Notes under the pieces: model-generated
What the model was told of the DNA's origin: nothing
The model's input: the letters and a program-made list of their open reading frames with translations, nothing else
Database searches by the model: none
Made by a program: the position numbers and the translations under genes
From: Actinotalea sp. JY-7876
GTDB taxonomy: Bacteria; Actinomycetota; Actinomycetes; Actinomycetales; Cellulomonadaceae
Assembly (NCBI RefSeq): GCF_014042015.1
Contig: NZ_CP059493.1
Location: forward strand, 2,604,001-2,668,000
Direction: 5' to 3'
Length of the DNA stretch: 64,000 nt
Shown here: positions 1 through 64,000 of the stretch, one piece after another
Layout: the number at the start of each line of letters is the position of its first letter
Position numbering within the stretch: the first letter of the stretch is position 1

Positions 1-1922
1 CGGTCCAGGGAGGCGCGCACCGCCGGCACCAGCCGGTCGTCGATGAGCGTGGTGCACGACAGGTTCACGGCGAGGCGCATCATCGACCCCTCGTCCGCGA
101 GGGCCGCGCACGCCGCGTCCACGGCCCACAGGTCCAGCTCGGTGATCAGCCCGCTCTCCTCGGCCAGCGGCAGGAACGAGGCGGGCGCGAGCAGCCCGAG
201 CCGCGGGTGCGCCCAGCGCAGCAGCGCCTCGGCACCGCGCACGTCGCACCCGCTGGCCTGCACGCCGACGAGCGGCTGGAAGAACAGCCGCAGCTGCCCG
301 GCGTCGACCGCGGCGGCCAGCTCGGCCTCGAGGGAGGGCACGACCAGCCCGCGCTCCGGGTCGTCGGCCACCGCGACCTGGTTGCGGCCCCGCTGCTTGG
401 CGTCGTACATCGCCTGGTCGGCGGCCGCGAGCATGCGGTCGCCGCGCCCGTCGGGGCCCACGTGCGCGCAGATGCCGACGCTCGTGGTGACGCGGACGTC
501 GCGGCCGTCGAGGCGGAAGGGCTCCTCGAGCGCGGCGACGATCCGGCCCGCGACGACCTGCGCCTCCTCCCGGGTCCCGACCAGCGCGACGGCGAACTCG
601 TCACCGCTGAGCCGTGCGACGACGTCGCCGCCACGGACCTGGCCGCGCAGGCGCTGCGCGACCTGGCGCAGCAGCTCGTCCCCCGCGGCGTGCCCCAGCT
701 CGTCGTTGACGCGCTTGAACGCGTCGAGGTCGCAGAACAGCACGCACGTGCCCACGCCCGCGGCGGCCTGGCGCAGCGTCAGGTCCAGCGACCGCGCGAA
801 GAGCACGCGGTTGGGCAGGCCGGTGAGGGCGTCGTGCAGCGACTGGTGCCGGACGGTCGCGAGCAGGCGCGTGTTCTGCAGCGCCGTCGCCGCCTGGTCC
901 GAGGCCCCGAGCACACGGACCTTCGCCTCCTCGAGCTCGACCGATCGCGCCGCGCCCTCCCAGCCCACCAGCACGATGCCCATGAGGGCCTCGCCCGCGA
1001 GCAGGGGTGCGGCCAGCATGCCGGTCAGCCCCATGCGGGTCATGAGGTCGGCCAGGACCGGGCTGGCGGCGTCCGACGTCAGGACGACCGGCTCGCGCCG
1101 CTGCGCGAGCGGTGCGAGCTCGGGGAGGGCCGCGAAGCGCATCCGCACGCCGCGGAGCCAGGCGCGCCGGTCGTCGCCGAGCCCCGCGATCGCGACGGGC
1201 ACGAGCGCCTCGGCGCCGGGCTCCGGCAGGAGCACCGCGGCGGTCGTGCTGCCGACGATGCCCGGCAGCGCGTCGGCCGTCACCTGCGCCACGGCGTTGG
1301 CGTCCGCCGCCACCGCGAGGTCGTGCGCGAGGCGCAGGAGCGCCGTGGCGCGCGTGGCCTCCGTCCGGTTCCGCTCGACGGCGAGCAGCAGGTCCAGCGC
1401 GGCGGCGGCGTGCTGGGCGCACGCCTCCAGCAGGTACCGGCCCTGCGCGGCGGCGGCGGGCTCGGGGTAGAACGCGACCAGGCGGCCGTGCCGGCGCCGG
1501 GCGGAGGCGACGTCGACCACGACGGCGTCGGGACCCAGGGGCTCCCCCCGCCGGACCCGCCCGGCCAGCTGCTCGGCCTCGGTGCGTCCCAGGCCGTGCG
1601 CACGGAACGCCGAGCCGCCGTCGGGCGTCGCCACGAGCAGGAGCGCGGCGGACGTCAGGCCGGCGGACGCCGCCCGCTCGATGACGCGCTCCAGGACCGT
1701 GGGGACGTCGTCGCTGCCCACCAGGTCGGACGCCGCGCGGCGCAGCTCGTCCAGCTGGACGCGCAGCGCCGCGATCTCGACCTCGAGCTCGGCCTCGCGG
1801 TCGCGACGGCCGCGCGGGAGCAGGTTCCGACGCACGCCGTCGACGGCCTCCGTCACGGCGCCACGCCCCCGCAGCGCAAGGGCCACGGTGGTGCCCGCGT
1901 CGCGGGTCAGATCAGATCCCAT
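1..1922 (-). CDS. GAF-GGDEF-EAL cyclic-di-GMP enzyme, C-terminus cut by window edge
   Basis: Makes and/or breaks the second messenger cyclic-di-GMP in the cytoplasm. Reading down from the ATG at 1922 the frame stays open to base 1 (about 640 residues), so the end of the EAL domain is missing. In order it has an N-terminal charged/coiled segment, two GAF-like sensor regions (about residues 60-290), a GGDEF domain with the motif RLSGDEFAV (an SGDEF variant usual in active cyclases) and an EAL domain with EALLRW and AEESGL. There is no membrane segment, so it should be a soluble sensor protein. It is a clear paralogue of the gene at 3036-4880. The net direction of activity cannot be read from sequence. 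The start is the first in-frame ATG after the preceding stop; no strong ribosome-binding site marks it. Confidence 0.9.
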   Translation of the reverse strand, partial: MGSDLTRDAGTTVALALRGRGAVTEAVDGVRRNLLPRGRRDREAELEVEIAALRVQLDELRRAASDLVGSDDVPTVLERVIERAASAGLTSAALLLVATPDGGSAFRAHGLGRTEAEQLAGRVRRGEPLGPDAVVVDVASARRRHGRLVAFYPEPAAAAQGRYLLEACAQHAAAALDLLLAVERNRTEATRATALLRLAHDLAVAADANAVAQVTADALPGIVGSTTAAVLLPEPGAEALVPVAIAGLGDDRRAWLRGVRMRFAALPELAPLAQRREPVVLTSDAASPVLADLMTRMGLTGMLAAPLLAGEALMGIVLVGWEGAARSVELEEAKVRVLGASDQAATALQNTRLLATVRHQSLHDALTGLPNRVLFARSLDLTLRQAAAGVGTCVLFCDLDAFKRVNDELGHAAGDELLRQVAQRLRGQVRGGDVVARLSGDEFAVALVGTREEAQVVAGRIVAALEEPFRLDGRDVRVTTSVGICAHVGPDGRGDRMLAAADQAMYDAKQRGRNQVAVADDPERGLVVPSLEAELAAAVDAGQLRLFFQPLVGVQASGCDVRGAEALLRWAHPRLGLLAPASFLPLAEESGLITELDLWAVDAACAALADEGSMMRLAVNLSCTTLIDDRLVPAVRASLD

Positions 1923-2009
1923 GTCGACCGCACCATCGGCCGGACCCGTGCGCCATCAAGCGTCGGGCGGCCCCGACCTCAGCCGCTGGGCCGTCCGGGG
2001 GACGGCCGC

Positions 2010-2936
2010 TCAGGCGGCGGACGCCCCCGCGACCCGGACCCGCACGAGGTTGGCCCACGGGTCGTCGACCGCGAGCGAGGCACCCTCGTCGCGCACGGCG
2101 AGACCGCGCCGGCGCAGCCGCTCGGCGAGCAGGCCGACGTCGTCGGGCGTGGGCAGGTCGATGGTGACCTCCCCGAGCCCGAGCGTGACCGGCCGCCGGG
2201 CCGCGCCCGCGCTGCGCCACGTGTTCATGGCCATGTGGTGGTGGTAGCCGCCGGCCGAGACGAAGAGCGCGGTCGGCATCTCGAACGTCGCCTCGAACCC
2301 GAGCGTGTCGACGTAGAACGCCCGCGCGGTCGCGATGTCGCCGACCTGGAGGTGCACGTGCCCGACGACGGCGCCGGAGGCCTCGGGGCGTGCCTCCGCC
2401 TCGGGCGTGAGGTGCCGCCGGATGAAGCCGGTGGCGTCGAGCGGCAGGCTCGCCATCTCGACCTGGCCGTCGCGCCAGCTCCACGCCTCGCGCGGGCGGT
2501 CGACGTACAGCTCGACGCCGTTGCCCTCGGGGTCGGTCAGGTAGAACGCCTGGCTCACGAGGTGGTCCGCGCTGCCCGTGTAGGTGCCGGCGCCGCGACG
2601 CGCGACCGTGGCCAGCGCTCCCGCGAGCGCGGTCGGGGACTCGAAGAGCAGGGCGGTGTGGAACAGGCCCGCGTGCCCGGGCGACGCCGCCGCGAGCCGG
2701 GGCCCGTGCCGCAGGACGACGAGCGGGACGCCCGCGCGGCCCAGGGTCACGGTGTCACCGACGGCCGAGAGCACCTCGAGCGTGAGCACGTCGCGGTAGT
2801 AGGACGTCATGGCGTCGAGGTCGGCGACGTGCAGCGCCACCGGGCCCATCGCGGTGTCGCCGGCGAGGAGCTCGTCGGCGGGTCGGGCCCGGGTGGCGGG
2901 CGCGGGGCCGGGTGCGGGGTCGGGTGCGATGGTCAC
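2010..2936 (-). CDS. VOC-family extradiol dioxygenase/glyoxalase-like protein (two VOC modules)
   Basis: A 308-residue protein with two vicinal-oxygen-chelate modules. The first (about residues 30-145) begins GPVALHVADLDAMTSYYRDV and the second (about 190-300) contains VGHVHLQVGDIATARAFYVD. Histidine and glutamate metal-ligand candidates are present: H36-like, H193-like and ELYVDRP. This arrangement matches CatE/YwbC-like catechol-2,3-dioxygenase or thiol-dependent glyoxalase homologues that act on quinones, catechols or aldehydes; the substrate is unknown. The start is GTG at 2936, chosen because GGAGGA lies 6 bases upstream. The gene stands alone between two cyclic-di-GMP genes and has its own promoter with an inverted repeat (2964-2979), suggesting MarR-type induction. 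Confidence 0.8.
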   Translation of the reverse strand: MTIAPDPAPGPAPATRARPADELLAGDTAMGPVALHVADLDAMTSYYRDVLTLEVLSAVGDTVTLGRAGVPLVVLRHGPRLAAASPGHAGLFHTALLFESPTALAGALATVARRGAGTYTGSADHLVSQAFYLTDPEGNGVELYVDRPREAWSWRDGQVEMASLPLDATGFIRRHLTPEAEARPEASGAVVGHVHLQVGDIATARAFYVDTLGFEATFEMPTALFVSAGGYHHHMAMNTWRSAGAARRPVTLGLGEVTIDLPTPDDVGLLAERLRRRGLAVRDEGASLAVDDPWANLVRVRVAGASAA

Positions 2937-2960
2937 TGGGGTCCTCCGGGGCTTCGCGGC

Positions 2961-2983
2961 AACAGTTGTTGATGCAACTATAC
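2961..2983 (-). promoter_or_regulatory. Promoter with MarR-like inverted repeat for the VOC gene
   Basis: Reading the minus strand, a TATAGT -10-like hexamer (2982-2977) is followed at once by an inverted repeat, AGTTG-6 nt-CAACT (2964-2979). It ends about 28 bases before the GTG start at 2936. A palindrome just downstream of a -10 box is the usual place for a repressor, and MarR-family regulators often control CatE-like genes. The repressor is not encoded next to it. The site is visible; its function is inferred. Confidence 0.45.
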
Positions 2984-3035
2984 GCCCGGCGCGCGTGTTC
3001 CCGGCCCCACCGGCCCGACCGACCGACCGACCGAC

Positions 3036-4880
3036 TCAGGCGACGGCGGTGCGGACGCGCTGGTCGAGCACCGGCGAGGGGCGGCCCAGGAGGTAGCCCT
3101 GCACCATCGAGCAGCCCAGGTCCTGGAGCATCGTCAGCTGCGCCGGCTCCTCGACCCCCTCCGCGATGACCTCGATCCCCAGCTCGCGAGCGAGCGCCAT
3201 CACCCCGCGCACCACCGCGACGGACGCACCGTCGAAGGGCAGCTGCTTGGTGAAGCTGCGGTCGATCTTGATCTGGTCGATGGGCAGCGACTGGAGCCAC
3301 GTCAGCGTCGAGTAGCCGGTGCCGAAGTCGTCCAGGGAGATCCGCACGCCCAGGCGCCGCAGCTCCACGAGCTGCGCCGTGACACCCGGCATGTCGGCGA
3401 GCGACCGGGTCTCCACCAGCTCCAGGTGCAGCTGGTCGGCGGTGACGCCGTGCTCGGTCAGGGCCGCGCGCACCGCCGGCAGCAGCCGCGGATCCAGGAG
3501 CGTGCGGCTCGCGAGGTTCACCGCGACGCGCATCGGCTCGCCGCCCGGGGCCGTGGTCCAGCCGGCGAGCGCCGCGCAGGCCGCGTCGATCGCCCACAGG
3601 TCCAGGCTGCTCACCAGGCCGCTCTCCTCGGCCAGCGGCAGGAACGCCCCGGGACCGAGCAGGCCCAGGCGGGGGTGGGCCCAGCGCAGCAGCGCCTCAC
3701 CGCCGACGACGCCCCGCGGGTCGCCCCCGACGTGCAGCACGGGCTGGAAGTAGAGCCGCAGCTGCCCGCGGTCGATCGCGTGCGACAGCTCGGACTCGAG
3801 CGAGGGCACGACGGAGCCCGCCGCGACCTCCCCGAAGAGCGCGACCTGGTCCCGGCCGTGCTCCTTGGCCTTGGACATCGCCGCGTCCGCCGCCGCCAGC
3901 AGGCGCTCGCCGCGGCCGTCCGGGCCGGTGTGGACCGCGACGCCGACGCTGACGGTGACCCGCACCTCGCGTCCGTCGATGCGGAAGGGCTGGTCCAGCG
4001 CGTCCACCACGCGGCTGGCCACGGCCAGCGCGGCGTGCTCGTCGGCGTCGTGCAGGCGCACGGCGAACTCGTCGCCGCTGAGGCGCCCGACGACGTCGAT
4101 GGGCCGCAGCTCCGCGCGCAGGCGGGCCGCGACCTGACGCAGCAGCTCGTCCCCCGCCGCGTGGCCCAGGGCGTCGTTGACGGTGCGGAACCGGTCCAGG
4201 TCGCAGAAGAGCACCGCGGTGCCCGTGCCGGGGACGACGTCGCGCAGGGCGTCGTCGAGCTCGCGCGTGAACAGGGCCCGGTTCGGCAGCCCGGTGAGGC
4301 CGTCGTAGCGGGCGTGGTGCTGCACCGCGGCCAGGAGCCGGGTCGTGTGGAGCGCGATGGAGCCGACGTCGGCGACGCCGCGGATCCGCGCGAGCGTCCG
4401 GGACGCGTCGCCCGACGGCCGCGCGCCGCGCCAGCCCGCCGTGACCACGCCCAGGAGCGTCTCCCCCGCGACCAGCGGCGCGACGACGACGGAGCGCAGG
4501 TCCAGCGACTCGAGCAGCGCGCCGAGCGGCGCGCTCGCGGCGTGGGAGTCGACGACGAGCACCCGGCGGTGGGTCAGCAGCTCGACCATCTCGGGGAACA
4601 CCTCGGCCCGGACGTCGGTCGAGCGCAGCAGGGCCTCCTGGCGGTCGGACACGCCGTGGCTCGCGACCGCGCGCAGCGCTCCCGCGGCGGGGTCCCACAG
4701 CATCACGGCCGACGTGTCGCTCCCGACGACGCGCGGCATCGCGGTGCTCAGCACCCGGCTCACCGCCCCGGGCTCCGTCGCCCCGGCGAGGTCCCGCGCC
4801 AGGGCGAGGAGACCGTCCAGGGCCGGGTCAGGCTCCGGCTCGTCGGTCACGGGGTCGGGGATCTCACGTGGCTCCTGCAT
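3036..4880 (-). CDS. GAF-GGDEF-EAL cyclic-di-GMP enzyme
   Basis: A 614-residue soluble sensor for cyclic-di-GMP turnover. A GAF domain (about residues 20-180; the segment VGSDTSAVMLWD is typical) is followed by GGDEF (about 190-345; LTGLPNRALF, CDLDRFRTVNDALGH, RLSGDEFAV) and EAL (about 360-610; EALLRW, DDFGTGYSTL, AEGVEE, QGYLLGRP). The EAL catalytic motifs are complete, so phosphodiesterase activity is likely; the SGDEF motif could also be active. It closely resembles the gene at 1-1922 and looks like a duplication with the VOC gene in between. The start chosen is ATG 4880 (MQEPREIP); the frame runs further upstream without a recognisable domain. It is divergent from the ATPase gene at 5092. 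Confidence 0.9.
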   Translation of the reverse strand: MQEPREIPDPVTDEPEPDPALDGLLALARDLAGATEPGAVSRVLSTAMPRVVGSDTSAVMLWDPAAGALRAVASHGVSDRQEALLRSTDVRAEVFPEMVELLTHRRVLVVDSHAASAPLGALLESLDLRSVVVAPLVAGETLLGVVTAGWRGARPSGDASRTLARIRGVADVGSIALHTTRLLAAVQHHARYDGLTGLPNRALFTRELDDALRDVVPGTGTAVLFCDLDRFRTVNDALGHAAGDELLRQVAARLRAELRPIDVVGRLSGDEFAVRLHDADEHAALAVASRVVDALDQPFRIDGREVRVTVSVGVAVHTGPDGRGERLLAAADAAMSKAKEHGRDQVALFGEVAAGSVVPSLESELSHAIDRGQLRLYFQPVLHVGGDPRGVVGGEALLRWAHPRLGLLGPGAFLPLAEESGLVSSLDLWAIDAACAALAGWTTAPGGEPMRVAVNLASRTLLDPRLLPAVRAALTEHGVTADQLHLELVETRSLADMPGVTAQLVELRRLGVRISLDDFGTGYSTLTWLQSLPIDQIKIDRSFTKQLPFDGASVAVVRGVMALARELGIEVIAEGVEEPAQLTMLQDLGCSMVQGYLLGRPSPVLDQRVRTAVA

Positions 4881-5091
4881 CTCGCGGAACTCATCGGCCG
4901 GACGCCGCCCGGGTGTAGCGGTCCGGGACCACGAGTGCGCGCCGCGCGGCGCTGGACGGGGGCCGCACCGTGGCTGCGGGCCACGACGCACACCGGCGAC
5001 TCGCGTCATAGTCCGGTTCGTCACCCCTCTCACGGTGTGTCCTGATGATGTCGCCGCCCCGGGCGGCATCTGGAGGCACCTGGAGGCACCG

Positions 5092-6105
5092 ATGAGCCAC
5101 CCCGCGCCCGGCTCCCGCTCCCGCGACGTCGCGGGCGGCGGGACCGCCGGGCCGCGCCTGGTCACCCTGCCCGCGGCCCCCGCCTCGGTGCCCCTCGCGC
5201 GCCGGCTCGTCTCGCGCGCGCTCGCGGAGCTCGACGAGGACCTGCGCGACCGCGCCGAGGCGTGCATCTCCGAGCTCGTGACCAACGCCGTCCTGCACGC
5301 CCGCACCGAGGTCCACGTCGGCGTCGAGACCTCGCCGGACGTGGTGCGGCTCGAGGTCCGTGACCGCTCGACGGGCATGCCCCGCCGCCTGGTGCACACG
5401 GTGCGCTCGGCCACCGGCCGCGGCATGGAGATGGTCGGCCTGCTCGCCCGGTCCTGGGGGGTCGAGCTGCTCGACGACGGGTCGAAGGCCGTGTGGTGCG
5501 AGCTCGACGCGGCCACCGGCGGCCCCGTGGGCGACGCGCTGGACCCCGACACGATCCTGGCGGCGTGGCCGGACGGCGACGAGCTGCTGCTCGGCCCCGG
5601 CCGCGCGGAGGCCGTGCCGGTCGTGCACGGACAGGCCGTGGGCGACCCCGCGGACGGCGGCGAGCGCCCCGCCGTCGTGCTGGTCGGCTACCCGGTCCGC
5701 CTCGGGATCCGTGGGCGCGAGCACTCCAGCGGTGTGCTGCGTGAGTGCGCGCTGCTGACCCAGGGCGTGGAGGGCGCCGCGCCGCAGGGGCTGCTGGCCC
5801 TCGCGCAGCGCATGGCGGCGGGCCACGGCGGGGACATCGCCACCGTCGAGGCGCAGCGCACCACCGCCCTGCTCCGGGGCGACGACACCATCGACCTGCG
5901 TCTCCCGTCCTCGTCGGCCAGCACGGAGATGCTCCAGGCCTGGCAGGACGCGATGGACCAGCTCGACGCCTACGCGCAGACGGCTGCGCTGCTCAGCCTG
6001 GCGACGCCGCCGCGCCTCGTGGAGCTGCGCCGGTGGATGACCCGCGAGATGACGCGACAGGCGGACGGCCTGCCCCCGCGACCGTGGTCCGGTCCGCTCG
6101 ACTGA
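5092..6105 (+). CDS. RsbW-like ATP-binding regulatory protein with an uncharacterised C-terminal region
   Basis: A 337-residue protein. Residues about 20-140 form a serine-kinase-type HATPase_c domain with N-box ELVTNAVLHA, G1 box VRDRSTGMP and G2 box GRGMEMVG, as in anti-sigma factor kinases of the RsbW/SpoIIAB type. The remaining ~195 residues contain a conserved-looking strand (VVLVGYPVRLGIR) and a helical segment (about 220-320) that I cannot assign to a family; ordinary RsbW proteins end near residue 150. It could bind and sequester a sigma factor or phosphorylate an antagonist, but no sigma or STAS gene is adjacent. The start is ATG 5092, 5 bases after TGGAGG; a 10-base TGGAGGCACC duplication (5071-5090) places two ribosome-binding-like sequences there. 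Confidence 0.75.
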   Translation: MSHPAPGSRSRDVAGGGTAGPRLVTLPAAPASVPLARRLVSRALAELDEDLRDRAEACISELVTNAVLHARTEVHVGVETSPDVVRLEVRDRSTGMPRRLVHTVRSATGRGMEMVGLLARSWGVELLDDGSKAVWCELDAATGGPVGDALDPDTILAAWPDGDELLLGPGRAEAVPVVHGQAVGDPADGGERPAVVLVGYPVRLGIRGREHSSGVLRECALLTQGVEGAAPQGLLALAQRMAAGHGGDIATVEAQRTTALLRGDDTIDLRLPSSSASTEMLQAWQDAMDQLDAYAQTAALLSLATPPRLVELRRWMTREMTRQADGLPPRPWSGPLD

Positions 6106-6133
6106 CCGCGCACCACCGGACCGGCGCCGACGG

Positions 6134-6158
6134 GAGCCCGCCCGGGCGCGCCGGGCTC
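6134..6158. terminator. Hairpin between convergent genes
   Basis: GAGCCCG (6134-6140) pairs with CGGGCTC (6152-6158), with an 11-base GC-rich loop. It lies between the ATPase gene (plus) and narI (minus) and touches the narI stop. There is no T-run, so it is only a candidate bidirectional terminator. Confidence 0.4.
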
Positions 6159-6915
6159 AGCGCCGCCCGGACGGCTCCCGGCCCGGCACCTCGTCCCACC
6201 CGCGCGGCGCGGGGCGTGTGCCACGGCGGTCGGGCCGTGAGCGGTACACGACGTAGGGCCGCCAGAGGTAGCCGACCGGCGCGCTGAAGACGTGGACGAG
6301 CCGCGTGAAGGGCCACAGCGCGAACAGGAGCATCGCGCTCATGCCGTGCAGCTGGAACCCGACCGGCGCGTCCGCCATCAGCTCGGGGTGCAGGTCGAAC
6401 CGGAAGATCCCCCGGAACCACACGGAGACGCCGTCGCGGTAGTCGTAGTCCCCGCCGAGGTTGAGGACCGAGCCCGCGACCGTGTTCCACAGGCCGAGGA
6501 CGATGACCACGGCCAGCACCAGGTACATCACCTTGTCCATGGGCGTGGTGGCGCTGAACACGGGACCGACCGTCCGGCGGCGGTAGATCAGCAGCGCCAT
6601 CCCGACGACGGTGCACAGCCCCGCGACCCCGCCGATGCCCACGGCCATGGCGTGGTACGCCGCTTCGCCGAGGCCCACGGCCTGCGTCCAGGACTTCGGG
6701 ATCCCGAGCCCCATGACGTGGCCGAGGAAGACGGCGAGGATCCCGACGTGGAAGAGCGGGCTCGCCCAGCGCAGCAGCCGGCTCTCGTAGAGCTGGGACG
6801 AGCGCGTGGTCCACCCGAACTTGTCGTACCGGTAGCGCCACACGTGCCCGAGGACGAACACCGCGAGGCACAGGTACGGGATCACGACCCACAGGACGAT
6901 GTCGGTGGAGGTCAT
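6157..6915 (-). CDS. narI: Respiratory nitrate reductase gamma subunit (cytochrome b)
   Basis: A 252-residue membrane protein with five hydrophobic segments. It binds two b-type hemes, oxidises menaquinol and passes electrons to NarH/NarG. The start MTSTDIVLWVVIPYLCLAVF and internal histidines (LFHVGILAVFLGH, LHGMSAMLLFALWPFTRLVHVF) match the heme-ligating helices of NarI. The C-terminus is a short charged cytoplasmic tail. The ATG overlaps the narJ stop by 4 bases (ATGA), showing translational coupling. It is last in the narKGHJI operon. Confidence 0.95.
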   Translation of the reverse strand: MTSTDIVLWVVIPYLCLAVFVLGHVWRYRYDKFGWTTRSSQLYESRLLRWASPLFHVGILAVFLGHVMGLGIPKSWTQAVGLGEAAYHAMAVGIGGVAGLCTVVGMALLIYRRRTVGPVFSATTPMDKVMYLVLAVVIVLGLWNTVAGSVLNLGGDYDYRDGVSVWFRGIFRFDLHPELMADAPVGFQLHGMSAMLLFALWPFTRLVHVFSAPVGYLWRPYVVYRSRPDRRGTRPAPRGWDEVPGREPSGRR

Positions 6916-7586
6916 CGGCGTGCTCCCGGCGTGGGCAGTTGAACGGGTCCGTACGCGTCCAGCCCGACCTCCTCGTCGGGCGGCCCCTGCGCGGCGAGCC
7001 GCTCGACGGCCTCGTGCTCGTCGCCCCCGAGCGCCGGGAGCGTCGCGCAGACGGCGACGAGCGCGCCCGCCCACGGCGAGCCGACGTCGAGCAGCGCGAG
7101 CCGCAGCAGCTCCAGCCCCGCCCGGTGCGCGAGCAGCAGCCGCAGCCCTTCCTCCTGCGCCGCCGGGTGCGGGGACGAGGAGAGCTCGAGGACCACGCAC
7201 AGGTGGTCGGGCAGCTCGTCGTCGACGACCTCGAAGCCCGCGCGGCGGCAGGCCTGCTTGAACTCGACCAGGGCGACGCCGCGCTTGCGCGTGTCGCCGT
7301 AGGAGAAGTACGTCAGGTAGGGCGAGCACCGCCGCTTGAGGTCGAACGTCGCGACGTACTGCGCCTGGAGGTCGCCGAGGTCGCGCGCGGCCAGGTGCTC
7401 CAGGAGCGGCTCGAACGGGGCGCGCAGGCGGGGCGCCAGCTCCGTCGTCGCGCCGGCGAGGGTCGGGACCAGCCCGACGAGCTCCGCCGTCGGGTACTCG
7501 AGCGTCAGGGCCGCGAGGCGGTGCACGAGCGCCGTCTCCCGGCTCGCGACCCGGCGGGCGGTCGCGGCGCGCTGGCCCCGGTTCAT
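6912..7586 (-). CDS. narJ: Nitrate reductase molybdenum cofactor assembly chaperone
   Basis: A 224-residue NarJ/TorD-family cytoplasmic chaperone that binds apo-NarG and assists Mo-cofactor insertion before membrane docking. Family features are an all-helical sequence and the motif YFSYGDTRKRGVALV together with LPDHLCVVLEL. It is not part of the final enzyme. It overlaps narH upstream (4 bases) and narI downstream (4 bases). The tail (about residues 185-224) is Gly/Pro-rich. Confidence 0.93.
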   Translation of the reverse strand: MNRGQRAATARRVASRETALVHRLAALTLEYPTAELVGLVPTLAGATTELAPRLRAPFEPLLEHLAARDLGDLQAQYVATFDLKRRCSPYLTYFSYGDTRKRGVALVEFKQACRRAGFEVVDDELPDHLCVVLELSSSPHPAAQEEGLRLLLAHRAGLELLRLALLDVGSPWAGALVAVCATLPALGGDEHEAVERLAAQGPPDEEVGLDAYGPVQLPTPGARR

Positions 7587-9382
7587 CGTGGCGCCGTCCC
7601 CGAGCCGGTGGGGCCGGAGTCCGAGCCACCCGAGGGCAGCGGCCGGACCTGCGCCGCGTCGGTCGGCACGTCCGGCTCACGCAGGTCCGCGCGCGAGGCG
7701 CCGTCCGGCACCCCGCCGCCCTGCTCGTCGCTGCGCGGCGGGAACAGGCCCGGCGGTGCGCTCTTGCCGTCCCAGTTGAGCAGGTTGACCTTGGCGCCGC
7801 GCGACGCGGGGTCGGCGACGGTGTCCGACGTCTGGCGGGCCTTGAGCATGTGGAAGTTCTCGACGGCGACCGGGTCGGAGAACCCCGGCCCCGAGCCCTC
7901 GCCGAAGGGACCGGACCCACCCATGCCCGGACCGCCGTCGTAGTCCAGGCTGCACTCGGTCGCGAGCTCCTCGAGGCCGTGGGCCTGCTCCGCGTGCGCG
8001 CTCGGGATCACGTACCGCTCGTCGTACTTCGCGAGGGCGAGCAGGCGGTACATCTCGTACATGCTCTGCTCGTCCATGCCGACGGCAGCCGGGATCCGCG
8101 GGTCGCCCTCGCGGCCCATGCTCAGGTCCCGCATGTACGAGCGCATCGCCGCGAGCCGCTTGAGCACGCCGACGACCGGAACGGTGTCGCCCGCCGTGAA
8201 CAGCTCGGCGAGGTACTCGGCGGGGATGCGCAGCGTGTCGATCGCCGCGAAGAGGTTGTGCGGGTCCTCGGCGTCCTCGCCGGTCTCCGCGACGACGTCG
8301 ACCACCGGCGAGAGCGGCGGGATGTACCAGACCATCGGCATGGTGCGGTACTCCGGGTGCAGCGGCAGCGCCACCTCGTAGTCGTGGATGAGCCGCCAGA
8401 CCGGCGAGCGCTGGGCGGCCTCGACCCAGTCGTGCGGGATGCCCGCCCTCTCGGCCTCGCGCTGCACGTGGGGGTCGTGCGGGTCCAGCAGCACGCTGCG
8501 CTGCGCGGCGAGCAGCGCGTGCTCGTCGGGCTCGCTCGCCGCCTCGAGCACGCGGTCGGCGTCGTACAGGACCAGGCCGATGTAGCGCAGCCGCCCGACG
8601 CACGTCTCCGAGCAGACGGTGGGCAGGCCGACCTCGACCCGCGGGAAGCAGAACGTGCACTTCTCGGCCTTGCCCGTGCGGTGGTTGAAGTAGACCTTCT
8701 TGTACGGGCAGCCGGTGATGCACTTGCGCCAGCCGCGGCACGCGTCCTGGTCGACCAGGACGATGCCGTCCTCCTCGCGCTTGTAGATCGCGCCCGAGGG
8801 GCACGACGCCGCGCACGAGGGGTTGAGGCAGTGCTCGCAGATGCGCGGCAGGTAGAACATGAACGTCTGCTCGAACTCGAGCTTGACCTTGTCCGAGATC
8901 TTCGCCAGGACGGGGTCCGTCGTCATGAGGTCCGCGGAGCCGCCGAGGTCGTCGTCCCAGTTGGCGCTCCACGAGACGGCGAGGTTCTTGCCGCTGATCA
9001 GCGACACCGGCCGCGCGACCGGCGTGTGCTCCTGGACCGGCGCGGTCGTGAGCTTCTCGTAGTCGTAGGTCCATGGCTCGTAGTAGTCGCCGATCGAGGG
9101 CATCCGCGGGCTCGAGAAGATGGTGCTGAGGTTCCTCAGGCGCCCGCCGGCCTTGAGCTGGAGGCGGCCGCGCCGGTTCAGGGTCCAGCCGCCCCGCCAC
9201 CTCTCCTGGTCCTCGTAGGTGCGCGGGTAGCCGCGTCCCGGACGCGTCTCGACGTTGTTGAACCAGACGTACTCCGTGCCCGTGCGGTTCGTCCACGCCT
9301 GCTTGCAGGTCACCGAGCACGTGTGGCACCCGATGCACTTGTCGAGGTTCATGACCATCGCCATCTGAGCCATGACGCGCAT
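7583..9382 (-). CDS. narH: Respiratory nitrate reductase beta subunit (iron-sulfur)
   Basis: A 599-residue electron-transfer subunit linking the NarI hemes to the NarG active site. Four Cys clusters are visible: CIGCHTCSVTCK near residue 16, CEHCLNPSCAASCPSG near 190, CRGWRKCITGCPYK near 220 (Trp in place of one Cys, the sign of the [3Fe-4S] cluster) and KCTFCFPRVE...CSETCVGR. The start is ATG 9382; an alternative Met four codons on (MAQMAM) is possible. It begins just after the narG stop. The C-terminal ~100 residues are longer and more Gly/Ser/Pro-rich than in E. coli NarH (about 512 residues), as is common in actinobacteria. Confidence 0.95.
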   Translation of the reverse strand: MRVMAQMAMVMNLDKCIGCHTCSVTCKQAWTNRTGTEYVWFNNVETRPGRGYPRTYEDQERWRGGWTLNRRGRLQLKAGGRLRNLSTIFSSPRMPSIGDYYEPWTYDYEKLTTAPVQEHTPVARPVSLISGKNLAVSWSANWDDDLGGSADLMTTDPVLAKISDKVKLEFEQTFMFYLPRICEHCLNPSCAASCPSGAIYKREEDGIVLVDQDACRGWRKCITGCPYKKVYFNHRTGKAEKCTFCFPRVEVGLPTVCSETCVGRLRYIGLVLYDADRVLEAASEPDEHALLAAQRSVLLDPHDPHVQREAERAGIPHDWVEAAQRSPVWRLIHDYEVALPLHPEYRTMPMVWYIPPLSPVVDVVAETGEDAEDPHNLFAAIDTLRIPAEYLAELFTAGDTVPVVGVLKRLAAMRSYMRDLSMGREGDPRIPAAVGMDEQSMYEMYRLLALAKYDERYVIPSAHAEQAHGLEELATECSLDYDGGPGMGGSGPFGEGSGPGFSDPVAVENFHMLKARQTSDTVADPASRGAKVNLLNWDGKSAPPGLFPPRSDEQGGGVPDGASRADLREPDVPTDAAQVRPLPSGGSDSGPTGSGTAPR

Positions 9383-9383
9383 G

Positions 9384-12300
9384 TCAGTACTCCACCTCCT
9401 GGCTCCGTCGCCGGATGACAGTGACCTCGTCGCGCTGGTTGCCCGTCGGGCCGAGGTAGTTGAACGCGTAGGACAGCTGCGCGTAGCCGCCGATGAGGTG
9501 GCTCGGCTTGACCAGCAGGCGCGTGAGCGAGTTGTGGATGCCGCCGCGCCGTCCCGTCGTCTGGGAGAGCGGGACGTCGATGAGGCGGTCCTGGGCGTGG
9601 TGCATGAAGACCGTGCCCTCGGGCATGCGGTGGGAGACCACCGCGCGCGCGACGACGACGCCGTTGCGGTTCACCGCCTCGACCCAGTCGTTGTCGGCGA
9701 TGCCCACCTTGACCGCGTCGCGGTCGCTCATCCAGATCATCGGGCCGCCGCGCGACAGGGAGAGCATGAACAGGTTGTCCTGGTACTCCGAGTGGATGGA
9801 CCACTTGTTGTGCGGGGTCAGGTACCGCACCGTGACCCCCACGCTGCCCGGTCCGCCCGTCGCCGCCGCGTCGCCCACCTCCCCCAGGGGCGGCTCGCCG
9901 AAGAGCGCCTGCATGTTCAGGGGCGGCCGGAAGACCGGCAGCCCCTCGCCGATCTCCGTGATCCAGTCGTGGTCCAGGTAGAACTGCTGGCGGCCCGTGA
10001 GGGTGTGCCACGGCTTGAGCCGCTCGACGTTGACGGTGAACGGCGAGTAGCGCCGCCCGCCGTGCTCGGTGCCCGACCACTCGGGGGACGTGATCACCGT
10101 CGTCGGCGCCGCCTGGGTGTCCGTGAAGGTGACCTGCTTGCCCTCGTGCTCGGCGGCCAGGTCGGCCATGCGCGTCCCGGTCCGCTTCTCCAGCGTGTGG
10201 AACCCCTGCACCGCGAGGCGTCCGTTGGTGGTGCCGGACAGCGCGAGGATCGCCTCGCAGGCGTGCACGTCGCGCGTGAGCAGCGGGCGCCCGTCGGCGA
10301 CGCCGCCCGGCGTGCGGCCCGCCACGCCGTTCTTGCTCGCGAGGTACTCGACCTCCGGGCCGACGTCGAACGTCACGCCCTTGGTCGAGAGCCCGAGCGT
10401 CTCCGCGAGCGGGCCCAGGGTCGCGAGCTTCGTCGCGACCGCGGCGTAGTCGCGCTCGACGACGACGAGCTTGGGCATCGTGCGCCCCGGGACGGGCTCG
10501 CACGTGCCGTCCTTCCAGTCCTGCACGCGCCCGTGCGGGTTCGCCATCTCGTCCGGTGTGTCGTGCATGAGCGGCACGGCCACCACGTCCCGGCGCACCC
10601 CGAGGTGCGTGGCCGCGAGCGCGCTGAAGCGCCGGGCCAGGGTGTGGAAGATCTCGAAGTCCGTCCGGGTCTGCCACGGCGGTGCGATCGCGGGCGTGAA
10701 CGAGTTCACGAACGGGTGCATGTCCGTGCTGCTCAGGTCGTGCTTCTCGTACCAGGTCGCGGCCGGCAGCACGACGTCGGAGTAGACGGTCGTGCTCGTC
10801 ATGCGGAAGTCGAACGTCAGCAGCAGGTCGAGCTTCCCCGTCGGCGCCTCGTCGCGCCAGACGACGTCGCGGGGCCGGGCACCGGGCGGCGCCTCCTGCG
10901 CGCGCAGGTTCGACGCCGCACCGAGCAGGTGGTGCAGGAAGTACTCGTCCCCCTTGCCGGACGAGCCGAGGAGGTTCGCCCGCCACACGGTCAGCACGCG
11001 CGGGACGTTCTCCCGCGCGTCGGGGTCCTCCGCGGCGAAGCGCAGGCGGCCCGCCTTCAGCTCGGCCGGCACGTGCTCGGTCACCGGGATCCCGGCCGCG
11101 TCGGCCTCGTCCGCCAGGTCCAGCGGGTTGCGGTCGAACGTCGGGTACGACGGCATCCAGCCCATGCGGGCCGACTGCGCGATCACGTCGGCGGTGGTCT
11201 TGCCGGCCAGGCTCCCCGCGGCCTCACGCCCGGGCCCCGGCCGGGCCGAGGTCAGCGTGTCGGCGCCGAAGGCGTCGTAGCGGAACTGGTCGGTGTGCAG
11301 GTACCAGTAGGCCGTCTGGACCATGGTGCGCGGCGGCCTGGCCCAGTCCATCGCCATGCCGTAGGTCGTGAAGCCCGTGATCGGGCGGACCTTCTCCTGG
11401 CCCACGTAGTGGGCCCAGCCGCCCCCGTTGACGCCCTGGCAGCCCGTGAGCGTCGTGAGCGCGAGGAACGAGCGGTAGATGGTGTCCGAGTGGAACCAGT
11501 GGTTGGTGCCGGCGCCCATGAGGATCATCGAGCGCCCGCGCGACTCCTCGGCGTTGGCCGCGAATTCGCGCCCGATCCGCTCCGCCTTGGCCGCCGGGAC
11601 GCCCGTGAACTGCTCCTGCCACGCGGGCGTGCAGGGCTGGGAGGCGTCGTCGTACCCGGTGGGCCAGGCGCCGGGCAGCCCGGGCCGGCCCACGCCGTAC
11701 TGCGCGAGCAGGAGGTCGAAGACCGTCGTGACCAGGTGGCCGCCGACCCGCCGCACCGGCACGCCGCGGCGGGCGCTGGACGCGGCGCCGTCGAGCGTGT
11801 CGAAGCGGGGCAGGTCGACCTCGACGGCCGTCGGGTCCCCGGTCGCGGTGCGCCGGGACGGCGCGATGTCGAGCAGGCTCAGGGCCGGCTCGACGTCGCC
11901 GAGGTCCAGGTTCCACCGCCCCTCGCCCGCCGGGCCGTAGTGGTCCCCGAGCGTGCCGTTCGGGACGGCGGGCGCGCCCGTCCGGGAGTCGAGCAGGACG
12001 GTCTTGAAGTGGGCGTTCTCGGTCTCCGCCTCGGCGCCCGGCAGGTCGGCGGCGGTGAGGAACTTGCCCGGCACGTACGCGCCGTCCGCGTCCTCGTCGA
12101 GCCGCACGAGGAACGGCAGGTCGGTGTACCGCGTGACGTAGTCGGCGAAGTACGGGGTCCGGCGCTCGACGAAGAACTCGCGCAGCGTCACATGGCCCAT
12201 CGCCATCGCGAGCGCGCCGTCGGTCCCCGGCTGCACGGCGAGCCACTCGTCGGCGAACTTGACGTTGTCGGCGTAGTCGGGCGAGACGGCGACGACCTTC

Positions 12301-13190
12301 TGGCCGCGGTAGCGCGCCTCGGCCATCCAGTGCGCGTCCGGCGTGCGGGTGACCGGCAGGTTCGAGCCCCACATGATGAGGTACCCGGCGTTCCACCAGT
12401 CCCCCGACTCCGGCACGTCGGTCTGGTCGCCGAACACCTGGGGCGAGGCCACCGGCAGGTCCGCGTACCAGTCGTAGAACGAGAGCATCGGGGCGCCGAG
12501 GAGCGCGTGGTACCTGGCGCCCGCGCCGTGGGAGACCATCGACATCGCGGGGATCGGCGAGAAGCCGGCGACGCGGTCCGGGCCGTACCGGCGGATCGTG
12601 TGGACCTGCGCCGCGGCCGCGATCTCGATCGCCTCGTCCCAGGAGGCGCGCACGAGGCCGCCCTGCCCGCGCACGGACTTGTAGTGGGCGGCCCGGATGG
12701 GGTCCTCGACGATGTGCGCCCACGCCTCGACGGGGTCGCCGCCGACCGCGATCTTCGCGTCGCGGAACATCTCGAGCAGCACGCCGCGCACGTACGGGTA
12801 GCGGATCCGCGTCGGCGAGTACGTGTACCAGCTGAAGGCCGCACCGCGGGGGCAGCCGCGGGGCTCGTACTCGGGGCTGTCCGGCCCCACCGAGGGGTAG
12901 TCGGTCTGCTGCGACTCCCACGTGATGATCCCGTCCTTGACGTAGACCTTCCACGAGCACGAGCCGGTGCAGTTGACGCCGTGGGTCGAGCGGACGACCT
13001 TGTCGTGGCTCCACCGGTCCCGGTAGAACGCGTCGGCGTCGCGGCCGCCCTCCTTGTGGATGGTCCGCAGGTCGTCGGAGACCTCGCCGCGCCGCAGGTA
13101 CCTGCCCAGCCGCAGGACGACGTCGGAGGCGGGGCCGTCCAGGCCCGGCCCCGAGCCCGGAGCGGCCTGCGGGGCGTCGTGGATGGTCAC
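9384..13190 (-). CDS. narG: Respiratory nitrate reductase alpha subunit (molybdenum)
   Basis: The 1268-residue catalytic subunit reduces nitrate to nitrite at a bis-MGD molybdenum centre on the cytoplasmic side. The FS0 iron-sulfur site is seen in STHGVNCTGSCSW near residue 70 (His plus Cys ligands) and CPRGAAFSW near 113. The molybdenum-ligand Asp lies in FGDQTDVPES near residue 258. Length matches the family (about 1220-1250). The start is GTG 13190 with AGAGGA about 8 bases upstream. It is second in the narKGHJI operon, 67 bases after narK, with a hairpin in that gap. Confidence 0.97.
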   Translation of the reverse strand: MTIHDAPQAAPGSGPGLDGPASDVVLRLGRYLRRGEVSDDLRTIHKEGGRDADAFYRDRWSHDKVVRSTHGVNCTGSCSWKVYVKDGIITWESQQTDYPSVGPDSPEYEPRGCPRGAAFSWYTYSPTRIRYPYVRGVLLEMFRDAKIAVGGDPVEAWAHIVEDPIRAAHYKSVRGQGGLVRASWDEAIEIAAAAQVHTIRRYGPDRVAGFSPIPAMSMVSHGAGARYHALLGAPMLSFYDWYADLPVASPQVFGDQTDVPESGDWWNAGYLIMWGSNLPVTRTPDAHWMAEARYRGQKVVAVSPDYADNVKFADEWLAVQPGTDGALAMAMGHVTLREFFVERRTPYFADYVTRYTDLPFLVRLDEDADGAYVPGKFLTAADLPGAEAETENAHFKTVLLDSRTGAPAVPNGTLGDHYGPAGEGRWNLDLGDVEPALSLLDIAPSRRTATGDPTAVEVDLPRFDTLDGAASSARRGVPVRRVGGHLVTTVFDLLLAQYGVGRPGLPGAWPTGYDDASQPCTPAWQEQFTGVPAAKAERIGREFAANAEESRGRSMILMGAGTNHWFHSDTIYRSFLALTTLTGCQGVNGGGWAHYVGQEKVRPITGFTTYGMAMDWARPPRTMVQTAYWYLHTDQFRYDAFGADTLTSARPGPGREAAGSLAGKTTADVIAQSARMGWMPSYPTFDRNPLDLADEADAAGIPVTEHVPAELKAGRLRFAAEDPDARENVPRVLTVWRANLLGSSGKGDEYFLHHLLGAASNLRAQEAPPGARPRDVVWRDEAPTGKLDLLLTFDFRMTSTTVYSDVVLPAATWYEKHDLSSTDMHPFVNSFTPAIAPPWQTRTDFEIFHTLARRFSALAATHLGVRRDVVAVPLMHDTPDEMANPHGRVQDWKDGTCEPVPGRTMPKLVVVERDYAAVATKLATLGPLAETLGLSTKGVTFDVGPEVEYLASKNGVAGRTPGGVADGRPLLTRDVHACEAILALSGTTNGRLAVQGFHTLEKRTGTRMADLAAEHEGKQVTFTDTQAAPTTVITSPEWSGTEHGGRRYSPFTVNVERLKPWHTLTGRQQFYLDHDWITEIGEGLPVFRPPLNMQALFGEPPLGEVGDAAATGGPGSVGVTVRYLTPHNKWSIHSEYQDNLFMLSLSRGGPMIWMSDRDAVKVGIADNDWVEAVNRNGVVVARAVVSHRMPEGTVFMHHAQDRLIDVPLSQTTGRRGGIHNSLTRLLVKPSHLIGGYAQLSYAFNYLGPTGNQRDEVTVIRRRSQEVEY

Positions 13191-13229
13191 GGTGCGTGTC
13201 CTCTCGAGAGGTCCGGGTGGTCGTCGCTC

Positions 13230-13246
13230 CGGGGCCGCCGGCCCCG
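13230..13246 (-). promoter_or_regulatory. Hairpin in the narK-narG gap
   Basis: CGGGGCC (13230-13236) pairs with GGCCCCG (13240-13246) around a 3-base loop. It sits between the narK stop and the narG start with no T-run. It may be an RNA processing or attenuation stem that sets narG expression apart from narK; only the structure is seen. Confidence 0.35.
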
Positions 13247-13257
13247 CGACGCAGGGC

Positions 13258-14454
13258 TCACGTCCGTGCGGTCGCGCCCTGCCGGGCGTTGCGGGCGACG
13301 GGCCCGCGGGTGAACGCGGCCGTGGCGAGGCAGACCACGGCGAGCAGGTAGAGCCCGGGGCTGTAGTCGTCCAGGGCGTCGTAGAACGCGCCCATGATCA
13401 GCGGCGGGACGAAGCCGCCCAGCCCGCCCGCCGCGCCGACCAGGCCGGTGACGGCGCCCACCTTCTCGGCCGGTGCGAGCCGTGCGACCAGCGCGAACAC
13501 CGCCCCCGAGGCCGCGCCGAGGAGCGCCGCGAGCCCCAGGAAGGCGATGGTCCCCAGGGGCATGAGCGCGAGCTCGAGGCCGGCCAGGGCGGCGAGCAGC
13601 GCCGAGCCGGTGAAGCACACGACCAGCACGAGGACGGGGTCGACCCGGTCGGACAGCCAGCCGCCCACCGGACGCATGGCGACCGCGAGCACGACGAAGC
13701 CGGCGGTCCGCAGGGAGGCGTCCTCGGCCGCCAGGCCGTAGGCGTTGGTGAGGTAGGTCGGCAGGTAGACCGAGAAGGCGACGAAGCCCCCGAAGCCGAG
13801 CGCGTAGAGCACCGACAGCTGGCCGGTCGCCGGGATCTTGGCCGTCGCCCACGTCCGCGCGAGGAAGGACCCGGTCGCGACGGCGCGGTCCGGCGCGTCC
13901 CGCACGAACGCCGCCGCCACGGCCGCGTAGACCACGAGCACGCCCGCGACCAGGAGGAACGGCGCCTCGCGTCCGAACGCGTCGGACAGGCGCACCGTGG
14001 TGAACGCCGAGATCGCCGTCCCGCCCATGCCGATGCCGAAGATCCCCAGCGCCGTCCCGCGCCGCGCCGGGGGGTACCAGGCGTTGACGAGGGGCACACC
14101 GATCGCGAAGGCCGTCCCGCCCAGCCCGAGGAAGAACCCGCCGACGAGCATCGCCACGTAGGACTCGGCGACGAGCCCGATGAACAGGACGGGCAGGACC
14201 GTCAGGAGGCTGACGACGGGGAACATGAGGCGCGCGCCGAGCCGGTCGGTCAGCGCACCGACGGGGATCCGGCCGAGCGAGCCGACGACGACGGGCACCG
14301 CGACCAGCACGGACTGCTGGAAGGCGGTCAGGTCGAGCTGCTCGCGGTAGGCCGCGCCGAGCGGGCTGATCAGCGCCCAGGCCCAGAAGTTCAGCATGAA
14401 GCCGGCGAGCGCGAGCGCCAGGTTGCGGGTGGCCAGACCCTGCTGTGCTGCCAT
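13258..14454 (-). CDS. narK: Nitrate/nitrite transporter, MFS family
   Basis: A 398-residue MFS protein with about 12 membrane helices that imports nitrate and exports nitrite. The nitrate-signature region is seen in [20 protein letters not shown] and [10 protein letters not shown], and the N-terminal [16 protein letters not shown] is typical of the NarK1/NasA group. The start is ATG 14454 (MAAQQGL), 8 bases after a GGGGG ribosome-binding sequence that lies inside a hairpin (14459-14502). It is the first structural gene of narKGHJI; the regulator gene at 14579-15262 lies upstream in the same direction. Confidence 0.93.
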
Positions 14455-14458
14455 CGCA

Positions 14459-14502
14459 CCATCCCCCGTCGCGCTACCACAGGCGTCATCACGGGGGGAT
14501 GG
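14459..14502 (-). promoter_or_regulatory. Hairpin covering the narK ribosome-binding site
   Basis: On the minus strand the 12-base arm CCATCCCCCCGT (14502-14491) is complementary, with one bulged C, to ACGGGGGATGG (14469-14459); the loop is 21 bases. The second arm contains the only purine-rich Shine-Dalgarno candidate for narK and ends 5 bases before its ATG. Folding would block translation, so opening it could be a control point. No known riboswitch consensus was recognised in the loop. Confidence 0.45.
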
Positions 14503-14578
14503 CCCGAACGTAGCACCGCGAGCCCGGTCGGCGCCGCCCGAGGGACCCGGCGCGGCGGACGGTCGGCGGTCCGGGCTG

Positions 14579-15262
14579 TCAGGCCCCGGTGAGGTGGAGC
14601 ACGCAGTGCTGGGGGCCGACGAACGGCTCGAGCCGCTCCGCCTCGAGCGGGCCCTCGACCTGCGCGAGCACGCCGCGCGCCAGCCCCAGGTGCACCGCGC
14701 AGATGACCTCGGCCCGCGCGCAGGCCAGGTCGTACACGGGGCACCGGGTCAGGTGCAGGCGCGCGTTCTCGGCGTCGACCTCGGGCTGGAAGCCCAGCTC
14801 CGCGAAGTGCCGCTCGAGCGCGTCGAGCTGGCGGGCAGCAGCCGGCGCGGCGCCGGGCGGGTCGGACGGTGTGTCGTCGGCGGCCGCGGTGGCCGCGAGC
14901 TCGGCGCCCCACGTGCGTCCGGACTCCTCCGCGGCACCCGGCTCGACGGGCCGCCCGTAGCCCTCCAGGAGGACCTGCAGCAGGTGCTCGCGGGCGCGCG
15001 GGTCCATGTCCTCGGCGGCCGCGCGGGCGAGCGGCCGGTACAGCATGCGGGGCCGCCCCCGCGTCAGGCGCACCTCGGACTCGCGACTGACGAAGCCCGT
15101 GGCGATCAGCCGGTCCAGGTGCTCGCGCGTCGTGTTCACGTGCAGGTCGACGGCCTGGGCGATCTCGTCGACCGTCAGCGGCCGGTCGTGCTCCTGGAGC
15201 AGGTGCAGGATCCGCACTCGGCTCTCCGAGGCCAGGGTCCGGTGCGCGCTCAGACTGGTCAC
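14579..15262 (-). CDS. SufR-like winged-helix regulator with conserved cysteines
   Basis: A 227-residue DNA-binding protein. The N-terminal winged helix (residues about 5-80; [31 protein letters not shown]) is of the ArsR/DeoR type. The C-terminal part has [20 protein letters not shown] and later PQHCVLHL, a spacing reminiscent of SufR-type proteins that hold an Fe-S cluster. It lies 124 bases upstream of narK in the same direction and is divergent from mogA. It is a plausible oxygen, NO or iron-sulfur sensor for the nar operon; this role is inferred from position. The start is GTG 15262; GTG 15277 is an alternative. Confidence 0.75.
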
Positions 15263-15367
15263 GTCGCCCAGTGTCACGGCTGCCCCGGCCCCGACCCCGG
15301 GACCTTCCGACCACCCCGGTCCGGAGCCCACCGTCCACCGCCCGGTTCGGGTGGGTACGGTGAGGTG

Positions 15368-15892
15368 ATGACGACCCCGAGCACGGCGACGGCGCCGCCC
15401 GGGCGCGCCGCCGTCGCGACGGCCGCCGTCGTCGTCGCGTCCGACCGCTGCGCGCGCGGCGAGGCGAGCGACCGCTCCGGCCCGCTCGCGAGCGAGCTCC
15501 TGGGCGCGGCCGGGTTCGACGTCGCGCCGGTCCTCGTGGTGCCCGACGGCGAGCAGTCCGTCGCGGACGCCCTGCGCGGCGCGCTCGCGCGCGGCGCGCG
15601 CGTGGTCGTGACCAGCGGCGGGACGGGTGTCGGCCCGCGCGACCGCACCCCGGAGGCGACGCGCGCCGTCGTCGACCGTGAGCTGCCCGGGGTGGCCGAG
15701 GCGCTGCGGCGCGCGGGGGCGACGCACCTGCCGTCCGCGGTGCTCTCCCGCGGGATCGCCGGGGTGACCGACGCCGGCGCCGTCGTCGTGAACCTCCCCG
15801 GGTCCCCGAACGGCGTGCGCGAGGGGCTCGAGGTGCTCGCGCCGCTGCTCCCCCACCTGCTGGACCAGCTCGACGGGGGTGGCCACGGATGA
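15368..15892 (+). CDS. mogA: Molybdopterin adenylyltransferase, MogA/MoaB type
   Basis: A 174-residue enzyme that adenylylates molybdopterin before molybdenum insertion by MoeA. Family motifs are [17 protein letters not shown] (about residues 82-98) and NLPGSPNGV near residue 145. The start ATG 15368 follows GGTGAGG closely. The stop overlaps the moaE ATG (ATGA). It is the first gene of mogA-moaE-moaA, divergent from the nar regulator. MogA and MoaB are hard to separate by sequence alone, so the symbol is approximate. Confidence 0.88.
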
Positions 15893-16326
15893 GCGCCGTC
15901 GGCACGGCGCGCCTCGCCGTCCTCACCGCCGCGCCGCTCGACCTCGCGGCGCACGTCGCCGCGGTGGCGGACCCGCGCGCGGGTGCCATCGCGACCTTCC
16001 TCGGGCAGGTCCGTGACCACGACCCGTCCGTGGCGGGCGAGGTCGTGGCGCTCGACTACTCGGCCCACCCCGACGCGGCGGCGGTGCTCGCGCGCCTCGC
16101 CGACACCGCGGCGCGCACCGACGGGGTGATCGGCGTCGCCGTCTCCCACCGTGTCGGGCTCCTCGGGGTGGGCGAGGCCGCCGTCGTGGCGGCCGTCGCC
16201 AGCGCGCACCGCGACCTCGCGTTCACCGCGTGCCGCGAGCTGGTCGAGCGCGTGAAGGCCGAGCTGCCGGTGTGGAAGCGCGAGGTCCTGCGGGACGGGT
16301 CGCACGTCTGGGTGGGCTCGGCATGA
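15889..16326 (+). CDS. moaE: Molybdopterin synthase catalytic subunit
   Basis: A 145-residue large subunit of molybdopterin synthase, which with thiocarboxylated MoaD adds two sulfurs to precursor Z. Recognisable segments are [37 protein letters not shown], the [10 protein letters not shown] helix and the catalytic lysine segment LPVWKRE. Coupled by 4-base overlaps to mogA and moaA. Its partner moaD is on the opposite strand at 17410. Confidence 0.94.
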
Positions 16327-17381
16327 CCGGGCCGCGGCCGGGCCCTGCGCCGGACGCTCCGTCCGGCGACGCGGGCCCGGGCGCCGTCGCGCCGCTCGTC
16401 GACCGGTTCGGGCGCGTGCACCGGGACCTGCGGATCTCGCTCACCGACCGGTGCTCGCTGCGCTGCACCTACTGCATGCCGGCCGAGGGCGTCCCGTGGC
16501 TCCAGGGCTCGACCATGCTCGGCACCGACGAGCTCGTCCGCATCGCGCGCGTCGCCGTCGAGCAGGGGATCAGCGAGATCCGCCTCACGGGTGGGGAGCC
16601 GCTGCTGCGGCCGGACGTGGTCGACGTCGTGCGCCGGATGGCCGCGCTCGAGGGTCCGGCCGGGCGCCCCGAGGTCTCCCTGACCACCAACGCGCTGCGC
16701 CTGCCCGCGCTCGCCGCGCCCCTGCGCGACGCCGGGCTGGCGCGGGTCAACATCAGCATCGACACCCTCGACCGCGAGCGCTTCAAGGCCCTGACGCGGC
16801 GCGACCGCCTCCACGACACGCTCGCGGGCATCGCGGCGGCCGACTCGGTGGGCTTCTCGCCGATCAAGCTCAACGCCGTCGCCATGCGCGGCGTCAACGA
16901 CGGCGAGGTGGTCGACCTGGTCCGGTACGCCGTCGACCGCGGCTACCAGATGCGCTTCATCGAGCAGATGCCGCTCGACGCCGGCCACACGTGGGACCGC
17001 ACGGCGATGGTCACCCAGGCCGAGGTCCTCGCGTCGCTGCGGGCGGCGTTCACGCTCACCGAGGTGCCCGGGCGCGGGTCGGCCCCCGCCGAGACCTGGT
17101 ACGTCGACGGCGGCCCCGCGACGGTGGGCGTCATCGCGTCGGTGACCGCCCCGTTCTGCGGCACCTGCGACCGCGTGCGGCTCACGGCCGACGGGCAGCT
17201 GCGCTCGTGCCTCTTCTCGCGCACCGAGACCGACCTGCGCACCCTGCTGCGCGAGGGCGCCGACGACGCCGCGCTCGCCGCCGCGATCCGCCGCTGCCTC
17301 GCGGGCAAGAAGCCGGGCCACGACATCGACGACCCGACGTTCCTGCAGCCGGACCGCCCCATGAGCGCCATCGGCGGCTGA
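16323..17381 (+). CDS. moaA: GTP 3',8-cyclase (molybdenum cofactor biosynthesis radical SAM)
   Basis: A 352-residue radical SAM enzyme that starts Mo-cofactor synthesis by rearranging GTP. The N-terminal cluster motif DRCSLRCTYCMPAEG lies near residue 40. The C-terminal second cluster is in PFCGTCDRVRLTADGQLRSCLF. The protein ends MSAIGG, the Gly-Gly tail needed for activity in MoaA. The ATG overlaps the moaE stop. It converges on moaD with 28 bases between the stop codons. Confidence 0.96.
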   Translation: MTGPRPGPAPDAPSGDAGPGAVAPLVDRFGRVHRDLRISLTDRCSLRCTYCMPAEGVPWLQGSTMLGTDELVRIARVAVEQGISEIRLTGGEPLLRPDVVDVVRRMAALEGPAGRPEVSLTTNALRLPALAAPLRDAGLARVNISIDTLDRERFKALTRRDRLHDTLAGIAAADSVGFSPIKLNAVAMRGVNDGEVVDLVRYAVDRGYQMRFIEQMPLDAGHTWDRTAMVTQAEVLASLRAAFTLTEVPGRGSAPAETWYVDGGPATVGVIASVTAPFCGTCDRVRLTADGQLRSCLFSRTETDLRTLLREGADDAALAAAIRRCLAGKKPGHDIDDPTFLQPDRPMSAIGG

Positions 17382-17409
17382 CCGCCTCGGCGCCGGCCCG
17401 GCGCGTGGG

Positions 17410-17727
17410 TCAGCCGCCCGCGAAGGGTGGCAGGACGTCGAGCGTGGCGCCGGCGGGGACCTCGTCTTCGCCCTCGACGCGGGTGCCGTCGGCGAGCAGC
17501 GCGCAGCGGGTGAGCACCCGTGCGAGGTCGGCGCCGTGGGCGGCCACCATCGCGGCGCGGAGCTCGTCGGCGGTCCCGGCGGCCAGCGCCTCCGTCGCGA
17601 CACCGGCGGCCTCGGCCGCCGCGGCGAAGTAGCGCACGGTCACGGCCGAGGACGACGTCGGCGCGGTACCCGGCCCGGGTGCCGGCGTGGCACCCGGCTC
17701 CGGAGCCGGCGCGGTGGCGGGGGTCAC
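17410..17727 (-). CDS. moaD: Molybdopterin synthase sulfur-carrier subunit
   Basis: A 105-residue ubiquitin-like sulfur carrier. The fold begins at VTVRYFAAAAEAAG (about residue 29) after a Pro/Ala-rich N-terminal extension and ends DVLPPFAGG; the terminal Gly-Gly is adenylylated by MoeB and converted to a thiocarboxylate. Typical MoaD is about 80 residues, so the first ~28 are extra. A shorter start inside the extension cannot be excluded. GTG 17727 overlaps the mobA fusion stop (GTGA). It is last in the moeA-moaC-mobA-moaD operon. Confidence 0.88.
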   Translation of the reverse strand: MTPATAPAPEPGATPAPGPGTAPTSSSAVTVRYFAAAAEAAGVATEALAAGTADELRAAMVAAHGADLARVLTRCALLADGTRVEGEDEVPAGATLDVLPPFAGG

Positions 17728-18899
17728 GGCGCGGGCGGGACGGCGCCCGCTGGTCCCGGGCCGCCCTGCCGTTCGCGGGCCTGCGCCGCCTCCACCGCGG
17801 CGGCCCACTCGGCCGCGAGCGCGCCCACGTGGTCCACCACGCGGTCGAACGCCTCGCGCCCGCCGCCGCCCGTGGCCACGGCGTAGCCGGCGAGGAAGGC
17901 GGTCAGCGGCACGGCGGGCCGGGCCACGCTGTGCGCGACGTCGCGCGTCACGTCCAGCAGCGCGTCGACGTCGAGGGAGCCGGGGTCGACGCCGAGCGCG
18001 TCGCCGACGACCACGACCCAGCGGTGCAGGTCGCTGCCGCGCAGCACGGGGCCGGCGGACGGCGCGTCGGGCGCGGCGTCGGCGCGCGGCGTCAGGACGG
18101 CGTCCGCGGTCGGCGTCGGCTCGAGCGGGGCGTCGTCGAGCGGGGCGTCGTCGGGCGGGGTGGCGTCGGGCGGGGTGGCGGCCATGCTGTCCCTCCGGTC
18201 GAGCGGGCGGGCGGGGGTGGGCGGCGGCCCGACCGGCGGACCGGCGGACCGCGCCGTGAGCAGAGCGTCCAGGCGTGCCACATCGTCCCACGTGTCCGCG
18301 TCGTCGCCACGGCCGTGCGGGTCGGGGACGGACGCCATCACGAGGTGGGCGTGGAGCCCGCGGACCGGCCCGCCGTGCACGCCACCCTGCGCGGCGAGGG
18401 CGGCCAGCGCCCGGCGCAGCGCGGTGCGCCGGTACGCCGCGACGAGCTGCGCGCGGCCCTCGGCGTCGACCAGGTGGGCGCCGTCGACGTCGGCGGTGAG
18501 CGCGGCGAGCACGTCCGGCACGACGGCGGCCGCCTGCGGCACGTCGCACGCGAGCACGAGCACCGGCGCGTCGGCGGCGGCGGACTCGTCGGTGCCCGGC
18601 GGAACGGCAGCCGCGGACCCGCCAACACCCGGCACCTCGTCGCCGGCGAGCGCGTCCAGCGCCGCGAGGCCCGCGTCGATGCCCGCGACCGGCCCGCCCG
18701 ACGGCGGGTCCTCGCGGACCACCGTCACGCCCGGCCGGGCGAGCTCGGGCGGCCCCACCACGACGACGCGCCGCGCGCCGGCCGTCGCGGCGAGCGCGTG
18801 GTCGAGCAGCGTCCGTCCGGCGACGACGACGTCGGGCTTGCTCACGCGACCGAGCCGGCGCCCCTGCCCACCGGCCAGCACGATCGCGTCGAAGGTCAC
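17724..18899 (-). CDS. mobA: MobA-like guanylyltransferase fused to a DUF6457 domain
   Basis: A single 391-residue frame. Residues 1 to about 215 are a MobA-type nucleotidyltransferase (VTFDAIVLAGGQGRRLG G-loop, KPDVVVAGRTLLDHAL, VLVLACDVPQAA) that attaches GMP to molybdopterin to make MGD, the form used by NarG. A disordered Pro/Asp/Ala-rich linker with PPDDAPLDDAPLE repeats follows. The last ~100 residues (LHRWVVVVGDALGVDP to the end) match the DUF6457 helical domain, elsewhere a separate small protein near Mo genes. The start is GTG 18899, overlapping the moaC stop. A separate start at ATG 18185 for the second half is possible, but the frame is continuous. Confidence 0.85.
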   Translation of the reverse strand: MTFDAIVLAGGQGRRLGRVSKPDVVVAGRTLLDHALAATAGARRVVVVGPPELARPGVTVVREDPPSGGPVAGIDAGLAALDALAGDEVPGVGGSAAAVPPGTDESAAADAPVLVLACDVPQAAAVVPDVLAALTADVDGAHLVDAEGRAQLVAAYRRTALRRALAALAAQGGVHGGPVRGLHAHLVMASVPDPHGRGDDADTWDDVARLDALLTARSAGPPVGPPPTPARPLDRRDSMAATPPDATPPDDAPLDDAPLEPTPTADAVLTPRADAAPDAPSAGPVLRGSDLHRWVVVVGDALGVDPGSLDVDALLDVTRDVAHSVARPAVPLTAFLAGYAVATGGGGREAFDRVVDHVGALAAEWAAAVEAAQARERQGGPGPAGAVPPAP

Positions 18900-19363
18900 T
18901 CCCGGCGCCAGTCCCCCGAGCGCCCGCCGGACTTCGCGACGAGCCGCACGTCGGTGATCGACGTGCCCTTGTCCATGCCCTTGACCATGTCGACGACGGC
19001 GAGCGCGGCGACGCTCACGGCGGTCAGCGCCTCCATCTCCACGCCGGTGCGGTCCGCCGTGCGGACGGTCGCGGTGACGTCCACGCCGCCGTCGACCACC
19101 TCGAGGTCCACCACGACGCCGTGCACGCCGATGACGTGGGCCAGCGGCAGCAGCTCGGCGGTGCGCTTGGCGGCGCTGATGCCGGCGATGCGCGCGACGG
19201 CGAGCACGTCGCCCTTGGGCACGTCGCCCGAGCGCAGCGCGGCGACCACGTGCGGCGCGCACAGGACGTGACCGGCCGCCGTGGCCTGCCGGACGGTCGG
19301 CTGCTTGTGGGTGACGTCCACCATGCGCGCGTGGCCGGCGTCGTCCAGGTGCGTGAAGCTCAT
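18896..19363 (-). CDS. moaC: Cyclic pyranopterin monophosphate synthase
   Basis: A 155-residue enzyme that converts the MoaA product to cyclic pyranopterin (precursor Z). Signature segments are MVDVTHKQPTVRQA, KGDVLAVARIAGISAAKRT, LLPLAHVIGVHG, EMEALTAVSVAALAVVDMVKG and the C-terminal VAKSGGRSGDW with the catalytic lysine. ATG 19363 overlaps the moeA stop and its own stop overlaps mobA, so moeA-moaC-mobA-moaD is one translationally coupled unit. Confidence 0.96.
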   Translation of the reverse strand: MSFTHLDDAGHARMVDVTHKQPTVRQATAAGHVLCAPHVVAALRSGDVPKGDVLAVARIAGISAAKRTAELLPLAHVIGVHGVVVDLEVVDGGVDVTATVRTADRTGVEMEALTAVSVAALAVVDMVKGMDKGTSITDVRLVAKSGGRSGDWRRE

Positions 19364-20595
19364 CGCTCGGCTCGCATGAGCCGCACCCTATCCCCGGGCT
19401 CGACGCGCTCGACGTCGGCCGCGACCACCGCGAGCGCCTCCGCGCGGGCGAGCCCGGCGACGAGGTGGGAGCCCGAGCCGCCGCGCACGGCCGGGCGCAC
19501 CGCGGGCAGCGACGCCCCGCCGTCGCCCGGCGCGGCGGTGCCCACGTACGTCACCGGCATGTACTGCTCGCGGCCCGCCGGGCTGGTCCACCCCTCGAGC
19601 GCGACGGCCTCCTCCTCGACGACGTCGGCGGCCAGCCCGCGCAGCCGGCGCACGGCGGGCCGGACGAAGACCTCGAAGGAGACCGACGCGCTCACCGGGT
19701 TTCCGGGCAGCGCCACGATCGGGGTGCCGCCCCGCAGCCGGCCGTAGCCCTGGGGCTTGCCCGGCTGCATCGCGACCCTGACGAACGCCATGCCGGCGTC
19801 GGCGGCGAGCACCTCCTTCACGACGTCGTACGCGCCCATGCTGACGCCGCCCGAGGTGATGACGAGGTCGACGGCGCCGTCCTGCGCGTCGAGCGCCGCG
19901 CGCAGCGCGTCCGCCTCGTCGGGCACCGCGCCGACGCGCACGACGTCGCAGCCCGCGGCCCGCGCGGCCGCGGCGAGCAGGAACGAGTTGGAGTCCGGGA
20001 TCTGGCCGCGGGCCAGGCGCGCGCCCGGGGCGACGAGCTCGCTCCCGGTGGACAGGACCGCCACGACCGGCCGCCGGTGGACGGCGACCTCGCCGCAGCC
20101 CACCGACGCGGCCGCCGCGACCTGCCGCGGGCCCAGGAGCGTCCCCGCCGCGAGCACGAGCTCACCGGCGGCGACGTCCTCGCCCGCCCGTCGCACGTGC
20201 GCTCCGGGGGCCGCCGGCGCGTGGACGGCGACGACGTCGGTCGCTCCGTCCGTCTGCTCGACCGGGACGACCGCGTCCGCGCCGGGCGGGAGCGGCGCGC
20301 CGGTCATGATCCGCGCCGCCGTCCCGGGTGTCACGACGGGCTCGGCGGCGCTGCCGGCCGGCAGGTCCGCGAGGACGGTGAGGCGCACCGGTTCCGCGAG
20401 GGTCGCGGCGGCGACGTCGTGCGCCTGCACGGCGTAGCCGTCCATCGCGGAGTTGTTCCAGCGGGGCAGGGCCTCGGGCGCGCGGACGTCCTGCGCGAGC
20501 ACGAGTCCTGCGGCGTCGGCGATCGGGACGCGGACGACGGGCAGCGGCTCGACGAGGCCGAGCACGGCGGCGCGGTGCTCGGTGACGGTTCGCAT
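19360..20595 (-). CDS. moeA: Molybdopterin molybdotransferase
   Basis: A 411-residue enzyme that inserts molybdate into adenylylated molybdopterin. Motifs are LPRWNNSAMDGYAV near residue 45, SGGVSMGAYDVVKEVL near 245, LPGNPVSASVSFEVF near 295 and a C-terminal beta-barrel. The ATG at 20595 is the first gene of moeA-moaC-mobA-moaD. A GNAT gene lies 21 bases upstream in the same direction and may share the transcript. Confidence 0.96.
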   Translation of the reverse strand: MRTVTEHRAAVLGLVEPLPVVRVPIADAAGLVLAQDVRAPEALPRWNNSAMDGYAVQAHDVAAATLAEPVRLTVLADLPAGSAAEPVVTPGTAARIMTGAPLPPGADAVVPVEQTDGATDVVAVHAPAAPGAHVRRAGEDVAAGELVLAAGTLLGPRQVAAAASVGCGEVAVHRRPVVAVLSTGSELVAPGARLARGQIPDSNSFLLAAAARAAGCDVVRVGAVPDEADALRAALDAQDGAVDLVITSGGVSMGAYDVVKEVLAADAGMAFVRVAMQPGKPQGYGRLRGGTPIVALPGNPVSASVSFEVFVRPAVRRLRGLAADVVEEEAVALEGWTSPAGREQYMPVTYVGTAAPGDGGASLPAVRPAVRGGSGSHLVAGLARAEALAVVAADVERVEPGDRVRLMRAER

Positions 20596-20616
20596 GCGCG
20601 CCAGTATGACCGTGCG

Positions 20617-21165
20617 TCAGGCCGTGAGGTCCTCCCAGACGAAGGGCGTCGTCGTGCCGGTCTCCCAGTCGCGCCGCAGGATGGCGTAGGCGACCGAGGC
20701 CACCGGCTGCCCGCCCGCCACCGGCCACCCCTCGCGGTAGTGCGCCTCCTTGAGCCAGCCGCACCGCAGGAAGGTGCGGCGCATGGCGACGTTGTCCTCG
20801 CGCGTCTGGCCCTCGAAGCGGTGGACGTCGGGCATGGTCCCGAACACCAGGTCCGTCGCCGCGCGCACCGCCTCGGCACCCAGGCCCCGGCCGCGGGCGG
20901 GCGGGTCCAGCCGGAGGTCGAACAGCGGTGCGTCGTCGCTGAGGTCCTCCAGCCGCAGGAAGCCGATCCGCCCGAGGACGTCGTGCTCGAGCCAGAAGGA
21001 GTCGTGGTCCTCGTCCCGGTAGGCGCCGTCGGCGATCGCGCGCTCGACGTCCTCGGCGGTGAGCCGCGGCCGGACGTGGAACGGGAAGACGTTGCGTGTC
21101 ATGAACTCGACGAGGTCGGCGCGGTCGACACCCGTGGGATCGAGGCGGTGGAGGGAGACGGTCAT
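20617..21165 (-). CDS. GNAT-family N-acetyltransferase, RimJ/RimL-like
   Basis: A 182-residue acetyltransferase. The acetyl-CoA loop is LRLDPPARGRGLGAEAVRA (about residues 85-103), followed by VHRFEGQTREDNVAMRRTFLRCGWLKEAHYREGW, characteristic of the Rim-type group that acetylates protein N-termini or small amines. The substrate is unknown. It sits directly upstream of moeA, though nothing in the sequence ties it to cofactor synthesis. ATG 21165 lacks a strong ribosome-binding site. Confidence 0.85.
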   Translation of the reverse strand: MTVSLHRLDPTGVDRADLVEFMTRNVFPFHVRPRLTAEDVERAIADGAYRDEDHDSFWLEHDVLGRIGFLRLEDLSDDAPLFDLRLDPPARGRGLGAEAVRAATDLVFGTMPDVHRFEGQTREDNVAMRRTFLRCGWLKEAHYREGWPVAGGQPVASVAYAILRRDWETGTTTPFVWEDLTA

Positions 21166-21244
21166 GGGGGTCGACCGTAGCGCCGCGGTCCGGGCCGCCG
21201 CCGCGCCGGCCGCGCGGCCGGGACGCCCCGCGGGCGGTCGGGCG

Positions 21245-22456
21245 TCAGTAGGACGGCAGGGACGGGTCGACGTCGCGGACCCACGCGAGCACGCCGCCGT
21301 CGAGGTGCGCGACGTCGCGGCCCGCGGCCCGGACCGCGCGCGCGGCCTGCGCCGAGCGGACGCCGCTGCGGCAGTGCAGCACCACGGGACGGTCGCCCGG
21401 GACGCGCGGCAGTCCGGTGCCGTCGAGCAGGTCGGCGAGCGGGATCGCGAGCGCGCCGGGGATCGCGACGATGGCGCGCTCCCCCGGCTCGCGCACGTCG
21501 ACCAGCGTGAAGTCGTCCTCGCCGCGCTCGCGGGCCCTGAGCCGTTCGGCGAGGGCGAGCGCAGTGATCGTCGGGACGTCGTCGGGCGTGACGGCGGGCA
21601 CGTCGTCGGGGACGTCGTCGGGGACGTCGTCGGTGAGGGCTGCACCGTCTGTCGGGGCTGCACCGTCGGTCGCGGCCGGCGCGTGGGCGAGCAGCGGCAC
21701 CTCCGACCAGCGCGCGGCGAGGCCGTCGAGCACCAGCACACGCCCCAGCAGCGGGCCGCCCGTGCCGGTGATCAGCTTCACGGCCTCGGTCGCCATGATC
21801 GAACCGACCTGCCCGACCAGGGCGCCCAGGACGCCGCCCTCGGCGCACGAGGGGACGCTGCCCGGGGGCGGCGGGGCCGGGAAGAGGTCGCGGAGCTGCA
21901 CGGCGGGCACGCCGCTGCCCTGCGGCGGGCGCCCCCAGAACACCGACACCTGAGCGTCGAAGCGGTAGACGGACCCCCAGACCTCGGGAAGTCCGAGACG
22001 TACGCACGCGTCGTTGACCAGGTAGCGGGTCGGGAAGTTGTCGGTCCCGTCGAGCACGAGGTCGTAGCCGCCCAGCACCTCGTCGACGGTGGCGGCGTCC
22101 AGCCGCACGTGGTGCAGCACGACGTCGACGTCGTCGTCGATCCTGTGGACCGCGTCGCGGGCGCTCTCGGTCTTGGCCCGGCCGACGTCGGCACGGCCGT
22201 GGACCACCTGCCGCTGGAGGTTGCTGAGCTCGACGTCGTCGTGGTCGACGATGCCCAGTCGCCCGACGCCCGCCGCCGCGAGGTAGAGCAGCGCGGGCGC
22301 GCCGAGGCCACCCGCGCCGACGACGCACACGCGCGCGGCGCGCAGCCGGCGTTGCCCGAGCTCCCCGAGCGCCGGCAGCAGCAGGTGGCGCGACCACCGC
22401 TCGACCTGCGCGGCCGTGAGCGGCGGACCCGGCTCCACGAGCGGCGGCACCCCCAT
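21245..22456 (-). CDS. moeB: MoeB/ThiF-type adenylyltransferase with C-terminal rhodanese domain
   Basis: A 403-residue protein. Residues about 10-250 form a ThiF/MoeB adenylyltransferase: RHLLLPALGELGQRRL, the nucleotide loop VVGAGGLGAPALLYLAAAGVG, DHDDVELSNLQRQ, DGTDNFPTRYLVND. It adenylylates the Gly-Gly end of MoaD (or ThiS-like carriers). The last ~100 residues are a rhodanese domain (TLVDVREPGERA, active cysteine in VVLHCRSGVRSA) that could supply the sulfur. The two are joined by a low-complexity linker of repeated VPDD/TDGAA units (21590-21665). The start ATG 22456 (MGVPPLVEP) fits the family N-terminus; the open frame upstream lies in repeat DNA. Confidence 0.9.
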   Translation of the reverse strand: MGVPPLVEPGPPLTAAQVERWSRHLLLPALGELGQRRLRAARVCVVGAGGLGAPALLYLAAAGVGRLGIVDHDDVELSNLQRQVVHGRADVGRAKTESARDAVHRIDDDVDVVLHHVRLDAATVDEVLGGYDLVLDGTDNFPTRYLVNDACVRLGLPEVWGSVYRFDAQVSVFWGRPPQGSGVPAVQLRDLFPAPPPPGSVPSCAEGGVLGALVGQVGSIMATEAVKLITGTGGPLLGRVLVLDGLAARWSEVPLLAHAPAATDGAAPTDGAALTDDVPDDVPDDVPAVTPDDVPTITALALAERLRARERGEDDFTLVDVREPGERAIVAIPGALAIPLADLLDGTGLPRVPGDRPVVLHCRSGVRSAQAARAVRAAGRDVAHLDGGVLAWVRDVDPSLPSY

Positions 22457-22579
22457 GCGCGCCACGCTACCCACCCCCGCGCGGCGCCGTGCCACGGGCC
22501 CCGACACCCACCGTGGAGCGATGTGCATGGGCCCCGACACCATCCACCGTGAGTGCCGCACACGGGTCCCGATACCCAC

Positions 22580-22630
22580 CGTGGAGCGTTGTGCCGAGAC
22601 ACACCGGCGTGTCGGAGCACGACACTCCAC
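22580..22630. repeat. First nested hairpin of the array
   Basis: CGTGGAGCGTTGTGC (22580-22594) can pair with GCACGACACTCCAC (22617-22630), with one mismatch and one G-T pair. Inside the loop GACAC pairs with GTGTC around ACCGGC, separated by a 3x3 internal loop. The same architecture recurs at 22748-22799. Confidence 0.6.
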
Positions 22631-22747
22631 ATCCCGCGCACGACGCTCCGCTCAGCCGCACGACGCTCCGCACAGACGGCTCGCCGCGTCCGGCTACCAC
22701 CGTGGCCGGACAGCTGACGCCTCCGCCGCAACGGGCCCGACGCCGAC

Positions 22748-22799
22748 CGTGGAGCGTTGTGCCGAGACACACCGGCGTGTCCGAGCACGACGCTCCACG
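22748..22799. repeat. Second nested hairpin of the array
   Basis: CGTGGAGCGTTGTGC (22748-22762) pairs over 15 positions with GCACGACGCTCCACG (22785-22799), with a single G-T pair. The inner stem GACAC/GTGTC closes a 6-base loop. Compared with the first copy, the A at the middle of the right arm is G here, which restores the pair. Confidence 0.65.
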
Positions 22800-23029
22800 C
22801 ACCGCGCACGACGCTCCGCTCGGCCGCACAACGCTCCACGCACGGCACGCGGCGCCACGCTCGGACGCACGACGCTCCGCGCACAGGGCACGACGCTCCG
22901 CGCACACGGGTGGTGGTGGGCGCGGGCGCCTGTCCGGACGCCTCCGCCCGCGGACCCGGCCGTTGGCTCCTTCGGGCGCGGGTGCGGCCGTTCTGGCCCA
23001 ACATGAACGCACGTGAGTACGGTGGGCCG

Positions 23030-23464
23030 GTGTCGACCTACCGCATCCGCGACGCTGCGACCTTGCTGGGCGTGAGCACGGACACCGTGCGCCGGTGGGT
23101 GGACGCCGGGCGGCTGACGGCGCGGCTCGACGACACCGGACGTCGCGTGGTCGACGGCGCCGAGCTTGCGGCGTTCGCCCAGGAGCTGGCCTCGACCCCC
23201 GGCCCGGAGGGCTCGTCCGGGCACTCGGTGCGCAACCGGTTCACGGGCCTGGTCACCCGCGTGGTGCGCGACACGGTCATGGCCCAGGTCGAGATCCAGG
23301 CGGGCCCCTTCCGGGTGGTCTCCCTCATCAGCCGGGAGGCGGCCGACGAGCTCGGCCTCGAGCCGGGCGTCCTCGCGACGGCGACCGCCAAGGCCACGAC
23401 GGTCGCGATCGAGCGCCCGAGCACGCACGACGTCGGCCCCGGCGCCAGGCGCCCGTCGCCGTGA
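23030..23464 (+). CDS. HTH-TOBE (molybdate-binding) regulator
   Basis: A 144-residue protein. The N-terminus STYRIRDAATLLGVSTDTVRRWVDAGRL is a MerR/excisionase-type helix-turn-helix. Residues about 65-130 (RNRFTGLVTRVVRDTVMAQVEIQAG, VVSLISREAADELGLEPG) form a TOBE/Mop domain, which binds molybdate in ModE and ModC. It precedes modABC on the same strand and probably senses molybdate to control their expression. The start is taken as GTG 23030 because the family starts M(S/A)TYRI; ATG 23003 is a possible longer start. The adjacent repeat array would lie in its promoter region. Confidence 0.85.
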   Translation: MSTYRIRDAATLLGVSTDTVRRWVDAGRLTARLDDTGRRVVDGAELAAFAQELASTPGPEGSSGHSVRNRFTGLVTRVVRDTVMAQVEIQAGPFRVVSLISREAADELGLEPGVLATATAKATTVAIERPSTHDVGPGARRPSP

Positions 23465-23474
23465 GGGGCGCCGC

Positions 23475-23531
23475 ATGAGCAGGCGTCCCCCGGCGCGGCG
23501 TCCGTCCGCCGTCGTGAGTGGTGCCGCGTGA
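23475..23531 (+). CDS. Possible 18-residue leader ORF coupled to modA
   Basis: ATG 23475 opens 18 codons (begins MSRRPPARRPS) whose TGA overlaps the modA GTG as GTGA. The DNA around this ATG (GCCGCATGAGCAGGCGTC) resembles that around the modA start (GCCGCGTGAGCACGCGTC), so it looks like a duplicated start region. Its function, if translated, would be coupling; no peptide role is evident. Confidence 0.3.
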   Translation: MSRRPPARRPSAVVSGAA

Positions 23532-24478
23532 GCACGCGTCGCGCGGCGTGGCGCCCGATCGCGTGGGCGGCGACGACGGTCCTGCTCGTCGGCGGCGGGG
23601 TCTGGCTCGCGGAGGGCGGGACCGCGTCCGCAGGGACGGACGCGGCGGACGCGGCTCCCCGCGCGACACCCGGCGGCGCGGACGACGACGCCGCGGGCGA
23701 GGTCGTCGTCCTCGCCGCAGCGTCGCTCGCCGAGCCCTACGAGACGCTCGCCGCCGAGCTCGAGCGGCGCCACCCCGGGCTGACCGTGACGATCTCGACC
23801 GGACCGAGCACCGCCCTCGCCGCGCAGGTCGCGGCGGGTGCGCCCGCCGACGTCCTGGCCACGGCCAGCGTGGAGACGATGGCGGCCGCGACCGGCGCGC
23901 TCGACGAGGCCGGGACCGGGACGCCCGAGCCCGTCGTGGTCGCGACGAACACCATGGCCCTCGCCGTCCCGGGGCCGTCCGCGCCCGGCAACGGCGACGC
24001 GCCAGACGACGACGACGCCGTGCGGTCCCTCGCCGACCTCGCCCACGCCCGGTACGCGGTGTGCCGCCCCGAGGTCCCGTGCGGTGAGGGCGCCGACGCC
24101 GTGCTGGCCGCCGCCGGCGTCGCACGCGCGCCGGTGACGTACGAGAACGACGTGGGCGGGGTCCTCACCAAGGTGGCGATGGGCGAGGTGGACGCGGGAC
24201 TGGTCTACGCGTCCGACGTGCACCCGTCGGCGCCCCTCGTGCGGGCGGGACGGGTCGTCGGCGTCCCGCTCGACGGCGCCACGGGCGATCGGGGGGCCGC
24301 GGGCGAGCCCGGCACCGCACTCACCGGCGACGGCGCCGCGCCGTGGACGACGTCGTACCCGGTCCTCGTCCTGCCCGACGCGCCCCATCCCGCCGGCGCG
24401 CGCGCGTTCGTCGACCTCCTGACGTCCGACGTCGGCCGCGCCGTCCTGCGCGACGCCGGGTTCGGACCGCCCCCGTGA
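23528..24478 (+). CDS. modA: Molybdate ABC transporter substrate-binding protein
   Basis: A 316-residue extracytoplasmic molybdate-binding protein. The mature part begins EVVVLAAASLAEPYETLAAELERRHPG. Typical ModA segments are STGPSTALAAQVAAGAPADVLATAS, YENDVGGVLTKVAMGEVDAGLVYASDV and YPVLVLPDAPHP. The N-terminus has a hydrophobic signal/anchor (about residues 12-34) but no lipobox cysteine, unusual for a Gram-positive binding protein. GTG 23528 is coupled to an 18-codon leader. The stop overlaps modB (GTGA). Confidence 0.93.
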   Translation: MSTRRAAWRPIAWAATTVLLVGGGVWLAEGGTASAGTDAADAAPRATPGGADDDAAGEVVVLAAASLAEPYETLAAELERRHPGLTVTISTGPSTALAAQVAAGAPADVLATASVETMAAATGALDEAGTGTPEPVVVATNTMALAVPGPSAPGNGDAPDDDDAVRSLADLAHARYAVCRPEVPCGEGADAVLAAAGVARAPVTYENDVGGVLTKVAMGEVDAGLVYASDVHPSAPLVRAGRVVGVPLDGATGDRGAAGEPGTALTGDGAAPWTTSYPVLVLPDAPHPAGARAFVDLLTSDVGRAVLRDAGFGPPP

Positions 24479-25398
24479 ACCGCGCGACCTCCCCGATGGT
24501 GCCCGCGCCCGGCGCCGGCCCGACCGACGAGCCGGGCCGCCCCGTCCCGCCTCGCACGCCGCCGGGACGCGCCCTGCCGCCGGCCGCGGTGGTCCCCGCC
24601 GCGCTCGGAATCGGCTTCCTCGCCCTTCCCCTCGTCGGCCTCGCCGCGCGCGCGCCGTGGGACGACCTCGGACGCGTGCTCGGCGAGCCCGCCGTCCGGC
24701 AGGCGCTCGGCCTGTCGCTGTGGACGGCGACGGTCTCGACGCTCGTCTGCGTGCTCTTCGGGGTGCCGCTCGCGTGGTTGCTCGCGCGCGGCCGGCTGCC
24801 CGCGCGCCGCCTGGTGCGGGCGGTCGTGACCCTGCCCCTGGTCCTCCCGCCCGTGGTCGGGGGCGTCGCCCTGCTGACGGTGCTCGGGCGACGAGGCCTG
24901 GTGGGCGGGTGGCTCGACGCCGTCGGGATCACGCTGCCGTTCACGCCCGCCGCCGTCGTGGTCGCGCAGACGTTCGTCGCCATGCCGTTCCTCGTCGTGA
25001 CCGTGGAGGGTGCCCTCCGGGCCTCCGACCGCCGGTTCGAGGAGGCCGCAGCCTCGCTCGGGGCGTCCCGGCTGACCGTGCTGCGCCGCGTGACGCTGCC
25101 CCTCGTCGCACCCTCGGTCGCCGCGGGTGCGGTGCTGACCTGGGCGCGGGCCCTCGGGGAGTTCGGCGCCACGGTGACCTTCGCCGGCAGCTTCCCGGGG
25201 CGCACCCAGACGCTCCCCCTCACGGTCTACGCGGCGCTCGACCGCGACCCGGACGCCGCCGTCGCGCTCAGCCTCCTGCTGCTCGCGGTCTGCGTCGCGG
25301 TCCTCGTCGGCCTGCGCGGCCGCTGGGTCGGGGAGGCCGGGCCGGAGCGCCCGACGCCCCGGGCCGGGATCGCGTCGGGCGCGGACGGATCCGCATGA
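24475..25398 (+). CDS. modB: Molybdate ABC transporter permease
   Basis: A 307-residue inner-membrane permease with about six hydrophobic helices after a ~35-residue Pro-rich start. The ATPase-contact loop is EEAAASLGASRLTVLRRVTLPLVAP (about residues 195-219), followed by WARALGEFGATVTFAG, typical of ModB. GTG 24475 overlaps modA and its stop overlaps modC, so modABC is a coupled operon. Confidence 0.94.
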   Translation: MNRATSPMVPAPGAGPTDEPGRPVPPRTPPGRALPPAAVVPAALGIGFLALPLVGLAARAPWDDLGRVLGEPAVRQALGLSLWTATVSTLVCVLFGVPLAWLLARGRLPARRLVRAVVTLPLVLPPVVGGVALLTVLGRRGLVGGWLDAVGITLPFTPAAVVVAQTFVAMPFLVVTVEGALRASDRRFEEAAASLGASRLTVLRRVTLPLVAPSVAAGAVLTWARALGEFGATVTFAGSFPGRTQTLPLTVYAALDRDPDAAVALSLLLLAVCVAVLVGLRGRWVGEAGPERPTPRAGIASGADGSA

Positions 25399-26438
25399 GC
25401 CCGGCCAGAGGCGGGCGGCAGCCGGGCGACGCCGCCGCCGGGCTCCGTCTCGCGGGCAGCGTCCGCCGCGGTGCCTTCGTGCTCGACGTCGACCTCGCCG
25501 TGGGCCCAGGCGAGGTCGTCGCGCTCGTCGGGCCGAACGGCGCGGGCAAGTCCACCCTCGCGCGCGCGGTCGCCGGCCTCGAGGCCCTGCAGACCGGTCG
25601 GGTCGAGCTGGCCGGGCGGGCGCTGGACGACGCCGCCGCCGGCACCTTCGTCCCGCCCGCGCGCCGCGCCGTCGGCACGGTCTTCCAGGACCACCGCCTC
25701 TTCCCGCACCTCACGGCGCTCGACAACGTCGCGTTCGGGCCGCGCGCCGCGGGTGCCGACCGTGGCAGGGCGGCCGACGCCGCGCGCGGCTGGCTCGAGC
25801 GGCTGGGCGTGGCGGAGCTGGCCGAGCGCCGGCCCGCGGAGCTCTCGGGTGGCCAGGCCCAGCGCGTCGCCCTGGCCCGGACGCTCGCCGCGGCGCCGCG
25901 CGCGCTCGTGCTCGACGAGCCGCTCGCGGCGCTGGACCCGCGCACGCGGGCCGACGTGCAGCGCGCGCTCGCCGAGCACCTCGCGAGCTTCGCCGGGCCA
26001 TGCGTGCTGGTGACGCACGACGTCGTGGACGCGCTGGTCCTCGCTGACCGCCTCGTCGTGCTCGAGGCGGGTCGGGTCGTGCAGGACGCGACCCCGGGCG
26101 ACGTCGTGCGGCGGCCCGCGACGCCGTACGCGGCGCACCTGCTCGGGCTCAACCTGTTCGAGGCACCGGTCCCGTTCCCGACCGCCGGCGGGCCGCCCGC
26201 CGCGGGTGCGCGCGTCGCCGTGCGGCCGTCAGCCATCGCGCTGGGGCCGGCCGGAGCGGCGGACCAGCCCTGGAGCGGCACCGTGGCGGCCGTGTCGGCC
26301 CGCGGGGAGCACGTGCGCGTGGAGGTCGATGCCGTGCCGCCAGCCGTCGTCGAGACCACGGCCGCCGACCTGCCGCCCTACGTGCGCCCGGGCGAGCGCG
26401 TCACCCTGACGGTCAGCCCCGCGCCGACGCCGTACTGA
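25395..26438 (+). CDS. modC: Molybdate ABC transporter ATP-binding protein
   Basis: A 347-residue ATPase. Walker A is GPNGAGKST near residue 48, the Q-loop FQDHRLFPHLTALDNVAFG, the signature LSGGQAQRVALARTL, Walker B ALVLDEPLAALD and the switch histidine VTHDVVDAL. The last ~70 residues (ARVAVRPSAIAL to the end) form a Mop/TOBE domain that binds molybdate. Last gene of modABC. Confidence 0.94.
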   Translation: MSPARGGRQPGDAAAGLRLAGSVRRGAFVLDVDLAVGPGEVVALVGPNGAGKSTLARAVAGLEALQTGRVELAGRALDDAAAGTFVPPARRAVGTVFQDHRLFPHLTALDNVAFGPRAAGADRGRAADAARGWLERLGVAELAERRPAELSGGQAQRVALARTLAAAPRALVLDEPLAALDPRTRADVQRALAEHLASFAGPCVLVTHDVVDALVLADRLVVLEAGRVVQDATPGDVVRRPATPYAAHLLGLNLFEAPVPFPTAGGPPAAGARVAVRPSAIALGPAGAADQPWSGTVAAVSARGEHVRVEVDAVPPAVVETTAADLPPYVRPGERVTLTVSPAPTPY

Positions 26439-26510
26439 CCGGCCACCCAGGTCAGAGCAGGGCCGGGGTGTCCGCGTGCGTCCACGGGGCCGCCCCTCTT
26501 TACTGATCAC

Positions 26511-26945
26511 ATGGACCGACGACGCCTGCGACCCGTGCTCGCCGCTGCCCTCCTGCCCGCCCTCGCCCTGCCCCTCGCGGCATGCAGCCCCGACAACGAC
26601 GTCAACTCGCTCTCCAGCGGGTTCGACCTCGCGCACGACGACCCGATGGGCTTCGTGGCATGCCGCGACCTGTGGGCCGCCGAGAGGCTCGACGGCGACG
26701 AGCGCGACGAGCTCATGGACGCGGTCGCCGCGTCGGCCGCGAGCGCGGAGTCCCGCCCCATCCGCGACACCGTCGACCCGCCCGTGACGAACGCCAGCTC
26801 CGAGCGCATCGGCTCCGACCAGCGCGGCGAGTTCACCGTCGACGAGGACGCCCTGCGCGAGGGCTGCATCGAGGCGGGCTTCAACCCCGAGGACGTCACC
26901 GACAACGACGACGAGGGCGTCGAGGGCGACTCCACCTCCTCCTGA
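26511..26945 (+). CDS. Small predicted lipoprotein, function unknown
   Basis: A 144-residue protein with a signal peptide and lipobox LALPLAAC (Cys about residue 25), so it should be lipid-anchored outside the membrane. The mature part is acidic and Ser/Asp-rich, with FVACRDLWAAERLDGDERDELMDAV and one further Cys pair candidate (DLWAAERL upstream Cys and REGCIEAGF). I recognise no family with certainty. It follows modC by 72 bases, with TTTACTGATCAC just upstream that may hold its promoter. Confidence 0.75.
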   Translation: MDRRRLRPVLAAALLPALALPLAACSPDNDVNSLSSGFDLAHDDPMGFVACRDLWAAERLDGDERDELMDAVAASAASAESRPIRDTVDPPVTNASSERIGSDQRGEFTVDEDALREGCIEAGFNPEDVTDNDDEGVEGDSTSS

Positions 26946-26975
26946 CCCCGCCACCACGCTCCTCCTGACCCCGCC
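26936..26975. repeat. 17 bp direct repeat at the lipoprotein stop
   Basis: CTCCTCCTGACCCCGCC occurs at 26936-26952 (containing the stop codon) and again at 26959-26975, a 23-base period. It looks like a small tandem duplication. Confidence 0.5.
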
Positions 26976-26986
26976 GCGCGTCGAGT

Positions 26987-27071
26987 GTGCGGAGCGTGTG
27001 ACCGGTGTGGCTGGTGGTGCTGGAGGGATTCCCTCCAGCACCACCAGCCCCATCAGCACCACGCTCCGCAC
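26987..27071. repeat. Nested perfect inverted repeats (19 bp inside 12 bp arms)
   Basis: An inner palindrome, GCTGGTGGTGCTGGAGGGA (27010-27028) and its exact complement (27030-27048), has a single central T. It is framed by GTGCGGAGCGTG (26987-26998) and CACGCTCCGCAC (27060-27071), also perfect complements. The outer arm shares the ACGCTCCGCAC core with the array at 22.6-22.9 kb. It lies downstream of the lipoprotein gene and may act as a terminator or a dispersed repeat. Confidence 0.65.
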
Positions 27072-27128
27072 GTTTCGCGCGGGTGGGCCGCACCGCCCGC
27101 CTCCGACCCCAGAGACGACCCCAGAGAC

Positions 27129-27166
27129 GGCGAAGGGCCCGAGCCGCGAGGCTCGGGCCCTTCGCC
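27129..27166. terminator. Strong bidirectional hairpin
   Basis: GGCGAAGGGCCCGAGCC (27129-27145) pairs perfectly over 17 bases with 27150-27166 around a GCGA loop. It sits between the lipoprotein gene (plus) and the cupin gene (minus), whose ends face each other, so it likely stops both transcripts. No long T-run, as usual in high-GC actinobacteria. Confidence 0.7.
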
Positions 27167-27219
27167 GTTCGACGGCCGCGTCTCGCTCGGCGGCGCTCGC
27201 TCGACGGCGCGCTACGACG

Positions 27220-27615
27220 TCACTCGGACGTCGGCGGCTCGTCCTTGCCGGCCTCCTCGAGCGCGTCCGCCTCCTCCTTGGTGGCGTGGACGGCGCCGTC
27301 GGCGTGCTCCGGCGGACCGTAGACCGTGTAGAGGATCAGCGGGTTCTCGCCGGTGTTGACGAAGTTGTGCTTCCTGCCCGCCGGGACGACGACGAGGTCG
27401 CCCTGGCTGACCTTGCGCTTCTGCCCCGAGACGGTCGCCTCACCGATGCCGCTGACGAACGTCAGGATCTGGTCGGTGTCCTCGTGGACCTCCTCGCCGA
27501 TCTCGCCGCCCGGCGGGATCGTCATGATGACCAGCTGGGTGTGCTCGCCGGTCCAGAGCACCCGTCGGAAGTCGGGGCTCTGCTGGGCGACGGTCGCGAT
27601 CGTGAAGTGCTCCAT
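27220..27615 (-). CDS. Cupin-domain protein
   Basis: A 131-residue single-domain cupin. The two metal-binding motifs are seen as HTQLVIMTIPPGGEIGEEVHEDTDQILTFVSG split around residues 25-60 (GEEVHEDTDQ gives His/Asp/Gln ligands) and GDLVVVPAGRKHNFVNTG (His about 83). It probably binds a metal in a beta-barrel; the substrate is unknown. The C-terminus is a charged tail. It is monocistronic, with a hairpin terminator downstream at 27129-27166. Confidence 0.85.
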   Translation of the reverse strand: MEHFTIATVAQQSPDFRRVLWTGEHTQLVIMTIPPGGEIGEEVHEDTDQILTFVSGIGEATVSGQKRKVSQGDLVVVPAGRKHNFVNTGENPLILYTVYGPPEHADGAVHATKEEADALEEAGKDEPPTSE

Positions 27616-27711
27616 GCGGGGGCGCTCCTCTGCTCGGGTCGGTTGGGGACCCCACTGTCCTACCGCGCCCGCCCGCTCGCCGCGCGGCGAGCGGGCGCGG
27701 CCGGCACGGCG

Positions 27712-28827
27712 TCAGCGGCGCGAGCGCCGGGTGGCGGTGTCCGCGTCGGCCTGGGAGTCCGGGTCCGCGTCGGAGCCCCGCGACTCGCGCAGCGCCCGTC
27801 CGGCCGCGACGTCCTTGGCGTGCTGCTGCTGCTTCTTCTCACTGGCCTTGGTGTCGCGCGGCGGCAGCTGGATGGTCTCCTCGGCCTCGATGCCTGCCTG
27901 CAGCTCACGTCCGCGCTCGAGCTCGGCGTCGAGCTCCGCGCCGAACAGCAGCGCGTTGTTGGTGAGCCAGACCCACAGCAGGAAGATGATGACGCCGGCG
28001 AGCGCACCGTAGGTCGCGCTGTAGCTGCTGAAGTTCGCCACGTAGAAGCCGAAGGCAGCGGTCGCGATCGCCCACACGAGGATGAACACGAACGACCCGA
28101 CGCTCAGCCACCGGAACTTGGGCTGGCGCACGTTCGGGGTCCCCCAGTAGAGGATCGCGACCGCGAGCGCGACGAGCAGCACGATGACCGGCCACTTGGC
28201 GATGTTCCACACGGTGACGGCCTGTGCACCCAGGCCGACGGCGCCCCCGATCGCCTCGGCGACGGGACCGGACAGGACGAGCGCGACGCAGATGACGGCC
28301 ACCAGCACGAGGGTGATCAGCGTGATGAGGAGCATCCACGGCCGCAGCTTCCAGATCGGCCGGCCCTCGTCGATCTCGTACATCCGGTTCATCGCGCGGC
28401 TGAAGGCGTTCACGTACCCCGACGCCGACCACAGGGCGACGAGCAGACCGGTGATGAGGGCCAGACCCGCACCCTCCTGGCTGGCGAGGTTCTTGACGAT
28501 GTCCTCGACGAACTTGAGGTCCAGCCCGGGCGCCATGTCTTTCGCGAGGTCCATCACGCGGTCGACGATCTCCTGACCGTTGCCGAAGACTCCGAGCAGC
28601 GACACGAGCGCCAGCGCGGCCGGCGCCACGGCGAGCACCGCGTAGTAGGTCAGCGCGGCGGCCATGTCGGTGCACTGGTCGCGCAGGAACTCCCGGAACG
28701 TCTTCTTCAGGACGTAGAACCACGACGGCTTCGTCAGGTCGGTCGGTGAGTCGGGCTTGCCGGGGTGGTCGGGGTGCGGCGCGTCCGTCTTCTCGGTCGC
28801 GTGCTCGTCCGTGCGGTGGTGGGCCAT
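27712..28827 (-). CDS. YihY/virulence factor BrkB-family membrane protein
   Basis: A 371-residue protein with about six membrane helices (residues 45-305) and the family segments CTDMAAALTYYAVLAVAPAAL and FSRAMNRMYEIDEGRP, plus WLTNNALLFGAELDAELER near the end of the membrane part. Both ends are hydrophilic: a His/Asp-rich N-terminus and a long Lys/Arg/Asp-rich C-terminus. The family (formerly called RNase BN) has no firmly established function; export or envelope roles have been proposed. It stands alone. Confidence 0.88.
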   Translation of the reverse strand: MAHHRTDEHATEKTDAPHPDHPGKPDSPTDLTKPSWFYVLKKTFREFLRDQCTDMAAALTYYAVLAVAPAALALVSLLGVFGNGQEIVDRVMDLAKDMAPGLDLKFVEDIVKNLASQEGAGLALITGLLVALWSASGYVNAFSRAMNRMYEIDEGRPIWKLRPWMLLITLITLVLVAVICVALVLSGPVAEAIGGAVGLGAQAVTVWNIAKWPVIVLLVALAVAILYWGTPNVRQPKFRWLSVGSFVFILVWAIATAAFGFYVANFSSYSATYGALAGVIIFLLWVWLTNNALLFGAELDAELERGRELQAGIEAEETIQLPPRDTKASEKKQQQHAKDVAAGRALRESRGSDADPDSQADADTATRRSRR

Positions 28828-28850
28828 CGTCGTCTCCTCGTCCAGCGTGA

Positions 28851-29714
28851 TCAGGCGGCGTCAGGTCGTGGGTGCGGCGGGTCGTCGGCTCCGGGCGGGG
28901 CCCCGGGCGGGAAGCCGCGCCGCGCCGCGCGGTAGGACGGCTCGCGCAGCCGCGCGAGCCACGGGTAGACCCCCAGGCCCGCCGGCGGGGCGAGGGGCTC
29001 GAAGCGCACGGGCGGGTCCAGCTCGGGGCCTGCCCGACCGGCGACGACGAGCGAGCCGAACGCGCGCCACGCGCCGCCGAACGGCGCCCAGACGAGCGTC
29101 AGCCGCCACGGGTCGAGATCGAGGGCCTCCGCGAGCGCCGCCGGCTGCGTCGGCAGCTCGCGCGGCGGGTCCGCGAGCGCCGCGACCATGACGGGCCCGC
29201 GCGCGGTGCGGAACGGCATCACGGAGCTGTACGTCCCGCGCCCGACGGCGCGCTGCGCCGCCAGCACGTGCCGCAGCCCGACGGGTCGGCCCGTGGTCGA
29301 CAGCAGCAGGTCCTCCCCCGCGGGGGTGCGCAGCGCGAGGCCGTGCACATCCGGCCAGCCGTCCGGCAGGCCCGCGCCGCGCGAGAGGCGCACGACGACG
29401 TCGTCGGTCCCCGCGCCGTCGAACCACGCCACCCCCGTCGAGCCGCCGGTGCGCTCCAGCCGCCCGCGCAGCACGGCGCCGCGCGGGTGCATGGGCTTGG
29501 CGCGTCGCGCCCGGGCCGCCCGCTCGACCACTGCCGCCAGGCCGGACCCGAGGCCGTCGAGGAGGCGCACGGCCGACGCTCCCGCGCCGTGCGCGGCCGG
29601 TTCGTCGGCGACGTGCCGGCCCCGGGGCGCGGGCGCGGACCCGGCGTCGTGCGCGGACCGCGGTTCCCGCGGCTCCGGCGGCGCGGTCGGCGCTGCTGTC
29701 GAGGGCGTGTCCAC
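28851..29714 (-). CDS. Catalase-fold protein of uncertain function
   Basis: A 287-residue protein. After a disordered Pro/Ala-rich start, residues about 70-270 (PMHPRGAVLRGRLERTG, VVVRLSRGAGLPDGWPDVHGLALR, LLLSTTGRP, TYSSVMPFRTARG) resemble the catalase-like barrel family common in actinobacteria, sometimes annotated as phosphodiesterase. The canonical catalase catalytic His/Asn and proximal heme Tyr are not obvious, so peroxidase activity should not be assumed. The start GTG 29714 is uncertain because the first ~65 residues are low-complexity. It is divergent from the sugar-uptake operon. Confidence 0.55.
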   Translation of the reverse strand: MDTPSTAAPTAPPEPREPRSAHDAGSAPAPRGRHVADEPAAHGAGASAVRLLDGLGSGLAAVVERAARARRAKPMHPRGAVLRGRLERTGGSTGVAWFDGAGTDDVVVRLSRGAGLPDGWPDVHGLALRTPAGEDLLLSTTGRPVGLRHVLAAQRAVGRGTYSSVMPFRTARGPVMVAALADPPRELPTQPAALAEALDLDPWRLTLVWAPFGGAWRAFGSLVVAGRAGPELDPPVRFEPLAPPAGLGVYPWLARLREPSYRAARRGFPPGAPPGADDPPHPRPDAA

Positions 29715-29829
29715 TCACCGAGCATCGCGTGGGACCCGCGCCCTGTCGCGCCGAGCGGCGCCCGGCCCCGGCGGGAGCGACGCCGAGCCCCGGCGAGAGC
29801 CGCCCTCGGTCACGATCGGGTCACGACCG

Positions 29830-29835
29830 TTGACA
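29830..29835 (+). promoter_or_regulatory. -35-like hexamer of the sugar-uptake operon
   Basis: TTGACA lies 37 bases upstream of the first LacI-type palindrome. No clear -10 is seen at the standard 17-18 base spacing, so the exact promoter is unresolved. Confidence 0.3.
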
Positions 29836-29871
29836 CCGGTCGACGCACGGGCGCACGGTGTGCGCAATCGA

Positions 29872-29885
29872 TGAGACCGGTCTCA
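29872..29885. promoter_or_regulatory. LacI/CebR-type operator 1
   Basis: TGAGACCGGTCTCA is a perfect 14-base palindrome. Its size and ends resemble the CebR/CelR operator of actinobacteria (TGGGAGCGCTCCCA). It lies about 125 bases upstream of the binding-protein gene; the LacI regulator at 34867 is the natural candidate ligand. Confidence 0.7.
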
Positions 29886-29915
29886 GAACGCTACCGAGCG
29901 CCGTGCGCGTGCGGA

Positions 29916-29929
29916 TGAGACCGATCCCA
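29916..29929. promoter_or_regulatory. LacI/CebR-type operator 2
   Basis: TGAGACCGATCCCA is an imperfect copy of operator 1, 44 bases further downstream (about four helical turns), which would allow cooperative or looped binding. Confidence 0.6.
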
Positions 29930-30009
29930 GCCGACGCCTCCGCGCTCGTCCCGAGCGTGGCACGTACGGAGCGGCAGAGCCGCCGCTCATGACGACGAAG
30001 GAGTCACAC

Positions 30010-31332
30010 GTGCGCACCACCAGGAAGCGGTCACTCACCCTCGGCGCCGGCGTGGCGGGGTTCGCCCTGCTCGCCAGCGCCTGCAGCACCGGCACCGGCA
30101 CCGGCACCGGCACCGACGACGCCGGCGGCGACGAGGGCGAGGGCGGTGGTGACTCCGAGGAGATCACCCTCACCGTCGCGACGTTCAACGAGTTCGGGTA
30201 CGAGGAGCTCGTCGAGGAGTACATGGACCTCAACCCCGGCATCACGGTCGAGCACCGCAAGGCCGCGACCGCCAACGAGGCGCGCGACAACCTCAACACC
30301 CGCCTCGCGGCCGGCTCCGGACTCGCGGACATCGAGGCCATCGAGGTCGACTGGCTGACCGAGCTCATGCAGTTCTCGGACAAGTTCGTGGACCTCAGCG
30401 ACCCGGAGGTCGAGGACCGCTGGATCGACTGGAAGACCGAGGCCGCCACCACCGAGGACGGCATGCTCATGGGCTACGGCACGGACATCGGGCCGCAGGG
30501 CATCTGCTACCGCTCGGACCTGTTCGCGGCCGCCGGCCTGCCGACGGACCGCGAGGAGGTCGCGGCGCTGCTCGAGGGCGACTGGGAGAACTACTTCACG
30601 GTCGGCGAGCAGTTCGTCGCCAACTCCGACGCCGCCTGGTTCGACTCGGCCGGCGCGACCTACCAGGCGATGGTCAACCAGCTCGAGAACGCCTACGAGG
30701 AGGACGACGGCACGCCCATCCCGCTCGAGGGCTCGGAGGTCGAGGACCTCTACACCACCGTCCTGGAGGCGAGCGTCGACCGCGAGCTGTCCGCGCACCT
30801 CGCGCAGTGGAGCGACGACTGGAACGCCGCGTTCCAGAACGGCGCCTTCGCCACGATGGCCTGCCCCGGCTGGATGCTCGGCATCATCGAGGGCAACGCG
30901 GCGGGCGTGACCGGCTGGGACATCGCCGACGTCTTCCCCGGCGGCGGCGGCAACTGGGGCGGGTCCTACCTCACGGTGCCGACCCAGTCCGAGCACCCGG
31001 AGGAGGCCATGGCGCTCGCCAACTGGCTGACCGCTCCCGAGCAGCAGATCAAGGCGTTCAACTCCAAGGGCACGTTCCCGAGCCAGTCCGCGGCGCACGA
31101 GTCGGACGACCTCCTCACCTCCACGAACGACTTCTTCAACGACGCCCCGACCGGGCAGATCCTCGTGAACCGCGCCGAGGCGGTCACGGCCACCCCCTAC
31201 AAGGGCACGAACTACTTCGCGATCCACACCACGGTCGCCGACGGCCTGACCCGCGTCGACGTGGACCAGACCGACGACGCCGCGTCCTCCTGGGAGAAGA
31301 CGCTCCAGGCGTACGCCGAGCTCGGCCTCTGA
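30010..31332 (+). CDS. Carbohydrate ABC transporter substrate-binding lipoprotein (CebE-like)
   Basis: A 440-residue lipoprotein with lipobox LLASAC near residue 24, followed by five GT dipeptide units encoded by tandem GGCACC. The mature part is an extracellular solute-binding family 1 protein (EEITLTVATFNEFGYEELVEE, TDIGPQGICYRSDLFAAAGLP, FATMACPGWMLGIIEG, SYLTVPTQSEHPEEAMALANWLTAPEQQ). It captures sugar for the two permeases downstream; the gene order with a GH1 beta-glucosidase and LacI regulator suggests cellobiose or another beta-glucoside. GTG 30010 is chosen because AAGGAG lies 6-7 bases upstream. Confidence 0.88.
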   Translation: MRTTRKRSLTLGAGVAGFALLASACSTGTGTGTGTDDAGGDEGEGGGDSEEITLTVATFNEFGYEELVEEYMDLNPGITVEHRKAATANEARDNLNTRLAAGSGLADIEAIEVDWLTELMQFSDKFVDLSDPEVEDRWIDWKTEAATTEDGMLMGYGTDIGPQGICYRSDLFAAAGLPTDREEVAALLEGDWENYFTVGEQFVANSDAAWFDSAGATYQAMVNQLENAYEEDDGTPIPLEGSEVEDLYTTVLEASVDRELSAHLAQWSDDWNAAFQNGAFATMACPGWMLGIIEGNAAGVTGWDIADVFPGGGGNWGGSYLTVPTQSEHPEEAMALANWLTAPEQQIKAFNSKGTFPSQSAAHESDDLLTSTNDFFNDAPTGQILVNRAEAVTATPYKGTNYFAIHTTVADGLTRVDVDQTDDAASSWEKTLQAYAELGL

Positions 31333-31368
31333 CCGAGCAGTCCGGACCGCACGGTCCGCGATGAGCGC

Positions 31369-31405
31369 GGGCCGGGCCGGGGAGCACGCCACCCCGGCCC
31401 GGCCC
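31369..31405 (+). terminator. Intra-operon hairpin after the binding-protein gene
   Basis: GGGCCGGGCCGGGG (31369-31382) pairs perfectly with 31392-31405 around a 9-base loop, in the 117-base gap before the first permease gene. Stems here commonly let the binding protein be made in excess of the permeases, by partial termination or by protecting the upstream mRNA. Confidence 0.6.
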
Positions 31406-31449
31406 GGCGTTCGCACGGACGACGTCGTCTTCGCCACCTGGAGCTTCCC

Positions 31450-32529
31450 GTGTCAGTGACCGTCCCCGTCGGGACCGAGCCCGAGCGCCCCGAGCAGGAC
31501 GAGCGCGCGACCTCGGCCGCCACCGCACCACCGGACGACGCCCGCCAGCGCCTGCGCAACCTGCGCGGCAGGCTCGACGTCCGGCTCTCGCCCTACCTGT
31601 ACATCTCGCCGTTCTTCGTCGTCTTCGCGATCGTCGGGCTGTTCCCGCTGGTCTACACCGCGTACGTCTCGTTCCACGAGTGGCACCTCATCGGCGGCCA
31701 GGGCGAGTTCGTCGGGTGGCAGAACTACACCGACGTCCTGCAGCAGCCCCGGTTCATGACCGCGCTGCGGAACACGTTCAGCATCTTCCTGCTGTCGTCC
31801 GTGCCGCAGCTCATCGCGGCCATCGTCATCGCGGCGGTCCTCGACGCCAACCTGCGCGCCAAGACCTTCTGGCGCATGGGCGTCCTGCTGCCCTACGTCG
31901 TCGCACCGGTCGCGGTGGCGCTCATCTTCTCGCGCCTCTTCGCCGACCAGGCGGGCATGGTCAACACGCTCCTGGGGACGGTCGGGATCGAGCCGATCCG
32001 CTGGCACGCCGACGCGCTCGCCAGCCACGTCGCGATCGCGACGATGGTCAACTTCCGGTGGATCGGCTACAACACGCTGATCTTCCTCGCGGCGATGCAG
32101 GCGATCCCGCGCGACATCTACGAGGCGTCAGTCATCGACGGCGCCAACCGCTTCCGGCAGTTCTTCTCGGTCACGGTCCCGATGCTCCGACCGACGATGA
32201 TCTTCGTCATCCTGACCTCGACCATCGGGGGCCTGCAGATCTTCGACGAGCCGCGCATGTACGACCAGCTCGGCACGGGCGGCGCGGACCGGCAGTGGAT
32301 GACCGTGACGATGTTCCTCTACGAGCTCGGTTGGGGCGCGCAGAAGAGCTTCGGCCGCGCGGCCGCCGTCGCGTGGATCCTCTTCCTCATCATCGTCGTG
32401 ATCGGCCTCGTCAACTTCGCGCTCACCCGGCGCATCGCGTCCACCGGCCAGGCCGACCCCGGCCGGCGTCAGCGCCGCGCCGCCGCGCGTGCCGCCGCCC
32501 GCACCATCGAGAAGGGCGGACGGCGATGA
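31450..32529 (+). CDS. Sugar ABC transporter permease (CebF-like)
   Basis: A 359-residue membrane protein of the MalF type with six helices after a ~45-residue charged start. The ATPase-contact loop is YEASVIDGANRFRQFFSVTVPMLRPT (about residues 222-247). The C-terminus is Arg/Ala-rich. GTG 31450 follows GGAGC. The stop overlaps the next ATG (ATGA). No ATPase gene is in the operon, so a shared MsiK-type ATPase elsewhere is expected. Confidence 0.92.
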   Translation: MSVTVPVGTEPERPEQDERATSAATAPPDDARQRLRNLRGRLDVRLSPYLYISPFFVVFAIVGLFPLVYTAYVSFHEWHLIGGQGEFVGWQNYTDVLQQPRFMTALRNTFSIFLLSSVPQLIAAIVIAAVLDANLRAKTFWRMGVLLPYVVAPVAVALIFSRLFADQAGMVNTLLGTVGIEPIRWHADALASHVAIATMVNFRWIGYNTLIFLAAMQAIPRDIYEASVIDGANRFRQFFSVTVPMLRPTMIFVILTSTIGGLQIFDEPRMYDQLGTGGADRQWMTVTMFLYELGWGAQKSFGRAAAVAWILFLIIVVIGLVNFALTRRIASTGQADPGRRQRRAAARAAARTIEKGGRR

Positions 32530-33437
32530 GCTCCGTTCCCATGATCGCCCAGACCGCGGGGGCCGGTGCCGCGCGTGCCGCGGCCCGCAAGCGCGGGCTC
32601 GGGGGCGCCGGCGTCAACCGCCGCCCCGGCTGGGTCACGTACGTGATCCTCGGCCTGGTGCTCGCGATCTCCGCGTACCCGATCTACTACGCGTTCCTCC
32701 TGGCGTCGTCGGACTCGGCGACGATCGCGCAGAACCCGGTGCCCTCGCTGATCCCGGGGCCGAACCTGCTCGAGAACCTGGGCCGCGTCGTCTCCTCGGA
32801 CATCAAGTTCTGGCAGGCGGTCACCAACAGCGTGGTCGTCTCCGTCGTCACGTCGGTGTCCGTCGTCTTCTTCGCGACGCTGGCCGGCTTCGCGTTCGCG
32901 AAGCTGCGCTTCCGCGGCCGGCGCGGGCTGCTCGTCTTCATCGTCGCGACGATGGCGGTGCCCGTGCAGCTCGGCGTCGTCCCGCTGTTCATCGTGATGT
33001 CGAAGCTCGAGTGGACCGGCAAGCTCATCGCCGTCATCGTGCCGAGCATGGTCACGGCGTTCGGCGTCTTCTGGATGACCCAGTACCTCGAGGAGGCACT
33101 GCCGTACGAGCTCATCGAGGCGGCGCGCGTCGACGGCTGCTCGATGATCCGGACGTTCTGGCACGTGGCGCTGCCCGCCGCGCGCCCGGCGGCGGCCATG
33201 CTGGCGCTGTTCACGTTCGTCGGCTCGTGGACGGCCTTCTTCTGGCCGTTCATCGTCCTCGGGTCCTCGAACCCGACGCTCCCGGTGGCGCTCCAGCTTC
33301 TCCAGGCCTCGTACTTCAAGGACTACGCTCTGATCATGGCAGGCGTCGTCGCAGCAACACTCCCCCTCATCCTCCTGTTCGTGCTCGCCGGCAAGCAGCT
33401 GGTGTCCGGCATCATGCAGGGCGCGGTGAAGGGATGA
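32526..33437 (+). CDS. Sugar ABC transporter permease (CebG-like)
   Basis: A 303-residue MalG-type permease with six helices. Coupling loop: PYELIEAARVDGCSMIRTFWHVALPAARP (about residues 194-222). It pairs with the permease upstream. Both ends overlap neighbours by 4 bases (ATGA), coupling transport to the beta-glucosidase that follows. Confidence 0.92.
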   Translation: MSSVPMIAQTAGAGAARAAARKRGLGGAGVNRRPGWVTYVILGLVLAISAYPIYYAFLLASSDSATIAQNPVPSLIPGPNLLENLGRVVSSDIKFWQAVTNSVVVSVVTSVSVVFFATLAGFAFAKLRFRGRRGLLVFIVATMAVPVQLGVVPLFIVMSKLEWTGKLIAVIVPSMVTAFGVFWMTQYLEEALPYELIEAARVDGCSMIRTFWHVALPAARPAAAMLALFTFVGSWTAFFWPFIVLGSSNPTLPVALQLLQASYFKDYALIMAGVVAATLPLILLFVLAGKQLVSGIMQGAVKG

Positions 33438-34870
33438 ACCACGACCTGAAGCTCCCCCGCGGCTTCGTCTGGGGAGCGGCCACCGCCGCCTTCCAGATCG
33501 AGGGCGCCAGCACCGCCGACGGCCGCACCGACTCCATCTGGGACACGTTCTGCCGCGTCCCGGGCGCGGTCGCCAACGGCGACACCGGCGAGGTCGCGTG
33601 CGACCACTACCACCGCTGGCCGCAGGACATCGCCCTGATGACCGAGCTCGGCCTCGGGGCGTACCGCTTCTCGACCGCCTGGCCGCGGATCATGCCCGAG
33701 CCGGGCCGCGTCGAACAGCGCGGGATCGACTTCTACTCGCGCCTGGTCGACGGGCTGCTCGAGGCGGGCGTCACGCCGTGGCTGACCCTCTACCACTGGG
33801 ACATGCCGCAGTGGCTCGAGGACCGGGGCGGCTGGACCTCGCGCGAGGTCGTGGACCACTTCACCGAGTACTCGATGGTGCTCCACTCCGCGCTCGGCGA
33901 CCGGGTCCGGCAGTGGACGACCCTGAACGAGCCGTGGTGCAGCGCGTTCCTCGGCTACGCCGGCGGGCAGCACGCGCCCGGGCGACAGGAGCCGCAGGCC
34001 GCGGTCTCCACGGCCCACCACCTGCTGCTCGCGCACGGTCACGTGATCCGCGAGATCCGCGCGGTGGACCCGACGGCGTCGCTCGGCATCACGCTGAACT
34101 TCACGGTGACCGACCCGGTCGACCCGTCCGACGAGGCCGACGTCCGCGCGGCCGCGCTGGTCGAGACGATGCAGAACCGGCTGTTCGTGGAGCCTGTCGT
34201 GCTGGGCGCCTACCCCCAGGACGCGGTGGACGCCTTCGCGGCGGTCGGCACCGAGCTGCCGGTGCGCGACGGCGACCTGGAGGTCATCGCGACGCCGATC
34301 GACTTCCTGGGCGTCAACTACTACAACGGCATGGCCATCACGGGCCACCAGCCGGCTCCCGAGACGGTGGTGCCCGCGGGGGCGCCCCCCGAGCGCACGG
34401 TCAGCAACCCGTCGGTCGGCGTCGTCGGCGCCTACCCGGTCGCGCGCGGCCTGCCGCGCACGGCCATGGACTGGGAGGTCCAGCCGGACGGGCTCGAGCG
34501 CCTGCTCATCGGGCTCCACAAGGACTACACGGGGCCCGCCGGGATCCCGCTGTACGTCACGGAGAACGGCTCGGCGTTCGAGGACGAGGTCGGCCCGGAC
34601 GGCACGGTGCACGACGTCGAGCGCACCGACTACCTGGTCGAGCACCTCGCGGCGCTCGGCCGCGCGGTGGAGGCGGGCGCGGACGTGCGCGGCTACTTCG
34701 CGTGGTCGCTGCTCGACAACTTCGAGTGGGCGTTCGGCTACGACAAGCGGTTCGGCATCGTCCACGTCGACTTCGAGACGCTCGAGCGCACGCCCAAGAC
34801 CAGCGCCCGGGTCTACGCCTCAGCGATCGCGACCGGCACCGTGCCCCTGGGCGGTACGGTGCGCCCGTGA
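33434..34870 (+). CDS. GH1 family beta-glucosidase
   Basis: A 478-residue cytoplasmic glycoside hydrolase family 1 enzyme, full length for the family. The acid/base is Glu166 in TLNEPW and the nucleophile Glu377 in YVTENGSAF. The N-terminal FVWGAATAAFQIEGA and C-terminal YFAWSLLDNFEWAFGYDKRFG are diagnostic. There is no signal peptide, so it hydrolyses imported cellobiose or beta-glucosides inside the cell. It is coupled to the permease upstream and the LacI gene downstream. Equivalent position to bglC in Streptomyces cebEFG clusters. Confidence 0.95.
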   Translation: MNHDLKLPRGFVWGAATAAFQIEGASTADGRTDSIWDTFCRVPGAVANGDTGEVACDHYHRWPQDIALMTELGLGAYRFSTAWPRIMPEPGRVEQRGIDFYSRLVDGLLEAGVTPWLTLYHWDMPQWLEDRGGWTSREVVDHFTEYSMVLHSALGDRVRQWTTLNEPWCSAFLGYAGGQHAPGRQEPQAAVSTAHHLLLAHGHVIREIRAVDPTASLGITLNFTVTDPVDPSDEADVRAAALVETMQNRLFVEPVVLGAYPQDAVDAFAAVGTELPVRDGDLEVIATPIDFLGVNYYNGMAITGHQPAPETVVPAGAPPERTVSNPSVGVVGAYPVARGLPRTAMDWEVQPDGLERLLIGLHKDYTGPAGIPLYVTENGSAFEDEVGPDGTVHDVERTDYLVEHLAALGRAVEAGADVRGYFAWSLLDNFEWAFGYDKRFGIVHVDFETLERTPKTSARVYASAIATGTVPLGGTVRP

Positions 34871-35892
34871 CCCCCAGCCCGCTCGCCCGCCGGGGGGCAC
34901 CGACGATCCGCCAGGTGGCGGCGGCTGCCGGTGTCTCCCGGGCGACGGCCTCGCGCGTGATCAACGGCGGCAACCTGGTGAGCCCGCAGGCGCGCGCCGC
35001 CGTGGAGCGGGCGATCGCGGAGCTGGCGTTCGTGCCGAACCCGGTGGCGCGCAACCTCGCGACCAGGCGCACGGGCTCGGTCGCCCTCGTGGTGCCCGAA
35101 CCGAACAACCGGCTGCTGACGGACCCCTTCTTCGGCGGCATCGTCAACGGGCTGAGCCTGGCGCTCGACGACTCGGACCTGCAGATGGTCCTCGTCATCG
35201 CGCGCCGGGGCGCGAGCACGGAGCGCGCCTCGCGGTACCTCACGCAGGGCCACGTCGACGGCGCCGTCGTCGCCTCGCACCACCGCGACGACGCGCTCAA
35301 CCGCGAGCTGGTCGACTCCGGCCTCCCCTGCGTCTTCCTGGGGCGCCCGCTCGACGTGCGCCACCCGTACTACGTCGACGTCGACCACACGGCCGGTGCG
35401 CGCATGGCGACCGAGCACCTCATCGCGTCGGGCCGCACCCGCATCGCCACCATCGCCGGCCCGCCGGACATGACCGCGGGCGTCGACCGGCTGGCCGGCT
35501 GGCGCGAGGCGATGCGCACGGCGGGCCACGCTGACGATGCCGTCGAGTTCGGCGACTTCACGGCGCGCGGCGGAGCGGCGGCCATGGCGCGCCTGCTCGA
35601 GGCGCACCCGGACCTCGACGCGGTGTTCGTCGCCAACGACCTCATGGCCTCGGCCGCGCTGACGCACCTCGCCCAGCGCGGGCGGCGCGTGCCCGAGGAG
35701 ATCGCGGTGTTCGGGTTCGACGACATCGGGGTCGCCGAGACCACCGACCCGCCACTCAGCACGGTCGCCCAACCGCTCGACCAGATGGTGGCGCGGGCCG
35801 CGGTGATGCTGCTCGCGCTCCTCGCCGGCGAGGAGGTCCCGCCGCAGCCGATCCTGTACGAGGCGCGCCTGTCCCTGCGCGAGAGCGCGTAG
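34867..35892 (+). CDS. LacI-family transcriptional regulator (CebR-like)
   Basis: A 341-residue repressor. N-terminal HTH: PTIRQVAAAAGVSRATASRVING with the hinge helix VPNPVARNLATRRTGS, then a periplasmic-binding-protein-like effector domain (ALVVPEPNNRLLTDPFFGGIVNG, FVANDLMASAAL, VFGFDDIGVAETTDPPLSTV). It probably binds the two palindromes at 29872 and 29916 and releases them when the transported sugar is present. GTG 34867 overlaps the beta-glucosidase stop. Last gene of the operon. Confidence 0.92.
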   Translation: MTPSPLARRGAPTIRQVAAAAGVSRATASRVINGGNLVSPQARAAVERAIAELAFVPNPVARNLATRRTGSVALVVPEPNNRLLTDPFFGGIVNGLSLALDDSDLQMVLVIARRGASTERASRYLTQGHVDGAVVASHHRDDALNRELVDSGLPCVFLGRPLDVRHPYYVDVDHTAGARMATEHLIASGRTRIATIAGPPDMTAGVDRLAGWREAMRTAGHADDAVEFGDFTARGGAAAMARLLEAHPDLDAVFVANDLMASAALTHLAQRGRRVPEEIAVFGFDDIGVAETTDPPLSTVAQPLDQMVARAAVMLLALLAGEEVPPQPILYEARLSLRESA

Positions 35893-35919
35893 GCGTCGCC
35901 TCCCCACCAGGGGCGGTGG

Positions 35920-36717
35920 TCAGGCGAGGACGGTCTGACCGAGCGCGTTGCCGATGGCGAAGGTGATCGCCATCGCGAGCACTCCCCCGACGATGAGCCG
36001 TACGACGGCGCGGAGCCGCCGCGCGCGGCCGAGCCGGGCGCTGATGGTCCCCGTCAGGGCGAGCGCCACGACGACGGCGGCGGCCGTCACCGCCACGCGC
36101 GTGCCGGGCGGCGCGAGCACCACCGCGAGCAGCGGGAGCAGCGCGCCCACGGTGAACGAGACGGCCGAGGCGAAGGCGGCCTGCCACGGGTTCGTCCGCT
36201 CGAGGGGGTCCAGGCCCAGCTCGGCCTCGACGTGCGCGCCGACGGCGTCGTGCGCGGTGAGCTCGAGCGCGACCTGGCGCGCGGTCTCCGGCGCCAGGCC
36301 ACGGGCCTCGTAGAGCCCGGCGAGCTCGGCGAGCTCGCCCTCGGGGTCGTCGGCCAGCTCCTGACGCTCGAGCGCGATGAGCGCGCGCTCGGTGTCGCGC
36401 TGGCTGCTGACGGACACGTACTCGCCCAGGGCCATCGAGACCGCCCCGGAGGCCAGGCTGGCGATGCCGGCGACGAGGATCGCCTTGCTGTCGTCGGTCG
36501 CGGCGGCGACGCCGATCACCAGGCCGGCGGTCGAGATGATCCCGTCGTTCGCGCCGAGCACGCCCGCGCGGAGCCAGTTGAGCCGCGCCTGCAGGCCGGC
36601 GGCGTGGGGCTCGGCGCGCGCCGGCGGCGCACCGGGCGACCCGGCCACGGCACCCGCCCCGGCCGCGGGCTCACCCGAGCGCATCCCCGACCCGGGCTCG
36701 GCGGCGCCGTCTGCCAT
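35920..36717 (-). CDS. VIT1/CCC1-family transporter
   Basis: A 265-residue membrane protein with five predicted helices. The signature GVLGANDGIISTAGLVIGVAAA (about residues 52-73) and ALGEYVSVSSQRDTERA belong to the vacuolar iron transporter family, which moves Fe(II) or Mn(II) across membranes. The cytoplasmic segment (residues about 115-170) is Glu-rich, as in family members that bind metal there. The first ~40 residues are Pro/Ala-rich and the true start may be later. It converges on the LacI gene. Confidence 0.9.
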   Translation of the reverse strand: MADGAAEPGSGMRSGEPAAGAGAVAGSPGAPPARAEPHAAGLQARLNWLRAGVLGANDGIISTAGLVIGVAAATDDSKAILVAGIASLASGAVSMALGEYVSVSSQRDTERALIALERQELADDPEGELAELAGLYEARGLAPETARQVALELTAHDAVGAHVEAELGLDPLERTNPWQAAFASAVSFTVGALLPLLAVVLAPPGTRVAVTAAAVVVALALTGTISARLGRARRLRAVVRLIVGGVLAMAITFAIGNALGQTVLA

Positions 36718-36782
36718 GCCTCGACGCTAGGCCTGCCCCCGGCCGAGCGCCACCACACCGGGACGGCAGCGCGGCGCCTGCG

Positions 36783-37553
36783 TCAGGCGGTGGACGCGCG
36801 GCCCGCCGCGCCACCCGCACCGGCTGGGCCGGGGGGCGCCTGCGGCTGCCCCGCCTCGCCCCGCACCGCGTCGAGGAGGATCCGCTCGAGCCGCGGGTCC
36901 GCGAGCGCGCGGAAGTGCCCGGGGGTCGCCAGCTCGACGTTCGCCGCACCGGGCAGCACGCTGCCGCCGGGGATGTGCGGGTCCCACGGCGCGTAGACCG
37001 AGGTGATGCGCGCGTTGACCTCGCGCTCCGTCCCCAGCTCGAGCAGGCCGACGTCGTCGGGCCGGAACACGCGCAGGGACGCGATCGGGAGCCACCGCGC
37101 GTACGCCGACCCCGCGAACGGCGTGTTGATGGCGACCATCGAGCGGATGCGCCCGTCCGGGTCCTCGCGCAGCATCGCGCGCTTGCCGATGAGCCCGCCC
37201 TTGCTGTGCGCGACGACGACGACGTCGCGCAGGTCCTGCTCGCGCAGGTACCTCCCCAGCACCTGCGCGGCCGCCGGGATGGGCCCGACGTTGTAGCCGA
37301 GCGCGGGCAGCACGTGCACGCCGTGCCCGTTGCGGTGCAGCAGGTCCGCGACGGGCCGCATGAACGGCCAGCTCTCGTACACCCCCGGCACCAGGACGAC
37401 GTCGGGCGCGACCCGCCCGTCCCGGTAGGCGTCCGCCCCGCCGCGCCGCAGCAGCCCCTCCGCCTGCCGGACGACGACGTACGCGTAGTCGGTCGTGCGC
37501 CACCACGCGTGGCGGGCGTGCCGGGCGACGAACCTCGCGGCGCGTCCGATCAC
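36783..37553 (-). CDS. Lipase/esterase-like alpha/beta hydrolase
   Basis: A 256-residue alpha/beta-hydrolase. The nucleophile elbow is VVVAHSKGGLIGK (AHSKG, about residues 113-125), preceded by DVVLVPGVYESWPFMRPVADLLHRNG and followed by MVAINTPFAGSAYARWLP, resembling triacylglycerol-lipase/PGAP1-like proteins. There is no signal peptide. The C-terminus is Gly/Ala/Pro-rich. GTG 37553 overlaps the upstream hydrolase stop (GTGA), so the two hydrolases form an operon. The substrate is unknown. Confidence 0.82.
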   Translation of the reverse strand: MIGRAARFVARHARHAWWRTTDYAYVVVRQAEGLLRRGGADAYRDGRVAPDVVLVPGVYESWPFMRPVADLLHRNGHGVHVLPALGYNVGPIPAAAQVLGRYLREQDLRDVVVVAHSKGGLIGKRAMLREDPDGRIRSMVAINTPFAGSAYARWLPIASLRVFRPDDVGLLELGTEREVNARITSVYAPWDPHIPGGSVLPGAANVELATPGHFRALADPRLERILLDAVRGEAGQPQAPPGPAGAGGAAGRASTA

Positions 37554-38386
37554 GACGGGCCCGCGACGGGCACCGCTCCGCCGCCGGCCCGCTCCGCCCC
37601 GAGCCCAGCAGCAGCACCGGCCAGCCCTCGCACCTCGTCCGCCACCTCGACGGGCCGGCGCATCATCAGGACGTGCCCGGCCCCCGCCGCCTCCGCGATC
37701 CGCGCGTCGAGCGCGCGCCGCGCCAGGCCCTCGAGGTACTGCGGCTGGGCGACGGGGTCCTTCCCACCGCGCATGAGCAGCACGGGCACGACGAGCTCGG
37801 CGAGCCGGTCCTCGAGCGGGTAGTCGATCATGTGCGGCAACGTGGCGAGGTACCGCCGCGGTCCCGCCCGGAAGTAGTCGGAGAACACCGTCCAGTTGGC
37901 ACGCGGCGTCTCGTGCCGCGTGCCGCGCAGCAGCCGCAGGCCCTGGCGCACGGCGGACCGCGCCCCGGGCTCGGTGACCGGTCCGAACAGCGCGACCGCC
38001 GACGCCAGCCCCGGTGAGGCGGCCGCCGCCTCCGTGACCACCTGGGTCCCCATCGAGTGCCCCACCAGCACCACGCCGGACCAGCCCTCGCGCGCGACCA
38101 GCTCGGTCACCACGCGCGCGTGCTCGGCGATGCCGAGGGTCGCGCCCGTCCACCGGCTCGCGCCGAACCCCGGCAGGTCCGGGACGAGCACGGGCCCGGT
38201 CCGCGCCAGCTCGCGCGCGAGCGGCTCGAAGTACCGCCCCGACACGCCGATGCCGTGCACGAGGACCACGGGCGGGATCGCACCGACACCCCCGCCCGCG
38301 GGGCCGAGGCGCACGACGGCGACGTCGTGCCCCGCGGCGCGGACGGTCTCGCGCACCACGGTCAGGCCCTGCGTCGCGTCAGTCAT
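37550..38386 (-). CDS. Alpha/beta hydrolase
   Basis: A 278-residue alpha/beta-hydrolase with the oxyanion segment VLVHGIGVSGRYFEPLA, the nucleophile elbow VVLVGHSMGTQV (Ser about 112), the acid region LLMRGGKDPVAQPQY and the catalytic His in GAGHVLMMRRP. Cytoplasmic, substrate unknown. The start is taken as ATG 38386; an in-frame TTG lies three codons upstream. Forms a coupled pair with the lipase-like gene. Confidence 0.85.
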   Translation of the reverse strand: MTDATQGLTVVRETVRAAGHDVAVVRLGPAGGGVGAIPPVVLVHGIGVSGRYFEPLARELARTGPVLVPDLPGFGASRWTGATLGIAEHARVVTELVAREGWSGVVLVGHSMGTQVVTEAAAASPGLASAVALFGPVTEPGARSAVRQGLRLLRGTRHETPRANWTVFSDYFRAGPRRYLATLPHMIDYPLEDRLAELVVPVLLMRGGKDPVAQPQYLEGLARRALDARIAEAAGAGHVLMMRRPVEVADEVRGLAGAAAGLGAERAGGGAVPVAGPS

Positions 38387-38458
38387 GACCGTCAACGTAC
38401 GTGGCCGCGCCCGGTCCGGCGCGACGACGTCGTCGTCCCGCGGCGCGGGACCGGCGCG

Positions 38459-40747
38459 TCAGGCGGTGCGCTGCACCGGGATGCGCTCGCGCACCAGGCC
38501 GGGCACGCGCGTCTCGATCGCGTCGAGCATCGCGGGGATCCGGTCGGCCGACGTCGGCCGCCCCAGCCCGAAGCCCTGGGCCGCGTAGCAACCCATGTCA
38601 CGCAGGGCGAGGAGCGTCGCGTCGTCCTCGACGCCCTCGGCGACGACCGCCAGGCCCAGGTGGCGGGCGAGCTCGACCGTCGAGCGAACGATCGCCGCGC
38701 TCGCGTCGTCGTCGAGCAGGCCGGCGACGAAGGAGCGGTCGATCTTCAGCCGCCGCACCGGGAGCCGGGTGAGGTAGGCGAGCGAGGAGTAACCGGTGCC
38801 GTAGTCGTCGACCGAGAGCATGACGCCCAGCTCGTCGAGCGCGCCCAGCACCTCGAGCGAGCGCGCCGGGTCGAGCATCGCCATGGTCTCGGTGACCTCG
38901 AGCTCGAGCTGCGTCGCCGGGATCCGGTGGCGCTCCAGCGCGCGCCGGACGTCGTTCACGAAGTGCGGGTCCAGCAGGTTGCGGACCGAGAGGTTCACCG
39001 AGACGGGGATCGTCCGCCCGCCCGCGCGCCACAGCGCGGCCTGCGCGAGCGTGCGGTCCAGCACGTGCAGCGTGAGGGCGCGGATGAGACCGGTGCGCTC
39101 GGCGGCGGGCACGAACGCCAGCGGCCCGAGCATGCCGTGCTCGGGGTGCTGCCAGCGGACCAGGGCCTCGACGCCGACGACGCGCCCGGTGCTGATCTCG
39201 ACCTGCGGCTGGAAGTGGACCACGACCTGGTTCTCCGCCATGGCCGACGTCAGCTCGCTCATGAGCTGGGGCGTCAGCGCGCCGCCCGTCTCCATCTGCT
39301 GGGCGTAGCGCGCCACGAGGTCGCGCCGCTCGCGCGCCGCGGACAGCGCGACGTCGGCACGCTGCAGCAGCGCCCCGGCGTCGGCGGCGTCGTCGGGCGC
39401 CAGGGCGACGCCGATGGCGATGTCGACGCTGACGGTGACCTCGCCGAGCCGGAAGGGCTCCGCGAAGAGCTCCCGGATGTCGATGGCACGCTCGACGGCG
39501 CGCGTCCCCGACCTCACGCCGGGGAGCAGCACCCCGAATGCCTCGCCACCCAGGCGGGCGACGACGCCGTCGGCGTCTGCCGCGACCACCAGCCGCCCCG
39601 CCACGGCGCGCAGCAGCTCGTCACCCGTGCGCAGGCCGAGCGTCTCGTTGATCTCCGCGAAGCGTTCGACGCCGACCAGCAGCAGCGCGGCGCCGCGTGC
39701 GGGTGCCCCGGCGTCGGGACCGCCGAGCGCGTCCTCGATGCGCGCCGTGAGGCGACGACCGTTCTCGAGGCCGGTGAGGAAGTCGGTCTCGGCCAGGTGC
39801 GCCAGGTCGCGCGCCTGCTGCGACATCCGGTGCACCAGGCCGAGCATCCGCAGCAGCACGAAGCCGATGAGCGGGAGCGCCGCGACCATGACCTCGACGC
39901 TGTGCAGGGGGACGCCGAGCACGGCCTCGATCAGCACGAGGGCGGGGAGGACCAGGCTCACTCCGGCCAGGAAGGCCACGCGCCGGACCGTCAGCGGCAG
40001 CGCCGTGCCGGACGGCTCGTCGCCGGCTCGCGCCATCGACGGGTGCAGTGCGGCCGCGGCCCAGCAGGCGTACGGCGCGATCCACAGCGGGTCGATCAGG
40101 CCCATGTCGGCCGCGAGAACCGGGAGGTAGGCGCCGGCCTGGAACAGCAGGTCGGCGACGAGCACGAGGCCGAACCCGGCACCGAGCAGGACGAGGGCCG
40201 GCGTGCGGCGGCGGGCGTTCATGAGGCGCACGAGCTGGGTCACGAGCACCACGTCGCCGACCGGGTACGCCACCCCCACGACGCGCTCCAGCAGGGTGCC
40301 CTCCGGGTCCGTCCAGGACGGGGCGATGAAGAACACCCACAGCACGAGCCCGAGCGTGGTGGCGACGATCAGCGCGTCGAGCAGCGCGTCGCGGCCGGCG
40401 GTCCTGCCCGCGGGTCGCGAGAGGAGCGCCAGTCCCCAGGCGAGCACCGGGTACGCGAGGACGTAGGCGTAGTCGGCGACCGAGGGGAACGCGTCGGACC
40501 CCAGCACGTGCTCGACGACCGCCCAGAGCACGTCGCCCAGCGCCCAGCAGCCGACGCCGGCGGCGAGCAGGTACCAGGGCGCGCGACGGACCGGTCGGTG
40601 CACGCGGACGCCGACGACGATCGCGACGACGGAGAGCACGCCGACGACGGCGATGAGGAACTCACGCAGAGCGGTCGACTGGAGGGGGACCACCGCGACG
40701 GCGGCGAGGAGGCCGACGGCGAGACACCGAGCCGAGGCGGGGCCCAT
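38459..40747 (-). CDS. Membrane-bound GGDEF-EAL protein with degenerate GGDEF motif
   Basis: A 762-residue protein. The first ~300 residues hold about nine or ten hydrophobic helices forming a membrane sensor. A GGDEF domain follows, beginning TDFLTGLENGRRLTARIE (about 325), but the active-site motif reads RLGGEAFGVLLPG: the fourth position of GGDEF is Ala, so cyclase activity is doubtful. The EAL domain (about 510-755) has EALVRW, DDYGTGYSSL, AEGVED and QGFGLGRP, all expected for phosphodiesterase activity. It is therefore likely a cyclic-di-GMP-degrading enzyme with a regulatory pseudo-GGDEF domain. The leader (40748-40940) contains several short GC hairpins. Confidence 0.9.
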   Translation of the reverse strand: MGPASARCLAVGLLAAVAVVPLQSTALREFLIAVVGVLSVVAIVVGVRVHRPVRRAPWYLLAAGVGCWALGDVLWAVVEHVLGSDAFPSVADYAYVLAYPVLAWGLALLSRPAGRTAGRDALLDALIVATTLGLVLWVFFIAPSWTDPEGTLLERVVGVAYPVGDVVLVTQLVRLMNARRRTPALVLLGAGFGLVLVADLLFQAGAYLPVLAADMGLIDPLWIAPYACWAAAALHPSMARAGDEPSGTALPLTVRRVAFLAGVSLVLPALVLIEAVLGVPLHSVEVMVAALPLIGFVLLRMLGLVHRMSQQARDLAHLAETDFLTGLENGRRLTARIEDALGGPDAGAPARGAALLLVGVERFAEINETLGLRTGDELLRAVAGRLVVAADADGVVARLGGEAFGVLLPGVRSGTRAVERAIDIRELFAEPFRLGEVTVSVDIAIGVALAPDDAADAGALLQRADVALSAARERRDLVARYAQQMETGGALTPQLMSELTSAMAENQVVVHFQPQVEISTGRVVGVEALVRWQHPEHGMLGPLAFVPAAERTGLIRALTLHVLDRTLAQAALWRAGGRTIPVSVNLSVRNLLDPHFVNDVRRALERHRIPATQLELEVTETMAMLDPARSLEVLGALDELGVMLSVDDYGTGYSSLAYLTRLPVRRLKIDRSFVAGLLDDDASAAIVRSTVELARHLGLAVVAEGVEDDATLLALRDMGCYAAQGFGLGRPTSADRIPAMLDAIETRVPGLVRERIPVQRTA

Positions 40748-40940
40748 GCGGTCGTCCTCCCTGCTGGACCGTCATGGCCCCGGTCGCGCGGGGCCGTCGC
40801 CGGTCAGTGCCGGCGGGCAACCCGCGTGGATCCAGCGGCGTCCTGCCGCCACACAGGTGATCGGCGGGAGGGGACCGGACTTGAGGAGGCGCGAGACGCG
40901 AATTCGGGCACGCCGGGTGAATCACTCCCCCGCCGAGGGC

Positions 40941-41417
40941 TCAGGGACCGAGGAAGATCTGGGAGCAGAGCATCTCGTCGCCGTCCTCGACGCACCCGAC
41001 GCCGAGGTGCGTGAGCTCGGGATCGAGGATGTTGGCCCGGTGCCCGGGCGACTCCATCCAGGCGTCGACGACGTCCTGCGGCGGTGCGGAGGCGCGGCTC
41101 AGGTTCTCGGCGGCGACGGAGACGCCGCACTCGGCCATGACGTCGTCGAGCGGGGCGTGCTCGAGCGACACGCTCCCGATTAGGCCGCGAAGCCGCCCAC
41201 GCGCGCTCTCAGCCGCGCAGTCCGACACCTCCAACTCACCACCGCCAGACTCGAGGCGAGCGTCCATACTCGCTCTGGCGAGGCGGCCCGCGTATGCGGA
41301 AGGCGAAACATCCTCCGGCTGCCCCATACCGCAGCCACTGACGCTCACGGCAAGCAGCCACGCGAGCCAGATCCTGGATGAGCCCCGGCGTCGCCGCGCC
41401 GGCAGTCCACGTGTCAC
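40941..41417 (-). CDS. CAP/SCP-domain lipoprotein
   Basis: A 158-residue protein with signal peptide and lipobox SVSGC (about residue 29). The mature part is a small CAP domain like those of YkwD and secreted SCP proteins: SAYAGRLARASMDARLE, AENLSRASAPPQDVVDAWMESPGHRANIL, LGVGCVEDGDEMLCSQIF. Probably anchored on the outer face of the membrane; function of bacterial CAP domains is mostly unknown. Cys residues in the core could form disulfides. GTG 41417 has only a weak ribosome-binding site. It marks the edge of the lower-GC region. Confidence 0.82.
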   Translation of the reverse strand: MTRGLPARRRRGSSRIWLAWLLAVSVSGCGMGQPEDVSPSAYAGRLARASMDARLESGGGELEVSDCAAESARGRLRGLIGSVSLEHAPLDDVMAECGVSVAAENLSRASAPPQDVVDAWMESPGHRANILDPELTHLGVGCVEDGDEMLCSQIFLGP

Positions 41418-41725
41418 CGAAAGTCCCGCTGCCCGGGCGCCAGAGTTGAGGCAAGAGCGGGCACGACCCGGCCGCCTGAAACTACCCTCGCCAAGCCCTC
41501 GCAGACCCGACGGGAACCAACGTCCGCGGCCCGCACGGAGAGACGGTGATCACGAGCGGCAGGCCCACCGGGCACACCTTCCTGGCCCGCGCGTCTGCCC
41601 CGACGAACGCCCTCATGAACCATGCCCCCGAGGCCACCTGGAACGGCCGCACACGACACGCAAGACCTCCCGACACGTGAACCGCACAACAGCCGAGCCA
41701 GCCGCCGGTCACACAAACCACGATG
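41418..41725. other. Intergenic stretch with a possible coding remnant
   Basis: This 308-base gap borders the exopolysaccharide locus. I see no gene with a credible start. On the plus strand one frame (about 41475-41680) reads as 66 codons without stop, including GTNVRGPHGETVITSGRPTG, but has no start codon and no family I recognise. It may be the tail of a lost gene. Confidence 0.4.
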
Positions 41726-43183
41726 CTACGCCCGCCTGCGCCGCAAGGCTCCTTCAAGAACGCCGAACACTACGCGATAGTCCCTGCGGAACGGCGCAAA
41801 CACGGCAAACGCCGCAGCCAGCCCAAGACCCGCGCATAACCCAAGGACGAGAGTTCCAAACGCATCGACCGCATGGCCCGACGCCCAGTCCTCAAGCAAA
41901 CCAGTCGCAGCAAAAGTCATTGCACCTAGAAGCACCGGCCTCCACGATGATTGCAGCAGCGCACCGCTCGAAACATTGATTCGGCGTACGCCACCAAGGC
42001 TCATGGCTAGCCACACAACAATAAGACCCATCGAGTGAGCCGCTGCTACCCAGACAATACCGAACGGCGCAACCAGGACGGAGGCTAGAATCATCAGAAT
42101 ACGTCCGATCGCCTCACATACGAAGAGCGTGCGCACCTCGCCCGCCGCCACGAGCGCCCAGTAATATACGTAGCCGAGGGCCTGAAACACGCCCCCGATC
42201 ACCAGGACACTGACCACAGTGGCCGCGCCAGACCACCCTGAGCCCAGCGCGATCGACACAATTGATCCAGCCATTCCCCCGATTAGCGATAAAATGAATA
42301 TCAAGGGGTAAGTGGCGCTCGCCTGGAGTCGAAGGAGCTGACTCCCGAAATTCGGTGATCCTGCGGCCTTGGCGAGGACGGGGACCGCGACGCGGGTGAG
42401 CGGCGCCACCATCTGCTGCATAGGCAGCATGAACAACTGGAAGGCGCGATTGTAGACGCCCAGCACTACGTCCCCCCAGATCCGGCCGATCATCACCGTC
42501 CCGGAGCTCGATCCAGCAAAGTTGAGCAGTTGCAGCGCTGTCATAGGTGCACCGAACGCGAGATGCTTGCGCACAAACCTGACGTTCATTGGCCCACCAG
42601 GAACCCAACGCGTGACCAGAGCAAGAAGTGCCAGGAGAGCTACGGCGCCGACCAGGTGCTGCATAACCAGAGCCCACACTCCCACGCCGTAAGCTGCACC
42701 GAGAACAGCCGCAACCAGGCCTAGCGCCTGAGCGGAAACTTCCGCTGCCGCGAGAGCGGTAAACCGCATGGAACGAGCGAGCCGTGCCTTGTACTGAGCA
42801 CTCGCGCCGCTGAGCACAAACAGGAGACCCATCGTCCGCATCGGGTCGCCTGCCTGCGGCATCCCTAAAGACGACACGACGACCGGGCCCAAAACGAAAA
42901 GAGACGCACCCAGGACAATCCCGATGACGACGCCGGTCCAAAAGAGCCCCGCCTCCTCCTCGGGACGGAGTTCCGTCGACTGCATCGCCGAGAGGGAGAG
43001 GCCCAGGTCGCCAACTATCCCCGCGAACCCGACGACGACGAGCACAACGGCCATCTGGCCGAAAACAGCTGGCTCCAAGAGCCGCGAGAGCACAGCCACC
43101 GCCGCGACTTGCGTGCCGAAACGCGTCGCCTGGGCACCAACGGTAACGAGGGCACCGCGCCCTGCTCGGCCAGCGAGGCTCAC
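41726..43183 (-). CDS. Oligosaccharide flippase (Wzx/WzxC-like)
   Basis: A 485-residue membrane protein with about 12-14 helices of the polysaccharide transporter (MOP) family: GRAGRGALVTVGAQATRFGTQ at the start and LAFGAPMTALQLLNFAGSSSGTVMIGRIWG in the middle, like WzxC/TuaB. It would flip lipid-linked repeat units across the membrane. GTG 43183 overlaps the polymerase-like gene upstream. The coding DNA is noticeably richer in A/T than that of the flanking genes. Last gene of the minus-strand exopolysaccharide operon. Confidence 0.9.
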   Translation of the reverse strand: MSLAGRAGRGALVTVGAQATRFGTQVAAVAVLSRLLEPAVFGQMAVVLVVVGFAGIVGDLGLSLSAMQSTELRPEEEAGLFWTGVVIGIVLGASLFVLGPVVVSSLGMPQAGDPMRTMGLLFVLSGASAQYKARLARSMRFTALAAAEVSAQALGLVAAVLGAAYGVGVWALVMQHLVGAVALLALLALVTRWVPGGPMNVRFVRKHLAFGAPMTALQLLNFAGSSSGTVMIGRIWGDVVLGVYNRAFQLFMLPMQQMVAPLTRVAVPVLAKAAGSPNFGSQLLRLQASATYPLIFILSLIGGMAGSIVSIALGSGWSGAATVVSVLVIGGVFQALGYVYYWALVAAGEVRTLFVCEAIGRILMILASVLVAPFGIVWVAAAHSMGLIVVWLAMSLGGVRRINVSSGALLQSSWRPVLLGAMTFAATGLLEDWASGHAVDAFGTLVLGLCAGLGLAAAFAVFAPFRRDYRVVFGVLEGALRRRRA

Positions 43184-44616
43184 CTGTGATCCCTGGGCCT
43201 AGGGATCACGATCGCCGGACCGCCGATACTCGGAGCCCGGGTTTCCGCCATGCCTGCAGCACGGTCGACCACGGCACCGGCGTCGCCGCCGCCGCTACTG
43301 ACGCCCTGAACAGTGGGTGCACCGGTGACTCGGACATCCCAGCTTGCGGGGTCAGGCCGCTGAGTGGCGAGTAGTTGCGCCAACATGGGCAACGCGACGA
43401 ATGACGCAGCCCCAATCCCCCTGACGTCGATCACCGTCTCGAGGGCCCCAGCGCACGTCAGGGTCGCGACAAAGAGCAAAGGAGCCGACGTTCCCGGAAG
43501 GCCGCGTAGCGCCCCGCGCCAGGCGCCCGCAAGCAGCACCATTACAGCGACGAGGCCCACAAGGCCGCCCATCGCGAACGCAGAGACGGCAACGTTGTGA
43601 CCGTGCTCGGGGGTGAAGCCGAGCGATGACGTCAGGACCCCGCGTTCGGAAAATGCCCACGGACCCAGACCAAAAAATCCCGCGCTCCTACCGTACTCGA
43701 TCGCCGCCTGCCAGATACGACCCCGAGAGGTGAATGCGCCGGCGTCACCAGTGACCATCGGCACGGCCAGCATGACGGCGATGCTCAGAACCGCCATGAC
43801 GAGCCCAATCGCTCGTTGAAGTGTCGGGGTATGGCGCACCATTCGAGCGACCATCCAGATGACGAGGCCGACCGCCAGCGCCCCAAGTACTGTGCGCGAC
43901 CCGCACCAAAGCAACGTCACTAGCATCAAGAGCGCAGACGCGGAGCGCAGGAAACGCGAGCTGGGAAATGATCGCCACACAAAGGGAAACGTAAGTGCAA
44001 CCACAATCGCGAGAGTGTTCGAGTGCCCATAGGGCCCCGCGAGGAGGCGCTCAAACAAGAAGCTCTTGTTTGCGTCGTTTGCCGATGGCGGCATGAGAGC
44101 CCCACCACCAAGGGCACCGAGAACCAGTGAAGTCACGCTGGTCGCGATCCCGAGGCCCCCGATGAGGCGGACCGGGACCCCGCCCGCGCCGGCCATCACA
44201 AATACAGCTGCACACATGACGTACGCGACTGCACCGAGGCTTGGCCCACGCCCGTTCCATGCCGCCGCGATGCCCGCGATAGCGATGCACGGCGCGAGCA
44301 TCACGACGAGCGCGAGGAAGTGCCAGCGGCGACGGCTGCCGATCTGGACTAGAAGAGCGAGACCGGCGGCGGCAAGCACTCCAACAGCCAGAGCACCCCC
44401 GAGAAGTGTTCCGAGCGGAGACAACAGAAGAATGGAAGTGCCGTACTCTGAAGAAGCGCGCCGGGAACCACCCAGGACACTTACGACACCTGGGGCGCTA
44501 CCCTGCAGCCATACCAACACGATTACGGCGCCGGCCGTAACACGCGCCAAGTGCGAACTGGTTTCCGACGGAACGAAAGCCTGCGCGGGATCCCGACCTG
44601 CCGCAAGTACGGTCAC
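43180..44616 (-). CDS. O-antigen ligase/polymerase-like membrane protein (Wzy_C)
   Basis: A 478-residue protein with about 11-12 helices. The segment SRGRIWQAAIEYGRSAGFFGLGPWAF followed by TPEHGHNVAVSAFAMGG is the Wzy_C/WaaL hallmark large loop with its His. It would join repeat units or attach polymer to an acceptor. The C-terminal ~60 residues are a Gly/Ala-rich cytoplasmic tail. GTG 44616 is coupled (GTGA) to the glycosyltransferase upstream. Confidence 0.85.
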   Translation of the reverse strand: MTVLAAGRDPAQAFVPSETSSHLARVTAGAVIVLVWLQGSAPGVVSVLGGSRRASSEYGTSILLLSPLGTLLGGALAVGVLAAAGLALLVQIGSRRRWHFLALVVMLAPCIAIAGIAAAWNGRGPSLGAVAYVMCAAVFVMAGAGGVPVRLIGGLGIATSVTSLVLGALGGGALMPPSANDANKSFLFERLLAGPYGHSNTLAIVVALTFPFVWRSFPSSRFLRSASALLMLVTLLWCGSRTVLGALAVGLVIWMVARMVRHTPTLQRAIGLVMAVLSIAVMLAVPMVTGDAGAFTSRGRIWQAAIEYGRSAGFFGLGPWAFSERGVLTSSLGFTPEHGHNVAVSAFAMGGLVGLVAVMVLLAGAWRGALRGLPGTSAPLLFVATLTCAGALETVIDVRGIGAASFVALPMLAQLLATQRPDPASWDVRVTGAPTVQGVSSGGGDAGAVVDRAAGMAETRAPSIGGPAIVIPRPRDHR

Positions 44617-45842
44617 GACACACCGCCGCGGATCACATTTTCGTAGGTCGTTTGAATCTTGGAAGCGTACTTCCGTACGCTGTACTCCTCTTGCGCCCAG
44701 TTCTGCAAGGAACGCGCCCGTTCGCGGGCCAGCGCCGGCGATTCGAGGACCGCGACGAGGCCGTCAGCAAACTCCTCGGCAGAATCAAACGTTTCGAGCG
44801 GCGGAAGCGCGGCGATACCTTCGGCGCCGACGGAAGTCGAGACGATGGGGAGTCCCGCGAGAATGGCCTCCAGCGTCTTGAACTTTACGCCAGCGCCGCG
44901 GAGAAGTGGCGCGACGGCCACGGTCGCATCTCGATAGACATCCGCGAGATCGTCGACAAAGCCCGCGAGCGAGACTCCGGGGGCCTCCCCCACCGACCGC
45001 ATCAACTCTTCACTCGGGCCGCGGCCTACGATAACGAACTCCGCGAGAGGGAAACGGCCACGGACACGCGGCCAGATTGCGCGGATGAACCAACGCACGG
45101 CTTCGTCGTTCTCGGGGCGGGCGAGAGCCCCTACGAATATCACCCTCCTTTCGCCCGCCACAGCCTCCTGAGCGGGAACGTCGGAGGCTCTTGCCAACGG
45201 AGGAGGGGCGACAACCACATTAGCCCTCCGGCACAGTCGCAGCACCTCTAGCTCATCCTTCGCGCTGAGCACGACCACGAGGTCGGCATCGGCAAGGCGC
45301 CTCCGCTCGGCTCGCCTGACTGCAGCCAACCGGATCGTCCTTAGGCACTTCAAATGAATGCGGCCCTCCGAGTCGCGCATCCGCCTGTGCTTCTGCGCCA
45401 GGACATCATGGAGGTACATGACAATAGGGGCCGTCGCGTTGTAGCGACGTACGAACTTGTAGAGCGACCCAGTCTCGCTCCACTGCAACTCCACCAGATC
45501 CGCGGACGCGATCGCATTGAGAGCAACGGGCGAGGAGCGAAGACCCCGTCGATACGCTTTCGTGACGCCCGCCGGCACCGCGCGATCGACGAGTCGCTGG
45601 ACGAATGCAAGAACGGGAACCCGTGACTCTACCGGCGCCACCAGCAGGCCGGAAATCGCCGGCGGGTCGATCTTCGAGTGCCCGACAATGTTTCGGGGCT
45701 CATCGGGGACGACGGCTGTGACATCGAACCCGCACGAAACCAACGCGTGACAGTGCAGGCGGTACAACTCCCCGCCGGCATGGTCGATTCCCAGGTAGGG
45801 AAGGACGCGGGAGAGGCTTACGATCTTTGCGCTGCTGATGAT
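44613..45842 (-). CDS. Family 4-type glycosyltransferase with a non-canonical start
   Basis: Up to 409 residues. The C-terminal donor-binding domain is clear (RRVIFVGALARPENDEAVRWFI, FVIVGRGPSEEL, VAPLLRGAGVKFKTLEAILAGLPIVST). The first canonical start is TTG 45767, but that would remove the family's first strand, which is encoded upstream as KIVSLSRVLPYLGIDHAGGE in the same frame. The frame opens after a TGA at 45845-45843 with ATC ATC (45842-45837), 5 bases after GGAGGGG (45854-45848). An AUC start is the simplest reading. It overlaps the upstream gene's end by 25 bases. Sugar specificity is unknown. Confidence 0.75.
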   Translation of the reverse strand: MISSAKIVSLSRVLPYLGIDHAGGELYRLHCHALVSCGFDVTAVVPDEPRNIVGHSKIDPPAISGLLVAPVESRVPVLAFVQRLVDRAVPAGVTKAYRRGLRSSPVALNAIASADLVELQWSETGSLYKFVRRYNATAPIVMYLHDVLAQKHRRMRDSEGRIHLKCLRTIRLAAVRRAERRRLADADLVVVLSAKDELEVLRLCRRANVVVAPPPLARASDVPAQEAVAGERRVIFVGALARPENDEAVRWFIRAIWPRVRGRFPLAEFVIVGRGPSEELMRSVGEAPGVSLAGFVDDLADVYRDATVAVAPLLRGAGVKFKTLEAILAGLPIVSTSVGAEGIAALPPLETFDSAEEFADGLVAVLESPALARERARSLQNWAQEEYSVRKYASKIQTTYENVIRGGVS

Positions 45843-46762
45843 TCAGTCCCCTCCGGGTCGACCAGTCGGGCTTCACACCGGCGGTGGCGTCCCGTGGACT
45901 GATCACGGGCGGCCTTCGCAAGCCCACGAACTATCTGCGCGAGGCTCTGGCGCCTCGGCGATAGTGCGCTCCACGATGCTATACGGACCATTGACCGTGC
46001 CGAACTCGCGCAGAACATGAGCCAGCCTCGGTGCTTCAAGATGAGACGCCCTCGCGCGACCTCTCTCTCTGCCATGGACCATCTGGCCGAAACTCCCGCA
46101 GAACTGGCGCCGCCACGTGTGTCGGCCAGCACCGTCTCCACTATCCCCGTCACATAGCCCTTCGAAGCCAGGCGCAATTGGAGGTCCTCCTCCTCGGCAA
46201 ACATGAAGAAGCACTCGTCGAATCCGCCCACCTCGCGGAAGGCTCCCGCAGCTACGGCCATGCACGCGCCGCTTACGGGAAACTCGGGGCGTACAGGCAT
46301 CGCGTTCTCGTCCTCACGCCGCCGACCGACATCGCGAGTGAGTAGCGGCGCAGCACACGCGAAGCCAGCCTCTTGCGCAGCCCGGACAAGTCTCTGCAGA
46401 TCTCCCAGGTGCACGCGCACATCGGGGTTCACGAAAAGGAACCAATCGACCTCGAGGCGCCGCGCCCCAAGATTCGAGGCGGTTCCATAGCCTACATTTC
46501 CCGGCGCCACCACAAACTCCGCGCCTAGTTCCGCCGCGACGTGCCGAGCGATAGTCACGTCAGCCGAGCCGGAATCGACCAGGACTAGCGAAACATTACC
46601 CACGTCCACAGGACCGAGAGCGTCGGCAAACTCGCGGAGCACATGATCAGAGTTGTGAAGCACGGTGACGATGCCGAGCCTAGGTCCGGACACGTCAGCT
46701 GGTTTTCGTTGGGCTGAGTCCTCCTGCTCGCGGGCCCGAACGCCGTCGCTATCGGCGCGCAT
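45818..46762 (-). CDS. Family 2 glycosyltransferase (rhamnosyltransferase-like)
   Basis: A 314-residue GT-A enzyme: LGIVTVLHNSDHVLREFADAL at the start of the fold, LVLVDSGSADVT, APGNVGYGTASNLG, the metal-binding FLFVNPDVRVH, SGACMAVAAGAFREVGGFDECFFMFAEEEDLQLR. The nucleotide-sugar donor is unknown. ATG 46762 is chosen (MRADSDG); it overlaps the end of the upstream glycosyltransferase by 14 bases. The C-terminal ~60 residues are Arg/Ser-rich without clear fold. Confidence 0.87.
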   Translation of the reverse strand: MRADSDGVRAREQEDSAQRKPADVSGPRLGIVTVLHNSDHVLREFADALGPVDVGNVSLVLVDSGSADVTIARHVAAELGAEFVVAPGNVGYGTASNLGARRLEVDWFLFVNPDVRVHLGDLQRLVRAAQEAGFACAAPLLTRDVGRRREDENAMPVRPEFPVSGACMAVAAGAFREVGGFDECFFMFAEEEDLQLRLASKGYVTGIVETVLADTRGGASSAGVSARWSMAEREVARGRLILKHRGWLMFCASSARSMVRIASWSALSPRRQSLAQIVRGLAKAARDQSTGRHRRCEARLVDPEGTESSAAQRS

Positions 46763-47912
46763 CAGGCGTCTCCAAGAGCCGGTGCACCAATGCGACAGCG
46801 TCCGCCACACGGGCGCCCCATGAGTGACCCATCGCGCGCTGCCTCCTCAGGGCCGCTTCATCGCCGCTGAACGACCCCAGCTCCTCCAGGACGGCAGGTA
46901 CGAAATCGTCCGAGTCCGCGAATCGAACGCCGTAGGGTGGCGAGGAGACCACGCTCGGAAGCGGGGTCGTCACGACTGCGAGTCCTGCCGCGAGGTACTC
47001 GAACACCTTGAGCGGGAAGACCCCACGGGTGTACTCGTTAAGGCAGTACGGCACCAGGCCCACTTCGCTCCTTGCGAATTCGCGCGCGAGTTCTGCCGGC
47101 GTCAGGGTACCAAGATGCGACACGCGAGGGTGCCGGAGCACATCGGCCTCTGCGGCGCTCAGAGTAGTTCCGTCGATCCCGATGGGCCCGGCCACCGCAA
47201 CGTCCACACCTGCGTCGGCGAGGCGGAGCAACAGCTGCACGTCGACCTTCGATGGAGTCAGATTCCCTGCGAAAATCGCACGTGGACTGCGATCCGCAGC
47301 GACCGACCCGAACAGTGCCGTGTCAGCGACGTTCTCCCATAGAAGTGTGTCGGCCCTGCCCAGGCCCACAAGATGGTCATACACGCCCCGGCTGCTCGCG
47401 ATCACCACGTCGGCTTCATTGGCCAGTCGCGTTTCCGCCTCAAGGAGGTGGTGTGCGGGCATCCCGGGCTGCGCGTGTAGTAAGTCTACAGAGTGATAAA
47501 CGACGCGCTTGGCTCGTTGTTCCAGTCCATAAGTGATGGGCGAGAAGGTCCACAGCACGCCCTCCGCAAGCCGAGGAAGGCTTATTCGCGCAACCAGCTC
47601 GCGGTTCAACGCACGTGCGCCCCTGCGTGCGTGGTACGGCAACACCACGGGCCGAACGACGTGAACCTTTCCCCGATACTGCGTTGCCGTCCCTTCAGGT
47701 CGGCGCCAGAGGCGCCGGGCGATTCGGGCCATGTCTGAGCGGGCGAGTCGTGGTTGCCGGAGCCCGAACGACTCGAGGTAGGTCGTATCGAAGACTTCTG
47801 AGAGGCCGACGGCAAGGTGTTGCTTATTCGTCCACACGTCGCTCTGGAAGTCGGCGGTAGCAAGCACAGTCACGTGCCCCGACTCCCGAATGGGCTCTGA
47901 CGCACGACTCAC
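46749..47912 (-). CDS. Glycosyltransferase (GT-B, TuaH-like)
   Basis: A 387-residue GT-B protein. HVTVLATADFQSDVWTNKQHLA begins the first domain; RAIFAGNLTPSKVDVQLLLRLADAG and YCLNEYTRGVFPLKVFEYLAAGLAVVTTPLPSV form the donor-binding half, where the Glu of the GT4 E-x7-E motif is partly kept (FEYLAAG). Similar to proteins such as TuaH of teichuronic acid synthesis. GTG 47912 overlaps the upstream glycosyltransferase (GTGA). Confidence 0.85.
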   Translation of the reverse strand: MSRASEPIRESGHVTVLATADFQSDVWTNKQHLAVGLSEVFDTTYLESFGLRQPRLARSDMARIARRLWRRPEGTATQYRGKVHVVRPVVLPYHARRGARALNRELVARISLPRLAEGVLWTFSPITYGLEQRAKRVVYHSVDLLHAQPGMPAHHLLEAETRLANEADVVIASSRGVYDHLVGLGRADTLLWENVADTALFGSVAADRSPRAIFAGNLTPSKVDVQLLLRLADAGVDVAVAGPIGIDGTTLSAAEADVLRHPRVSHLGTLTPAELAREFARSEVGLVPYCLNEYTRGVFPLKVFEYLAAGLAVVTTPLPSVVSSPPYGVRFADSDDFVPAVLEELGSFSGDEAALRRQRAMGHSWGARVADAVALVHRLLETPDARR

Positions 47913-49015
47913 GATGACTCGACCCACTCTCTTAGCCGTGACTCGAAATTGGTTCGATCGTACTGGCGAGCGACCCTTCGGCAGCTGTCTGGACTTATCG
48001 TGCTCGCCTGGAGCACTGCGTTCGCGATGTCGGTAGCCGATAGCGAGTTCGCAATGACGCCCGATTCCCCTGGGACGATGGTCTCCGTCAATCCGCCCGC
48101 AGGCGGACCGACGACCGCCGTCCCGGCCGCCATCGCCTCTACAGGCATGATCCCGAAGTCTTCGATCGCTGGAAACACATAGGCGACGCACGACTGGTAA
48201 AGGGCGTAGAGCATCGCGTCGCTTACGCGCCCGGCAAAGTGGACCGGAACGCGGCTACCTTCTGCAATGGCGCGCAATCGTTGCTCCTCCGGACCGGAGC
48301 CCGCGATCACGACCGGGATGTCGGCCGCGGCGCCAGCCTCGATAACGAGATCGAGGCCCTTGTAGGGCACGAGTCTTGAGGCCCCGAGAATGAACTCCCG
48401 TGGCAAGAGCTCGAGTGCCTCGAGTTCCGCCGCGCTTAGGCGTTCCCGCCAGTCCGCGACCTCGATGATCGCTTGCGCCTCGACGGGCGGATAGATGACG
48501 GTAGCCTCCCGTTGCCACGCTCGCTCAACTCGTTTCCGCACGAAATGACTATTCGCAGCGATGGCATACGCCTCGCGCGCGCGCCGCCTGTCAAGGTTCT
48601 TCAAGGCTGGCGAGGCAAGCCGCGCGAGCAGATTCGCACCGCGCTGGTCGAGTTCAGGCGCCCAGAGGTAGCGTGCCGGACTGTGGACGTAAACAAATTT
48701 GCGCATCGCGGGGCCGGAATGAGGAAAGCGGGCATGGTGGGCGAAGGCATGAGAGCTCACCAGGGCCCATTCGTAGTTGTCGCCGCCCAGGCGGCGCCAA
48801 GTCGGTATCATAAACGGCACGGCGACGGTCTTGTTTTTGCGGAGGGGCGTGCGGCCAAGCCACGTCTCCCGGACGGGACGCTTACCATACCGGGCCGGCG
48901 CGTCGTTCCATAAGCAGACGAGATCCGCCTCCGGAAACGTCGCGACCATTGAATCGAATACGTTCTCGGATCCACCAGTGGTCGCTAACCACTCGTGAAC
49001 GAGGACACCAGCCAT
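47909..49015 (-). CDS. Family 4 glycosyltransferase (mannosyltransferase WbaZ-like)
   Basis: A 368-residue GT4 enzyme. It starts AGVLVHEWLATTGGSENVFDSM; SPARYLWAPELDQRG and KNLDRRRAREAYAIAANSHFVRKRVER are typical of the group. The donor site has ILGASRLVPYKGLDLVIEA and the E-x7-E motif in FPAIEDFGIMPVEAMAAGTAVVG. ATG 49015 begins 2 bases after the stop of the initiating transferase gene. Probably the second sugar addition of the repeat unit. Confidence 0.9.
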   Translation of the reverse strand: MAGVLVHEWLATTGGSENVFDSMVATFPEADLVCLWNDAPARYGKRPVRETWLGRTPLRKNKTVAVPFMIPTWRRLGGDNYEWALVSSHAFAHHARFPHSGPAMRKFVYVHSPARYLWAPELDQRGANLLARLASPALKNLDRRRAREAYAIAANSHFVRKRVERAWQREATVIYPPVEAQAIIEVADWRERLSAAELEALELLPREFILGASRLVPYKGLDLVIEAGAAADIPVVIAGSGPEEQRLRAIAEGSRVPVHFAGRVSDAMLYALYQSCVAYVFPAIEDFGIMPVEAMAAGTAVVGPPAGGLTETIVPGESGVIANSLSATDIANAVLQASTISPDSCRRVARQYDRTNFESRLREWVESS

Positions 49016-49017
49016 CC

Positions 49018-50529
49018 TCAGTACGCACCTTCGCCGGCTAGGACGGCTTTGGCCGTCCGTAGGAGAATCATAAAATCGCCAAAGAGCGTCCAGTTCTCGA
49101 CGTAGTACACGTCCATCCGAATACCCTCATCTGCACTTAGCTGGGATCGGCCAGAAGTCTGCCAGAGGCCAGTGAGGCCCGGCTTCACAAGCAGCCGCCG
49201 ATGGGCGCGCCGGTCATACTGTGCGACCTCGTCGGCAATCTGCGGCCTGGGTCCAACGAGACTCATCTCGCCTCGTAGTACATTGAACAATTGGGGCAGC
49301 TCGTCGAGCGAGTATCGCCGCAAAACCCTGCCAACAGCAGTCACGCGCGGGTCGTTCTTCGGCTTATAGAACAGCCCGACCTCGCGGACGCCCTCTGCGG
49401 CCAGGACCTCCGTCAAGCGGTCGTGGGCGTTGACCACCATCGAGCGGAACTTGAACATCTTGAATGTCTTGCCACCTACCCCGACCCGTTCCTGCCTGTA
49501 GAAGATGGGACCGGGGCTCGACATCCGGACAAGGATCGCCACTGCCACAAGGACGGGCGAGAGGAACACGCACAGCAGGAGCGCGCTCAGCCAATCGGAG
49601 ACCGTCTTTACGAGGTATTTTGGCCCGGCGAAGCGCGGCTCGTCGACGTACACGAGGGGCAGTCCGTTGACTGGATTTAGGATGACGCGAGGACCAGCGA
49701 CGTCGCGCAGGGATACTGCCAACGTGAGATCAACTCCGCTGCCTTCCAAGTCCCAGCCGAGCCGACGGACCAGATCCGCTGAGAGTGCGTCGGAGCCTAC
49801 GACGGTGACAGCATCGACTCGCTCGGTCCGCGCGATAATGGCGGCTTCTTCAACCGATCCGAGCACGGGCACACCGGAGGCGTCCGGCCCCTGGGATTCA
49901 GTTTCAGGCAGGCATAGTCCGACTACGGTAAAGCCAGCACCCGACCTTCCTTCGACGTCGCGGGCCAGTTCCACGGCTTGCCGCCGGTGACCGATGATCA
50001 GTGTGCGCGCCTGATATCGCCCGCGGGCCCGCTCCTTCCGCAACCATCTTCGCCAGGCAGATCGGCCGCCTAAGATCAGCAGTACGCCGAGGGGGAATGC
50101 AATGCCTAGGTATCCCCGCCCAATCTCCATCCGACCCAGGTACGCAATTACGGCGACGCCTGCAAATAGCTTCCAGGATACGGACACCACGCGCTGATAC
50201 TCTAAGGGGCCGACCCCGACGAGCCTGCGGTCTTGGGTGCGCCCTGCGATCAGCGCAAACATCCACGCCCACATGATCACCACTGACACCGCGAGATAAC
50301 TTGGCGACAGCTCGCCGCTGACCCGAGTGATCCCCGCACTGTCGATACGGGTCACGTACGCAGAGAATACAGCCACGTATATCGCGGCCGCGTCCGTTAC
50401 GAGAATCCTGGTCGCGTACTTCGGAAACCAGCGCTCGTTCGTCGGCCGATCCACGACGTTGTCAGCCCTCGAATCGCGAGCGAGCGCGCTGGACTCGCCG
50501 TCGGCGCGCGGGAGCCGCTCGGAAGGCAC
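49018..50529 (-). CDS. Undecaprenyl-phosphate sugar phosphotransferase (initiating, WcaJ/CpsE-like)
   Basis: A 503-residue membrane enzyme that starts exopolysaccharide synthesis by moving a hexose-1-phosphate onto undecaprenyl phosphate. Four N-terminal helices, a CoA-binding-like domain (TLIIGHRRQAVELARDV), then a C-terminal bacterial sugar transferase domain with GPIFYRQERVGVGGKTFKMFKFRSM, SLDELPQLFNVLRGEMSLVGPRP and KPGLTGLWQTSGRS. The start is set at GTG 50529 by a strong AGGAGG six bases upstream (50541-50536); the frame is open much further upstream but with no domain. First gene of the minus-strand operon. Confidence 0.92.
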   Translation of the reverse strand: MPSERLPRADGESSALARDSRADNVVDRPTNERWFPKYATRILVTDAAAIYVAVFSAYVTRIDSAGITRVSGELSPSYLAVSVVIMWAWMFALIAGRTQDRRLVGVGPLEYQRVVSVSWKLFAGVAVIAYLGRMEIGRGYLGIAFPLGVLLILGGRSAWRRWLRKERARGRYQARTLIIGHRRQAVELARDVEGRSGAGFTVVGLCLPETESQGPDASGVPVLGSVEEAAIIARTERVDAVTVVGSDALSADLVRRLGWDLEGSGVDLTLAVSLRDVAGPRVILNPVNGLPLVYVDEPRFAGPKYLVKTVSDWLSALLLCVFLSPVLVAVAILVRMSSPGPIFYRQERVGVGGKTFKMFKFRSMVVNAHDRLTEVLAAEGVREVGLFYKPKNDPRVTAVGRVLRRYSLDELPQLFNVLRGEMSLVGPRPQIADEVAQYDRRAHRRLLVKPGLTGLWQTSGRSQLSADEGIRMDVYYVENWTLFGDFMILLRTAKAVLAGEGAY

Positions 50530-50946
50530 AAGACACCTCCTGCTTACGTTCGCGGGTTCGGCCACGGGCATCCTAGGGTGCTCGATCCACATCCGGGCGC
50601 GAGGTGGCCATGCGTGGACAGTTTTGGTCATGCCCCAACCGCCCGGATCGTCGCGGTAGGGCTTTCCGCCGGTGGTGATACCCGTGCGATCGAGGTCGGG
50701 TGGAGCGGGCCATGAGGTCTCGTGACGGAGCCTCGCCACAGGCCCGCGCTCGCGGGCCCCGGCTTGCAGGCTGCGGATGGCATCCTGGCCGGCTTCTTCG
50801 GCTATCGGCCCGGGTTCCTGTGCCTGATGCAGGGCTCGAGTGGCGCCCGCTCCTGGACGCGTCCGATTCCTGTCCATCCCGGTTTCCCGCCGTGAGATCA
50901 TGGTGCGCGGACCTTCAGCACGACACCGAACGACGGGGAGCACTCG
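50530..50946. promoter_or_regulatory. Divergent control region of the exopolysaccharide locus
   Basis: This 417-base gap separates the initiating transferase (minus) from the BY-kinase (plus), so promoters for both directions must lie here. I see no convincing -10/-35 pair. A hairpin GGCCCGCGCTCGCGGGCC-like stem lies at about 50741-50758. The minus-strand frame is open throughout but shows no recognisable domain. Confidence 0.45.
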
Positions 50947-52524
50947 ATGGAACTTCAGGACTACATCGCGGTGCTGCGGAAGCGCTGGCGGTCGATCCTG
51001 CTCATCGCGCTGCTCACGATCGGCACCGCGGTGGGAATCACCCTCGCGATGACTCCGACCTACGAGGCGCGGGCTCAGGTCTTCGTGTCGGTCCGCGCGG
51101 GGGGAACGACATCGGACCTCGTCCAAGGCAGCAACTTCACGCAGCGCCAGGTCAAGTCGTACACGGATCTGGCCACGAGCCCTAGGGTCCTGATCCCCGT
51201 GATCGAGCAGCTGGAGCTCGACACGACTCCAGACGCGCTCGCAGAGACCGTCACGGCGGACAACCCCCTCGACACGGTTCTGATCAACATCACCGCAACG
51301 AGCCGGAGCCCGGAGTTGGCCGCCGACGTGGCGAACGCAACTTCCGAGAGCTTGGCGACTCAGGTGACGGCGCTCGAGAAGCCAGATGGCGCTCCGTCGC
51401 CGGTTCAGATCAGTCCCGTGCGGTCTGCCTCCGCCCAACTCGAGCCCGCGAGCCCGAATGTGAAGATCAACCTCGCCCTCGGCGCTGGCGTGGGCCTGGC
51501 GCTTGGGTTTGGCCTGGCTCTGCTGCGAGAACTCCTTGACACACGCGTACGCACCGAGGCTGACCTGCGAAAGGTATCGACCACCTCTGTTGTGGCAACC
51601 ATCACCCAGGATGACAGCGCAGCGAAGTCCCCGCTCCTGACGGTGGCAAACCCGCACAGTCAACGCTCGGAGTCCTTCCGCCGATTGCGAACGAACCTCC
51701 AGTTTCTGGACGTGACGGATGATCTCCAGACGATGGTGGTGACTTCGTCACTCCCCGGAGAGGGAAAATCGACCACCGCCATCAACCTCGCGATCACGCT
51801 CGCGGACGCGGGGACCAAGGTCCTCTTGGTCGACGCTGATCTACGGCGTCCATCCGTCGCCAAGTACATGGAACTCGAGGGCAGCGTCGGCCTGACGACC
51901 GTACTCATCGGTCGCGCCGCGGTGGAGGACGTCGTTCAGCCCTGGGGGAACGGGCACCTGCACGTGCTTCCGTCCGGCCAGATCCCACCAAATCCGAGCG
52001 AGCTGCTGGGCTCGCGCACCATGGCCGACCTCCTCGCCATGCTGAGTATGCGATACGACGTTGTGATCATCGACACGCCGCCGCTGCTACCGGTTACGGA
52101 CGCGGCGATCCTCGCGCGGCTCACGGGGGGCGCGATTGTGGTGGTCGGGGCGCACCTAATTCACCAGAACGAGCTGAAGCAGTCACTGGGTGCCCTTCAG
52201 ACCGTGGGGGCCCGCGTCCTTGGGCTGGTCCTGAACCGCGTCCCCGCGAAGAGCGCTGGGAGCTACGCCTACTACGACTACTCGCCTCTTGAGCCGACGA
52301 GCGAGGCAAAGCGGAGTCGGCGGATGTCTGCGCGTGCCGCCGAGGAAGCCAGGACGGTCCAAGCGAGCACACCGCCGCGCGACCCCGAGCGCGTGTCGCG
52401 GAGGGCATCGCGTAAGGATCCCCGGCCTGAGGGATCGGTGGAGGCGTTCTTCGGGCCGTCACCAACCGCTAGCGGGAGTAGCCGGTGGCCGGGCGGGCCC
52501 CTGAGTGCAGACCGCGAGGAATGA
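50947..52524 (+). CDS. Polysaccharide chain-length regulator/BY-kinase (Wzz-Wzc type)
   Basis: A 525-residue protein. Residues 1-195 are a Wzz domain with two membrane helices (LLIALLTIGTAVGITLAM and INLALGAGVGLALGFGLALL). Residues 220-440 form a tyrosine autokinase: Walker A SSLPGEGKST, A' LLVDADLRRPS, B VVIIDTPPLLPVTD. A short tyrosine cluster, SYAYYDYSPLEP, follows, then a ~75-residue basic tail. It controls export and length of the polysaccharide through phosphorylation cycling, with the phosphatase at 55940 as likely partner. ATG 50947 is preceded by GGGGAG. Confidence 0.93.
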   Translation: MELQDYIAVLRKRWRSILLIALLTIGTAVGITLAMTPTYEARAQVFVSVRAGGTTSDLVQGSNFTQRQVKSYTDLATSPRVLIPVIEQLELDTTPDALAETVTADNPLDTVLINITATSRSPELAADVANATSESLATQVTALEKPDGAPSPVQISPVRSASAQLEPASPNVKINLALGAGVGLALGFGLALLRELLDTRVRTEADLRKVSTTSVVATITQDDSAAKSPLLTVANPHSQRSESFRRLRTNLQFLDVTDDLQTMVVTSSLPGEGKSTTAINLAITLADAGTKVLLVDADLRRPSVAKYMELEGSVGLTTVLIGRAAVEDVVQPWGNGHLHVLPSGQIPPNPSELLGSRTMADLLAMLSMRYDVVIIDTPPLLPVTDAAILARLTGGAIVVVGAHLIHQNELKQSLGALQTVGARVLGLVLNRVPAKSAGSYAYYDYSPLEPTSEAKRSRRMSARAAEEARTVQASTPPRDPERVSRRASRKDPRPEGSVEAFFGPSPTASGSSRWPGGPLSADREE

Positions 52525-53329
52525 CGACCTGGCGGTAGTGCGTGTCCGTGTCGCCGTCGTCTGAAACGGACCCTTAGCGTCGGACGGGTTCGAGGGTGGT
52601 TTCTGTCGGTCGCCCAACGCTGACCGGGTGGCGATGGCACGGCGTCGCCGAAGACTTGTGCCGGTGTGCCAGCCGAGGACTCGGCGGGCCGGCCGTTCAG
52701 GGGGCTTCGACGCGGGTGCGGTCCTCGGCTCTGAACGTGGACGCTTACGACCCCGTCGTCCCATGTCCACACCCGTGACCTACCAGGAGTGGTGTGCGAC
52801 GAACCCTCGACAACTCACGTCGCCAGGGGGCCATTTCAGCCGTCGTTGACAATCCGCCCCTCAACTCATCCTCCTGCGTCTCTCGGTCGCTTCTCCCGAT
52901 GATGCTGCGACGGTTCTTGCGATGGAGAAGTGACGAACGAGAGGGCGGAACCAACCTGATAGCGCCGGTGGGCCCAACACCGCCTTGGTCGCGGAAGGTG
53001 GAGAGCTCCTCACTTGAGCTCACGGTGCCCGCGCATTGCGTGCCTGCGTCATTCGACGACCGGCACGACGAGCGATTGTCAGAAGCCTGTGCGCGACTCT
53101 GGCGCCGGACTTGCCTTCGACATCGAGCTCTTTGCCATGGCCGCTCCCGTGCGGCTCGCGCATTTGCTCCATGCCGTGGCGAAACGCTCAATGGGCATCA
53201 GGGGTGCTCACGCTGCCGGGCTGCAGGTGGGAGATCCCGACCCGGCGGTCGGCAGAGGCCACGCGAGTCCTTGTCCATAGCGCGCCCCTCGCCCTCAGGA
53301 GCACGGGCACGACGTTCGACCGGAGAAAC
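52525..53329. other. Decayed 0.8 kb region with gene remnants
   Basis: No intact gene is visible. The first part holds an IS30-type transposase fragment (separate entry). Around 53090-53165 the plus strand reads VRDSGAGLAFDIELFAMA, which resembles the C-terminal part of dolichyl-phosphate-mannose-synthase-like glycosyltransferases, but the frame breaks at both ends. The rest shows short scattered frames only. This looks like the eroded border of the exopolysaccharide locus. Confidence 0.5.
52570..52735 (-). pseudogene. IS30-family transposase C-terminal remnant, frameshifted
   Basis: On the minus strand three partly overlapping frames together spell the C-terminal hallmark of IS30-type transposases. 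LNGRP is in one frame, RRVLGWHT in a second and TPAQVFGDAV back in the first, giving the expected LNGRPRRVLGWHTPAQVF with about three missing bases. Nothing of the DDE core is left. The assignment rests on this one signature. Confidence 0.55.
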
Positions 53330-53363
53330 AACGAAGGCCGGGTCCAAGGACCCGGCCTTCGTT
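53330..53363 (-). terminator. Rho-independent-like terminator of the LPxTG gene
   Basis: AACGAAGGCCGGGTCC (53330-53345) pairs perfectly over 16 bases with 53348-53363, with two central bases. In the minus direction the stem is followed by GTTGTTTCTCC, a T-rich tract, and it starts 15 bases after the stop of the 53378-53890 gene. Confidence 0.8.
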
Positions 53364-53377
53364 CCACGCTTGGCGTA

Positions 53378-53890
53378 TCAGCGAGCCTGGGCCGTCTGGC
53401 GGCGGCGCGCGACGAGAACCGCACCTGCGCCCGCGAGCACGAGGGCACCGGCACCAGCGGCCAGCTCAACCCCGTCGAAGCCCGTGGCGGGGAGGGCGCC
53501 GGCAGCAGCACCGGCAGCCGTGACCGTGAGGACCTCGTCGCCGACCAGGTTGCCCGCAGCGTCGAACACCTGAGCGGTGTACGTGCCAGCGGCCGACAGC
53601 GTCACGCTGTACGTCACCGAGGAGCCCGTCGCCGTCTTGGCGAGCGACTTCGTGCCCGCGATCGTGATGGCGTCGTTGGAGATGGACGCCGGGTTCGACG
53701 TGATGGTGAGCGTGTAGGCCTCACCGGCCGTCGTGCCATTCGTCGTGATGGTGAATGCCTCGCCGACGGTGGGCGTGGCGTCCGTGGTGCTGGTGTTGAA
53801 GCTCGGCGCGTCATACGCCATCGCGGCGGTCGGGGCGACGGCGAGGGTCGCGGCGGCGAGAACGGTGAGGGCGATACGGCGACGGTTCAT
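53378..53890 (-). CDS. Small secreted protein with LPxTG sorting signal
   Basis: A 170-residue protein with an N-terminal signal peptide (ALTVLAAATLAVAPTAAMA), a Thr/Ser-rich immunoglobulin-like region (about 27-125), and a C-terminal sorting signal: LPATG at residue 133, a hydrophobic helix and the tail ARRRQTAQAR. Sortase would link it to peptidoglycan. The core (GEAFTITTNGTTAGEAYTLTITSNP) looks like one Ig-like domain of a surface adhesin or stalk. The gene has its own terminator and no operon partner. ATG 53890 is the only plausible start. Confidence 0.88.
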   Translation of the reverse strand: MNRRRIALTVLAAATLAVAPTAAMAYDAPSFNTSTTDATPTVGEAFTITTNGTTAGEAYTLTITSNPASISNDAITIAGTKSLAKTATGSSVTYSVTLSAAGTYTAQVFDAAGNLVGDEVLTVTAAGAAAGALPATGFDGVELAAGAGALVLAGAGAVLVARRRQTAQAR

Positions 53891-53968
53891 GTGAGATTCC
53901 CTGGGGCTGCAGCGTGTGGGGGTACCGTGAGCATGATCACTCGGTGGCTGCCGGAACTCTAGCGGGCC

Positions 53969-55828
53969 TCACGTGCACATGGGAAGGGCGGGCGCAGAAG
54001 TCACCCGGCGCGGAACCGGGGTTGTCCGCATTTCAGGATGATTCCCGGGCTCGGGTCCCGACAGGACCGAATAGGTGATGGTCTCGGTGGCGCCGGGCGC
54101 GAGGGTGACCGTGCGCCCGACGACCGCCAGCCCGTCGTGCCGCTGTGACGTGATTCCCGGCTCGCCCGCCGTGGACTCGACCTCGTCGACCAGGCCGCCG
54201 TGCGGGGCGTAGACCAGCACGTTCATCTGGATATGCCCCTTGGGGAAATCTGGATCGGTCCCCGTGACGTACGTCGGCAGCTGCGCCGGATCGCCCGGGA
54301 CCTCGTTCCGCAGGGTCACCGTGACGACCAGTTCCCGCGTTCCGTCGGCGAAGCACGTGCCGCCGCCCAGGGTCGTCTCGAAGCCGAGGTAGTACCCCAT
54401 CTTGTCGGCGTTGCCATCGTTGAGAAACACCCCGATAACAGGATTTTTACCTGCGGATCCGCGCAGCTCACCGCTCAGAACCGTTCCCGAAAGTGCATTC
54501 TGCTCCTCCTCGCGAGCCGACCACACCATGAGCCGGCCCTGTCGTGCGGCCTCCGCCAAGGCGTCGACCGCGGCGGCCGGAGACCCCTGGCCTCCGACGA
54601 CTGCCGAGAACACGCCCTGCGACGTCTCGGCGAAGAACGCGTCCTGCTCCGCCGGCGGTAGCAGCAGGTAGACCGTGTTGAGCAGCACCTCGACCGCGTT
54701 CTCGCTCGTGAGCGAGCCGCCGACCGCGTCGGACACCGCGCCGGGCGGAAGCGGCACCGGGCCGGTGGCGCCGAGCACGAGCGCCAGCGTCCCCGGGTCC
54801 ACCGACAGCACGCCGTCGACTGTCCCTCCGAGCTCCTGCTCCCAGATCGCCTTCGTCAGCTCCCCGGTGCGCGGGAAGTCGGGCGTGAACGTGACGTCGC
54901 GGATGTCCGAGGCCAGGTCCTCGCCGAAGAGCGCCTGCTCGGCGGCGGTCAGCGGAAGCACGGGCTCCGGTAGCTCGACCAACGGACCGCCGGACCGCTG
55001 CTCCACCACCCGCACGGCCCCACCCTCGGCCTCCAGCAGGATCACGGCGCCCGGGATGCCGCCGGTGGCCCGCGGCTCGGCGGTGTTCTGCACCAGCAGG
55101 ACGTACGACCGCGGGCCGTCCGCGCCGAGCATCGGGGGCAAGAGCTGGACGGCCTTGGCGGCGGTCGCCGTGGTCATCGCCACCGCGTTCACCTGGCCGG
55201 TGAGGTCTGCGACGGGGCCGGCCAGCGGCCCCCAGAGCGCCGCGGGGTCCAGGGACGCCACACGCTCCGCCGCGCTCTGGACCTCGGCGTCGGCGGCCAC
55301 GACCGCCGGCGCGGCCTCCTGGAGCGGCGCCAGGGGGACGCGCCCGTCCACCGGGGCCAGGGCCGACGGGTCCACGATGGCGGTGGCGTCCATGAGCCCG
55401 GGGAGCGCACGGTCCGCGAGCCCGTCGACCACCTCGCTGACCACCTGGACCGCGCGCACGTTCGGCCCCACCCACGGGAGCACGCTCGCGGCCGACCAGT
55501 GCGGGCCGTGCGCTGCTGCCATGGCGCGGTCCGAGTGGTCCTGGAGGTCGGCGAGGGTCGTCTCGGCGGCGGCACGGTCACCGGCGAGCACCTGGTCCTG
55601 GAGCTGCGTCACCAGGCCCGCCGCGGTGAGCAGCTCCTCCCGGGCGCGCAGCGCGTCGAGGGCGAGCCACCCGGCCCACGCGACGAGCAGCACCAGCAGG
55701 CACTGCACGGCGGTCAGGACGGGGCGGCGTCGGCGACGTCGGGCGGCGGACGCGTGCCGCGGCGCCTCCGCGGCCCGGCGCGAACGGCGGGTGGGCGCGG
55801 CCTCCACGCCCCCGGCGTTCGTCACCAC
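53969..55828 (-). CDS. DUF4012-domain membrane-anchored protein
   Basis: A 619-residue protein with an Arg-rich cytoplasmic start, one membrane helix (about residues 37-58) and a large extracytoplasmic part containing the DUF4012 region (YVLLVQNTAEPRATGGIPGAVILLE, FTPDFPRTGELTKAIWEQELGGTVDGVLSVDPGTLALVLGATGPV). DUF4012 proteins often sit in actinobacterial exopolysaccharide loci, and a role in polymer assembly or attachment is suspected, not shown. The start is GTG 55828. The C-terminal ~130 residues form a separate beta-rich domain. Confidence 0.85.
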   Translation of the reverse strand: MVTNAGGVEAAPTRRSRRAAEAPRHASAARRRRRRPVLTAVQCLLVLLVAWAGWLALDALRAREELLTAAGLVTQLQDQVLAGDRAAAETTLADLQDHSDRAMAAAHGPHWSAASVLPWVGPNVRAVQVVSEVVDGLADRALPGLMDATAIVDPSALAPVDGRVPLAPLQEAAPAVVAADAEVQSAAERVASLDPAALWGPLAGPVADLTGQVNAVAMTTATAAKAVQLLPPMLGADGPRSYVLLVQNTAEPRATGGIPGAVILLEAEGGAVRVVEQRSGGPLVELPEPVLPLTAAEQALFGEDLASDIRDVTFTPDFPRTGELTKAIWEQELGGTVDGVLSVDPGTLALVLGATGPVPLPPGAVSDAVGGSLTSENAVEVLLNTVYLLLPPAEQDAFFAETSQGVFSAVVGGQGSPAAAVDALAEAARQGRLMVWSAREEEQNALSGTVLSGELRGSAGKNPVIGVFLNDGNADKMGYYLGFETTLGGGTCFADGTRELVVTVTLRNEVPGDPAQLPTYVTGTDPDFPKGHIQMNVLVYAPHGGLVDEVESTAGEPGITSQRHDGLAVVGRTVTLAPGATETITYSVLSGPEPGNHPEMRTTPVPRRVTSAPALPMCT

Positions 55829-55939
55829 TGGCTCCTCTGGTTGACCCCGTGCAGCGGCCGAGCCTACTCATCGCGGCGGCGCGCGTGACCACCACGGCCA
55901 CGACGCCGACTGACGCGCGGCGCCCCGACCCGCCACACT

Positions 55940-56536
55940 GTGCCCGTGACGACCGACTCCTCCGCACCGACGTCTCGCGCCACCTTCTCGATCCTGACCG
56001 TGTGCACGGGCAACATCTGCCGCTCCCCCGCGGTCGAGCGCCTCCTCGCGGCCGGGCTCGGCCCCGACTCCGGCGTGAGCGTGACCAGCGCCGGGACCCA
56101 CGCGATGGTCGGCTACCCCGTCTCCGAGCCGATGGTCCCGCTGCTGACCACCGCTGGCGGCACCGCGGACGGCTTCGCCGCCCGGCAGCTCACCGAGCGC
56201 CTCGCGCGCGACGCCGACCTGGTGCTCGCCCTGACGCGCGCCCACCGCAGCGCCGTCGTCGAGGCCGCACCGGCGACCGTGCGGCGCGCCTTCACGCTGC
56301 TCGAGTTCGCCCGGCTCGCGGCCGCCGTCGACCCGGCGCAGCTGCCGGCCGGGACCCCCGCCGAGCGCCTCGCCGCGCTCGTCCCGCTCGCGACGGCGCA
56401 GCGCGGGCGCACCCCGGTCGCGCCCGACGCCGACGACGTCGTCGACCCGTACCGGCGCGGGGACGCGGTCTACGCGCAGGTCTTCGACGTCATGGCACCC
56501 GCCGTCGCGACGATCGTGGCGATCGCCCGCGGCTGA
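55940..56536 (+). CDS. Low-molecular-weight protein tyrosine phosphatase (Wzb-like)
   Basis: A 198-residue phosphatase. The catalytic loop is VCTGNICRSP (nucleophile Cys22, Arg28) and the general acid lies in DDVVDPYRRG near residue 172, so the enzyme should be active. It is the usual partner of a BY-kinase such as that at 50947, though 3.4 kb away with two opposite-strand genes between them. GTG 55940 is used; GTG 55946 is equally possible. The next gene, an EAL protein, has its own riboswitch leader. Confidence 0.9.
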   Translation: MPVTTDSSAPTSRATFSILTVCTGNICRSPAVERLLAAGLGPDSGVSVTSAGTHAMVGYPVSEPMVPLLTTAGGTADGFAARQLTERLARDADLVLALTRAHRSAVVEAAPATVRRAFTLLEFARLAAAVDPAQLPAGTPAERLAALVPLATAQRGRTPVAPDADDVVDPYRRGDAVYAQVFDVMAPAVATIVAIARG

Positions 56537-56627
56537 CCCGCCCCGGTGGGCCGAGCGGGTGAACCCGCGGCGGCAACCGCAACTCTCGCGTCATCGCGCG
56601 CCCGCGCCGCGCTCACACTCAGTGACA

Positions 56628-56723
56628 GTCCCTCACCGGGACGACGACAAGGGCACACCCGTCGCGAGGCGGGGCCGCAACGCCACGGGACCGCACGCCG
56701 GTCGGCCGGGCTACCGAAGGGAC
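56628..56723 (+). ncRNA. Cyclic-di-GMP-I (GEMM-I) riboswitch
   Basis: The leader of the EAL gene carries the GEMM-I elements in order. The P1 arm GTCCCT is at 56628. GGGCACACC (56651; consensus GGGCAAACC) follows. A stem capped by a GCGA tetraloop spans 56659-56672. GGGCCGCAACGCC (56672; consensus GGGACGCAAAGCC) precedes a P2 hairpin GACCG/CGGTC (56689-56703). CGGGCTACCGA (56707; consensus CGGGTTGCCGA) comes last, and the P1 partner AGGGAC ends at 56723. The Shine-Dalgarno GAAGGGA of the next gene overlaps the closing P1 strand, so ligand binding should hide it. Confidence 0.8.
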
Positions 56724-56727
56724 ACGC

Positions 56728-57588
56728 ATGGCCACGCTCGACCGCGCCGCCAACACCGACACCGCGCTGGACGCAGACCAGGGCGCCGCGCAGCTCGCGC
56801 TCGGCCTGTTCAACCGTCGTCCCGACGCCCTCGAGGTCGAGCTGCAGCGCGAGCTCGGCGGCGGCCAGCTGCGCATGCACTACCAGCCGCAGCTGGACCT
56901 GGGCGACGGCCGCGTGGTCGCCATGGAGGCGCTGATCCGCTGGGCCCACCCCGACCACGGCCTCATGACGCCGGGGCAGTTCCTGCCCCTGGCGGAGAGC
57001 AACGGTCTCATGGGCATGATCGACACGTGGGCCCTGCGCACCGCGTGCCGCGACGGCGCCTGGCTGGCCTCGCGCGGCCGCACCATCGAGGTCGCCGTCA
57101 ACGTCACGGCCTCCCAGCTCACCGACCCCACCTTCCTCACCGAGGTCGAGCAGGCCACGCGGGCGGCCGGCCTGCCCATCGAGCTGCTCACGGTCGAGAT
57201 GGGCCTGCGCGACGTGCTCGCCCAGATCTACGCGGCGCGCGACGTCGCGCTCGGGCTCCACCGTCGCGGCGTGCGCGTCTCGGTGAGCGACGTCGGCACC
57301 GGCGCCTCCTCCCCGGGCCGCCTCGCGCAGCTGCGGGTCGGGGAGGTCAAGGTCGACCGCGCGCTGACCGCCGCGATGGACGACGCGAGCATCGGCACGG
57401 TCGACGTCGTCCGCGAGATCGTCGCCGCCGCGAAGGCCGACGGTGCCCGGGTGGTCGCCGAGGGCATCGAGACGCCCGCGCAGTACGAGGCCGCACGCCT
57501 GGCGGGCTGCGACCGGGCGCAGGGCTACCTGCTGGGCCGGCCGGCCCCGCTCGAGGACCTCGCCGGGCTGCTCGCTCGCTCGCGCTGA
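56728..57588 (+). CDS. EAL-domain protein without GGDEF, degenerate metal site
   Basis: A 286-residue soluble protein that is essentially one EAL domain. Conserved positions present: Glu67 (MEALIRW), Asn125, Glu157, Asp188, Lys208, Glu245 (AEGIET) and Gln265 (QGYLLGRP). The DDFGTG loop reads SDVGTG, so the first aspartate, a metal ligand in active phosphodiesterases, is Ser187. It may be a weak enzyme or a cyclic-di-GMP receptor. It is preceded directly by a GEMM-I riboswitch, so its own synthesis should respond to cyclic-di-GMP. ATG 56728, SD GAAGGGA five bases upstream. Confidence 0.9.
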   Translation: MATLDRAANTDTALDADQGAAQLALGLFNRRPDALEVELQRELGGGQLRMHYQPQLDLGDGRVVAMEALIRWAHPDHGLMTPGQFLPLAESNGLMGMIDTWALRTACRDGAWLASRGRTIEVAVNVTASQLTDPTFLTEVEQATRAAGLPIELLTVEMGLRDVLAQIYAARDVALGLHRRGVRVSVSDVGTGASSPGRLAQLRVGEVKVDRALTAAMDDASIGTVDVVREIVAAAKADGARVVAEGIETPAQYEAARLAGCDRAQGYLLGRPAPLEDLAGLLARSR

Positions 57589-57633
57589 GCCCTAGCCCGG
57601 CGGGGCCGGTCGACGCACCCCGGCCCCGCGGCC

Positions 57634-58002
57634 TCACAGGGACCGGACGAGCTCGACGGCCTGCAGGAGCGTGAGGTCCGGCTGCTGCCTGCGCACAGCG
57701 ACGACGGCGCTCACCTCGCCCTGCTGGTCGCGGCACCGCCGCACCGCGTCGACGTCGAGCCCGGCGGCGACGGCGGCGACGGACCCGTGCCGGGCGGCGA
57801 ACCACGCGGCGCGCCGGCGCTCGTCCGCACGCTCGGCGACGAACCCGACGGCCGCCACCACGACGACGCCCGTGAAGAGCGCCGTGCCCGCGCCCGGCAG
57901 GTCGAGCAGGAGGAAGCAGACGGCGGACGAGAAGGACAGCACGACGCCCAGGACCAGCAGCGTCGTCGACAGGCGGCGGGACGGCCTCGTGCTCGTGGGC
58001 AT
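57634..58002 (-). CDS. Small membrane protein with ribosomal L7/L12-like tail
   Basis: A 122-residue protein with two adjacent helices (about residues 13-58: TTLLVLGVVLSFSSAVCFLL and TALFTGVVVVAAVGFVA). The cytoplasmic C-terminus ends VVAVRRQQPDLTLLQAVELVRSL, a pattern like the L7/L12 C-terminal helix pair found in several actinobacterial membrane proteins. No function can be named. It stands alone between the EAL gene and the CoA-disulfide reductase operon, pointing away from the latter. Confidence 0.7.
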   Translation of the reverse strand: MPTSTRPSRRLSTTLLVLGVVLSFSSAVCFLLLDLPGAGTALFTGVVVVAAVGFVAERADERRRAAWFAARHGSVAAVAAGLDVDAVRRCRDQQGEVSAVVAVRRQQPDLTLLQAVELVRSL

Positions 58003-58226
58003 GGAATCTCCTCGGGTCCGTGGTGCGGCGGGTGTGCCGCGCCGGCGCTCCGGACGCTAGGCGGGGAGCCCCGGCGGGCACGTCGCCCGAGCGACCGACG
58101 CCACGCGCGCGGCGTCCGACCCACGGCCCACCTCCGCGCGGCCCGCATCGCCCGGGGTGACGACGCGTGACCCGTCCCTGCCGCAGGTGATCGTGAGGCA
58201 GGACACGCCCCGCGACCCACCCCGCC

Positions 58227-58242
58227 ATACCCCCGGGGGTAT
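58227..58242. promoter_or_regulatory. CsoR/CstR-type operator
   Basis: ATACCCCCGGGGGTAT is a perfect 16-base palindrome, the form typical of CsoR/CstR-family repressor sites (ATACCC-GGGTAT). It ends 9 bases before the ATG of the CoA-disulfide reductase gene, overlapping the likely ribosome-binding region or transcript start. The regulator encoded at 60146 is the expected ligand. Confidence 0.8.
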
Positions 58243-58251
58243 CGTGGAGGC

Positions 58252-59961
58252 ATGTCCACGACCCCTCCCACCGCCCCGGCGCGGATCGTCGTCGTCGGAG
58301 GTGTCGCGGGCGGCATGAGCGCCGCCGCGCGCGCCCGGCGGCTGGACGAGCACGCCGAGATCGTCGTCCTCGAGCAGTCCGACTACGTCTCGTTCGCCAA
58401 CTGCGGCCTGCCCTACCACCTGTCCGGCGAGATCGCGGAGCGCGAGGCCCTCCTCCTGCACACGCCCGCATCCCTGGCCGCTGCCCTCGCGCTGGACGTG
58501 CGCACCGGGACACGCGTCACCGCCGTCGACCCGGCCGCTCGCACCGTCACGGTGCTCACCGCGGACGGGCCGGACACCCTCTCCTACGACGCGCTCCTGC
58601 TGGCGCCGGGTGCCGTCGCCGTCCGGCCGCCGATCGACGGGCTCGACCACCCGTCCGTGCACGCCCTGCGCACCGTCCCCGACCTCGACGCGCTCGACGC
58701 CCGGGTGGCGGCCCTGACCCGCGACGCGGGCTCGACGCCGCCCACGGCCGTCGTCGTCGGCGCCGGGTTCATCGGGCTGGAGGCCGTCGAGGCGCTCGTC
58801 GCGCGCGGCCTGCAGGTCCACCTCGTCGAGCTCGCGGAGCACGTGCTGCCCCCGCTGGACGCCGAGCTCGCGCCGCTCGTCGCCGACGAGCTCACGGCCC
58901 ACGGCGTCCACCTGCACGTGGGCACGTCCGCGCGGCGCATCACCGCGCGGGACGACGACGGCGCGGTCACGGTGACGCTCTCGGACGGCACCGACGTCCC
59001 GGCCGACGTCGTCGTCGTCAACGTCGGCGTGCGACCGGCGAGCGACCTCGCCCGCGACGCGGGCCTGGACCTCGGCCCCACGGGCGCGATCCGGGTCGAC
59101 GCCGACCAGCGCACCTCCGACCCCCACATCTGGGCCGTCGGCGACGCCGTCGAGGTGACCCGCGCCGTGACCGGTGCGCTCGGTCCGGTGCCGCTCGCCG
59201 GACCGGCCAACCGGCAGGGCCGACGCGCCGCGGACTCCATGCTGGGACGCCGCACCACCCCGCAGGCCCCGGTGCTCGGGACCGCGATCGTGCGCGTCTT
59301 CGGGCTCACCGCCGCCATGACCGGCCCCGGCCAGGCGGACCTGCGGCGCGCCGGGATGGCGCACGAGGTCGTCCGGATCCACCCCGGTCACCACGCGGGC
59401 TACTTCCCCGGCGCCGAGCAGGTCCACCTCGTGGCGACGTTCGCCCCCGACGGGCGCCTCCTCGGTGTGCAGGGGGTCGGGCGCGACGGCGTCGACAAGC
59501 GCATCGACGTCCTCGCGACCGCGCTGCGTGCCGGCATGACCGCCGACGACCTCGCCGAGCTCGAGCTCGCGTACGCGCCGCCGTACGGGTCCGCCAAGGA
59601 CCCGGTCAACATGCTCGGCTTCGTCGCGCAGAACGTCCTGGACGGCACCATGCCGCAGTGGCACCCGGACGAGCTCGACGCCGTCCTGGCCGAGACCCTC
59701 GTGCTCGACGTCCGCTCCCGCGCCGAGTACGGCCGGGGCCACCTCGAGGGCGCGCTGAACATCCCGCACACCGAGCTGCGCGCGCGCCTGGACGAGGTGC
59801 GCGACGCCGCCGGCGGCCGCCCCGTCAGCGTGCACTGCGCCAGCGGCGTGCGGTCGCACATCGCCACGCGCGTCCTGCTCGCCGCGGGGCTGGACGCCCG
59901 CAACCTCTCGGGCGGCTGGCTGACGCTGACCGCCGTCCACCCGCGGCTCACCCGGGCCTGA
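58252..59961 (+). CDS. CoA-disulfide reductase-rhodanese fusion (CoADR-RHD)
   Basis: A 569-residue flavoenzyme. FAD motif VVVGGVAGGMSAAARARRL, the active cysteine in SFANCGLPYHLSGE (about residue 52), NAD motif VVVGAGFIGLEAVEALVARG, and the AVGDAVEV flavin-binding segment. The last ~95 residues are a rhodanese domain with active Cys in VHCASGVRSH. Such fusions reduce CoA persulfides/polysulfides with NAD(P)H and handle sulfane sulfur in the cytoplasm. It leads the operon with the Cys-rich peptide and the CstR-like regulator. RBS GGAGG lies just before ATG 58252 and next to the operator. Confidence 0.92.
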   Translation: MSTTPPTAPARIVVVGGVAGGMSAAARARRLDEHAEIVVLEQSDYVSFANCGLPYHLSGEIAEREALLLHTPASLAAALALDVRTGTRVTAVDPAARTVTVLTADGPDTLSYDALLLAPGAVAVRPPIDGLDHPSVHALRTVPDLDALDARVAALTRDAGSTPPTAVVVGAGFIGLEAVEALVARGLQVHLVELAEHVLPPLDAELAPLVADELTAHGVHLHVGTSARRITARDDDGAVTVTLSDGTDVPADVVVVNVGVRPASDLARDAGLDLGPTGAIRVDADQRTSDPHIWAVGDAVEVTRAVTGALGPVPLAGPANRQGRRAADSMLGRRTTPQAPVLGTAIVRVFGLTAAMTGPGQADLRRAGMAHEVVRIHPGHHAGYFPGAEQVHLVATFAPDGRLLGVQGVGRDGVDKRIDVLATALRAGMTADDLAELELAYAPPYGSAKDPVNMLGFVAQNVLDGTMPQWHPDELDAVLAETLVLDVRSRAEYGRGHLEGALNIPHTELRARLDEVRDAAGGRPVSVHCASGVRSHIATRVLLAAGLDARNLSGGWLTLTAVHPRLTRA

Positions 59962-59999
59962 GCGCCCGCGCCACCCCGCCGAGCTCGAAGGAGACCACC

Positions 60000-60119
60000 A
60001 TGTGCTACCCCGTCCGCTGCGCGACCTGCCGCAAGACCACGTGGGAGGGATGCGGCATGCACGTCGACGACGTCATGGCCGACGTGCCCCGCGCCGAGCA
60101 GTGCACCTGCCCCCGCTGA
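60000..60119 (+). CDS. 39-residue Cys-rich protein of the persulfide operon
   Basis: A tiny ORF with a strong AAGGAG six to seven bases before ATG 60000. It encodes MCYPVRCATCRKTTWEGCGM followed by HVDDVMADVPRAEQCTCPR. Six cysteines, including a CxxC and a final CxC, suggest metal or persulfide binding. It sits 38 bases after the CoA-disulfide reductase stop and 26 bases before the regulator, all on one strand. I believe similar short proteins are common in actinobacteria, but I know of no assigned function. Confidence 0.8.
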   Translation: MCYPVRCATCRKTTWEGCGMHVDDVMADVPRAEQCTCPR

Positions 60120-60145
60120 CCGCCTGACGCACGAGGAGACCCCGC

Positions 60146-60424
60146 ATGGAGCTCGACAAGGACGAGATGGTCAAGGTCACGAACCGCCTGCGGCGCGCGC
60201 AGGGGCAGCTCGCGGCCGTCGTGCGGATGCTCGACGAGGGCCGCGACTGCGAGGACGTGGTCATGCAGCTCTCGGCAGTCTCGCGCGCGCTGGACCGCGC
60301 GGGGTTCGCGATCATCGCGTCGGGCATGCGGCAGTGCCTCACGGCGCCCGCGGCCGGCGACGAGGACGCCGCGCCGACGCTCGACGTGGCCAAGCTCGAG
60401 AAGCTGTTCCTCTCCCTCGCCTGA
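60146..60424 (+). CDS. CsoR/CstR-family regulator, persulfide-sensor type
   Basis: A 92-residue all-helical repressor. The family core is NRLRRAQGQLAAVVRMLDEGRDCEDVVMQLSAV split around residues 13-45. Cys35 and Cys64 are present, but the copper-ligand histidine of CsoR (four residues before the second Cys) is Gly60. The two-Cys, no-His pattern is that of CstR, which senses persulfides by forming a di- or trisulfide bridge. It probably represses its own operon through the palindrome at 58227. RBS GGAG lies 7 bases before ATG 60146. Confidence 0.88.
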   Translation: MELDKDEMVKVTNRLRRAQGQLAAVVRMLDEGRDCEDVVMQLSAVSRALDRAGFAIIASGMRQCLTAPAAGDEDAAPTLDVAKLEKLFLSLA

Positions 60425-60564
60425 CCGCGTCCCCCGGCGGCCGGCCCCCGCCGGGCGCCACCGGACTCGTGCCCGTGCCCGATTCACGAGATGCGTCCCA
60501 GATCACGGCGTTTACAGTGGTAAGTGGCCTCCAGGTGCGGGGCCACGTTCACTAGGGGGGCACC

Positions 60565-61971
60565 ATGGTCACGAACACGCGTCGAGTCGCGCGCCGGCAG
60601 GACGAGCCGGACGTCGTCGAGCTCAACCCGGTCTTCGCGCGTCCAGGCGAGGCGACCGAGCTACCGAAGTTCCGGATGCCGGACGACGAGTCGATGCCGT
60701 CGACGGCGTACCAGGTCGTCCACGACGAGGCGATGCTCGACGGGAACGCGCGACTGAACCTCGCGACGTTCGTCGGCACGTGGATGGACGAGTACGCGTC
60801 GCGCCTCTACCTCGAGGCCGCCGACAAGAACATGATCGACAAGGATGAGTACCCGCAGACCGCCGCGGTGGAGACCCGGTGCTGGACCATGCTGGGCGAC
60901 CTGTGGCACGCGCCCGACCCGGAGCACACGATCGGCACCTCGACCATCGGCTCCTCGGAGGCGGCGATGCTCGGTGGGCTCGCGCTCAAGCGCCGCTGGC
61001 AGCACGCGCGCCGTGCGGCGGGCAAGGCGACGGACCGGCCCAACCTCGTGATGTCGAGCGCCGTGCAGGTCTGCTGGGAGAAGTTCTGCAACTACTTCGA
61101 GGTCGAGGCGCGATACGTCCCGATCACCGAGGAGCACAAGGTCCTCGACGGCTTCGAGCTCGAGAAGTACGTCGACGAGAACACGATCGGCGTCGTCGCG
61201 ATCATGGGCGTCACCTACACGGGCATGTACGAGCCGGTGACGGAGATCGCCGCGGCGCTCGACCGGATCCAGGAGTCGACCGGCCTCGACGTCCCGATCC
61301 ACGTCGACGGCGCCTCGGGCGGCATGATCGCGCCCTTCGTGCAGCCGGACCTCGAGTGGGACTTCCGGGTCGCCCGCGTCGCCTCCATCAACACCTCCGG
61401 CCACAAGTACGGCCTGGTCTACCCCGGACTCGGCTGGGTCGTGTGGCGGGACGTCGAGTCCCTGCCCGAGGACCTCGTGTTCCGCGTGTCCTACCTCGGC
61501 GGCGACATGCCGACGTTCGCGCTGAACTTCTCGCGCCCCGGCGCCCAGGTGCTGCTCCAGTACTACCTGTTCATCCGGCTGGGCCGCGCGGGCTACACCG
61601 CCGTGCAGCGCACGGCCCACGACGTGGCGCTGTACCTCTCCGGGGAGATCGCCAAGATGCCCGCGTTCGAGCTCTGGAACGACGGCTCGGACATCCCGGT
61701 CTTCGCCTGGCGGCTCCGCCACGGGCACACGGAGAACTGGAACCTGTACCACCTGTCCGAGCGGCTCCGGATGAAGGGCTGGCTCGTCCCGGCCTACCCG
61801 ATGCCGGACGACCTGCCGGACGTCACCGTGCAGCGCGTCGTCGTGCGCAACGGGTTCAGCCACGACCTCGCGTCGGCCTTCCTGGCCGACCTCGCCGCCG
61901 AGGTGGAGTACCTCGACGCGCTCACCGGTCCGATGCCGACCGAGGGCCAGCGGTCCGGCTTCCACCACTGA
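60565..61971 (+). CDS. gadB: Glutamate decarboxylase
   Basis: A 468-residue PLP enzyme that converts glutamate to GABA, consuming a proton. The PLP lysine lies in NTSGHKYGLVYPGLGWV (about residue 276); HVDGASGGMIAPF carries the PLP-binding Asp. The N-terminus LPKFRMPDDESMPSTAYQVVHDEAMLDGN and length match bacterial GadA/GadB (466 residues). RBS-like GGGGGG precedes ATG 60565. The adjacent antiporter completes an acid-resistance pair. A 140-base leader (60425-60564) has no recognised regulatory element. Confidence 0.95.
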   Translation: MVTNTRRVARRQDEPDVVELNPVFARPGEATELPKFRMPDDESMPSTAYQVVHDEAMLDGNARLNLATFVGTWMDEYASRLYLEAADKNMIDKDEYPQTAAVETRCWTMLGDLWHAPDPEHTIGTSTIGSSEAAMLGGLALKRRWQHARRAAGKATDRPNLVMSSAVQVCWEKFCNYFEVEARYVPITEEHKVLDGFELEKYVDENTIGVVAIMGVTYTGMYEPVTEIAAALDRIQESTGLDVPIHVDGASGGMIAPFVQPDLEWDFRVARVASINTSGHKYGLVYPGLGWVVWRDVESLPEDLVFRVSYLGGDMPTFALNFSRPGAQVLLQYYLFIRLGRAGYTAVQRTAHDVALYLSGEIAKMPAFELWNDGSDIPVFAWRLRHGHTENWNLYHLSERLRMKGWLVPAYPMPDDLPDVTVQRVVVRNGFSHDLASAFLADLAAEVEYLDALTGPMPTEGQRSGFHH

Positions 61972-62011
61972 TCCAGGGCAGGGCGGAGCATGCTCGAGCA
62001 GGGGGAGAACC

Positions 62012-63736
62012 ATGTCCACGCACAGCACCACACCAGGATCGAGCGGGGCCGAGGCGAGTCCTTCGGGCTCCCACGCCCGGTGGCCCCACGTCAGGGCGGA
62101 CGGCACCCACGCGCCGTCGGCCGAGCACGTCAAGGCGCACCCGTATGGCACGCCCGGCGCACGCATCCCGCCGGAGCACACCGGCCCGGCGATCGGGGCG
62201 CCGGCCGCGAGCGCGACCGTCGCCATGTCGGTCGGGCAGCTGGCGATGCTCACCGTCGTCGTCGTGGCCTCGTTGCGGTCGCTGCCCGCGATGTCGCTGT
62301 ACGGGCTCGGCTCGGTGACGCTGTTCATCATCCCGGCGATCGTGTTCCTCGTGCCGACGGCGCTCGTCGCGGCCGAGCTCGCGACGGGCTGGAAGGGCGG
62401 CGTCTTCACCTGGGTCCGCGAGGCGTTCGGTGACCGCACCGGGTTCGTGGCGATCTGGCTGCAGTGGATCCAGAACGTCGTGTGGTACCCGACGCAGATC
62501 GCGTTCATCGCGGCGAGCCTGTCGTTCGTCATCGGCGACCAGGGGCTGTCGAACAACGGCCTCTACACCGCGGCCGTCATCCTCATCCTGTACTGGGGCT
62601 CCACGCTGATCACCCTGGCGGGCGGCAACCTGTTCGCCAAGGTCGGCTCGTGGAGCGGCATCCTCGGCACGCTGTTCCCCGCGGTGCTCCTCATCGCGTT
62701 CGGCGCGATCTGGCTGGCGACCGGGGAGAAGTCGGACACGTCGCTCGAGGCGTCGGCCGTCATCCCGCCGTGGACGGGCATCGCGTCGATCGTGCTGATC
62801 GTCTCGAACGTCCTGGCCTACGCGGGCATGGAGGTCAACGCCGTGCACGCCAACGACCTGAAGAACCCCGGCAAGGGGTTCCCGCGGTCGATCGCGTTCG
62901 CGACGCTCCTCATCCTGCTGGTGTTCATCCTGCCCACCATCGCGATCAGCCTCGCGGTGCCGAAGAGCGAGCTGGGCCTGACCAACGGGATCAACCTGGC
63001 GTTCAAGGAGTTCTTCGACCACTGGGGCATCGCGTGGGGGACGCCGGCGATCTCGCTGCTCATCGCGCTCGGCGCCTTCGCCTCCGTGGTGACGTGGATC
63101 GCCGGGCCGTCGCGCGGTCTGCTCGCCGCCGCCCGGACGGGCCTGCTGCCGCCTGCGCTGCAGCGCCGCAACAAGGCCGGGGTCCAGGTCGGCATCCTGG
63201 GCGTGCAGGGCGCGATCGTGACGCTGCTCGCGCTGCTCTTCGTGCTGGTGCCGAGCGGCAACACGGCGTTCATCGCCCTGGTGGACATGGCCGCCGCGCT
63301 CTACCTGATCATGTACATCCTCATGTTCGCGGCGGCGATCCGGCTGCGCAAGACCAAGCCGGACGTGGTCAGGACGTACCGGACGCCGGCGATGACGTTC
63401 GTCGCCGGGGTCGGGCTGGTCGCGTGCGTGACGGCCTTCGTGCTCGCCTTCGTCCGGCCGTCCGGGTTCACGGGCCTGTCCGAGAGCGCCTACCCGCTGG
63501 TCGTGGCCGGGGTCGTCGTCGTCCTCGGCGGGCCACCGCTGCTGTTCTACGCGCTCCGGCGCCCGTCGTGGGACCGCCGGACGCCCGAGGAGCGGGCGAG
63601 CGCGGACATCGTGCTGGTCAACCCGCTGCCGTCCTCGGGCACCGGGACCAGCGGCACAGCAGGGACCGCCGGCACAGCCGGGACGGCCGGGACCGGCGGC
63701 GCTCCTCCCCCGCAGCCGGGGACGGCGTCCGGCTGA
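62012..63736 (+). CDS. gadC: Glutamate/GABA antiporter-like APC transporter
   Basis: A 574-residue membrane protein of the amino acid-polyamine-organocation family, about 12 helices (residues 70-510), beginning after a ~65-residue hydrophilic tail. It resembles GadC: MSVGQLAMLTVVVVASLRSLP, ATGWKGGVFTWVREAFGDRTGF, GMEVNAVHANDLKNPGKGFPR, WIAGPSRGLLAAARTGLLPP. It would exchange external glutamate for GABA. The C-terminus is a tandem GTA-rich tail. ATG 62012 follows GGGGGAGA, 40 bases after gadB. Confidence 0.9.
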   Translation: MSTHSTTPGSSGAEASPSGSHARWPHVRADGTHAPSAEHVKAHPYGTPGARIPPEHTGPAIGAPAASATVAMSVGQLAMLTVVVVASLRSLPAMSLYGLGSVTLFIIPAIVFLVPTALVAAELATGWKGGVFTWVREAFGDRTGFVAIWLQWIQNVVWYPTQIAFIAASLSFVIGDQGLSNNGLYTAAVILILYWGSTLITLAGGNLFAKVGSWSGILGTLFPAVLLIAFGAIWLATGEKSDTSLEASAVIPPWTGIASIVLIVSNVLAYAGMEVNAVHANDLKNPGKGFPRSIAFATLLILLVFILPTIAISLAVPKSELGLTNGINLAFKEFFDHWGIAWGTPAISLLIALGAFASVVTWIAGPSRGLLAAARTGLLPPALQRRNKAGVQVGILGVQGAIVTLLALLFVLVPSGNTAFIALVDMAAALYLIMYILMFAAAIRLRKTKPDVVRTYRTPAMTFVAGVGLVACVTAFVLAFVRPSGFTGLSESAYPLVVAGVVVVLGGPPLLFYALRRPSWDRRTPEERASADIVLVNPLPSSGTGTSGTAGTAGTAGTAGTGGAPPPQPGTASG

Positions 63737-63742
63737 CGGGCT

Positions 63743-63789
63743 CGCCAGGCGGCGTCCGCGCGGGCCGTCCGCGCGGGCGCCGTCTGGCG
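63743..63789 (+). terminator. Hairpin after gadC
   Basis: CGCCAGGCGGCG (63743-63754) pairs with CGCCGTCTGGCG (63778-63789) apart from one G-T pair. The loop contains two copies of GTCCGCGCGGGC. It starts 7 bases after the gadC stop. Confidence 0.6.
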
Positions 63790-63863
63790 GGGTCACGTAG
63801 CGTCGAGGAGACCGCGTCGTCGGCGGTTGTCACGCCGCGACCCCGGGAGCAGCAAGGAGTCCG

Positions 63864-64000
63864 ATGCCCAACCGCCTCGCCGCCAGCACGAGCCCGTACC
63901 TGCAGCAGCACCGCGACAACCCGGTCGACTGGTACGAGTGGGGGGCCGAGGCGTTCGCCGCCGCCCGCGAGCGCGACGTCCCGCTCCTGATCTCGGTCGG
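63864..64000 (+). CDS. DUF255/thioredoxin-domain protein (YyaL-like), 5' part only
   Basis: The first 45 residues begin [20 protein letters not shown] and [20 protein letters not shown], the conserved start of YyaL/SSP411-type proteins, which have an N-terminal thioredoxin-like domain and a large glycosidase-like C-terminal domain. The characteristic SPYLxQHxDNPVDW is present. AAGGAG lies 6 bases upstream of ATG 63864. The rest is outside the window. Confidence 0.88.

Follow-up and report, generated by a model that had tools for sequence, protein, structure and literature searches.

A c-di-GMP-I riboswitch-class leader overlapping the Shine–Dalgarno sequence of an EAL-domain gene that lacks two active-site residues in Actinotalea sp. 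JY-7876

In Actinotalea sp. JY-7876, a short leader with the look of a GEMM-I RNA lies directly upstream of a gene encoding an EAL-domain protein, which raises the question of whether c-di-GMP governs the supply of this protein and what the protein would do with the signal. A preliminary description of the locus, which lies in a 64,000-nucleotide stretch of DNA (the window), had read it as a self-contained feedback loop, in which c-di-GMP would shut off the translation of a protein whose domain handles the same molecule. A riboswitch ahead of an EAL gene is in itself no proof of enzyme feedback, and caution applies to this reading.

Class membership and odd bases of the aptamer

The EAL leader belongs to the GEMM-I class. 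The preliminary description had deduced this from the order of the elements, all of which are found as it named them (Table 1), and cmscan against Rfam gave a significant match to RF01051 (c-di-GMP-I, GEMM-I) at 56642–56718 on the plus strand (44.4 bits, gathering threshold 35, E = 2e-5), a model that excludes distal P1, so that the match is no test of 56628–56641 or 56719–56723. It was the sole Rfam family above gathering within the 64-kb window, and the same locus was recovered at E = 2.7e-7 in a whole-genome search. The JY-7876 genome holds six GEMM-I riboswitches, among which the EAL-leader copy scores lowest, and 14 control genomes yielded no GEMM-I matches. The collection used for comparison comprises 101 riboswitches in 26 of the 59 genomes searched, the JY-7876 genome included.

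Positions follow Vc2 numbering, placed on the EAL leader by counting, an assignment that is in part our assumption. The ligand contacts G20 (G 56652), A47 (A 56679) and C92 (C 56714) are kept, as are C44 and a GNRA loop on P2. Both proximal P1 pairs, G14–C93 and C13–G94, are present as well and occur in 53 and 51, respectively, of 83 parsed leaders in the register used, P1 being unmodelled by RF01051. Between these pairs and distal P1 lie about 11 nt (56634–56644) on one side and 1 nt (56717) on the other, leaving the distal helix discontinuous with the core. Paired positions are conserved in homologous leaders, as the preliminary description had expected: P2 and P3 are kept with compensatory change across 83 distinct parsed leaders (the EAL leader included; 17 of the 101 could not be parsed), of which 81 have GC, AT, GT or TA at P2 pair 4, 82 have CG, TA or GC at P3 pair 4, and 68 form even the weakest pair, P3-3. 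GCGA is the commonest P2 loop (37 of 83). The ligand of this aptamer, we infer, would be c-di-GMP.

Table 1 Features of the EAL leader and gene, in window coordinates
Feature	Position	Strand	Basis
−10-like hexamer CACACT, 8 nt before GTCCC	56614–56619	+	inferred from 79 aligned leaders
GTCCCT (GUCCCU), shared 5′ strand	56628–56633	+	sequence; ensemble probabilities
GGGAC, 3′ strand of competing hairpin P0	56638–56642	+	P0 ensemble probability
c-di-GMP-I (GEMM-I) aptamer RF01051	56642–56718	+	44.4 bits, gathering 35
GGGCACACC	56651–56659	+	sequence
P2 stem–loop CCCGUC-GCGA-GGCGGG	56658–56673	+	sequence, Rfam match, compensatory changes in 83 parsed leaders
GCGA loop	56664–56667	+	sequence
GGGCCGCAACGCC	56672–56684	+	sequence
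P3 stem region; model's A49–U pair at base broken by C at 56681	56682–56711	+	Rfam match, leader comparison
CGGGCTACCGA	56707–56717	+	sequence
Shine–Dalgarno GAAGGGA, overlaps AGGGAC	56716–56722	+	sequence
AGGGAC, distal P1 3′ strand	56718–56723	+	sequence
ATG start codon of EAL gene	56728	+	sequence
EAL-domain protein, 286 aa	56728–57588	+	Pfam PF00563, E 4e-59, 200.3 bits

The preliminary description had also raised the possibility of a divergent subclass, pointing to an A-to-C change (A24C) and to the tail CGGGCTACC as an odd variant. The tail is ordinary among relatives: TACCGAA is the commonest form among the 101 riboswitches (39 of 101, EAL leader included), and we therefore reject it as the mark of such a subclass. 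At position 24, 99 of the 101 have A and 2 have C; at position 43, 91 have A, 8 have G and 2 have C. Both riboswitches with C24 also carry C43. Pattern searches of 221 family genomes, with P2 hairpins judged by eye, placed the C24/C43 pair at four hairpin-bearing loci (the EAL leader and those in G001, G074 and G088); the loose pattern for the pair matches 47 of the 221 genomes, and a P2 hairpin was seen by eye in only four among the 51 matches listed. Neither C24 with A43 (4 matches in 4 of 221 genomes) nor A24 with C43 (4 matches in 2 of 221) gave any match with a P2 hairpin by eye. Because C24 and C43 co-occur at four loci and neither was found alone in these searches, whose patterns fix neighbouring bases and let other variants escape, A24C reads, by sequence comparison, as a coupled and recurring change with A43C. 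Both positions are absent from the list of highly conserved nucleotides in the accessible text of PMC3764141.

The same text describes A49 as highly conserved, with an A-minor contact to G45–C22 (PMC3764141). This residue, a secondary contact rather than a ligand contact, is A in the other 100 of the 101 riboswitches and C in the EAL leader, a substitution that could matter for affinity; because a conserved A-minor residue is changed, affinity may be reduced. Of the divergent-subclass proposal, then, what stands is A49C, unique in the collection (1 of 101) and unnamed in the preliminary description, and what falls away is the normal tail and an A24C that is coupled to A43C at four loci.

The other three C24/C43 riboswitches (L152, L153 and L072/L148) precede proteins that are similar to one another by eye, carry a signal-like N-terminal stretch and are unlike the EAL target. 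Position 20 is A in three of the 101 riboswitches (L042, L072 and L076), one of which, L072, also has C24/C43; A at this position is linked with c-AMP-GMP specificity.

Competing helices at the Shine–Dalgarno sequence

The overlap of the Shine–Dalgarno (SD) sequence with the 3′ strand of P1, noted in the preliminary description, is evident: most of the SD sits inside the distal P1 3′ strand (Table 1). The 5′ end of the leader has two possible partners, in that GUCCC (56628–56632) can pair with GGGAC to form P0, or GUCCCU with AGGGAC to form distal P1, and the two helices exclude one another in the computed ensembles. Across 30 settings of transcript ends, P0 had a probability of 0.89–1.00 and P1 of 0–0.09 in the free ensemble, which leaves the SD open; with P2 and P3 of the aptamer forced, P1 reached 0.51–0.97. 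Mean SD openness was 0.58–0.84 when free and 0.18–0.41 with the aptamer forced, a drop seen in 30 of 30 settings. In one setting, the observed SD change was reached by 3 of 1,000 shuffles of the 17-nt flank and by 4 of 1,000 random flanks of 74% G+C. The EAL leader ranks second for SD closure among the 63 of the 101 leaders that were analysable, the rest being without a start 8–22 nt from the aptamer, a parsed P2/P3 or an SD. The earlier proposal that P1 formation closes the SD is thus borne out in ensembles computed with the aptamer forced, and by the flank shuffles.

Folding of the aptamer costs 3.2–7.4 kcal/mol across the 30 settings, which a tightly bound ligand could make up for. The minimum-free-energy structure of the aptamer-forced state pairs CGG (56637–56639) with CCG (56714–56716), which would occupy C92, nearest-neighbour folding being a method that leaves out tertiary contacts and the ligand. 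Because the SD is computed to close when the aptamer helices form, we predict that the leader is probably a translational OFF switch acting by SD masking. A platform based on transcription termination finds no support, since no intrinsic terminators were found in 56400–57700.

Of the 101 leaders, 79 (a set without the EAL leader) could be aligned on the 5′ GTC; 64 of these have A at −11 and 58 have T at −7. The motif [TC]ANNNT occurs in 46 of the 79, with a spacing of exactly 6 nt to the P1 5′ strand. The aligned hexamer resembles a −10 element, and transcripts seem to start at the first base of the aptamer, that is, the first P1 base. By analogy, transcription of the EAL leader is predicted to start at about 56626–56628, at the P1 5′ strand; a consensus sigma-70 promoter scan of 56400–57700 returned no sites.

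The EAL protein, its orthologues and rival explanations

The EAL protein has no Pfam domain other than PF00563, and its closest named orthologues are those of Actinotalea solisilvae and A. ferrariae. In 221 family genomes, its orthologue group (E = 1e-70) has four members, the JY-7876 protein included. All four keep seven of nine catalytic or stabilizing residues (the EAL Glu, the Asn, the first Glu, the second Asp, the Lys, the AEG Glu and the Gln), and the catalytic-base Glu of the E-G-V-E motif is present (AEGIE, E245). The remaining two are replaced in all four: the first Asp of DDFG, which presumably binds metal, is S, S, S and A (S187 in the JY-7876 protein), and the loop-6 Glu is L, L, L and M (L160). 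Both residues are intact in every one of the 34 non-orthologous EAL domains used for comparison, which comprise 26 from relatives' loci, two paralogues from the window and six from distant loci, the comparison having taken six of ten distant loci and the best-match loci rather than every EAL domain found. Because the protein has lost two active-site residues that all 34 others keep, we think its phosphodiesterase activity doubtful, with catalysis lost or weak. In the available excerpt of PMC12900916, the loop-6 stabilizing glutamate is listed among the functional residues, and an EAL domain is predicted to be inactive only on loss of the catalytic base, other deviating domains being uncertain. 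The JY-7876 protein is more likely to be a receptor than an enzyme and may bind c-di-GMP or a partner; the self-contained feedback loop of the preliminary description is weakened by the same two losses in its target.

Riboswitches are present in three of the four leaders of the orthologue group. Those of the other two riboswitch-bearing orthologues (L054 and L026) score 63.8–64.6 bits against RF03167 (gathering 59). L054 has the same 5-bp P0 stem with a different loop and, by eye, a possible GGUCC/GGACC P1. When the aptamer is forced, its SD openness rises from 0.43–0.44 to 0.71–0.72 and that of L026 hardly changes (12 settings each), on assumed transcript ends in both cases. As computed, neither orthologue thus supports conservation of the OFF direction. 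For the leader of the fourth orthologue (G023), a search allowing E values of up to 10 matched no riboswitch; it retains at its 3′ end GCCGGGCCACCGAACGAAGGA, which riboswitch L052 has too, together with a 5′ piece resembling that of the EAL leader (by eye), and looks like a riboswitch relict that has likely lost its middle. At L105 (about 2560–2510, minus strand), where this leader lies, both GEMM-I ends seem, by eye, to be retained without the middle.

The account that we favour, and consider reasonably probable, is that of a c-di-GMP-I riboswitch that acts in the OFF direction by SD masking on a degenerate EAL target. Without ligand, the 5′ end would fold on itself as P0 and the SD would stay open; once c-di-GMP is bound, its aptamer's helices would hold, P1 would form and cover the SD, and translation of the EAL gene would be lowered. 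The product, probably no working phosphodiesterase, may bind c-di-GMP or a partner, and the switch would thereby make the supply of a receptor-like protein depend on c-di-GMP. Were the protein an active phosphodiesterase, c-di-GMP would shut off its own degrader, and repression of such an enzyme by its own substrate would yield positive feedback and a bistable switch, not homeostasis. The seven retained residues, the Pfam EAL score of 200 bits and the best NCBIfam matches, which are phosphodiesterases that all fall under their cut-offs, argue for this reading; we nevertheless judge it unlikely in view of the Ser or Ala at the DDFG first Asp and the Leu or Met at the loop-6 Glu, found in 4 of 4 orthologues and 0 of 34 other domains.

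It is distinctly unlikely, in our estimate, that the riboswitch is in decay, with the GEMM-I look retained and ligand control gone. Its score, the lowest of six in the genome, its unique A49C with the broken A49–U pair of the model and a G023 orthologue that seems by eye to have kept no more of the motif than its two ends would all fit decay, but the ligand contacts, P2 and P3 are intact, A24C is matched by A43C, and the SD/P1 arrangement is rarer than expected from shuffled flanks. An ON switch, in which aptamer formation frees the start region, is what the openness values of L054 suggest for that leader; for the EAL leader, which behaves oppositely in 30 of 30 settings, we hold it to be very unlikely. 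A low score together with A49C could also point to a variant aptamer for another ligand, such as c-AMP-GMP, a reading that we find highly improbable, given that G20 is G and that A47 and C92 are kept too. According to the excerpt of PMC10333796, position 20, with additional nucleotides, is determinative for c-di-GMP as against c-AMP-GMP; the c-AMP-GMP type was rejected because G, not A, stands there in the EAL leader.

The wider riboswitch family and known systems

Sorted by regular expressions, the genes downstream of the 101 riboswitches comprise 36 that are BldC-like, 21 for small proteins of the VPPxxLARWA type, 20 for long proteins that start with a hydrophobic stretch and 3 for EAL proteins; of the 21 others, two (L008 and L012) belong by eye to the small VPPxxLARWA type. 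In 23 of the 59 genomes, or 23 of the 26 that bear riboswitches, BldC-like helix–turn–helix genes stand directly behind a riboswitch, and two of the proteins were confirmed as BldC family NF033787. The JY-7876 genome itself has such leaders, L004 and L005 (C1:2446922–2446997 and 1598456–1598530, minus strand). L077 (G003:C31:119791–119865 and 120227–120301, minus strand) holds a pair of GEMM-I riboswitches that lie 436 nt apart, each ahead of a BldC-like gene. The genes behind about 20 of the 101 leaders (L001, L007, L008, L012, L014, L017 and others) encode proteins some 50 aa long that carry a VPPQxxARWAA-like motif, and the two such proteins that were searched had no Pfam family match.

BldD is a protein carrier of the c-di-GMP signal; BldC-family genes behind GEMM-I riboswitches would link c-di-GMP to that regulator family through RNA. 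We regard this BldC-linked regulon as a larger surprise than the EAL leader itself, and a literature search whose scope took in few subscription journals found no report linking bldC, c-di-GMP and a riboswitch. Building on the favoured account, we tentatively suggest a two-state leader, the opening nucleotides of which commit either to the upstream hairpin or to the SD, so that c-di-GMP sets the amount of a dead-EAL receptor. This leader might be part of a Cellulomonadaceae c-di-GMP riboswitch regulon with BldC-family regulators, RNA rather than a BldD-like protein carrying the signal to a developmental-type regulator. The combination as a whole is possible rather than probable.

With the RF01051 class, the EAL leader shares a score above gathering, P2 with its GNRA loop, P3, G20, A47, C92 and C44, and, like many members according to the accessible part of PMC7266159, a downstream gene with a c-di-GMP-related domain; riboswitches of this class ahead of c-di-GMP turnover genes were already known from the same source. 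It differs from the class in C49, in C24/C43 for A24/A43 and in a distal P1 that is set off by an 11 × 1 internal loop and carries the SD. Excerpts of PMC9262584 describe Vc2 as repressing translation by masking the ribosome site, and ligand-dependent SD masking is likewise predicted here; in Vc2, however, this site reportedly lies far from the aptamer, whereas the SD of the EAL leader lies within P1 itself. For c-di-GMP-I-GGC (RF03167), which belongs to the same clan as RF01051, no match above the gathering score of 59 was reported for the EAL leader, in a scan that keeps only the best clan member where matches overlap; the RF03167 consensus has G at the position of its A47. A literature search of the same scope as above found no report joining Cellulomonas, GEMM and riboswitch.

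On the protein side, FimX and LapD are degenerate EAL receptors. The EAL protein shares their fold and has FimX structures among its matches, and its match to the LapD model is far under the cut-off (45.2 against 1020 bits). In this 286-aa protein, in contrast to FimX and LapD, the EAL motif is intact, the residues lost being the DDFG Asp and the loop-6 Glu, and there is no second Pfam domain. Taken together, the EAL leader would be a compact GEMM-I switch that acts on translation in an actinobacterium of high G+C content. Set beside these known systems, its features of interest are an SD inside the closing helix P1 with a defined competing hairpin, a recurring C24/C43 pair and an inactive-looking target.
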